Below are positions 1 through 39,154 of a stretch of 39,154 bases of DNA, piece by piece; the stretch's first letter is position 1; each line of letters begins with the position of its first letter. Location: contig JAJZHH010000007.1 of assembly GCA_021804595.1 (NCBI GenBank), positions 4,876-44,029 of the forward strand, in the 5' to 3' direction. The position numbers were made by a program, and so were the translations under genes. The notes under the pieces are model-generated. The model was not told the origin of the DNA. It was given only the letters and a program-made list of their open reading frames with translations, and did not search any database. Origin of the DNA: Pseudomonadota bacterium. GTDB lineage: Bacteria; Pseudomonadota; Gammaproteobacteria; Burkholderiales; Burkholderiaceae_C.

Positions 1-40
1 GGGGGGCTGAGCGCTCCTTCGGAGCGGCCGTGCGGAGCGC

Positions 41-1372
41 TCATGCCGGCGGCAGCTCGTCGGCGGCGCGCTGGGCTGACGCCTTGGCCGCGTACATTTC
101 GGCGTCGGCGCGCAGCAGCATCGAGTCGAGGTCGTCGTGGGCACCGAACAGCGTGCCACCGAGGCTGGCGCGGCAACGCAGCACGCGTCGGCCGAGCCGT
201 GCCGGTGCGGCGATCACCTGCTCGAGCTTGCGCGCGACGTCGTCGAGCGCAGCGCCGGCCGCCGCGCGCTCGTGCGGCAATTGCGCGAGCATCACGACGA
301 ACTCGTCGCCGCCGATTCGCGCCACCGTGTCGTGCGCGCGCACCACGCCCTTGAGACGTTGCGCGACCTCGACCAGCAGCTCGTCGCCGGCGTCGTGGCC
401 GTGGCGGTCATTGATGCGCTTGAAATCGTCGAGGTCGACGAACAGCAGCCCGCCGTGGCCGCCGTCGCGGGCCAGCGCCGCGCGCGCCTGCGCGACGCGG
501 TCGGCGAGCAGCCGGCGATTCGGCAACTGCGTCAGCGCGTCGTGGAACGCCATGTGACGCATCGCCTGTTCGGCGGCGAGCCGTTCGGCCTCCGCCGCCT
601 TGATCGCGCTGAGGTCGCGGATGAAGACGAACTGCCGGCGCAGCGCACGGTTCATGCTGACCGTGACCTCGACCGGCCACAGGCTGCCGTCGCGCCGCCG
701 GTGCAGCGACTCGAAGCGGTCGAAGCCCTGCGCCTCGACGCGGGCGATGTGCGCGGCGGTCGCAGCAGCGTCCTCGATCGCCTCGAGCAGCGAGACGCCG
801 GCGCCGATCAGCTCGGCGCGCGCGTATCCGGACATGCGGCAGTATTCATCGTTGACTTCGCGCAGCCGGCCGTCGAGGTCGACGACCCAGAAGCCGTCGG
901 GCATGGTCTCGACGACGCTGCGATAGCCCTCTTCGCTGATCTGCATCTCGCGCATCGCGCGCTCGCGCTGGGACACGTCGAGCCCGACCGCGACCAGGCC
1001 CTGGCGCGCATCGTGCTCGGCGCCCAGGCGCTGGTCGTGCCATTCGATCTCGACTTCGCGGCCATCACGCGCCAGCACCGCGTTGACGTGGCCGCGGTTG
1101 GGCTGGCCATCGAGCGCGCGGCGGCGCAACTCGGCGATGCCCGAACGCAGGCGTGACGGAATGAAGCGTTCGATCCAGTCGGCGCCGCGCACTTCGGCCA
1201 GCGCCCAACCGCTGAGCCGTTCGAAATAGTCGTTGAAGTAGACGATGCGGCCGTCGCCGTCGAGGATCAGGATCACGACCGGCGCGGCGTCGACGATGCG
1301 CGCCGCCCACGCCGCGTCCGGCTGAGCGGCCAGCCACTGCGGAGTATCGCCAACGCTTGAGGTCTGCTCCAT
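41..1372 (-). CDS. PAS-PAS-GGDEF diguanylate cyclase
   Basis: Translation from ATG at 1372 (MEQTSSVGDTPQWLAA...) has two PAS-like segments (VILILDGDGRIVYFNDYFERLSGW; GFWVVDLDGRLREVNDEYCRMSGY), then HDALTQLPNRRLL...VDLDDFKRINDRHGHDAGD...RAHDTVARIGGDEF, with intact GGDEF and RxxD I-site. The provided ORF start at 1765 overlaps the upstream gene, so it was trimmed. Confidence 0.9.
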   Translation of the reverse strand: MEQTSSVGDTPQWLAAQPDAAWAARIVDAAPVVILILDGDGRIVYFNDYFERLSGWALAEVRGADWIERFIPSRLRSGIAELRRRALDGQPNRGHVNAVLARDGREVEIEWHDQRLGAEHDARQGLVAVGLDVSQRERAMREMQISEEGYRSVVETMPDGFWVVDLDGRLREVNDEYCRMSGYARAELIGAGVSLLEAIEDAAATAAHIARVEAQGFDRFESLHRRRDGSLWPVEVTVSMNRALRRQFVFIRDLSAIKAAEAERLAAEQAMRHMAFHDALTQLPNRRLLADRVAQARAALARDGGHGGLLFVDLDDFKRINDRHGHDAGDELLVEVAQRLKGVVRAHDTVARIGGDEFVVMLAQLPHERAAAGAALDDVARKLEQVIAAPARLGRRVLRCRASLGGTLFGAHDDLDSMLLRADAEMYAAKASAQRAADELPPA

Positions 1373-1439
1373 GCCCGCCTCGCCGTCGTGAGAATGTCCA
1401 GCGCGCGGCGGGTCGTGCCGCGCCGGGCTCAGCGACGAA

Positions 1440-4400
1440 TCATAGCCGCTGCACGCGCTCGAGCAACCAGCGCTGCAGCTGCGCCGAGTCGGCGTCGCCG
1501 CGCTCGAGCTGCGCCAGCCAGGTGGCGGCCTGCGGCTCGGCCGCGGCGAGGTCGCGCAGGTAACCGTGCAGCGCGGTTCCGTCGCGCGGCGCGAGCGCGT
1601 CGCGCCACCCGATCCAGTGGCAGGCCAGCGCGCCCAGCGCATGGCGCACGCCACCGGCGCTGCCGCCGGCGCGACGCGTCGCGTGCCAGTCGAGCAGCTG
1701 CTCGGGCGCCATCGGCCGCGCGATCGCCCAGCCCTGCCCGCGGTCGGCGCCGAGCGCGCGCGCAACCTCGATCTCCGCGTCGCGCTCCAGCCCCTCGACG
1801 ACGACTTCGACGCCGACGTCGCGCCCCATGCGCACGATCGCGCCGAGCAGAGCCAGCGTCGGCAGCGGGCGCTCGGGCAATTGCTGCAGCAGGCTGCGGT
1901 CGACCTTGATCGCGTCGAACGGCAGTCGCGACAGGCGCTGCAGGCTGCTGTAGCCGGTGCCGAGGTCGTCCATCGCCAGCCTCACGCCGAGCTCGCGCAG
2001 CCGTTCGAGTTCGCGCTGCTGCTCGGGCGCGTCGATACGCTCGCCCTCGAGCAGTTCCAGCCACAGCCGCCGCGGCTCGACAGCGTGTCGGCGCAGCGCC
2101 GCGTCGACGCGGCGCGCGCAGCCCTCGTGCAGCGTGCACGGCGCCAGGTTCAGCGCCAGCTGCAGCGACAGACCCGCGGCGTCCCAGCGCACCAGGTGCT
2201 CGAGCGACTGCTCGAGGCCGAGCTCGAACAGGCGGTCGAGCTCGGCACTGCCCAGCAGCGGCAGGAACCGCGCCGGCAACACGACGCTGCCGTCGGGCAT
2301 CGCCAGCCTCGCCAGCGCCTCGACCTTGACCAGGCGTCCGTCGTGCAGATCGACGATGGGTTGCACGTGCATGCGCAAGCCGCCGTCGAACAGGCGCGAG
2401 CGGTAAGCACGTGCCTCGTCCTGCGCGATCACCGGCGCCGGCGCGCTGCACAGCCCCCAGAGCTGTTCCCAGCGCGACTTCACGCCGCGTGCGAACTGGC
2501 GCATCACCGGCGACTCGAACTGGTTGGGCCATTCGCCGAAGCATGCGAGCACGCCGACGACCTGGCCGGCGGCGTCGACCAGCGGCACGCTCAGGCTCGA
2601 ACGCAGTCCCTGCGTCGCCGGTTGGCCAGCCAGCACGAACCAGCCGCGGTAGCGCGGGTCCTGCGCCAGCGACGCCGAGGTCTCGATGCGCAGGTTGCGC
2701 CAGGCCAGCGCGCTGGCGCCCTGGCCGCGCGGCGAGCGTGCGTCGAGCACGGCCTCGCAGCCCGGCGTCTGCAGCAGCTCGGCCAATGCGAGCGCGCGCG
2801 CCCCGGCACTGCGCTCGACCGCCAGCACGCCGTCCGGGCGCAGCCGCAGCAGCAGCACCGCGAGCACACCGGGCAAGGCGGCAAGCTCGGCCAGCGCGGC
2901 TTCGCTGACGTCGACCCAGCGCGCGCCGGGCGTCGGCAACGGCGCGGCGAGCAGGTCGAGGTAGACGGCGGTCGTGGCACCCTCGACTTCGAGTTCGACC
3001 TGCACGTCTTCCTGCAGCCGCGCATCGGCGACGAACATCGTGCGCAGGCGCTCTCGCGCACCGAGCGCCACCTGGTTCAGCTGCTCGGCGAGCAGTCGAC
3101 GATACAGGCCTTGCGCACGCGACAGCCACGCGCCGCTGACGCCGGTCAGCGCGTGCACCAGGCCGAGATGACGCGCGCGCTGGCGGATCGCGTCGCGCGA
3201 GGTCGCCGGGTCAAGCAGGAACTGCAAGTGCGCGGCCTGCCGCTGCAGCAGCTGCGCGCGCTCGTCGGCCGACAGCGTGCGCAGGATCGCGGCGGCCGAC
3301 GCGTCGCGCTCGAGTTCAGCGTAGAACTGCCCGGCGAAACGCGTGCCGGCGGTGCTGATCTGCCGCTGCACGCGCGCCAGCAGCGCCTGCGCCGCGGCGT
3401 CGAACGCGTCACCGTCGGGCTCGGGTTCGCTGGGCCCGGCGACTTGGGCGACCAGCCCCCACCACTGCGCGCGCGCGTGCTTGCGCTGCTTGCACTGGTA
3501 CATCGCGGCGTCAGCCTGGCGGATCAGCGCGTCGGGATCGCGGGCATCCTGCGGATACAGCGCCACGCCCATCGTCATGCTCACCTCGGCGGCGTCGCGG
3601 CCGCCGAGCGCGAACGGCGTCGCCACCGCCTCGTGCAGCCGCTGCAGCGCGTGCTCGAGCTGCTCGACCGCGCTCGCCGCATCGAGATCCTCGAAGACGA
3701 CGACGAACTCGTCGCCGCCGAGCCGCACCAGCAGGTCGCCGGCGCGCAGCCGCGCGCCCAGGCGCGCCGCCAGCTCGCACAGCAGGCGATCGCCGGCGCC
3801 GTGGCCGAAGGTGTCGTTGACCGGCTTGAAGTCGTCGAGGTCGATCAGCCCGAGCGCGACGACGCGATCGTGGCGCTGCGCGCGCGCCAGGATGCGCGGC
3901 AGCTCGCGGCGCAGCGCACGCCGGTTGGCCAGGCCGGTCAGCGTGTCGTGCAGCGATTCGTACGCGACCTGTTTCTGCAGCCGGTCGCGCTCGGTGACGT
4001 CGACCACGGTCCACACGACGAGCCGGTGGCCGGCCTCGCGCACCACGTTCGCCGACAGGTCGCAGCTGATGATCGCTCCGGCACGCGTGCGCAGCGTCGC
4101 GCTGGTCAGCTGCGCCGATCCAGTCTGGTACAGCTCGCGATAGAGCGACTTGACGCGCTCGAACGACTCATCGTCGGGGTACAGCGCGCGCGTTTCGCGG
4201 CCGACCAGCTCGCGCGGCGAATCGCGCCCGAGCATCGACACAAAATGTGCGTTGGCGTCGACGATGCGGCGCCCGCGCGTCATCACGATGCCGACCAGCG
4301 CGTTGTTGAGCAGGCTCTCGCGCAAGGCGCGGTTGCGCTTCTCGCGGCCGAGCAGCTCGAGCCGGTCGAGCCCGCGCGAGACGTCGAGCGCGAGCTGCGC

Positions 4401-4895
4401 GAGCAGGCGCTGCAAGTCGGCGTCGAACACCGCTTCGTGCTCGTGGTAGACCGCGAGCACGCCCCACATCATGCCGCCGCGGCGCAGCGGCAGTGCCGCG
4501 GTCGAGCGCAGGCCGTGCGCGCGCGCGTGGTCGTGCCAAGGCTCCAGCGTGGCCTCGGCCGCATAGGCGTCGTGGAACTGGGCAACGCCGTCGCGCCAGC
4601 AGCGGCCGACGCTGCCGCGGCCCAGCGGGTCGGCAGGATCGACGCTGATGCGCACATCGTCGAGCGCCTGCACGCGGCCGGTCGCGGCGATGAAGCGGAA
4701 CAGGCCGTCGGCGCCCGGGCGCGCGACGTAGGCCAGCGCCAGGCGCGCGTCGCGCGCAGCCAGGTCGCAGACCGCCTGCAGCAGGGTGTCCTCGGTGTCG
4801 TGCACGCTGATCGCGTGGTTGATCTGGGCGAGCAGACCGTTGAATTCGAGCAGCCGTGTCAGGCGAAGCTCGGCCGCCCCCGTTGCTCCGAGCAT
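1440..4895 (-). CDS. GAF-PAS-GGDEF-(globin-sensor-like)-GAF-EAL multidomain c-di-GMP protein
   Basis: 1151 aa. Contains SLHDTLTGLANRR...RAGDLLVRLGGDEFVVVF, then a helical segment with LGLVHALTGVSGAWLSRAQGLYRRLL, then a GAF-like region and EAL signature pieces (VEALARL, LALNLAP, LAMDDLGTGYSSL, AIKVDRSLL, VVVEGLE, GQGWAIARPM). Confidence 0.88.
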   Translation of the reverse strand: MLGATGAAELRLTRLLEFNGLLAQINHAISVHDTEDTLLQAVCDLAARDARLALAYVARPGADGLFRFIAATGRVQALDDVRISVDPADPLGRGSVGRCWRDGVAQFHDAYAAEATLEPWHDHARAHGLRSTAALPLRRGGMMWGVLAVYHEHEAVFDADLQRLLAQLALDVSRGLDRLELLGREKRNRALRESLLNNALVGIVMTRGRRIVDANAHFVSMLGRDSPRELVGRETRALYPDDESFERVKSLYRELYQTGSAQLTSATLRTRAGAIISCDLSANVVREAGHRLVVWTVVDVTERDRLQKQVAYESLHDTLTGLANRRALRRELPRILARAQRHDRVVALGLIDLDDFKPVNDTFGHGAGDRLLCELAARLGARLRAGDLLVRLGGDEFVVVFEDLDAASAVEQLEHALQRLHEAVATPFALGGRDAAEVSMTMGVALYPQDARDPDALIRQADAAMYQCKQRKHARAQWWGLVAQVAGPSEPEPDGDAFDAAAQALLARVQRQISTAGTRFAGQFYAELERDASAAAILRTLSADERAQLLQRQAAHLQFLLDPATSRDAIRQRARHLGLVHALTGVSGAWLSRAQGLYRRLLAEQLNQVALGARERLRTMFVADARLQEDVQVELEVEGATTAVYLDLLAAPLPTPGARWVDVSEAALAELAALPGVLAVLLLRLRPDGVLAVERSAGARALALAELLQTPGCEAVLDARSPRGQGASALAWRNLRIETSASLAQDPRYRGWFVLAGQPATQGLRSSLSVPLVDAAGQVVGVLACFGEWPNQFESPVMRQFARGVKSRWEQLWGLCSAPAPVIAQDEARAYRSRLFDGGLRMHVQPIVDLHDGRLVKVEALARLAMPDGSVVLPARFLPLLGSAELDRLFELGLEQSLEHLVRWDAAGLSLQLALNLAPCTLHEGCARRVDAALRRHAVEPRRLWLELLEGERIDAPEQQRELERLRELGVRLAMDDLGTGYSSLQRLSRLPFDAIKVDRSLLQQLPERPLPTLALLGAIVRMGRDVGVEVVVEGLERDAEIEVARALGADRGQGWAIARPMAPEQLLDWHATRRAGGSAGGVRHALGALACHWIGWRDALAPRDGTALHGYLRDLAAAEPQAATWLAQLERGDADSAQLQRWLLERVQRL

Positions 4896-5021
4896 CGATC
4901 GGTCTCCGGAACTCGCGGCGCGCGCAGCGCGAGCCGCTCGTCAGCATTGTCCGGGTGCGCGGCACGCGCGCCAAGCCCGCGCCGGCACGGCAACGGCGCA
5001 AACGTGAATTAATTCACGCGT

Positions 5022-6677
5022 TCAATGATCCAGCGAGATCGACTTCGCCAGGTTCACTCCGCCGGATTGCGTGAAGCTGACGTCGACCTTGACCCCGTTC
5101 TGCAGCGCTCCGCCCGACACCGTGACCCCATTGACCGCGATCGGCAGTCCGTTGACGACGAAGGTCTGCGCCGCGCTGTCATAGCTGTAGACCAGCCCCG
5201 AAGTCTCGTAGCTCTCCGACGACGTCGTGCCGCCGGCGCTGCCGCCCGACATGGTGCCGACGAACGAGACGCTGTACGCGGTCAGCCCGCTGCCGGCCAC
5301 GGTGCCTTCGACCTCGATCGTCGCGCCGCTTGCCAGCGCCGACGCGGCGCCGTTGCTGTACTGCACGTTGGCCGCCAGCGTCACCGCGATGCTGCGCATG
5401 GTGCCGTCGTCGCTGTAGCTCAGCGTGAAGCCGGCCGGGCTGACGGCGCTGACGGTGCCGCGGTAATCGACGGTGCCGCCGTCGGGCGCGTTGCCCGCCA
5501 CCGCGACACTGCTCGCGACCACCGCGTTGGACTGGCCGGACGCGATCGTGCCGACGACGTCGACGTAAACGCCGTTGCCCAGGCTTGACGCGCTGCCGGT
5601 GGTGAAGGTCGCCGCCGACGCGTCGACCGGAACGCCGCGCACGAGGAAATTGGACGAATCGACGTAGCCGGTGATCGTGCCCTTGAGCTCGATCGATCTG
5701 GCGTAGCCGCTGATCGACGCCGCGCGCACGCTGCCGCTGGCCGCGTCGATGCTGCCCTGCACGACGACGTAATCGCCGGCGTGCAGCGCGGCGACGCTGG
5801 CCGCCACCGCGCTGCCGTCGACCGGGATGCCCGACACGCTGAAGCTGCTGCCTTGCAGGTTCGCGACCAGCCCGCCGATGCGCGCCTGGCCCGATTGGCC
5901 CAGCAGCGTGCGGATGCGGATCGCGCCGGCGGCAAGCGCGTTCGAAGCGATCGGCGCCGCGCTCCAGACGTTGACCAGCTGCCCGTCGGCCAGCGCGATC
6001 CCGCTGGGGGCCAGCTGCGTCGACGCCGAGTAGTTCACGGTGATGCCGTCGACGACGAAGCTCGACGCCCCGAGCTGGCTGACGAGGCCGGTGACGCGAA
6101 CCGCCTGGTTCGTCGACGGCAATTGCCGCACCAGCGTGGCGTGCACATAGGGCTGGCCACCTGAATCGAGCCCGAACGCGCCATGCACTTCGACCTGGGT
6201 GCCGACGGCCAGTCCCGCCAGCCCGCCCAGGCCGGCGTAATAGGTGGTCGGCCCGGACGCGCTGCCGGAATTGACCGTCACGTTGACGCCATCGACGGTG
6301 AAACTTCCGGCGGCCGTGTTCACGTTGGCGACCGTGCCGATCAGCTCGGGTTCGATGACCACGGTGGTCGGGTTGCCGTTGGCGTCGGTGAGCACACTGA
6401 GGCGGTCGCCGAGCTCGACCGCGGTCGCCGGCTGCTGCGTGCCGCTGCCTTGCACGCCGTCCTCGAAATACGTCGGCGTCGCGCTGCTGTACGGCTGGCC
6501 GTCGAGCACGATGCTGCCGAATCCGGTCACGGTGCCGTAGCTGATGCCGGTGCCGCCGCTGCCGACACCACCGCCGGTCGACGCCAGCCCGCCACCGCCG
6601 CCACCGCCGCAAGAAGCCAGGGTCAACGCAGCGGCGAGGCCGCAGCCGATGCGGCGCAGCCAGCGCAATTCATTCAC
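5022..6677 (-). CDS. DUF5666-type repeat lipoprotein
   Basis: GTG start at 6677; N-terminus VNELRWLRRIGCGLAAALTLASCGGGGGGGLAS has a lipobox (LASC). About seven repeated units of the form G-x-V/I-...-F-x-V-x-G-I/V-x-V, as in DUF5666 proteins. Confidence 0.8.
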   Translation of the reverse strand: MNELRWLRRIGCGLAAALTLASCGGGGGGGLASTGGGVGSGGTGISYGTVTGFGSIVLDGQPYSSATPTYFEDGVQGSGTQQPATAVELGDRLSVLTDANGNPTTVVIEPELIGTVANVNTAAGSFTVDGVNVTVNSGSASGPTTYYAGLGGLAGLAVGTQVEVHGAFGLDSGGQPYVHATLVRQLPSTNQAVRVTGLVSQLGASSFVVDGITVNYSASTQLAPSGIALADGQLVNVWSAAPIASNALAAGAIRIRTLLGQSGQARIGGLVANLQGSSFSVSGIPVDGSAVAASVAALHAGDYVVVQGSIDAASGSVRAASISGYARSIELKGTITGYVDSSNFLVRGVPVDASAATFTTGSASSLGNGVYVDVVGTIASGQSNAVVASSVAVAGNAPDGGTVDYRGTVSAVSPAGFTLSYSDDGTMRSIAVTLAANVQYSNGAASALASGATIEVEGTVAGSGLTAYSVSFVGTMSGGSAGGTTSSESYETSGLVYSYDSAAQTFVVNGLPIAVNGVTVSGGALQNGVKVDVSFTQSGGVNLAKSISLDH

Positions 6678-7569
6678 GGTCTTCTCCCTCGACGGCGCCG
6701 CGCGCTGCCGGCTCCACCTGTTCGTCCAGCGGCGCCCAGAAATAGGCGCCGAAGCGCACGCGGCAGGTCGCATCGTCGCGATCGCGTTCGGCGTCGTAGC
6801 GCCGGGTCGCTTCGGCGATCATGTCAGCACGCGCCTGGGCCCACAACTTGCGCGCCAGCTCGGCCAGCGCCCGCGCCGAGTCCTCGGTGATGCCTTGCGC
6901 ATAGACGCTCTGCTCGAGCATCGGCGATGCGCCGAGCAGGTTGCCGACCGCGGCCGACGCATGGTCGGACAAGTTGGCGCCGAACAGCTCGAGCAGCTCG
7001 CGCGACCCGGCCGGCGGCACGAAGCCGTCGCGGTGCGGCACCACGGTTTCGACCCCCTTGACCTTGTGCACCTGCACCAGGCCGAGCCGAAGCAGCTCGG
7101 TCAGGATGGTGTACGGATGCACGTCCTGCGTCACCGCCCGCGCCAGCGTGTCGAACGACGGTGCCGGGCCCGAGCGCGGCAGCGCGCGCGGCCGGCGGCT
7201 GCGGTCACGGTACTGCGGGTCCTGCATCCAGCGCGCGAACACCTGGCTGCTGATCGAGACCTCCTGCGCGATGCGCCCGCTGAGCCCGTCGAGCCGCCAG
7301 GCGCGGATGTCCTTGCGGTGCACGCCGCTGAGCGCGCTGATCGCCGAGTCGGTGTCGCGCTGGTCGCCGCGCAGCAGTTCCAGCCGCGCCTGCTCGACGA
7401 ACAGCGGTTTGAGCTCGGCGGCCAGCCGCGTGTAGTCGATGCCGCTGGCCAGCAGCAGCCGCACCAGCGGCGCGAGCACCGCGTGCAGCGCGTGCAGCAC
7501 GTCGTCGGCCGCGGGCAAGGGCTGCGCGGCGCGGCGCGGAACAGGCAGTGGACGGGGTGGGCGCCCCAT
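6670..7569 (-). CDS. DUF6502-like protein
   Basis: 299 aa MGRPPRPLPVPRRAAQPLPAADDVLHALHAVLAPLVRLLLASGIDYTRLAAELKPLFVEQAR...; resembles DUF6502 proteins (N-terminal HTH-like region, 'GVHRKDIRAW'). Overlaps the DUF5666 start by 8 nt. Confidence 0.75.
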   Translation of the reverse strand: MGRPPRPLPVPRRAAQPLPAADDVLHALHAVLAPLVRLLLASGIDYTRLAAELKPLFVEQARLELLRGDQRDTDSAISALSGVHRKDIRAWRLDGLSGRIAQEVSISSQVFARWMQDPQYRDRSRRPRALPRSGPAPSFDTLARAVTQDVHPYTILTELLRLGLVQVHKVKGVETVVPHRDGFVPPAGSRELLELFGANLSDHASAAVGNLLGASPMLEQSVYAQGITEDSARALAELARKLWAQARADMIAEATRRYDAERDRDDATCRVRFGAYFWAPLDEQVEPAARGAVEGEDRE

Positions 7570-7639
7570 GGCGGGTGACGGAAGTTGCGCGGCAGGCCGC
7601 GACGGAAACGTTTCGGCGCGATGATAGCGCGCCCCGCCT

Positions 7640-7663
7640 TTACATGTAATGTTTTCCCATTAC
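7640..7663. promoter_or_regulatory. Overlapping AT-rich inverted repeats upstream of the DUF6502-like gene
   Basis: TTACATGTAA (perfect 10-nt palindrome, 7640-7649) overlaps GTAATG-TTTTCC-CATTAC (6-bp perfect arms, 7646-7651/7658-7663) in an otherwise GC-rich intergenic region. Confidence 0.45.
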
Positions 7664-7698
7664 TTCAGACTCACCCGCCCCGCTTACCGCCGTCGCGC

Positions 7699-8031
7699 TC
7701 AGCGCGCCATCGCGCCTACGCCACGCGGCGCAGGCGCCGCCGACACCGCCACGCCGGGTGCGACGCGCACGCGCAGCGGCGCCCACGCGCTGGCCACCAC
7801 TCGGCCGGCGCGGCGCAGCGTGTGCACGTCGCCGGCGCGCAGGAACACGTCGTCGGCCTCGCCTTCCTCGGTCAGCCACAGCAGCGGCACCGCCGCCGTC
7901 GACAGCGCGGCCACCTGCACGCGCAGGCCAGCGGCGCCGTGCAGACGCAGCGTATCGCCTTCGTTCAGGGTGATCCAGCGGCGCTCCACCGCCATCCCCG
8001 CATCATTCCATCCGCGCATGATCCGAGTCAT
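7699..8031 (-). CDS. DUF2917-like protein
   Basis: MTRIMRGWNDAGMAVERRWITLNEGDTLRLHGAAGLRVQVAALSTAAVPLLWLTEEGEADDVFLRAGDVHTL...; LWLTEEGEADDVFL is typical of DUF2917. Divergent from the LysR gene. Confidence 0.72.
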   Translation of the reverse strand: MTRIMRGWNDAGMAVERRWITLNEGDTLRLHGAAGLRVQVAALSTAAVPLLWLTEEGEADDVFLRAGDVHTLRRAGRVVASAWAPLRVRVAPGVAVSAAPAPRGVGAMAR

Positions 8032-8153
8032 CTTCGCCTCCTGTCGCCGACACCTCCAGGCGCCCCTGCGCCCCGGGTTTCGACACGTCATGAATACTAG
8101 GCGGGGAATCCCTGCGGCGACAGCGGCAATTGAACATCCATATCATGCGTTCC

Positions 8154-9137
8154 ATGCATGACAAACCGCTCCCCCGGGTGCGCCCGGCACGACCGCTCGA
8201 CACCAGCTTCGTGCGCGCCTTCGAAGCCGCGGCGCGGCTCGGCAGCTTCACCGCGGCGGCGCGCGAGCTGTCGCTGTCGCAATCGGCGCTGAGCCGCCAG
8301 ATCCAGTCGCTGGAGCACGCGCTGGGCGTTGCGCTGTTCGTGCGCGACGGGCCGCGCGCGCACTTGAACGCCGACGGCGAACGCCTCGCGGCAACGGTGC
8401 GCCATGCGCTGCAGCAACTCGACGCGACCGTCGACGAGCTGCGCGCGCAGCGCCGGCGACCGCGGGTGCGCATCACCACCTTCGCGTCGTTCGCCAGTCT
8501 GTGGCTGATGCCGCGGCTGCCGCTGTTCCAGGCCGAACACCCGGAAGTCGACATCGCGGTCGAGGCGTCCGACCGCATCGCCGACCTCGACGGCAGCGGC
8601 CAGGACGTCGCCTTGCGCCTGATCCGCCACGACAGCGCGCTGGCACAGGCGCCGGGCAGCCACGCGCTGTTCGAGGAACACATCGCTCCGGTGTGCAGCC
8701 CGCGCCTGCTCGCCGAACTGCGTCGCGGTGGCGGCTTGCGCACGCCGGCTGACCTGGCGCGCACGACGCTGATCGCCGATGTCGGCACCGGCCACGGCCG
8801 TCATCAGCTCGCCACGCACGTCGACGCGCTGTCGTGGCCGGGCTGGTTCGCCGCGATCGGTCAAACCCCGGTGCAGCCCAAGAGCTGGCTGCAGCTGGAC
8901 TTCACCCACCAGGCGGTGCAGGCCGCGCTGGCCGGCATGGGTGTGGCTATGGGGCAGATGGCGCTGATCCGCCAGCTGCTCGACGACGGCAGCCTGGTGC
9001 TGCCGCTGGGCGAAGCCCGCCCCAGCGGCTACCTCTACCACCTGGTGCGCCGCGTCGACGCGGCGCCGCGCGCCGAAGTCGACGCGCTGCTGGCCTGGTT
9101 GCAGGCGCAGCTGGTCGGCACGCCGACCGCGCCGTGA
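8154..9137 (+). CDS. LysR-family transcriptional regulator (GcvA-like)
   Basis: LDTSFVRAFEAAARLGSFTAAARELSLSQSALSRQIQSLEHALGVALFVRDG is a LysR HTH; LysR-type effector domain follows. Confidence 0.92.
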   Translation: MHDKPLPRVRPARPLDTSFVRAFEAAARLGSFTAAARELSLSQSALSRQIQSLEHALGVALFVRDGPRAHLNADGERLAATVRHALQQLDATVDELRAQRRRPRVRITTFASFASLWLMPRLPLFQAEHPEVDIAVEASDRIADLDGSGQDVALRLIRHDSALAQAPGSHALFEEHIAPVCSPRLLAELRRGGGLRTPADLARTTLIADVGTGHGRHQLATHVDALSWPGWFAAIGQTPVQPKSWLQLDFTHQAVQAALAGMGVAMGQMALIRQLLDDGSLVLPLGEARPSGYLYHLVRRVDAAPRAEVDALLAWLQAQLVGTPTAP

Positions 9138-9158
9138 CGCGCGTCGCGCGCGAGCGCT

Positions 9159-9539
9159 TCAGTCGAACGCCGGCGGCTGCGGACTGACCACCGGCTTGCC
9201 GGCGGCGGCCCAGGCGTCGAAGCCGCCTGCGATCGACTGCACGTGCGTGTAGCCCATGTCGCGCAGCGTCGCCGCGGCCAGCGCGGCGCGGCCGCTGGTC
9301 TTGCAGTAGACGACGATCTTCAGGTCGCGGGCGCCGTAGGCCGGGGTCGCGCTGAGCTTGAACTCGAGCAGGCCGCGCGGCAGCAGCACCGCGCCGGGCA
9401 AGTGGCCGGCAGCGTATTCGTCGGCCTCGCGCACGTCGAGCAGCAGATCGCAGTCGCGCAGCGACTGCTCGGCGGCGTCGAGCTCGACTTCGTGGATCTG
9501 CGCCTTCGCGGCGACGACCAGATCGTGGGCGGACTTCAT
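9159..9539 (-). CDS. Rhodanese-like domain protein
   Basis: LLLDVREADEYAAGHLPGAVLLPRG...IVVYCKTSGRAALAAATLRDMGYTHVQSIAGGFDAW; catalytic Cys loop CKTSGR. Confidence 0.93.
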   Translation of the reverse strand: MKSAHDLVVAAKAQIHEVELDAAEQSLRDCDLLLDVREADEYAAGHLPGAVLLPRGLLEFKLSATPAYGARDLKIVVYCKTSGRAALAAATLRDMGYTHVQSIAGGFDAWAAAGKPVVSPQPPAFD

Positions 9540-9620
9540 GCGGGGCTCCGGTGGCGGGATGACGTACGCTGGCGAACTCGGTCGCCGCGGGCGATGACTC
9601 CAAAATACTACAGCCAGTTT

Positions 9621-10319
9621 ATGGACACGAACTCCGGCGCTGCCGCACCTGACCTCGGGCTCGACGGCGCGGTGGCCACCGCGCTGTTCGTCGGCGACAT
9701 CCGGCCGCTGCCCGAATCGGGGCGGCCGACCGGCATGTACAAGACCGCGCTGGGCGCGCCGGCGCGGCTCGGGGTCGACGGCTTCGACGTCGACCGGCAG
9801 GCCGACCGACGCGTGCACGGCGGCCCGGAAAAGGCCGTGCACCTGTACCCGTCGATGCACCTGGCGCGGCTCGCCGCGCGCTTCCCGCGCGCCGCCGCGC
9901 AATTGGTGCCGGGCGCGATCGGCGAGAACCTGTCGGCCGCGCTCGACGAGTCGGCGGTGCGCGTCGGCGAGGTCTGGAGCCTGGGCGACGCGCTGCTGCA
10001 GATCTGCCAGCCGCGCAACCCGTGCTGGAAGATCGACGAACGCTTCGGCTGCCCCGGCATGGCCGCCTACATCGTCGAGGCGCGCATCACCGGCTGGTAC
10101 TGGCGGGTGCTGCGCGGCAGCGTCGTGCAGCCCGGCGACGCGCTGCGCCGGCAACACACGGACGCCGCGGCGCCGACGCTGCGCGACGCGCTCGAGCTGT
10201 GGCACACGCCGCGCGCCGACACCGCGGCGCTGGCGCGGCTGGCGCAAGTCGACGGCATCGCCGCGCACTGGCGGCACAAGATCGAGCAACGCATCGACTG
10301 GCTCGCGCGCCAGCGCTGA
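9621..10319 (+). CDS. MOSC domain protein (YiiM-like)
   Basis: MDTNSGAAAPDLGLDGAVATALFVGDIRPL...DRQADRRVHGGPEKAVHLYP...GAIGENLSA...GDALLQICQPRNPCWKIDERFG is typical of MOSC proteins. Confidence 0.9.
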   Translation: MDTNSGAAAPDLGLDGAVATALFVGDIRPLPESGRPTGMYKTALGAPARLGVDGFDVDRQADRRVHGGPEKAVHLYPSMHLARLAARFPRAAAQLVPGAIGENLSAALDESAVRVGEVWSLGDALLQICQPRNPCWKIDERFGCPGMAAYIVEARITGWYWRVLRGSVVQPGDALRRQHTDAAAPTLRDALELWHTPRADTAALARLAQVDGIAAHWRHKIEQRIDWLARQR

Positions 10320-10419
10320 GCGCAGCGCGCGCGGGCGCCGGCCGCCAGCGCCAGTGGCACCATGCGCGACGTGCGCAATGGCGCCGCGCGCGCGCCGCGG
10401 CTGCGTCTACGATGCGCGG

Positions 10420-11820
10420 ATGAACCCACAGCACGACACCGCGGCCGCGCTGGCCGACGACAAGACCCAACTGGCCGCGGCGCTGGCCGCGGCGGGCGCG
10501 CGCCGCGTCGAATGCGCGATGGCCGACTTCAGCGCCATCGCGCGCGGCAAACTGGCGCTGCGCGACGATGCGCTGGCCGGCTGCAAGCTGCCCAGCGTGC
10601 TGCTGGGCATGACCGTGACCGGCGGCGCGCCGACCGAGATGTTCGGCAGCGTGCTGCCCGGCGCCTACACCGATCTGTCGCTGGTCGCCGATGCGTCGAC
10701 GCTGGCACCGCGCCCCGGGCGCACCGACGAAGCCAGCGTGATCTGCGAGCCGACCGGCAGCTGGCACGCGCCGCGCTACGGCCGCGAGCTCGGGGCGCAC
10801 GAACTGTCGCCGCGCGCGGCGCTGCGCCGGGTGCTCGCGGCGTGGCGCGACGCCGGGCTGCGCGCCACCGTCGCTCCCGAGCTCGAGTTGTTCCTGCTGC
10901 AGCGCCGCGTCGACGCCGGCGCTGTGCAACTCGACGCGGCGGCCGCCGGCGGCGGCTCCGGCGCGCGCGAAATGGCCTGCGAGCAGTATTCGCTCGAACG
11001 CACCGCGCAGTTCGAAGCGTATTTCGACGCGCTGTACGCGGCCGCCGACGCGCTGCGCATCCCGCTCAGCGGGCATCTGCACGAAGCCGCGCTGTCGCAG
11101 TACGAGGTCAACTTCGCGCCGGGCGAGCCGCTGGCGCAGGCCGACGCGGTGTGGCGCTTCAAGCGCGTCGCGCGCGAACTCGCGGTGCGCCACGGCTTCC
11201 TCGCCAGCTTCGCCGCCAAACCCTTCCTCGACCAGCCCGGCACCGGCATGCACTGGCACTTCAGCGTGCAGCGCGACGGCGCGGATTGGCCGCAGCTGTT
11301 CGCCACGCCCGCCGGCGAGTCGACCGCGGCGCTGGGCCATTTCATCGCCGGCGTGCAGCGCGGCGCGCCGGGTGCGATGGCGCTGTTCGCGCCTTACGAC
11401 ATGTCGTTCGACCGCATCGCGCTCAGCGACGCGTCGCCGACCCACGCCGACTGGGGCGAGGACGATCGCCACGCGGCGCTGCGCGTTCCCGCCTCCGGTG
11501 CCGCCGCGCGACGCGTCGAGAACCGGCTGCCCGGCGGCGACGCCAACCCCTATCTGGTCGTCGCCGCGACGCTGGCGCTGGGGCTCGACGGGCTGCGCGC
11601 GGCGCAGCCGCCGCTGGGCGGACGCGACGACGCGCTGAAACTGCCGCGCACACTGCCCGAGGCGCTGGCCGCGCTGCAGCGCTCGGACGTGCTGCGGCGC
11701 TGGCTGGGCGCGCCGCTGGTCGATCTGTACGTCGCGCTGAAAACGCAGGAACACGCCGAGCGCGGCGCCGCCGACGATGCACGGCAGTGGGACCTGCGCC
11801 ACCTGATCGAACTGGCCTGA
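10420..11820 (+). CDS. puuA: Glutamine synthetase family protein, gamma-glutamylpolyamine synthetase-like (PuuA-type)
   Basis: Reads as GS family: MADFSAIARGKLA, GTGMHWHFSV, RVENRLPGGDANPYLVVAATLALGLDGL. Followed by an FAD oxidase with TGATG overlap. Confidence 0.75.
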   Translation: MNPQHDTAAALADDKTQLAAALAAAGARRVECAMADFSAIARGKLALRDDALAGCKLPSVLLGMTVTGGAPTEMFGSVLPGAYTDLSLVADASTLAPRPGRTDEASVICEPTGSWHAPRYGRELGAHELSPRAALRRVLAAWRDAGLRATVAPELELFLLQRRVDAGAVQLDAAAAGGGSGAREMACEQYSLERTAQFEAYFDALYAAADALRIPLSGHLHEAALSQYEVNFAPGEPLAQADAVWRFKRVARELAVRHGFLASFAAKPFLDQPGTGMHWHFSVQRDGADWPQLFATPAGESTAALGHFIAGVQRGAPGAMALFAPYDMSFDRIALSDASPTHADWGEDDRHAALRVPASGAAARRVENRLPGGDANPYLVVAATLALGLDGLRAAQPPLGGRDDALKLPRTLPEALAALQRSDVLRRWLGAPLVDLYVALKTQEHAERGAADDARQWDLRHLIELA

Positions 11821-13109
11821 TGTTTCGCGGAGGCGCCGATTACCCGCCGAGCTGGTACGCGGCGACCGCGTCGCCGCCGCCGCCGCGCACGACGCCGCCG
11901 CCGGCCGAAGTCGACGTCGCCATCGTCGGTGGCGGCTTCTTCGGCCTGTACTGCGCGTTGCGGCTGGCACAGGCCGGGCGCCGCGTCGCGCTGCTCGAGG
12001 CCAGCCGCCTCGGCTGGGGCGGCTCGGGGCGCAACGGCGGCCAGCTGGTGCCGGGGCTGTCGTGCGGCTGGGCCAGGCTGCGCACGGCGCTCGGCGCTCA
12101 GCTCACCGCCGAGATGCAGCGCGAGTCGCAGCGCGCGCTGCAGCAGATCCGCGCATTGATCGCCGAGCGTGCTATCGATTGCGAACTGGCCGACGGCCAC
12201 GTCGAAGTCGCGGTGCTCGAGCGCCGCGTGCGCGCCTTGCACGACGCGATCGACGAGGCGCGGCGCGACTGGGGCGACACCCGGCTGCGCTTCGTCGACC
12301 GCGCCGAGCTCGGCGCCTACGTCGATTCGCCGCGCTACCGCGCCGGCCTGTTCGACCCCGACGCGGCGCACCTGCACCCGCTCAAATACCTGTTCGGCGT
12401 CGCCGCCGCGGCCGAGGCCGCCGGCGCGACGCTGCACGAGGGCTGCCGCGTCGCCGGCTACCGCGAGCTGGCCGACGGCGTGCGCGTGCAGCTGAGCGAC
12501 GGCGCCTCGCTGCGCTGCGCGCAGCTGGTGCTCGCCGCCGGCGCCTACGTCGACCGCGTCGACCCGCGGCTGGCCGCGCGCGTGCTGCCGGTCGGCAGCT
12601 TCATCGGCGTCACCGCGCCGCTGGGCGAAGCCGCGTGCCGGCAGCTGCTGCCGGGCAACCACGCGGTCTACGACAACCAGTTCATCCTCGAATACTTCCG
12701 CACCACCGCCGACCACCGGCTGCTGTTCGGCGGCCGCTGCACCTACCTCGGCGGCACGCCGCGACGGCTGGCCGACGCGATGCGCACGAACATCGTGCGC
12801 GCTTTCCCGCAGCTGCGCGGCGTCGCCGTCGACTACGCCTGGGGCGGCCACATCGACGTCACGCTGCGCCGGTTGCCGGACTGGGGCCGGCGCGGCGATC
12901 GTCTTTACTGGGCGCAGGGTTTCTGCGGCCACGGCATGGTGCCGACACGCATCGCGGCCAATGTGGTCACCGAAGCGATGCTCGGCGAGCCGACGCGGCT
13001 CGACGCGTTCGCCGCGATCGTCAACCCGCGCTTTCCCGGCGGCGAGCGCGTCGGCGCGCTGCTGCAGGCGCTGGGCATGAGCTGGTACCGCTTGCGCGAC
13101 CGGGTCTGA
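11820..13109 (+). CDS. puuB: FAD-dependent oxidoreductase, gamma-glutamylputrescine oxidase-like (PuuB-type)
   Basis: VDVAIVGGGFFGLYCALRLAQAGRRVALLEA dinucleotide-binding motif; SGRNGGQLVPG; YAWGGHIDVTLRRLPDWG; FCGHGMVPTRIAANVVTEAMLG. DAO/PuuB family. Confidence 0.75.
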   Translation: MFRGGADYPPSWYAATASPPPPRTTPPPAEVDVAIVGGGFFGLYCALRLAQAGRRVALLEASRLGWGGSGRNGGQLVPGLSCGWARLRTALGAQLTAEMQRESQRALQQIRALIAERAIDCELADGHVEVAVLERRVRALHDAIDEARRDWGDTRLRFVDRAELGAYVDSPRYRAGLFDPDAAHLHPLKYLFGVAAAAEAAGATLHEGCRVAGYRELADGVRVQLSDGASLRCAQLVLAAGAYVDRVDPRLAARVLPVGSFIGVTAPLGEAACRQLLPGNHAVYDNQFILEYFRTTADHRLLFGGRCTYLGGTPRRLADAMRTNIVRAFPQLRGVAVDYAWGGHIDVTLRRLPDWGRRGDRLYWAQGFCGHGMVPTRIAANVVTEAMLGEPTRLDAFAAIVNPRFPGGERVGALLQALGMSWYRLRDRV

Positions 13110-13155
13110 CGCGGCATCACGCCGCGACGCCGGCCGCGGCTGGGCCGCCATGCCT

Positions 13156-13180
13156 GAAACCACGTGTTATGCATGGTTTC
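13156..13180. promoter_or_regulatory. Inverted repeat GAAACCA-N11-TGGTTTC
   Basis: Perfect 7-bp arms (13156-13162/13174-13180), just upstream of a TATAAC hexamer and the small ORF at 13234. Confidence 0.35.
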
Positions 13181-13233
13181 TCAAGCGTGTATAACTGCAA
13201 CACCGATTGTCAGATTCGGTGGGCGGGGCCGGC

Positions 13234-13452
13234 ATGAACAGCGCACACGAACTTGAACGGCTGCATGGCCGCATCTGCGCGATCCTCGATTGCGCGGCCG
13301 CCGAGATTGTGCTGCGCGGCACCGTCGACGGCCTGATCGAGCTGCGCAGCTACGAGCTGGACGAGGCCTTTCGCTGGGCACACCATGCGTCGCTGGTCGG
13401 CTCGGCCGACGAGCTGCTGCAGTGGGCGCGGCGCGCGCGGCGCACGGCGTGA
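13234..13452 (+). CDS. Small hypothetical protein (about 72 aa)
   Basis: MNSAHELERLHGRICAILDCAAAEIVLRGTVDGLIELRSYELDEAFRWAHHASLVGSADELLQWARRARRTA. Plausible soluble protein with its own upstream AT-richer region; no recognised family. Confidence 0.45.
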   Translation: MNSAHELERLHGRICAILDCAAAEIVLRGTVDGLIELRSYELDEAFRWAHHASLVGSADELLQWARRARRTA

Positions 13453-13466
13453 CGCGCGGCCGCCGC

Positions 13467-13482
13467 GCCGCATCAGTGCGGC
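13467..13482. terminator. Possible bidirectional stem-loop between convergent genes
   Basis: GCCGCA-TCAG-TGCGGC, perfect 6-bp arms, between the small ORF stop and the ilvD stop; no U-tract. Confidence 0.35.
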
Positions 13483-13483
13483 A

Positions 13484-15334
13484 TCAGCGCCGCAGTTGCG
13501 CGAGGTCGCGCACCGCGCCGGTATCGGCCGACGTGGTCATCGCCGCGTAGGCCTGCAGCGCCGCCGAGACCTGGCGCTGGCGCCCGATCGGCTGCCACGC
13601 CGCGTCGCCGCGCGCCAGCATCGCGGCGCGTCGGCGCGCCAGCTCCTCGTCGCTGACCGCGAGCCGGATGCTGCGCTGCGCGATGTCGATCTCGATCGTG
13701 TCGCCGTCCTCGACCAGCGCGATCGCGCCGCCCATCGCCGCCTCGGGCGAAGCGTGGCCGATCGACAGCCCCGAGGTGCCGCCGGAGAAGCGTCCGTCGG
13801 TCAGCAGCGCGCACTGCTTGCCCAGTCCACGGCTCTTCAGATACGAGGTGGGGTACAGCATCTCCTGCATGCCCGGGCCGCCCTTCGGCCCCTCAAAGCG
13901 GATCACGACGACGTCACCGGCCTGCACCTGCTCGCCGAGAATGCCTTCGACCGCGTCGTCCTGGCTCTCGAAGACGCGGGCGCGGCCGCTGAAACTCCAG
14001 ATCGACTCGTCGACGCCGGCGGTCTTCACGATGCAGCCGCGCTCGGCGATGTTGCCGTACAGCACCGCCAGCCCGCCGTCGCGGCTGAACGCATGGGCCA
14101 CGTCGCGGATCACGCCGTGCTCGCGGTCGACGTCGAGCGCCTTCCAGCGGCTGTCCTGCGAGAACGCGACCTGCGTCGGCACGCCGCCCGGCGCGGCGCG
14201 GTAGAAGTGCTGCGCGGCGTCGTCGGCGCCAGCCTTGACATCCCAGCGCGCCAGCGCCTCGCCCAGCGTCGGCGCGTGCACCGTGCGCACGTCGGTGTGC
14301 AGCAGACCGCCGCGCGCGAGCTCGCCGAGAATGGCCATGATGCCGCCGGCGCGGTGCACGTCCTCGATGTGCACGTCGGCCACCGACGGCGCCACCTTGC
14401 ACAGGCACGGCACGCGGCGCGAAATGCGGTCGATGTCGGCCATCGTGAACGGCACCTGCGCTTCGTGCGCCGCGGCCAGCAGGTGCAGCACGGTGTTGGT
14501 CGAGCCGCCCATCGCCATGTCGAGCGCGACGGCGTTCTCGAACGCCTTGAAGGTCGCGATCGAGCGCGGCAGCACGCCGGCGTCGTCGCCTTCGTAATGC
14601 TGCCGGGCCAGCGCGACGATGCGTCGCCCGGCCTCGCGGAACAGGCCCTCGCGATCGGCGTGGGTCGCCACCAGCGTGCCGTTGCCGGGCAGCGACAGGC
14701 CCAGCGCCTCGGTCAGGCAGTTCATCGAATTGGCGGTGAACATGCCCGAGCACGAGCCGCAGGTCGGGCACGCCGAGCGCTCGATCGCGGCGACTTCGTC
14801 GTCGCTGCAGCTGCGGTCGGCGGCCTTGACCATCGCGTCGACCAGGTCGAGCGCGACGACCTTGCCTTCGAGCTTGACCTTGCCGGCTTCCATCGGCCCG
14901 CCGGAAACGAAGATCACCGGGATGTTCAGCCGCAGCGCGGCCATCAGCATGCCGGGGGTGATCTTGTCGCAGTTGGAGATGCACACCAGCGCGTCGGCGC
15001 AGTGCGCGTTGACCATGTATTCGACGCTGTCGGCGATCAGCTCGCGGCTGGGCAGCGAATACAGCATGCCGCCGTGGCCCATCGCGATGCCGTCGTCGAT
15101 CGCGATGGTGTTGAATTCCTTGGCCACGCCGCCGGCGGCCTCGATCTCGCGCGCGACCAGCTGGCCGAGGTCCTTCAGGTGCACGTGGCCGGGGACGAAC
15201 TGGGTGAAGCTGTTCGCGACCGCGATGATCGGCTTGTCGAAGTCCGCGTCCTTCATGCCGGTGGCGCGCCACAGGGCGCGCGCCCCGGCCATGTTGCGGC
15301 CGGCGGTCGAGGTGCGGGAACGGTACTGGGGCAT
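13484..15334 (-). CDS. ilvD: Dihydroxy-acid dehydratase
   Basis: [151 protein letters not shown]; near-consensus IlvD. Confidence 0.97.
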
Positions 15335-15526
15335 GGAAAACTCCGCTGGGGTGTCCGGTAGGCTTGCGGCGCTCGGCGGCGCCGCCGGCGCCACGGCGCG
15401 GGCCGCGGCGCGATGCGCTCGATGTTACGGGCATTCGAGCGGCCGCGAGCGGCGCCGCGCGGATACACTTGCGAACACCTACCCCGAGCGACGCCGCTGC
15501 GGCAGCGTCGCCGGGCCGCCCTCGTC

Positions 15527-15934
15527 ATGCTCAACCCGTTCACGCGACTGCCCCGTCTGCGCCTCGCGACCACCTGGATCGCGCTGGCCGCGCTCGTGCT
15601 GGCGCCGCTGGCGCAGGCGATGCGCGCGCCGCCGCGGGCCATCGAAGTGCCGTTCTGCGACGCCGGCGCGAACGCGGCCGCGCCGCGCGGGTCGGTGCCG
15701 ACGCGCGGCCCGCAGGCTCCGCCGGCGCACGTCGTGCTGTGTTTCGCCGGCGGCGCCGGCGGCGCCGGCGTGCAGCCGCAGCCGTTCCTGCCGACGCCGA
15801 TCGCCGCCCCGCTCAGCGTCGACACCGGCGCGCTGCTGCGCGTCGCGGCGCTGCCGCGCCTGCGCGCCGCACCACGCGTCTGGATCCAGCCCCCCGGTCG
15901 GGCCCCGCCGGCGATGGCGCCGGCATTCGCCTGA
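15527..15934 (+). CDS. Small exported DUF2946-like protein
   Basis: MLNPFTRLPRLRLATTWIALAALVLAPLAQAMRAPPRAIEVPFCDAG...HVVLCFAGG...; signal/TM-like N-terminus, paired Cys segments, immediately upstream of a copper-type TonB receptor. Confidence 0.6.
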   Translation: MLNPFTRLPRLRLATTWIALAALVLAPLAQAMRAPPRAIEVPFCDAGANAAAPRGSVPTRGPQAPPAHVVLCFAGGAGGAGVQPQPFLPTPIAAPLSVDTGALLRVAALPRLRAAPRVWIQPPGRAPPAMAPAFA

Positions 15935-16077
15935 CAGGCTGTTCCCGACAGCCTGCCGACGCTGCGCGTCGGCGGCCCGCGCCGCCGACGCGTCTCCCTT
16001 GCCTCCGCGGCTGCGCCGCGCCGACGCGCCGACCCGGCGTCGCCGGCGCGCGCGCCGCGTCCGCTCGAGCCTGACCC

Positions 16078-18414
16078 ATGACTCTTCACCGTACTCCACG
16101 GCGCCGCCCGTTCGCGCCCGCCGTCCCCCGTGCTTTTTCCGTTCCCGCCACCTTGACCGTCGCGACGCCGATCGCGCTGCTGGTCGCGGCCGCGCTCGCG
16201 CCCGCGGCACGCGCCGCCTGCGTGGACTGCCGCGAAGCCCCAGCGACCGCCGCCTCGGCTGCCGCGTCGACCCTGCGCGCGGAGCCGGCACCCGCCCTTC
16301 CCGCCGTCGAAGTGCGCGGTGCCGTCGCCCCCGGCGCCGGCGTCTCGCGCGCGTCGCGCGCCCCGGCCACCGAGGTCGACGCCGCGCGCCTGCTGCTGGG
16401 CCTGCCCGGCGTGTCGTTGAACGCCGCCGGCGGCTTCAGCAGCCTGCCGCAGATCGACGGTCTCAGCGACGACCGGCTCGCGGTGCAACTCGACGGCGCC
16501 GGGCTCGTCGCCAGCTGCCCGAACCACATGAATCCGGTGCTGTCCTACGCGCTGCCGAGCGCTGTCGGTCGCGTCACCGTGTACCGTGGCGCCAGGCCGG
16601 TGTCGTCGGGCGGCGACGCGATCGGCGGCGCCGTCGTCGTCGACTCGGCGCCGCCGCAGTTCGCCGCGCCGGGGCGCACGATCCGCGGCGGCGAGCTCGG
16701 CATCGGCCTGCGCAGCAACGGCCGTGCGCGCGCCGGCGACGTCTCCGCGCACTACGGCAGCGACAGCTTCGCGCTGCGTTACGACGGCGCGGCCGCCAGC
16801 GCCGACGACCTGCACGCCGGCGGCGATTTCAAGGCCTTCGACGCCAGCGGCCGGCCGGGCCAGAGCCTGGGCCGCGACGTCATCGGCTCGACCGCCTACC
16901 GCGTGCGCAACCAGCGCCTGAGCGCGGCCTGGCGGCGCGACGACGATACCTTCGGCGTCACGCTGGCGGCGCAGGACGCGCCGCTGGAAGGCTTCCCGAA
17001 CCAGCGCATGGACCTGCTCGGCAATACCGAGCGCCGCGTCGAACTGAGCTGGACCCGCGCGCTGGCCGGCGCGACCGTCGACGCCAGGGTGTATGCCGAG
17101 CGCGTCGCGCATTCGATGAACTTCGGCGCCGATCGCCAGTTCCTGTATGGCGACGCCGCCGGCATGCCGATGAACACCGACAGCCACACTGCCGGCGCCG
17201 ACCTCAAGGCCGCCATCGAGCTCGACGCCGCCAACACGCTGCGCGCAGGCGCCGACTGGCAGCGCTACCGGCTCGACGACTTCTGGCCGGCCAGCGGCAG
17301 CGGCATGATGGCGCCGGACGCCTTCGCCAACATCGCCGACGGCCGCCGCGACCGCCTCGGCGTCTGGGGCGAGTGGCAGCGCCAGCTCGACCGCGGCTGG
17401 CAGCTGCTGGCCGGCGCCAGGCTCGAGCAGGTGCGCAGTGCGGCCGGCGCGGTGCACGGCTACGCGCTGCCCGGCGCTGCGTGGCCGGGCCCCGGCATGC
17501 AACTGCGCGACGCGCAGGCTTTCAACGCGTCGACGCGCTCGGCCCGCGACGACAACGTCGACCTGTCGCTGATCGCGCGCGGACGGCCGGCGCGCCACGT
17601 CGACGTCGAGTTCGGCATCGCGCGCAATGTGCGCTCGCCGAGCCTGTACCAGCGCTACCCGTGGTCGACCTGGCCGATGGCCGCGGTGATGAACAACCTG
17701 ATCGGCGACGGCAACGGCTACATCGGCAACCCGGCGTTGGCCCCCGAGCGCGCGACGACGGTGTCGGCCACGCTCGAGCTGCACGACGACGACCGCGCCT
17801 GGCGCGTCGCGGCGATGCCGTTCTACACCCACGTCGCCGACTACATCGACGCGGTGCAGTGGAACGCGGCGACCGACAGCGCGGTCGCCGTCCCGGTCAC
17901 CGAGCGCTTCGTCACCCTCAAATACCAGAACCAGGCGGCGCGGCTGTACGGCATCGACCTGTCGGGGCGCATGCCGCTGCTGCGCCACGCCGCGGCCGGC
18001 GACGTCGACCTCGAAGCCCTGCTGGGCTGGGTACGCGGCGTCAACACCGACACCGGTGACCACCTCTACGGATTGATGCCGCCGCACGCGCGCTTCACCG
18101 TCGAGCAACGGCTGCGCGGCTGGCGCAACGCCGTCGAGCTGGTGCTGGTCGACGCGAAGACCTCGGTGTCGACGGTGCGCAACGAAGTGCCGACGGCAGG
18201 CTACGCGCTGCTGAACCTGCGCGCCAGCCGCTCGTGGTCGAGCTGGCGAGTCGATTTCGGCGTCGACAATGTATTCGACCGCGCCTACGCGCTGCCCACC
18301 GGCGGCGCCTACGTCGGCCAGGGGCGAACGATGGCGATCAACGGCGTACCCTGGGGCATCGCGCTGCCCGGTCAGGGGCGCAGCGTCTACGCGCGCGGCA
18401 CGTTGACGTTCTGA
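16078..18414 (+). CDS. TonB-dependent copper receptor (OprC/NosA-like)
   Basis: Plug and barrel pattern: LAVQLDGAGLVASCPNHMNPVLSYALPSAVGRVTVYRGARPVSSGGDAIGGAVVV ... FGVDNVFDRAYALPTGG...GQGRSVYARGTLTF. CPNHM (CxxxM) and HSM (HxM) match the OprC copper-ligand motifs. Confidence 0.88.
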   Translation: MTLHRTPRRRPFAPAVPRAFSVPATLTVATPIALLVAAALAPAARAACVDCREAPATAASAAASTLRAEPAPALPAVEVRGAVAPGAGVSRASRAPATEVDAARLLLGLPGVSLNAAGGFSSLPQIDGLSDDRLAVQLDGAGLVASCPNHMNPVLSYALPSAVGRVTVYRGARPVSSGGDAIGGAVVVDSAPPQFAAPGRTIRGGELGIGLRSNGRARAGDVSAHYGSDSFALRYDGAAASADDLHAGGDFKAFDASGRPGQSLGRDVIGSTAYRVRNQRLSAAWRRDDDTFGVTLAAQDAPLEGFPNQRMDLLGNTERRVELSWTRALAGATVDARVYAERVAHSMNFGADRQFLYGDAAGMPMNTDSHTAGADLKAAIELDAANTLRAGADWQRYRLDDFWPASGSGMMAPDAFANIADGRRDRLGVWGEWQRQLDRGWQLLAGARLEQVRSAAGAVHGYALPGAAWPGPGMQLRDAQAFNASTRSARDDNVDLSLIARGRPARHVDVEFGIARNVRSPSLYQRYPWSTWPMAAVMNNLIGDGNGYIGNPALAPERATTVSATLELHDDDRAWRVAAMPFYTHVADYIDAVQWNAATDSAVAVPVTERFVTLKYQNQAARLYGIDLSGRMPLLRHAAAGDVDLEALLGWVRGVNTDTGDHLYGLMPPHARFTVEQRLRGWRNAVELVLVDAKTSVSTVRNEVPTAGYALLNLRASRSWSSWRVDFGVDNVFDRAYALPTGGAYVGQGRTMAINGVPWGIALPGQGRSVYARGTLTF

Positions 18415-18430
18415 GCGCCCCAGGGCCGGG

Positions 18431-18492
18431 CTGCGCCCAGCCCGCCCCCCGCGGGGGGCAAGGAAACTTGGGAGCGGCCCGGCGTTTCCTTG
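18431..18492. repeat. Cluster of stem-loops after the copper receptor
   Basis: GGGCTG-CGCC-CAGCCC, GCCCCCCGCGGGGGGC (16-nt palindrome), and CAAGGAAAC (18459-18467)/GTTTCCTTG (18484-18492) lie in tandem. Likely terminator and/or a dispersed intergenic repeat. Confidence 0.45.
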
Positions 18493-18570
18493 TGAGCCAC
18501 CGTGGGCGGAGTGACGACGCGCTCAAGTTGTTGCGAATTGCGTCGTCACTCTCGTCATCCAGCGAGGGGA

Positions 18571-19317
18571 ATGGGGATGGAGCTCGAAGCCCAACGGTCC
18601 GACAGCGCCGGCGACGTCGTCGCGCGCTCGATCGAACTCGCCCGCGAGGCCGCGGCCAGCGCGCAGGACACCAGCACTGCGGCCGACTCGTCGCTCGGGG
18701 TCGTGATGAACGTGCGCATGGTCGCCGGCATGATGGGCGAGCTGTCCAGCGGCATGCAGGCCGCGCAGCAGCACGTCGACGCCGCGCGCGCCGGCTCGAG
18801 CACCGTCGCCGAGGAAACCCGCCACACCGGGCAGGCGCTCGAGGATCTGCTGCACGACATCGTCGACATCTCGAACTCGGCGCGGCTGATCCGTTCGGTG
18901 GCCGGCCAGGTCAACATGCTCGCGCTCAACGCGGCGATCGAGGCCGCGCGCGCCGGCGAGCATGGCCGCGGCTTCGCGGTCGTCGCCGACGAAGTCAAGT
19001 CGCTGGCCGACGTGACCGCGCAGACCACCGGCAAGATCGACGCGCAGCTCGAGGCGATCCGCCGTGCGGTCGCCGAGCTCGCCGACTCGTTGCGCAAGGT
19101 CAACCAGAGCTACTCGACCATCGCGCAGACTATCGAAACCGTCGCGACCAGCGTGCAGCAGCAAGGCGAGAGCTTCGGTGCGATGATCGGCTACGCCAAC
19201 GAGGCCGCCGACAGCGCGGAGACGATGGGCGAGACGCTGGGCCGCGCGGCGACCATGCAGACCGCGCTGGCCGACCAGCTCACGCGCCTGTGCGAGGCGA
19301 TCGGCTCGCGCGACTGA
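18571..19317 (+). CDS. Short soluble methyl-accepting chemotaxis-type protein
   Basis: [40 protein letters not shown] is the MCP signalling tip. 248 aa, with no TM segment or separate sensor domain visible. Confidence 0.85.
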
Positions 19318-19370
19318 GCATCCCGTTCATCGTGCGCCATCGGGTGCGCACCCCACCGGAGATCGAAGAC

Positions 19371-19781
19371 ATGCCGTTGATGACCTGGACCGACAAGATG
19401 AGCGTGGGCGTGCAAGCGCTCGACGACGATCACAAGAAGCTCGTGGGCATGGTCAACACCCTGTTCGACGGCATCCAGGCCGGCCAGGGCAAGGACGCGG
19501 TCGGCCGCATCCTCGACGGTCTGATCCAGTACACGGTCGAGCACTTCAAGCGCGAGGAGGATTTCTTCGCGCAGACCGGCTACGCCGACGCCGCTGCGCA
19601 CAAGGCGATGCATCAGGCGCTGTGCCAGCAGGTGCTCGACGTGCAGAAGAAATTCAACGAAGGCGCCAGCGCGACGCTGTCGCTGGAAGTGATGAACTTC
19701 CTGAAGAACTGGCTGATCAACCACATCCAGGGCGCCGACAAGAAATACACCGCGCACCTGAACTCGCACGGCGTGCATTGA
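19371..19781 (+). CDS. Bacteriohemerythrin
   Basis: WTDKMSVGVQALDDDHKKLVGMVNTLFD...VEHFKREEDFF...HKAMHQAL...LINHIQGADKKY contains the expected di-iron ligands (H, HxxxE, HxxxH, HxxxxD). Confidence 0.93.
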   Translation: MPLMTWTDKMSVGVQALDDDHKKLVGMVNTLFDGIQAGQGKDAVGRILDGLIQYTVEHFKREEDFFAQTGYADAAAHKAMHQALCQQVLDVQKKFNEGASATLSLEVMNFLKNWLINHIQGADKKYTAHLNSHGVH

Positions 19782-19794
19782 CGGTGCGGTGCCG

Positions 19795-20940
19795 ATGAGC
19801 ACGCTGTTCAGTCCGGTCAGGCTCGGTGAGCTCGAGCTGGCCAACCGCATCGCGATCGCGCCGATGTGCCAGTATTCGGCCGACGACGGCTGCGCCACCG
19901 ACTGGCACTTGATCCACCTCGGCCAGCTGGCGCTGTCGGGCGCCGGGCTGCTGATCGTCGAGGCCACCGCGGTCGAGCCGGTCGGGCGCATCACGCCGCG
20001 CGACCTCGGCCTGTGGTCCGACGCCAACGAAGCTGCACTGGACCGGGTGCTCGGCGCCTTGCGCCGGAACTCGCCGATGCCGCTGGGCATCCAGCTGGCG
20101 CACGCCGGGCGCAAGGCGTCGAGCCGGGTTCCCTGGGACGGCGGCACCCAGTTGCCGCCGGGCGCCGGCGGCTGGACCTGCGTGGCGCCGTCGGCGCTGG
20201 CCCACGGCGACGACGAAGCGACGCCGGCGGCGCTCGACTCAGCCGGAATGCGACGCATCCGCGAACGCTTCGTCGACGCCGCACGGCGCGCGGTGCGGCT
20301 GGGCTTCGACCTGATCGAGCTGCACGCCGCGCACGGCTATCTGCTGCACCAGTTCCTGTCGCCACTGGCCAACCGGCGCGACGACGCCTACGGCGGCGCC
20401 GCCGACGCGCGCATGCGCTACCCGCTCGAAGTGTTCGACGCGGTGCGCGCCGCGGTGCCGGCCACCGTGCCGGTCGGCGTGCGGCTGTCGGCGACCGACT
20501 GGGTCGACGGCGGCTGGGACCTGGCGCAAAGCGTCGAGCTGTGCCGCCAGCTGCAGGCGCGAGGCTGCGCCTACGTCCACGTCTCCAGCGGGGGCGTGTC
20601 GCCGCGCCAGCGCATCGCGGCGACTCCCGGCTATCAGGTCGGTTTCGCCGCGACGATCCGTCAGGCGCTGCGCGACGCGGCGGCCGGCGATGCGGCGCCC
20701 GCGCCGATGCCGGTGATCGCGGTCGGGCTGATCACCGAGGCCGAGCAGGCCGAGGCGATCGTCGCCGAAGGCCGCGCCGACCTCGTCGCGCTGGCCCGCG
20801 GCATGCTCTACGACCCGCGCTGGCCGTGGCACGCGGCCGCGCAGCTGGGCGCGCAGGTGGTCGCACCGGCGCAGTACTGGCGCTGCCAGCCTGCCGCCCA
20901 TCCCGGGCTGTTCGGCGCCACGCGCAGCGGCCAGCGCTGA
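19795..20940 (+). CDS. NADH:flavin oxidoreductase, Old Yellow Enzyme family (YqjM/NamA-like)
   Basis: LFSPVRLGELELANRIAIAPMCQYSADDGCATDWHLIHLGQLALSGAGLLIVEATAVEPVGRITPRDLGLW; HAAHGYLLHQFLSPLANRRDDAYGG. Confidence 0.93.
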   Translation: MSTLFSPVRLGELELANRIAIAPMCQYSADDGCATDWHLIHLGQLALSGAGLLIVEATAVEPVGRITPRDLGLWSDANEAALDRVLGALRRNSPMPLGIQLAHAGRKASSRVPWDGGTQLPPGAGGWTCVAPSALAHGDDEATPAALDSAGMRRIRERFVDAARRAVRLGFDLIELHAAHGYLLHQFLSPLANRRDDAYGGAADARMRYPLEVFDAVRAAVPATVPVGVRLSATDWVDGGWDLAQSVELCRQLQARGCAYVHVSSGGVSPRQRIAATPGYQVGFAATIRQALRDAAAGDAAPAPMPVIAVGLITEAEQAEAIVAEGRADLVALARGMLYDPRWPWHAAAQLGAQVVAPAQYWRCQPAAHPGLFGATRSGQR

Positions 20941-21031
20941 AGAGGGGGTTTATTGCCGCCACGGCGCTTCGCGCCGGGGGCCGAACCCCTGCCGCCTACA
21001 ATCCCGGCAAACCCTTTGCGGAGCTGCGCCG

Positions 21032-21322
21032 ATGGCCGCCTACCTGATCGCCGACACGCTGTTGACCGACCCCGAGCTGTACGAACAGTACAAGCTCAAG
21101 GCCAGGCCGCTGGCCGAGCAGTACGGCGGCGAATACATCGCCCGCGGCGGCGAGCTGGCGGTGCGCGAAGCCGATCTGTGGCAACCGCAGCGCCTGGTCA
21201 TCATCCGCTTCCCGTCGTCGGAACACGCCAACGCGTTCTACGACTCGGCCGAATACCAGCAGATCCTCGGCATCAGCCGGCAATCGGCCAGGCGCACGAT
21301 CGTCGTCGTCGACGGGCTGTAG
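21032..21322 (+). CDS. DUF1330 domain protein
   Basis: MAAYLIADTLLTDPELYEQYKLKARPLAEQYGGEYIARGGELAVREADLWQPQRLVIIRFPSSEHANAFYDSAEYQQILGIRQ-like DUF1330 pattern. Confidence 0.9.
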   Translation: MAAYLIADTLLTDPELYEQYKLKARPLAEQYGGEYIARGGELAVREADLWQPQRLVIIRFPSSEHANAFYDSAEYQQILGISRQSARRTIVVVDGL

Positions 21323-21344
21323 ACGGCGCGGCGGCGCGCGCCGT
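21323..21344. terminator. Stem-loop between convergent DUF1330 and IF-1 genes
   Basis: ACGGCGCG-GCGGCG-CGCGCCGT, perfect 8-bp arms, 6-nt loop, starting right after the DUF1330 stop; no U-tract. Confidence 0.5.
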
Positions 21345-21349
21345 CGGCA

Positions 21350-21616
21350 TCAATAGCGACGCCGCGGCGGAAACTTCGGTGCCGGGCCGTTGCGCGGCTC
21401 GAGGTGGCGGAACGTGATACGCCCGCGCGTCAGGTCGTACGGTGACAGCTCGAGCGAGACCTTGTCGCCGGCCAGGATGCGGATGTTGTTCTTGCGCATC
21501 TTGCCGCCGGTGTAGGCGATCAGCACGTGCCCGTTCTCCAGCGTCACGCGGTAGCGGGCGTCGGGCAGCACTTCGTCGACGGTCCCGCGCATTTCGATCA
21601 GATCTTCCTTGGCCAT
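21350..21616 (-). CDS. infA: Translation initiation factor IF-1 (C-terminally extended paralogue)
   Basis: [88 protein letters not shown]; 88 aa versus about 72 aa for the canonical factor. Confidence 0.95.
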
Positions 21617-21653
21617 GTCGGTCCTCGTGAATGGGATGGTTGGGGATTCGCGT

Positions 21654-21899
21654 TCAAGCCGTCGCGCACTGCAGTTGCGCGTACTCGAGGCCCTGTTCGA
21701 GCCCGTAGCGGGCCGCATCGAGCGACGTGGCGAACAGCGGGATGAAGCGGTAGACGCGGTCGTGCGTCGCGGCGCCGCGACCGCTGCGTATCGACAGCGC
21801 GGCGAGAAAACGGCCACAGTCGGTCTTGCGGGTCAGCGGGGTCAGGGTGTACCTGCCGATGGATCGAGTTGGGTGTGAGTGGTAATTCAATGAGATCAA
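21654..21899 (-). CDS. Small conserved-looking protein upstream of infA (possible TTG start)
   Basis: Frame reads (L)[80 protein letters not shown], compositionally protein-like. AGGTG precedes the TTG at 21899; no ATG nearby, so the start is uncertain. Confidence 0.5.
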
Positions 21900-22217
21900 C
21901 GAGACACCTGGCCGCGAGGCAGCACAGGCGCAATGCATGCGCATCGCCAGCGCGCCGACGGCGTGCATGGCTGATGCAGTACAGATCAAGATTCCGGTGC
22001 CAGATGTGCCGCGTGCGGCAGCGGCCCGGTTTCCATGACCCAGACGAAGCTTGCCTGGGGGCAGCCTCGTCCGCTGCACTTTCGGGTGCGGGACCGCTGC
22101 TGCCGATGATGCGTCGCGCAAGCGAGCACAGGACGTCGAAACACGTCAAAGCGTTGCAGAGGTAAGCGACACCGCAACGCTCGCTCGCCAGTTTAGCACG
22201 GACCGGATGGCAGCGCG

Positions 22218-22982
22218 TCAGAGGATTTTCGACAGGAACTGCCGCGTGCGCTCGTGGCTCGGCGCGCCGAAGAACTGCGCCGGCGGCGCCGATTCGATGA
22301 TCAGGCCCTGGTCCATCATCACGACGCGGTCGGCGACTTCGCGCGCGAAGCCCATTTCGTGCGTGACCACGACCATCGTCATGCCGTCCCGAGCCAGCGA
22401 CTTCATCACGTCGAGCACTTCGCCGACGAGTTCGGGGTCGAGCGCCGAAGTCGGCTCGTCGAACAGCATCAGCTTCGGGCTCATCGCCAGCGCGCGCGCG
22501 ATCGCGACGCGCTGCTGCTGTCCGCCCGACAGCTGGGTCGGGTAGGCGTCGGCGCGGTTGCCCAGCCCGACGCGATCGAGCAGCTGGCGCGCGCGCTCGG
22601 TCGCCTGCGCCCGCGGCAGCTTGAGCACGTGGATCGGCGCCTCGATCACGTTCTGCAGCGCGGTCATGTGGCCGAACAGGTTGAAGCGCTGGAACACCAT
22701 GCCGACTTCGGCGCGGTGACGGCACACGTCGCGATCGTGCAGCTCGTGCAGGCGGTCGCCGACCTGCCGGTAGCCGACCAGTTCGCCGTCGACCCACAGG
22801 CGGCCGCGATCGATCTGCTCGAGGTGGTTGATGCAGCGCAGGAAGGTCGACTTGCCCGAGCCCGACACACCGAGCAGGCACACCACCTCGCCGCGCGCGA
22901 CCTCGAGCGAAATGCCCTTGAGCACCTCGTTGCCGCCGTAGCGCTTGTGCACGCCTTCGGCCTTGACCATCGGCACGGTCAT
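22218..22982 (-). CDS. Polar amino acid ABC transporter, ATP-binding protein
   Basis: Walker [10 protein letters not shown]; signature [16 protein letters not shown]; Walker [57 protein letters not shown]. Confidence 0.95.
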
Positions 22983-22998
22983 CGCTTCACCTTCCCCT

Positions 22999-23922
22999 TC
23001 ACTGCGCGCGGCCGCCGCGCAGCAGGCCGCGCAGGCGCTGCAGCGCCGCCGGCGACGCGCGCCGCCGCGTGCTGCGGCCGAAATGACGCTCGATGTAGTG
23101 CTGGCCGATCGACAGCAGCGTCGTCACCAGCAGGTACCAGATGCTGGCCACCAGCAGCAGCGGGATCGTGCGGTAGTTGGCCGCGTAGATCAACTGCACC
23201 GAATACAGCAGGTCGGTCACCGCGATGACACTCACCAGCGACGTGGTCTTGAGCATCGAGATCACTTCGTTGCCGGTCGGCGGAACGATCACCCGCATCG
23301 CCTGCGGCAGCACGATGCGGCGCATGATCAGCAACCGCGACATGCCCAGCGCAGCGCCGGCCTCGCTCTGCCCCTCGTCGACCGAGACGATGCCGGCGCG
23401 GACGATCTCGGCCATGTAAGCGCCTTCGTTCAGGCCCAGCGCGAGCACCGCGGCGATGAACGGCGTGATCACGTGGTTGGCGTCGAAGCTGAAGGCACCG
23501 ATACCGATGCGCGGGTAGAGCGCCGACACGTTGTACCAGAACAGAATCTGCACCAGCACCGGGGTGCCGCGGAACAGCCAGATGTACAGCCAGCTCGAAC
23601 CCGACACCAGCGGGTTCGGCGACAGCCGCATGACCGCCAGCAGCACGCCGAGCGCGATGCCGATGGCCATCGACACCACGGTCAGCTCGACGGTCAGCCA
23701 CAGCCCGTGCAGCACCCGCGTCGAGAAGAAGTAATGGCCGACCACCGACCACTCGAAACGCGGGTTGGTCGTGAACGAGATCGCCAGCGCCAGCGCCAGC
23801 GCGAACACCGCGGCGGCTGCCAGCCAGCGTCCCGGGTGCCGCGCCGGGATCGCCTTGATGTCGTCGGCGCGCATGGCGTGGCCGGCCGCGGCTGCGGCGT
23901 CGCCGTTACTGGGTCGCGCCAT
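22999..23922 (-). CDS. Polar amino acid ABC transporter, permease
   Basis: HisM/GlnP-type: [29 protein letters not shown]...[19 protein letters not shown]...[33 protein letters not shown]...[33 protein letters not shown]. Confidence 0.95.
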
Positions 23923-24766
23923 TGATCACGGGTGCGCTGACCGCGCCTTGCGTGATGCCCCACTTGTGCAGGATGCGCGCGTATTCACCGCTGGCGATGA
24001 CCTTTTCCAGCGCCTGCTGCACCGGCTTGGCCAGCCCGCTGTCCTTCGGCATCGCGACGCCGTACGGCGCGGTGTCGTAGGGCTGGCCGGTCAGCTTGAA
24101 CTCGCCGTGGGACTGCTTGACGATCCACGCCGCCACCGGCGAGTCGGCCATGCCGACCTGGGCGCGGCCGCTGGCGATCGCCAGGTTGGCGCCGTTCTGG
24201 TCCGGGTACACGAGCACGTTGACCGCCGCCTTGCCCGCGGCCTTGCACTTGGCGCTTTGCGCGCTGGCCGCGTCGGACTGCGTCGTACCCTTCTCGACCG
24301 CGACGCTGCGACCGCAAAGATCGGCGGTGCTGCGGATGTCGGGCCCGCCCTGGGTCTTGACGTAGAACGAGGTGCCGGCCGACAGATAGCTGACGAAGTC
24401 GACGACTTCCTCGCGCTTCTTCGTCACCGTCATCGCCGACATGCTCATGTCGTACTTGCCCGACTGCAGTGCCGGCACCAGGCTGTCGAAGCTGGCGTTG
24501 ACGAACTGCGCCTTGACGCCGAGCTGTTGCGCGATCGCGCGGCCGATGTCGACGTCGGCGCCGATGATGGTCTTGCCGTCCTTGGCGACGAACTCCATCG
24601 GCGCGTAGGTCGCGTCCGAGGCGATGACCAGATGGCCCTGCTTGACGTATTTCTGCGGCAGCGCGATCGTCGCGGCTTGCGCACCGACGGCGGCAGCCAG
24701 CGCGGCCAGGCCGACGGCGGCACCGAGGCGGCGCAGCGGGAACGAATTTCGGAACAGCGTTTGCAT
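23906..24766 (-). CDS. Polar amino acid ABC transporter, periplasmic binding protein
   Basis: Signal peptide then [86 protein letters not shown]_bac_3. Overlaps the permease start by 17 nt. Confidence 0.95.
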
Positions 24767-25079
24767 GAGAGGTCTCCCGGGGGGATCCGGTCAAGGCGGG
24801 GCCTGACGCGTGGGTACTGCAAATGGGTGCGGAGTTTATTTCCAGAAAGCCGCCATGTTAATGGTCTCGCGTATCGCATCGGCCAATCGCCGCGGCAGCA
24901 GCCGGCGCGAGCGAGCTCAGCGCGAAATGCAACAGTCTGCGCGAACTGTATTCATCTGCCTAGAATGAATCGACGCTGACGGAGATCAAGCGATCCCGAG
25001 CGCGATTTTGTTGTGATGGTCGCGTACGCTGGCGAATACTGGCGATACGACACTGGATTTCAACGCAGGAGCGCACGGC

Positions 25080-28070
25080 ATGGGAGCGCGAGGCGCGCGC
25101 ACACTGGGCGAGCGGTGGCTGCGGTTTCTCGCCGGCCTGCTCATTGCGCTGGCCGCGCTGCCGGCGCTGGCCGCGCCGCCGCTGCGCGTCGTCACCGACG
25201 ACAACTACCCGCCTTACCTGTTTCGTGACGCCCGCGGGCAGCCCGAGGGCTACCTGGTCGATCTGTGGGCGCTGTGGCAGCGCAAGACCGGCGTTCCCGT
25301 CGAACTGCGGCCGATGCAGTGGGCGGCGGCGCAACGCGCGATGCACGACGGCGATGCCGACGTCATCGACATGATGTTCCGCACCCCGGTGCGCGACCAG
25401 CTCTACCAATTCTCGGCGCCTTACGCGACCCAGACCGTCGGCATCTACGTCGATCACGACATCCACGGCATCCACGGCCCGAACTCGCTGCAGGGCTTCC
25501 AGATCGGCGTCGAGCGCGGCGACGCCTGCGCCGACAAGCTCGGCAGCCTCGGCATCCGCGGACTCGTCGCCTACCCCAACTACTCGGCGATGCTGGCGGC
25601 GGTGAAGGCCGGCGCGGTCAAGGTGATCTGCGCCGACGACGAACCGCTGAACTATTACCTGTACCTGGACGCGCAGCGGCCGCAGCTGACACGCGCCTTC
25701 ACGCTGTACTCCGGGCGCTTCCACTGGGCCGTACACCGAGGCGATGCGGCAACCTTCGCGCTGGTCAGCCACGGCATGACCCTGATCACGCCGGCCGAAC
25801 GCGCCGCACTGCGGCGCAAGTGGTTCGCGCACCCGGTGCAGTTGCTGCCCTATCTGCGCATCGCGCTGGTCGTCGCGCTGGCCGCGGCGGCGGCGCTGGC
25901 GCTCGGCGGGGCGTGGATCTGGATCCTGCGCCGCGCGGTGCGCAAGCGCACCGCCGAAATCCGCGAAAGCAACCGGCGGCTCGAAGCGGCGTCGCGCGAG
26001 CGCGCGCTGCAGCACGCGCAATTGCGCACGCTGGTCGAGAGCAGCCCCGACATGATGTGGCTGAAGGACCGCGACGGCCGCTACCTCGATTGCAATGCCA
26101 GGGCCTGCGAGATCGTCGGCCACGCGCGCGACGACATCATCGGCCGCAGCGACGATGACCTGTTCGGCGACGCCTCGTTCATCGCGGTCGTGCGCGGCTA
26201 CGACCGCGAAGTGCTGCGTACCGGGCAGGCGCAGCGCAACGAGGAAACGCTGGTCTCGCGCGACGGCAGCGCGCACGAACTCGAAGTGATCAAGGCGCCG
26301 ATCCGCGCCGACGACGGCGCCATCGTCGGCGTGCTCGGCGTCGCCCGCGACGTCTCCACGCGCCGCGCTGCCGAGCGCGAGCAGCGCATCGCAGCGGTTG
26401 CGTTCGAGAGTCAGGACGGCATGGCGATCACCGACGCGCAAGGCCTGATCCAGCGCGTCAACGCCGCGTTCAGCCGCATCAGCGGCTACGCCGCCGAAGA
26501 AGTCATCGGCCAGACGCCGCGGATTCTGAAGTCCGGCCGCCACCCGCCGGCGTTCTACGCCGAGTTGTGGGGCACGCTGGCCACCGCCGGCTACTGGAGC
26601 GGCGAAGTGGTGAACCGCCGCCGCGACGGCGAACTGTTCGACGCGCGGATCTCGATCACCGCGGTGAAGGACGAACAAGGTCGCACGCTGCACTACGTCG
26701 GCACCTGGCAGGACATCACCGCGGAGAAGCTGGCCCACGCGCAAGCCGCGCATCTGAAGTCCTTCGATGCGTTGACCGACCTGCCGAACCGCTCGCTGCT
26801 CGACGATCGCATGGCGCAGGCGCTGGCGCGCAGCGCCGAGCTCGGCGGCTTCTGTGCGGTGATGATGATCGACCTCGACCACTTTCAGAAGGTCAACGAC
26901 GCGCTGGGCCACGTCGTCGGCGATCGACTGCTGGTCGAAGCGAGCCGCCGCATCCAGTGGAGCTTGCGCGACGGCGACACCGTCGGCCGCTTCAGTGGCG
27001 ACAGCTTCGTCGTCGTCATCGACGACCTCGGCGAGCAGCGCGGCCTGGCCGCGGTGCGGGCCTCGGATCTGGCCGAACAGATCCGCCACGCACTCGACGC
27101 GCCCTATGCGCCGGCCGGCGGCGCGGTGTGCACGGCGTCGATCGGCGTGACGCTGGCCAGGGGAGCGGAGTCGAGCCCCGAGCTGCTGCTGCGCCAGGCC
27201 GAGCTGGCGCTGTACAAGAGCAAGCGTGACGGACGCAACACGGTGCGCCTGTTCGAGGACGCGATGCAGGCCGAAATCGACCAGCGTTACCGGCTCGAGG
27301 CCGAGTTGCGCGAGGCGCTGCAGCGCGACGAATTCGTGCTGCATTACCAGGTCCAGGTCGACGTCGCGGGCCGACCGATCGGTGCCGAAGCGCTGGTGCG
27401 CTGGGCCCATCCGGCGCGCGGCCTGCTGGGGCCGACCGCGTTCATCCCGGTCGCCGAAGAGACCGGCCTGATCGACCCGATCGGACGCCACGTGCTCGCC
27501 TCCGCCTGCGCGCAGCTGGCGACATGGGCCGCGCACGAAAAGCTGCGCGAGCTGACGCTGGCGGTCAACGTCAGCCCGCGCCAGTTCAAGGCGGCGGATT
27601 TCGTCGACGACGTGCTCGCCGCGCTGCAGCGCAGCGGCGCCGACGCGCGACGACTGAAGCTGGAAATCACCGAGAGCCTGGCGATCGACGATTTCGAGGA
27701 GTCGATCGGCCGGCTGCACACGCTGCGCGACGCCGGCGTGCGGATCTCGCTCGACGACTTCGGTACCGGCAACTCCTCGCTGAAATACCTGACCAAGCTG
27801 CCGCTGACGCAACTGAAGATCGACAAGAGCTTCGTCGACGAATTGCCGGCCAGCGACAGCGCGGCGATGGTCGCGCAGACCATCATCGCGATGGGCCGCG
27901 GGCTCGCGCTCGACGTCATCGCCGAAGGCGTCGAGACCCGCGAGCAGTTCGCCTTCCTCGCCGAGCACGGTTGCCACGCGTTCCAGGGCTATCTGTTCGC
28001 TCGCCCGCTGCCGCTGGCGGAATTCGAGCAGCGCTGCCGCGCCGAGCAGCCCGCGACCCAGGGCGCTTGA
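25080..28070 (+). CDS. Periplasmic SBP_bac_3-TM-PAS-PAS-GGDEF(degenerate)-EAL phosphodiesterase
   Basis: Signal peptide plus SBP_bac_3 (LRVVTDDNYPPYLFRDARGQPEGYLVDLW...), TM LRIALVVALAAAAALALGGAWIWIL, two PAS, RDGDTVGRFSGDSF (degenerate GGDEF), complete EAL set (GAEALVRW, VNVSP, EITES, DDFGTGNSSL, LKIDKSF, IAEGVET, FQGYLFARPL). Confidence 0.93.
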   Translation: MGARGARTLGERWLRFLAGLLIALAALPALAAPPLRVVTDDNYPPYLFRDARGQPEGYLVDLWALWQRKTGVPVELRPMQWAAAQRAMHDGDADVIDMMFRTPVRDQLYQFSAPYATQTVGIYVDHDIHGIHGPNSLQGFQIGVERGDACADKLGSLGIRGLVAYPNYSAMLAAVKAGAVKVICADDEPLNYYLYLDAQRPQLTRAFTLYSGRFHWAVHRGDAATFALVSHGMTLITPAERAALRRKWFAHPVQLLPYLRIALVVALAAAAALALGGAWIWILRRAVRKRTAEIRESNRRLEAASRERALQHAQLRTLVESSPDMMWLKDRDGRYLDCNARACEIVGHARDDIIGRSDDDLFGDASFIAVVRGYDREVLRTGQAQRNEETLVSRDGSAHELEVIKAPIRADDGAIVGVLGVARDVSTRRAAEREQRIAAVAFESQDGMAITDAQGLIQRVNAAFSRISGYAAEEVIGQTPRILKSGRHPPAFYAELWGTLATAGYWSGEVVNRRRDGELFDARISITAVKDEQGRTLHYVGTWQDITAEKLAHAQAAHLKSFDALTDLPNRSLLDDRMAQALARSAELGGFCAVMMIDLDHFQKVNDALGHVVGDRLLVEASRRIQWSLRDGDTVGRFSGDSFVVVIDDLGEQRGLAAVRASDLAEQIRHALDAPYAPAGGAVCTASIGVTLARGAESSPELLLRQAELALYKSKRDGRNTVRLFEDAMQAEIDQRYRLEAELREALQRDEFVLHYQVQVDVAGRPIGAEALVRWAHPARGLLGPTAFIPVAEETGLIDPIGRHVLASACAQLATWAAHEKLRELTLAVNVSPRQFKAADFVDDVLAALQRSGADARRLKLEITESLAIDDFEESIGRLHTLRDAGVRISLDDFGTGNSSLKYLTKLPLTQLKIDKSFVDELPASDSAAMVAQTIIAMGRGLALDVIAEGVETREQFAFLAEHGCHAFQGYLFARPLPLAEFEQRCRAEQPATQGA

Positions 28071-28091
28071 GGCGCCGCGCCGGCCACCACG

Positions 28092-29411
28092 ATGAACGCC
28101 ACATCGATGCTCGCCGCCAGCGCAATCGCCGCCGCGCTGTTCGCGGCACCAGCGGCGCACGCGACCCACCTGGTGATCGCGACTGTCGACAACGCGCAGA
28201 TGCTCGAGATGCAGCACCTGACGCCGCTGTTCGAGAAGGCCCACCCCGGCATCCACGTCAACTGGGTGACGCTGAGCGAGCACGCCTTGCGCGACGCGGT
28301 GAGCACCGACATCGAAACCGGCCAAGGCCAGTTCGACATCGTCACCGTCGGCCTGTACGAAACGCCGCTGTGGGCCCGGCGCGGCTGGCTGGTACCGATC
28401 GAGCCGGACGCGCAGTACGACGAAGCCGACCTGCTGCCGACGATCCGCCGCGGCCTGTCGTACCGCGGCCACTTGTATGCCGCGCCGTTCTACGGCGAGA
28501 GTTCGATGCTGATGTACCGCACCGACCTGATGCGCCAGGCCGGCCTGCGCATGCCGGCGCACCCCAGCTGGAGCGACGTCGCCGCGCTGGCCGCGCGCCT
28601 CGACGATCGCCGCCACGGCGTCTACGGCATCTGCCTGCGCGGCAAGGCCGGCTGGGGCGAGAACATGTCCCTGGTGTCGACGATGGTGAACGCCTTCGGC
28701 GGGCAGTGGTTCGACATGAACTGGCGGCCCCGCATCGACACGGCAGCCTGGAAACAGGCGGTCGGGCTTTACGTCGACCTGCTGCGCCGCTACGGCCCGC
28801 CCGATGCGGCGCAGATGAACTACAACGCCAACCTCGCGCTGTTCGCGCAGGGCAAGTGCGCGATGTGGGTCGGCGCGACCGTGGCCGGCGGCTTCGTCTC
28901 GTCGCCCAGCTTCAGCCGCGTGGCCGGCAAGGTCGGCTTCGCGCCGGCGCCGGTGGCGGTCACCGCGCGCGGCTCGCACTGGCTGTGGGCCTGGGCGCTG
29001 GCGATTCCCGCGGACATCGCGCCGGCGCAACGCGCGGCGGCGCAGACCTTCGTCAACTGGGCCACGTCGCGGGCCTACGTCGACACCATCGCGGCACGCC
29101 AGGGCTGGGACCTCGTTCCGTCCGGTACCCGCCGCTCGACCTATGCGAACCCGGCATTCCAGGCCGCGGCGCCGTGGGCCCGGGTCGAGCTCGACGCGAT
29201 CGACAGCGCCGACCCGAACACCCCGACGCTGCCGCCCAGCCCCTACCGCGGCATCCAGTACGTCTCGATCCCCGGCTTCCGCGTGATCGGCGACCAGGTC
29301 GGCGCCGCGATACGCCAGGCGCTGCAAGGCAAGCTCAGCGTCGATCAGGCGCTGGCGCAAGGCCAGTACGCCGCGCAACGCGAGCTGTTGAGCGGCGGCT
29401 ATCCGCCCTGA
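28092..29411 (+). CDS. Orphan family-1 extracellular solute-binding protein (sugar/polyol type)
   Basis: Signal peptide then THLVIATVDNAQMLEMQHLTPLFEKAHPGIHVNWVTLSEHALRDAVSTDIETGQGQFDIVTVGLYETPLWARRGWLVPIE...GICLRGKAGWGENM...; no ABC permease/ATPase of this type nearby. Confidence 0.9.
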   Translation: MNATSMLAASAIAAALFAAPAAHATHLVIATVDNAQMLEMQHLTPLFEKAHPGIHVNWVTLSEHALRDAVSTDIETGQGQFDIVTVGLYETPLWARRGWLVPIEPDAQYDEADLLPTIRRGLSYRGHLYAAPFYGESSMLMYRTDLMRQAGLRMPAHPSWSDVAALAARLDDRRHGVYGICLRGKAGWGENMSLVSTMVNAFGGQWFDMNWRPRIDTAAWKQAVGLYVDLLRRYGPPDAAQMNYNANLALFAQGKCAMWVGATVAGGFVSSPSFSRVAGKVGFAPAPVAVTARGSHWLWAWALAIPADIAPAQRAAAQTFVNWATSRAYVDTIAARQGWDLVPSGTRRSTYANPAFQAAAPWARVELDAIDSADPNTPTLPPSPYRGIQYVSIPGFRVIGDQVGAAIRQALQGKLSVDQALAQGQYAAQRELLSGGYPP

Positions 29412-29507
29412 CCGCGCCGCATCGGCCGCCGCTTTTTTGTATTGGTCGTTACACTAAAGGCCGATGGCCCGGCGCAGCGGCGTCGGCCCGACCTGAAGGA
29501 GCTTGCG

Positions 29508-30221
29508 GTGGCACCGATCGACGGAATTCGCGCCTGCGTCTTCGACGCCTATGGAACCCTGTTCGATTTCGCGTCGGCGGCGGCACGCTGCCGCGACATT
29601 CCCGACGAGCAGCGCGCGGCGCTGACCACGCTGTGGCGCGACAAGCAGCTGCAGTACACCTGGCTGCGTTCGCTGCAAGGACGCTACGCCGATTTCCGCC
29701 AGGTCACCGCCGATGCGCTCGACTTCACGCTCGAGACCCTGGGCATCGCCAGCCCCGCCTTGCACGCGCGGCTGATGGCGCTGTACGAGACCCTGACGCC
29801 GTTCCCCGAGGTCGCCGACACGCTGCGCAGCTTGCGCGCGGCCGGCTTCAGGACCGCGATCCTGTCCAACGGCACGCCGGCCATGCTCGACGCCGCGGTG
29901 CGCGCCGGCGGGCTGCACGATCTGTTCGACGCGGTGCTGTCGGCCGACGCGGTGCAGCGGTTCAAGACCCATCCGGCGGTGTACGAATACGCGCTGCGGC
30001 AACTCGGCCTGCGCGCCGACCAGGTCTCGTTCCAGTCGTCCAACGGCTGGGACGCCTACGCCGCGTCGGCGTTCGGCATGCGCGTCGTCTGGTGCAATCG
30101 CTACGGCCAGCGTCGCGAGCATCTGCCGGGCGCGCCCGACCGCGAAGTGCGCAGCCTGGCCGAACTGCCGGCGCTGCTCGCGCCGGCGCCCCCCGGCGCC
30201 GCGGCTCGCGCGCGGAGCTGA
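29508..30221 (+). CDS. HAD-superfamily (S)-2-haloacid dehalogenase type II-like
   Basis: GTG start with GAAGGA upstream; IDGIRACVFDAYGTLFDFAS (catalytic Asp), ILSNGTPAMLDAAV, VSFQSSNGWDAYAASAFGMRVVWCNR. Confidence 0.9.
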   Translation: MAPIDGIRACVFDAYGTLFDFASAAARCRDIPDEQRAALTTLWRDKQLQYTWLRSLQGRYADFRQVTADALDFTLETLGIASPALHARLMALYETLTPFPEVADTLRSLRAAGFRTAILSNGTPAMLDAAVRAGGLHDLFDAVLSADAVQRFKTHPAVYEYALRQLGLRADQVSFQSSNGWDAYAASAFGMRVVWCNRYGQRREHLPGAPDREVRSLAELPALLAPAPPGAAARARS

Positions 30222-30239
30222 CACGCCCGGCGGGCCCGC

Positions 30240-30653
30240 TCACCACGCCGAGCGATCGATTTTCCCGCGACCCGCCTTGAGCTGCGCGCGTTCGGCCTTG
30301 CCGGCCAGGCGGCGCAGCCGCGACCCTTGGGTCGGTTTGGTCGGGCGCCGCGCCTTGGGCGCATGCGCGACCGCGTCGACCAGCTGCTGCAGGCGCTGCA
30401 TCGCGTCCTTGCGGTTCAGCTCCTGGCTGCGGTGCGCCTGCGCCTTGATCACGACGACGCCGTCCTCGGTGATGCGGTGATCAGGGCGCGCCAGCAGCCG
30501 CGCCTTCACCGCCGGTGGCAGCGACGACGCGGCGACGTCGAAGCGCAGCTGCACCGCGCTGGCGAGCTTGTTGACGTTCTGCCCGCCGGGCCCCTGGGCG
30601 CGAATCGCCTTGAATTCGACTTCCTCCGGGGCGATGGTGTACGAGGCAGGCAT
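30240..30653 (-). CDS. arfB: Alternative ribosome-rescue factor ArfB (YaeJ-like)
   Basis: FKAIRAQGPGGQNVNKLASAVQLRFDV (GGQ motif), short RF-like domain, basic C-terminal tail KARRPTKPTQGSRLRRLAGKAERAQLKAGRGKI. Confidence 0.95.
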   Translation of the reverse strand: MPASYTIAPEEVEFKAIRAQGPGGQNVNKLASAVQLRFDVAASSLPPAVKARLLARPDHRITEDGVVVIKAQAHRSQELNRKDAMQRLQQLVDAVAHAPKARRPTKPTQGSRLRRLAGKAERAQLKAGRGKIDRSAW

Positions 30654-30770
30654 GGCCGCGCCATCGTACGCCGAGGCGGCCGTGCGGCGTCGGGTGGCGC
30701 CGGCTTCGTCAAGTTCTGAGGAGCGCCCCGAGGGGGCTGCGCCAGGAGCAACCGACGCGCCGGCGTTCGC

Positions 30771-31340
30771 TCAGCGCCCGATCTTGCGCGCCAGCGCGGC
30801 CAGTGCGCCGAGCTGCGTCGCGATGAACTCGCGCGTCGCCGCGTCGGTCAGCTCGGGCGCGTCGCCACCAACCTTGGCCGCCGCCTGCCCGACCATCACC
30901 TCGGGCTTGTTCAGCACGTGGGCGTCGAGAAACACCAGGCTCTGGCGCAGGTGATACTGGGCGCGCGCGCCGCCGAGCAGACCGGGCGACGCGGTCTGGA
31001 TCGCCACCGCCTTGCCGGCGAAAGGCTGCGGCGTCATGCGCGACAGCCAGTCGATCGCGTTCTTCAGCGCGCCGGGTACCGAGTAGTTGTATTCAGGCGT
31101 GACGATGATGACGCCGTCGGCCGCGCGGATGCGCTCGGCCATCGCCTGCACCGGCGCCGGGATGCCGGCCGCCTGCACGTCGGCGTCGTAATGCGGGAAC
31201 TCGGCAATCGACCCCAGCGCGGTGATCGACACGCCGGCCGGCGCCAGCGCCGGCAAGGCGCGCGCGATCGCGGCGTTGAACGATGCCTGGCGCAGGCTGC
31301 CGAGCAGCGTCACGAATTGCAGCGATCCGGATTCGTCCAT
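30771..31340 (-). CDS. NADPH-dependent FMN reductase (ChrR-like)
   Basis: FVTLLGSLRQASFNAAIARALPALAP...IIVTPEYNYSVPGALKNAIDWLSR...GKAVAIQTASPGLLGGARAQYHLRQ. Confidence 0.95.
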   Translation of the reverse strand: MDESGSLQFVTLLGSLRQASFNAAIARALPALAPAGVSITALGSIAEFPHYDADVQAAGIPAPVQAMAERIRAADGVIIVTPEYNYSVPGALKNAIDWLSRMTPQPFAGKAVAIQTASPGLLGGARAQYHLRQSLVFLDAHVLNKPEVMVGQAAAKVGGDAPELTDAATREFIATQLGALAALARKIGR

Positions 31341-31452
31341 GATGGTCCTCCCTGCTTGTTGTGGGTGCCAACATTTCAGCAGATCGCGCGCTGACGTGCC
31401 GGCAACTGGCGCGCCGGGCCGGGCGGACGCGGCTGCGCGACGGCCCGCAGGC

Positions 31453-33720
31453 CTACTGCCAGGCGTAGCTCACCCCCAGCCAGGCGCCGCGCGGCGCTCC
31501 GGGGGCCTCGAAGCGGGTGCTGCGCCATGCGTTCGGGTCGCTGCTGAAGCTTCGATCCGGGCCGGTGAACTCGTTCTGGCCGAGCTGGCCGAAGTCGGCG
31601 TAGACGCGGTTGAACAGGTTGTGGATCGCGAAGTCGACGCGCCAGTGCCGATCCACAAGGTAGCGCGCGCCGACGTCGACCCGCGCGAATCCGCCGAGGC
31701 TGCCGCGAGCATCGCGGTTGTTTTCGTCGCCCTGCGCGTAGCGATCGCTGTAGGCCACCAGCTGACCGCGCAGTTGCCAGCGTTCGGTCGGCGTGTAGCG
31801 GGCCGACAGCGCCGCGCTCCACACCGGGATGTTGGGCAGGCGGTCGCCGGGGCGTACCTGGATGTTGCCGCTGGCGTCGGCACTGGAATTGCTCGAGCTC
31901 TGCTCCAGGAACCCCGATTCGTAAGTGGCCAGGGTATGGCTGAGCGAGGCCGACCACTGCCAGTGCCGGCTGGCGCCGAGCAGGTCGACGCTCGCGGTGC
32001 GGAACAGCTCCTGCGGGATGTTGGCGAAATAGCCCTGGGTCATGTTCGACAGGCTGATGAACTGGATCGCGTTGTCCAGCGCGGTGCGGGTGTACGACGC
32101 GCGCAGGCGCATGCCGGCCAGGTGCCAGACGGCGCCGGCGCGCACGGTGTGCGCGACTTCCGCCGCCAGCGACGGGTCGGCCACCAGCACATTGGGCAGC
32201 GTGCACGGCGCCGCCGGACTGGCGCAGGTGAGCTCGACCGGCATCGGCACGCGCATGCCCTGCGCGTAGCGCAGCTGGTAGGACGCGCGCCGCGTGGGAT
32301 GCACGTCGACGCCGACGCTGGGGTTGAAGCGCGCGTAGCGGTGGCTGCCGCCCAGCGCCCCGCCGAGGTGGTCGCTCATGTCCACGCTGGCGTCCTCGTA
32401 GCGTCCGCCGGCGTCGACGTCCAGCCAGTGCGCGGGCGACAGCTTGTCGGTGAGGTAGATGCCGCGGTAGACGTTGCGCACGCCCAGGTCGACCGGCTGC
32501 TGGTTGAAGGGGCCGACGCCCACCGTGTAGCGCCCGGGCGTGAAGCCGGCCGCCTGCTGCAGCTGGGTATAGCGAACGGTCTGGCGGTCGTCGTCGACGC
32601 CGGCGGTGACGACGTTGGGCATGCCGGCCAGCGGCGTGTCGCGGCGCAACGCCAGCGCCATGCCGCGCGCCCGCTGGTGCAGGGCTGCGACCACATTGCT
32701 GGCGACCGGGTTGGCAAGTGTCGGGGCCGTACCGTCGTAGCTGCCGTTGACGTTGCTGTTGAACCCCGACTGGTCGCTGTTGCGCAGGTACACGCGGGCG
32801 GTGACCTGCCAGTGCGGCGACAGCCGCTGCGTGTCGCCGAGGTTGAAGAAGTTCAGCTGGTTGTCGATCCAGTCGGGCGCCGTGTAGATGTCGGTCGGCG
32901 TGTTCATCCACTCCGCAGGCAGCGTCTGCGACCCCGACAGGTGGCTGCGGGCGAAGGTATAGCCCAGGTCCAGGTGATTGCCGTCGGCGTCTCGGGTCGC
33001 TTTCGCGAACAGCGTGCGATTGCTGCTCGGGCTGTACGGCGCGAAGCCGTTGTCGTGCTGATTGCGCGCCGCGACGAAGCCGCTCCAGTCGCCGCGGCTG
33101 CCGCCGATGCGCGCGCTCTCGGCGGTGCGCCCGAAGCTACCGGCTTCGACGGCGACCTCGCCGCCCGGGTCGTGACGTCCGTCGCGGGTGTCGACAAGCA
33201 CCGAACCTCCCAGGGTGTTGAGCCCGAACAGCGGGTCGGCGTAGGGCACCAGCGTGATCGAGCGGATCGCATTGCTCGGCAGCAGATCCCAGTTCACGGT
33301 GTCGCCGAACGGCTCGTTCACGCGCGCGCCGTCCTGGAACACCGACAGCCCTTGCGGCGTGCCCAGCAGCGGCGACGCGGCGAAGCCGTTGAAGCGCAGC
33401 GACGGCTGCAGCGCGTTGCCCTGCTCGTGGGTCAGCGCCGCCCCCGGGAGGTTCTGCGCCAGCGCGTCGGGCAGCGGCGTCGCCGGTTGCTCGCGCAAGG
33501 TGCGGCCGGCGATTTCAAACGCGTGCGGCGGCGCGCGAAAACCCTCGACCGCAGGCAGGCCCACGACCACGGCGGGCAGTTGCGGCACGGCCGCTGCGGC
33601 CGCTGCGGCCGATGCCGGCGCGGCCGGCGGCGCCGCGGGCAGGCTCGTCCGCGCCGCGGCCTGCGCGCCGGCGGCGGCGAGTGCCACACCCACGCCACGG
33701 ATCCACACCGATCGCGTCAT
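31453..33720 (-). CDS. TonB-dependent receptor (unknown substrate, TBDR-1)
   Basis: Signal peptide MTRSVWIRGVGVALAAAGAQAA; plug LPGAALTHEQGNALQPSLRFNGFAASPLLGTPQGLSVFQDGARVNEPFGDTVNWDLLPSNAIRSITLVPYADPLFGLNTLGGSVLVDTRDG; C-terminal aromatic WLGVSYAWQ. Confidence 0.92.
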   Translation of the reverse strand: MTRSVWIRGVGVALAAAGAQAAARTSLPAAPPAAPASAAAAAAAVPQLPAVVVGLPAVEGFRAPPHAFEIAGRTLREQPATPLPDALAQNLPGAALTHEQGNALQPSLRFNGFAASPLLGTPQGLSVFQDGARVNEPFGDTVNWDLLPSNAIRSITLVPYADPLFGLNTLGGSVLVDTRDGRHDPGGEVAVEAGSFGRTAESARIGGSRGDWSGFVAARNQHDNGFAPYSPSSNRTLFAKATRDADGNHLDLGYTFARSHLSGSQTLPAEWMNTPTDIYTAPDWIDNQLNFFNLGDTQRLSPHWQVTARVYLRNSDQSGFNSNVNGSYDGTAPTLANPVASNVVAALHQRARGMALALRRDTPLAGMPNVVTAGVDDDRQTVRYTQLQQAAGFTPGRYTVGVGPFNQQPVDLGVRNVYRGIYLTDKLSPAHWLDVDAGGRYEDASVDMSDHLGGALGGSHRYARFNPSVGVDVHPTRRASYQLRYAQGMRVPMPVELTCASPAAPCTLPNVLVADPSLAAEVAHTVRAGAVWHLAGMRLRASYTRTALDNAIQFISLSNMTQGYFANIPQELFRTASVDLLGASRHWQWSASLSHTLATYESGFLEQSSSNSSADASGNIQVRPGDRLPNIPVWSAALSARYTPTERWQLRGQLVAYSDRYAQGDENNRDARGSLGGFARVDVGARYLVDRHWRVDFAIHNLFNRVYADFGQLGQNEFTGPDRSFSSDPNAWRSTRFEAPGAPRGAWLGVSYAWQ

Positions 33721-33801
33721 CGCGCCGCCCCGCAACGCGTCGATGCACTCCGGCCAGGCGCGGCAGAGCCGCTCGATGCGGCGCGAGCGGTGCGCCGCAT
33801 G

Positions 33802-35886
33802 TCAGAACCCGCGCGTCAGCTCGACGCCGATGCCGGCGTTGCGCCCCGGTGCGGCTTCGTAATAGCGGCCCTGCGAGTCGGCGATGACGACCGCGCCGAC
33901 GTACTGGCGGTCGAACACGTTGTCGACCCGCAGGTACTCGTGCAGCGTCCAGCGGCCGCGGCGCTGGCGGGTTCCCAGCGACGCATTGAGCACGCCCCAG
34001 CCCTGCGCCGCGGCGCTGTTGTTCGCATCGACGAAGACCTGGCTGCGCAACTGCCAGTCGAGCGTGGCGTGGAAGCCGTGCAGCGCGCGCGGGCGCCAGC
34101 TCAGCATGCTGTCGAGCTGCTGCCTGGGCACACCCGGCATCGTGTTTCCGTCGTAGGGTCCGCCGACGAAGCGCACGTCGACCAGGCTGTAGGCGAGCCG
34201 CGCGCGCAGGTCGTGCGGCAGCCGCGCACGCAGGCCCAGATCGACGCCCCAGCGCCGCGTGCTGCCGGCGTTGACGTAGCTGGTGCGGCCGCCGCTCGAT
34301 TTGTAGACGACGATCTGGTTGTCGGTGTCGACGTGGTACAGCGACGCATCGACGCGCAGCACGCCGGCGTGGCCGCGCCAGCCGACTTCGGCGCTGCGCA
34401 GATGCATGGGCTGCAGTGCGAAATTCAGCCCGGGCTGGCCGTCGGGCCGGTACGCCAGCTGGTAGGCGGTCGGCGTGACGAAACCGTGGCCGTAGTCGGC
34501 GTAGACGCTGTTGCCGGCGTCGAGCCGCCACAGCACGCCGACCACCGGGTCGGTGCTGGCGTAAGTCGCGCCGCCGCTGCTGCCGGCGTCGAACGGCGCA
34601 TCGAGCGCGGTGCTCGAGCCGAAGCGGACCTGGTCGTGACGGAGCCCGCCGCTGAGCTCGACGCCTGCGCCAAGCTGCCAATGCGCCTGCACGAACTGCG
34701 CGAAGTTGTCGACCGTGTTGTACTGGTCGTTGCGCAGCCCGGTCTGGGTGCCGAAATCGTTGACCCAGCCCTTGCGCCACTCGTTCTCGCGCCCGTAGTC
34801 GACGCCGGCGGCCAGGCGGTAGGGGCGCGCGGCGAGTTCGCCGGCATGGGTGAACTGCGCGCGGGTGCCGCCGAAGGCGTCGCGCAGATCGACCACGCCG
34901 CCTGCCGAGTAGCCGAAACTGCCGCTGAACGGCAGGAACTGCACGACCCGCCGAGTGCCGTCGTACAGCGCCAGTTGCATCGCATCGGCAGCATCGAAGC
35001 GGTGCTGCCAGGAGACGCCGACCTGGCGGTTGCGCGCGGTCTTGCGCGCGTTGTAGGCCAGGATCGCCGGATCGACGCCGCTGGGGTCGCGCTGCAGTTC
35101 GGCGCGTGTCAGTCCGGCCGGATCCTGCGCGTCCTGGTTCAACGCGTTGAGCACGACGCTGTAGCGGTCGCTGTCGCCGGTGTCACGCCGCAGCACCGCA
35201 TTGAACTGCTGCCGGGTGGCCTGGCTGTGCTGGCGCCAGCCGGCCGTGCGCATGTCGGTCAGCCCCGCGACTCCGCTCCAGGAGCCGCTGCGCGCGCCGC
35301 CGCTGAGCACGGTCTGCCGCGTGCCCCAGGCGCCGAGCCAGTTGCTCAGCGTGGCCTCCGGGCGACGCGGCGCGTCGCGCGTCCAGGCTTCGAGCACGCC
35401 ACCGGCGGCGTTGCCGTACAGCGCGGCGAAGGGGCCCTTGATGACCTTCACGCCGCCGAGCATCGGCAAGTCGATGACTTGCGACTGGGCCTGGCCGTCG
35501 GGCATGGTCAACGGGATGCCGTCGAGCTCCAGGCGCAGGTCCTGCACGCCGAACGGCGAATCGGCGCCGAAGCCGCGGATCGACATTTGCATGTCCTGCG
35601 CGTAGTCCTGGCGGTTGTTGACGATCAGCCCCGGAACCTGGTTCAGCGTTTCCGACAGGTTGATGCGCGGCTGGCCTTCGGTCAAGGCGCGCCGGCCGAG
35701 CACCGTGATCGCCGACGGCAGCGCGCCGGGGCCGTAGCTCAGCCCCTGCACGACGACGCCGCGCAGCGCCTGCGGCGCCGACGCCGCGCCAGCCGGCGCG
35801 GCGGCCACGGCGTCGGGGGTCGCGGCGACCGCAGGCGCGGCCGCCGCGACCAGCAACACGAACAGCGAGCGGTGCGCGTTGCTCAT
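33802..35886 (-). CDS. TonB-dependent receptor (FecA-like plug, TBDR-2)
   Basis: VVVQGLSYGPGALPSAITVLGRRALTEGQPRINLSETLNQVPGLIVNNRQDYAQDMQMSIRGFGADSPFGVQDLRLELDGIPLTMPDG...GPFAALYGNAAGGVLEAWTRDA; terminal F. Start overlaps the upstream stop (ATGA). Confidence 0.93.
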   Translation of the reverse strand: MSNAHRSLFVLLVAAAAPAVAATPDAVAAAPAGAASAPQALRGVVVQGLSYGPGALPSAITVLGRRALTEGQPRINLSETLNQVPGLIVNNRQDYAQDMQMSIRGFGADSPFGVQDLRLELDGIPLTMPDGQAQSQVIDLPMLGGVKVIKGPFAALYGNAAGGVLEAWTRDAPRRPEATLSNWLGAWGTRQTVLSGGARSGSWSGVAGLTDMRTAGWRQHSQATRQQFNAVLRRDTGDSDRYSVVLNALNQDAQDPAGLTRAELQRDPSGVDPAILAYNARKTARNRQVGVSWQHRFDAADAMQLALYDGTRRVVQFLPFSGSFGYSAGGVVDLRDAFGGTRAQFTHAGELAARPYRLAAGVDYGRENEWRKGWVNDFGTQTGLRNDQYNTVDNFAQFVQAHWQLGAGVELSGGLRHDQVRFGSSTALDAPFDAGSSGGATYASTDPVVGVLWRLDAGNSVYADYGHGFVTPTAYQLAYRPDGQPGLNFALQPMHLRSAEVGWRGHAGVLRVDASLYHVDTDNQIVVYKSSGGRTSYVNAGSTRRWGVDLGLRARLPHDLRARLAYSLVDVRFVGGPYDGNTMPGVPRQQLDSMLSWRPRALHGFHATLDWQLRSQVFVDANNSAAAQGWGVLNASLGTRQRRGRWTLHEYLRVDNVFDRQYVGAVVIADSQGRYYEAAPGRNAGIGVELTRGF

Positions 35887-37022
35887 TTGACGAAGGAGTC
35901 GAACTGCGACGCATCGTTGGGCGCGGCCTGCGCGGTCAACGGCTTGCCCGACGGCGCGTAGCCGTTGGCGTGCAGCAGGAAGGCCATCACGTCGACGTAC
36001 TGCGCGGGCTTGAGCTGCCCGGGCTTGTCGGCCGGCATATTCGTCGTCACGTACTGGAAGATGCCACCGATGGTCATCGTCGAGTTGCTCGACGGCGCGA
36101 AACCGGCACCGACCAGCGCCGGCGCGGTGCGGCCTTCGAGCTTGGCGCCGTGGCAGCGCGCGCACTCGGCGGCGTACACCTTGCGCCCCGGCCCGACCTG
36201 CGCGGCGGCAAACTGCGCGGTCGGCGTCGCGGCCACGCGCACGAAGCCCCATCCCGGCTGCGGGTGGAACGCCGTACGCGTCGGCGTGGCCGTGGCCACG
36301 CCGTGATCGGCGGCACCTTGCGGCGCCGCCGTGGCCGTCAGGCGCTGCAGTTCGCCGCTGCGGCGCAAGGCGTCGATGGCGTGTGACAGGCGACCGACCA
36401 GCGCGCGCTCGCGCGTCGCGCCGACGAAGCGCAACTGCCAGGTCGAGAAGCGCGAATGCGTCGGCTGCTGCGCGAAGTGCACCCCGGGGTGCGCGCGCTG
36501 GTAGTCCAGCAGGCTCGGCGCCCACGCGATGCCGTGCGGCACCCGCCGCTCGGCCACCGCGCGGATCACCGCGTCGGGCGTGTTCTCGACGTCGAAGTCC
36601 GGCACCTTGGCCTCGGCCGCGATCAACTGCGCCGGCGTGCGGTAGGCGACCGCAACGGCGCCGCCGGGCGCGGTACCGGGCAGCGCGAACTCGACGAAGT
36701 CCGCCGCGACGTAGGGCTGCGACGCGACCAGGCCCGCGCCCGGGCGGGCGCCGGCGGCGGTCGGGATGCCGGCGAACACGTCGCAGGTCGACGCCAGCAG
36801 CTTCGTCAGCCGCGGCTGGGCCAGCGCACCATCGCCGAGCGCGCGGCCGAGGTCGACTTCACGATAGGACAGCGCCAGGCGGCCGAACGCGGCCTTCGCC
36901 ACCGCCGTGTCGACACTGCGTGTCGGGCTGTGCGGGAACAGGCACAGACGCACTTCGTGGCTGTGCGCCGACGTGGCGGCGAACGCGACGGCGCCCGCCA
37001 GGAGGAGATTGCGGTACTTCAT
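35883..37022 (-). CDS. Fusion of XoxJ/MxaJ-like periplasmic binding domain and c-type cytochrome
   Basis: N-terminal signal peptide and SBP-like domain (HEVRLCLFPHSP...STCDVFAGIP...YRTPAQL...GIAWAPSLLDYQR), then GRKVYAAECARCHGAKLEGRTAPALVG...TTNMPADKPGQLKPAQYVDVMAFLL (CxxCH plus Met ligand). Confidence 0.85.
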   Translation of the reverse strand: MKYRNLLLAGAVAFAATSAHSHEVRLCLFPHSPTRSVDTAVAKAAFGRLALSYREVDLGRALGDGALAQPRLTKLLASTCDVFAGIPTAAGARPGAGLVASQPYVAADFVEFALPGTAPGGAVAVAYRTPAQLIAAEAKVPDFDVENTPDAVIRAVAERRVPHGIAWAPSLLDYQRAHPGVHFAQQPTHSRFSTWQLRFVGATRERALVGRLSHAIDALRRSGELQRLTATAAPQGAADHGVATATPTRTAFHPQPGWGFVRVAATPTAQFAAAQVGPGRKVYAAECARCHGAKLEGRTAPALVGAGFAPSSNSTMTIGGIFQYVTTNMPADKPGQLKPAQYVDVMAFLLHANGYAPSGKPLTAQAAPNDASQFDSFVK

Positions 37023-37082
37023 GGGGAACCTGCCTGGATGAGGAATGCTTGGGAGGCGGCGGCGGCCGGTGCGGGCCCTGCC

Positions 37083-37140
37083 GGCCGGCGCGCGTCGCGC
37101 GCCGGCCTCGGCTTGAGCTCAGCCCCGAGCCGCCGGCTCG
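37083..37140. promoter_or_regulatory. Intercistronic stem-loops after the PQQ dehydrogenase
   Basis: GGCCGGCGCGCG-T-CGCGCGCCGGCC (12-bp perfect arms, 37083-37107) and CGAGCC-GCC-GGCTCG (37126-37140), between the dehydrogenase stop and the cytochrome fusion start. Confidence 0.55.
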
Positions 37141-37141
37141 A

Positions 37142-38851
37142 TCAGAGCGCGAACACGTACAGCGTGCCGCCGCGCGGGACGTCCTTGGTCATCGTGGCCA
37201 TCGGGCCGCCCCAGATCGGGTTGGCGCCGCCGTAGCCGGCCAGGATCGCGACGTACTCCTTGCCGCCGGCTTCGAACACCGCCGGCTGCGCGATGATGCC
37301 GCTGGCCAGCTTCGGGCTCTTCCACAGCACCTTGCCGGTCTTGGTATCGAAGGCGTACAGATGGCCCTTGAGCGAACCGGAGAAGGCGATGCCGCCCGCG
37401 GTCGCGGTCACGCCGCCGTTCCACGGCATCTTGCTCCAGTGACCCCAGACCTTCTTGCCGGTATCGACGTCGATCCCCTGCACTTCGCCATAGCCCTTGC
37501 TGCCCGGCTCGGGAACGATGCCGAAGCCTTCGCCCAGGTAAGGCAGGCCCTGCATATAGCTGACCTTGGTGCCGTTGTAGCTGCCGCAGGCGTGCAGCGT
37601 CGGCACCACGGCGATGTGCGTCGCCGGGTCATACGCCATCGACCACCAGTTCTTGCCGCCGAGGAACTCGGGGCAGGTCTTGATCGTCTTGCCCACCGTC
37701 GGATACTTCTTCGGGTTGTTGATCGAGTTGCCGTCCTTGTCGTAGCCGAGCACTGAAGTGGCCTTGACGAAGGGCTTGGCGTAGATCAGCTTGCCGGTAT
37801 CGCGATCGATCGCGATGAAATAGCCGTTGCGGTCGGCGTGGATCAACGCGTTGTAGTCCTTGCCCTGGTACTTGATGCGGGCCTGGATCGCGGTGTTGAC
37901 GCCGTCGTAGTCCCACGAATCGTGCTGGGTGTACTGGAAGGCCCAGTTGATGTCGCCGTTGCCGGCGTTCATCGCCAGCACCGAGTCGGAGTACAGGTTC
38001 TTGCCCGGACGCAGCTCGGCCAGCCACGGGCCGGGATTGCCCACGCCCCAGTACAGCTCCTTCTTCACCGGGTCGTAGGTGCCGGTGATCCAGGACGCAC
38101 CGCCGCCGTGCTGGTACATGCCCTTGGGCCAGGTGTCGCCACCCTTCTCGCTGGGCGAAGGAATCGTGTAGCGCTTCCAGACCTGGTCACCGGTCTTCGC
38201 GCTCAGCGCCTCGATGAAGCCGCGCGCGCCGTACTCGCCGCCCGAGTTGCCGACGACGATGTTGCCGTCGACCGCGAGCGGCGCCAGCGAGAAGGCGTAG
38301 CCGATGCCCGGATCGACCAGCTGCTTGCGCCAGTTGAGCTTGCCGCTGGTCGCGTCGAGCGAGACCACGTCGCCATCAAGCATGGCCTCGAACACATCGT
38401 TGCCGTACACCGCGACGCCACGGTTGACCACGTCGCAGCACACGGTCTTGAACGCGATCGGCTTCAGCGCCGGGTCGTAGCTCCACAGCTTCTTGCCCGA
38501 AGTCGCGTCGAAGGCGTAGACGTGGTCCTTCGGCGTCGACACGAACAGATAGTGGCCGTTGACGATCGGCGTGGCCTCGAAGCCCTGCGTCAGGTCGGCC
38601 GGGAACTTGTACGACCACGCCAGCTTCAGGTCCTTCGCGTTGGCCGCGTCGATCTGCTTGGCCGGCGAGTAGCTGTGGCCTTCGTAGCCGTGGTAATAGG
38701 TCAGCCAGTTGGTGCTGTGCGCGGCGTTGTCCAGGCGGGCCTGGGTCACGGCGGGATAGTCGGCGGCCAGCGCGGTGCTGGCCAGCAGCAGGCCCAGCGC
38801 GGCTACCGCGGCGTGACGCCCGTGTCGAGCGTCTCGGCGGGAATGCTTCAT
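37142..38851 (-). CDS. PQQ-dependent alcohol dehydrogenase, putatively lanthanide-dependent (ExaF/PedH-like)
   Basis: ATG at 38851 with AAAAGGAGACAACC upstream; signal peptide; adjacent Cys FKTVCCDVVNRG; GNPGPW; HDSWDYDGVN with D-Y-D; repeated quinoprotein blades (DTGKKVWG, DTKTGKVLWKS). Confidence 0.93.
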   Translation of the reverse strand: MKHSRRDARHGRHAAVAALGLLLASTALAADYPAVTQARLDNAAHSTNWLTYYHGYEGHSYSPAKQIDAANAKDLKLAWSYKFPADLTQGFEATPIVNGHYLFVSTPKDHVYAFDATSGKKLWSYDPALKPIAFKTVCCDVVNRGVAVYGNDVFEAMLDGDVVSLDATSGKLNWRKQLVDPGIGYAFSLAPLAVDGNIVVGNSGGEYGARGFIEALSAKTGDQVWKRYTIPSPSEKGGDTWPKGMYQHGGGASWITGTYDPVKKELYWGVGNPGPWLAELRPGKNLYSDSVLAMNAGNGDINWAFQYTQHDSWDYDGVNTAIQARIKYQGKDYNALIHADRNGYFIAIDRDTGKLIYAKPFVKATSVLGYDKDGNSINNPKKYPTVGKTIKTCPEFLGGKNWWSMAYDPATHIAVVPTLHACGSYNGTKVSYMQGLPYLGEGFGIVPEPGSKGYGEVQGIDVDTGKKVWGHWSKMPWNGGVTATAGGIAFSGSLKGHLYAFDTKTGKVLWKSPKLASGIIAQPAVFEAGGKEYVAILAGYGGANPIWGGPMATMTKDVPRGGTLYVFAL

Positions 38852-39027
38852 GGTTGTCTCCTTTTCAGAGGTATGCATCGGAACTTCTCGGCTTGCGTCG
38901 CCTGTGTCCGGCGACTGCTTGGTTTTTTCAGAGAGTGAGCAAGGAATGGCGGTCGATCGGCCTCCTCGGGCATGTGGATGGAACGACGCCGCTGTGCCCC
39001 CGGCGGCGTCGTGCTGCGAGCGGTTGC

Positions 39028-39046
39028 GGCCGGGCATGGCCCGGCC
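39028..39046. terminator. Stem-loop just after the aldehyde dehydrogenase gene
   Basis: GGCCGGGC-ATG-GCCCGGCC, perfect 8-bp arms, about 11 nt past the ALDH stop in its reading direction; no U-tract. Confidence 0.45.
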
Positions 39047-39057
39047 CTGGGGCGGCG

Positions 39058-39154
<97 letters not shown>

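Follow-up and report, generated by a model that had tools for sequence, protein, structure and literature searches.

In quinoprotein dehydrogenase systems, the helper protein (J) and the electron-accepting cytochrome (G) are usually separate proteins. This is the arrangement in XoxF/XoxJ/XoxG and PedH/PedG/PedF, where a dehydrogenase has a substrate-binding protein (SBP) and a cytochrome c as its helpers. MxaJ, which is bound to methanol dehydrogenase in PDB entries 9ism and 9iso, is likewise a free protein, carrying no cytochrome, and belongs to a methanol dehydrogenase system. In Methyloversatilis universalis FAM5 the unfused genes mdh2, mdh2J and mdh2G lie in the order dehydrogenase-SBP-cytochrome (PMC5023235). 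A fusion of J and G is already known and has been purified, namely XoxGJ or cytochrome cGJ of Methylacidiphilum (PMC8498564, PMC6688271, PMC8779874, PMC5623727); the protein of Methylacidiphilum fumariolicum SolV was purified as the electron acceptor of the dehydrogenase, going by the accounts of Versantvoort 2019 in PMC8779874 and PMC8498564. The role of MxaJ/XoxJ is debated, with maturation, docking and regulation all under consideration. In M. extorquens grown with La, losing xoxG or xoxJ has the same effect as losing xoxF (PMC7391723), and MxaJ/XoxJ has been proposed to bind partly folded apo-MDH (reviewed in PMC12997753).

Here we describe a gene in which both functions appear to be joined in another way. 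It lies in the window, by which we mean the whole stretch of 39,154 nucleotides that was analysed. The first-pass annotation had reported a single unbroken open reading frame of 379 amino acids at positions 35883–37022; this proved correct, and the strand, which had not been given, is minus. The features of the locus are as follows.

31453–33735, minus strand: second TonB-dependent receptor, often adjoining the cluster in relatives
33802–35886, minus strand: PqqU-like TonB-dependent receptor, whose ATG overlaps the stop codon of the fusion gene (ATGA)
35883–37022, minus strand: fusion gene encoding an SBP/J-like domain and a cytochrome c (379 amino acids; the coordinates include the stop codon)
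36960–37022, minus strand: predicted Sec-type signal peptide, about residues 1–21 (MKYRNLLLAGAVAFAATSAHS), assigned by reading the sequence together with the AF2 model, which has a low-confidence N-terminus before the first strand
36321–36959, minus strand: J-like substrate-binding domain, residues 22–234, both lobes (AF2, Foldseek, hhalign, MxaJ 9ism_B)
36228–36320, minus strand: disordered Ala/Thr/Pro-rich linker, residues 235–265 (AF2 pLDDT <50, alignment gaps)
35886–36227, minus strand: cytochrome c domain, residues 266–379 (PF13442 and PF00034 above cut-off)
36150–36164, minus strand: haem attachment motif CARCH, residues 287–291, from the sequence, invariant in relatives
36036–36038, minus strand: predicted axial haem ligand Met329 in NMPA, invariant in relatives
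37142–38851, minus strand: PQQ-dependent alcohol dehydrogenase, 569 amino acids, upstream in the operon (TIGR03075, 541 bits, cut-off 480)
39058–39154, minus strand: C-terminal end of an aldehyde dehydrogenase, the contig ending inside the gene (tail sequence; full-length Aldedh at the same place in relatives)

The fusion gene contains no internal stops, and its single ATG start lines up with those of the closest relatives. The motifs STCDVFAGIP, GIAWAPSLLDYQR, CARCHG and NMPADKPG were all found as previously quoted. The earlier statement that neither a stop nor a frameshift separates the halves is upheld by other genomes, in which the same fusion occurs in one frame. Since it is found in this state across the genus (intact in 14 other genomes), in Burkholderiaceae genera and in a Nevskiaceae metagenome-assembled genome (MAG), a frameshift or an assembly joint is excluded. 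Among 40 fusions, residues C27 and C80, the CxxCH motif at 287–291 and M329 of NMPA are at least 95% conserved, and the alignment revealed that the length of the linker differs among relatives. An AF2 model built with 17 aligned fusions displays a two-lobed binding-protein fold at about residues 21–234 (pLDDT about 65–97) and, with moderate confidence, a helical cytochrome domain from about residue 271 to 355. With a narrow alignment the C-terminus of the model was unusable; it improved once the Burkholderia members were added.

The assignment of the C-terminal half as a c-type cytochrome, which had been made from CARCHG and a methionine ligand, is well founded. Residues 275–352 of the window protein match the Pfam families Cytochrome_CBB3 (PF13442, E 3e-9) and Cytochrom_C (PF00034, E 2e-6), and C287, C290, H291 and M329, conserved in the 40 fusions, are class-I cytochrome c features. 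The MoxG model (TIGR03872), which represents the XoxG/MxaG cytochrome cL, was matched by 19 of 21 fusions with a best E-value of 8.5e-9; the window protein scored 21 bits and missed its cut-off of 147.8.

The N-terminal half required more sensitive comparisons. Neither Pfam nor NCBIfam gave a match to this part of the window protein, only the cytochrome half being recognised, and a PDB search with the single window sequence also found the cytochrome half only. The model TIGR03871 is weakly matched by 6 of 15 fusions, or by 11 of 21 once Burkholderia members are included (best E 2.6e-7), and TIGR03870 (MoxJ) by 6 of 21 (best E 1.2e-6). The curated cut-offs of both were reached by no fusion tested, and the window protein matched neither. 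Using hhalign, the N-terminal half aligned to free J proteins of the TIGR03871 type from the same genus and order with a probability of 97% (E 1e-10) and to verrucomicrobial XoxJ with 97%, as against 3.7% (E 0.011) for an amino-acid-binding protein and 0.1–1% for two other SBP controls. This similarity spans both lobes and exceeds that to generic SBPs; one free J protein (L116) aligned poorly. When the fusion profile was compared with the PDB, its best match outside the cytochromes was MxaJ (9ism chain B, E 1.4e-5), the partner chain A being the methanol dehydrogenase alpha subunit. We conclude that the N-terminal half, judged by its profile, is J-like and related to MxaJ/XoxJ; as it lies below the cut-offs of TIGR03870 and TIGR03871, it is not a formal member of either. 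The XoxJ-like domain suggested by the first-pass annotation therefore stands as a profile relationship and not as a family assignment, and the HMM search that it had proposed for the two halves succeeded with Pfam for the cytochrome and fell short of the J-family cut-offs for the N-terminal part.

Foldseek places the N-terminal domain among the type-II SBPs (E 3e-12), and its top matches are ordinary amino-acid-binding proteins; in addition, one plasmid copy of the fusion is annotated as a transporter substrate-binding protein. Both observations would suit an ordinary ABC-type solute receptor that was joined by chance to a cytochrome and has nothing to do with the dehydrogenase. The hhalign comparison with controls makes a plain amino-acid-binding protein unlikely, the similarity being specific to J-type profiles. 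Furthermore, no ABC permease gene lies directly beside the fusion in the annotated Burkholderia loci, and the gene is strictly coupled to one clade of dehydrogenases, as described below. We regard such a chance union as very improbable.

The dehydrogenase gene lies 119 bases upstream of the fusion gene. The best PDB matches of its product are 6zcw and 6zcv, which are labelled quinoprotein ethanol dehydrogenase, the enzyme known as PedH. It possesses E206, N272, the catalytic D314, D316 and the adjacent cysteines C138-C139, all of which are kept in the adjacent homologues wherever the match extends over them. An extra aspartate two residues past the catalytic one is the mark of lanthanide-type enzymes, and D316 holds this position in the window and in all of the adjacent dehydrogenases covering the site. 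The enzyme is probably rare-earth-dependent, and the lanthanide-type neighbour implied in the first-pass annotation is supported by this residue, its identity as a PQQ dehydrogenase by a TIGR03075 score above cut-off. The methanol dehydrogenase operon, which had served as the model for the locus, is a doubtful guide, since the enzyme is closest to the ethanol-type PedH (6zcw) and an aldehyde dehydrogenase is present in the operon. The latter gene and the PedH-like sequence point to ethanol or another short primary alcohol as the probable substrate. The system resembles XoxF/XoxJ/XoxG and PedH/PedG/PedF, its dehydrogenase being closest in the PDB to PedH, from both of which systems it differs in that their J and G are separate proteins.

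The distribution of the fusion was investigated in related genomes and in plasmids. A tblastn search of 61 related genomes yielded full-length homologs in 14 other genomes of the host genus, at 45–85% identity, and in a further one the contig breaks off within the gene, leaving an N-terminal piece. Counting the window genome and this truncated copy, 16 of 28 host-genus genomes carry the fusion. Thiomonas sp. FB-6 is among these carriers. Plasmid records of Paraburkholderia, Burkholderia and Caballeronia encode it at 35–40% identity, and it occurs in 70 of 250 sampled Burkholderiaceae genomes representing 7 genera, a count that includes a few entries in which the match is partial or the alignment contains a stop. 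A more distant fusion (27% identity) is found in the Nevskiaceae MAG (L047). The fusion is widespread in Burkholderia-type bacteria, and the plasmid records and the 70 Burkholderiaceae genomes rule out that it is unique to the source organism. The searchable literature yielded no account of the fusion in Burkholderiales, a weak negative as most subscription papers fall outside that scope, and the fusion is apparently undescribed so far.

Wherever the locus reaches far enough on that side, the dehydrogenase gene lies directly upstream of the fusion gene. Within the plasmid collection, 15 records contain a dehydrogenase 67–71% identical to that of the window, and exactly these 15 contain the full-length fusion; no other dehydrogenase there exceeds 42% identity. 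Among the candidates scored across the order (399 genomes), members of the dehydrogenase clade (E <= 1e-160) were found in the window genome and one other (G321) only, and these are also the only two with the full-length fusion; because only the top candidates per genome were considered, these counts are to be read as at least two in each case. No unfused member of the clade turned up among these top candidates or in the plasmid collection, which means that the ancestral split state was not observed. The one-to-one occurrence of the two genes provides the strongest argument that this dehydrogenase is the enzyme which the fusion serves.

We propose, with a probability of about 0.72, that the fusion is a periplasmic one-piece partner whose J half docks on or matures the dehydrogenase and whose cytochrome half takes its electrons. 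The N-terminal J-like domain would bind the adjacent PQQ alcohol dehydrogenase, for which we infer lanthanide use, most likely helping the apo-enzyme to acquire PQQ and metal and/or docking on it. The monohaem cytochrome c, joined by a flexible linker about 30 residues long, would take electrons singly from reduced PQQ and deliver them to the respiratory chain; in Burkholderia the adjacent HiPIP may be the intermediary. The earlier idea that the acceptor is tethered in this manner to the docking or maturation partner is a sensible one, resting as it does on the J relationship, the class-I cytochrome and the neighbouring PQQ dehydrogenase.

Like XoxGJ, the fusion combines a cytochrome c with a J-type domain in a single periplasmic polypeptide, and its gene adjoins that of a lanthanide-type quinoprotein dehydrogenase. 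In four verrucomicrobial loci (L180, L181, L182 and L184) the cytochrome of XoxGJ comes first, with CxxCH at residue 47–70; the J part aligns to about residues 94–273 of XoxJ only, and a separate full-length xoxJ is located upstream, beside it. In the window fusion, by contrast, a complete J precedes the cytochrome, and the genome contains no separate J as judged by TIGR03871. Identity with the Methylacidiphilum protein is rejected by the domain order, and the reverse order, complete J and lack of another TIGR03871 match set the two architectures apart; they are probably independent fusions. The novelty that the first-pass annotation saw in a J/G fusion as such does not hold, XoxGJ being known, and novelty is confined to the order of the domains, the completeness of the J domain and the range of hosts.

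In Methylacidiphilum, cGJ has a truncated J and a separate full-length XoxJ is kept (PMC6688271), which suggests that a fused J may serve docking alone. By extension, the J half in the window might be only a docking module or a vestige which tethers the cytochrome, with no role in cofactor insertion. The lack of a further TIGR03871 match in the window genome bears on this in two ways, since it leaves no free J protein there for comparison, but also means that any J function that is needed would reside in the fusion. The J domain is, moreover, complete in both lobes and retains the invariant C27 and C80. We consider docking alone to be possible, if on balance not probable. The choice between maturase and mere dock is the main question about the J half, and one that the fusion opens to testing by deletion of the domain.

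The gene downstream of the fusion directs attention to the supply of PQQ. Against the PqqU model NF041535 the window receptor scored 503 bits, which is below the curated cut-off of 1200. Its closest structures are E. coli PqqU/YncD (6v81, E 1e-118; 9c4o, E 3e-118), all others being no better than 4e-9. Residues K274 and R536 of PqqU have been discussed in PQQ binding (PMC12124388), and the receptor keeps the aligned K and R, provided that the chain numbering equals the precursor numbering. In relatives the gene order is a divergent sigma-54 regulator, aldehyde dehydrogenase, alcohol dehydrogenase, fusion, and the PqqU-like and/or the second TonB receptor. In the window genome (95.8% complete) pqqB is absent, as is pqqE above cut-off; pqqB was likewise not detected in the genome of Thiomonas sp. 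FB-6. The PqqU-like receptor is present in 13 of 16 fusion genomes as against 0 of 12 others in the genus (Fisher p 1.5e-5, uncorrected for kinship). The source organism is, from its gene content, probably a PQQ scavenger, and the likely physiology would be oxidation of a short alcohol to the acid with scavenged PQQ.

The ATGA overlap, the restriction of the receptor within the genus to fusion genomes and the missing pqqB and pqqE could also mean that the N-terminal domain binds PQQ, as a PqqT-like protein, and relays it from the PqqU-like receptor to the dehydrogenase, the cytochrome being simply carried along. In Burkholderia, however, the fusion lies within the pqq biosynthesis region without a close PqqU homolog beside it, and some genus members with pqq genes also keep the fusion. 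This argues that the fusion does not depend on PQQ import, and we find a relay of this sort unlikely.

Returning to the one-piece partner, a more specific version would make the fusion a self-contained maturation and electron-transfer subunit, its J domain holding or opening the apo-dehydrogenase during insertion of PQQ and lanthanide and its tethered cytochrome staying on as acceptor. PQQ would here be imported through the co-translated PqqU-like receptor. We advance this tentatively and regard it as rather doubtful; if true, one protein would couple cofactor loading with turnover.

A natural fusion that is paired one-to-one with a dehydrogenase clade argues that J acts on the same enzyme, and in the same place, as the electron acceptor. 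Taken with the oppositely ordered verrucomicrobial XoxGJ, it suggests that J and G became fused on more than one occasion, and this supports the view that the two roles are physically linked. Because both reside in a single polypeptide, J function could be removed or mutated apart from the cytochrome, and in tractable environmental Burkholderiales.

With regard to its origin, the locus shares with Mdh2-Mdh2J-Mdh2G of the betaproteobacterium Methyloversatilis the order dehydrogenase, SBP, cytochrome, a likeness of gene order alone; unlike the window fusion, Mdh2J and Mdh2G are products of separate genes. Unfused genes in the order dehydrogenase-J-G, both there and in second clusters of the host genus, make a simple in-order fusion of neighbouring genes likely, and the window gene probably arose from separate J and G genes in this manner. 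The second cluster, seen in some genus members, has the order dehydrogenase, free J, dihaem cytochrome and PqqU-like receptor.

The PqqU-like receptor, the other TonB-dependent receptor and a nearby protein with an SBP-like domain are encoded as follows:

33802-35886, minus strand, PqqU-like PQQ receptor gene, translationally coupled to the gene for the fusion of the J-like SBP domain and cytochrome c
31453-33735, minus strand, second TonB-dependent receptor, conserved and adjoining the fusion cluster
25080-28070, plus strand, GGDEF/EAL-like protein of 996 aa with an N-terminal SBP-like sensor domain, assigned by eye, near the cluster

Across the genus, the PqqU-like receptor is restricted to fusion-carrying genomes. 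Neither pqqB nor pqqE was found in a genome-wide search of the window genome, and this organism is probably a PQQ scavenger possessing its own PQQ enzyme, the alcohol dehydrogenase of the cluster. Members of the genus that bear pqq genes contain a second cluster (loci L143-L148 and L117-L121), comprising a XoxF-like dehydrogenase, a free XoxJ-like protein, a dihaem cytochrome and a PqqU-like receptor.

The second TonB-dependent receptor shows 62-73% identity within the genus and 36% in Burkholderia; one guess at its ligand is a lanthanide chelate. The gene immediately after the fusion in Burkholderia multivorans, at L112:11228-11545, encodes a high-potential iron-sulfur protein, which is possibly the next electron carrier.

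The GGDEF/EAL-like protein served solely as a control in this analysis. Two loci of the same genus (L029 and L030) encode a cytochrome domain paralogous to that of the fusion (approximately 41% identity), which there lies at the C-terminus of another, longer protein, behind an additional N-terminal region.
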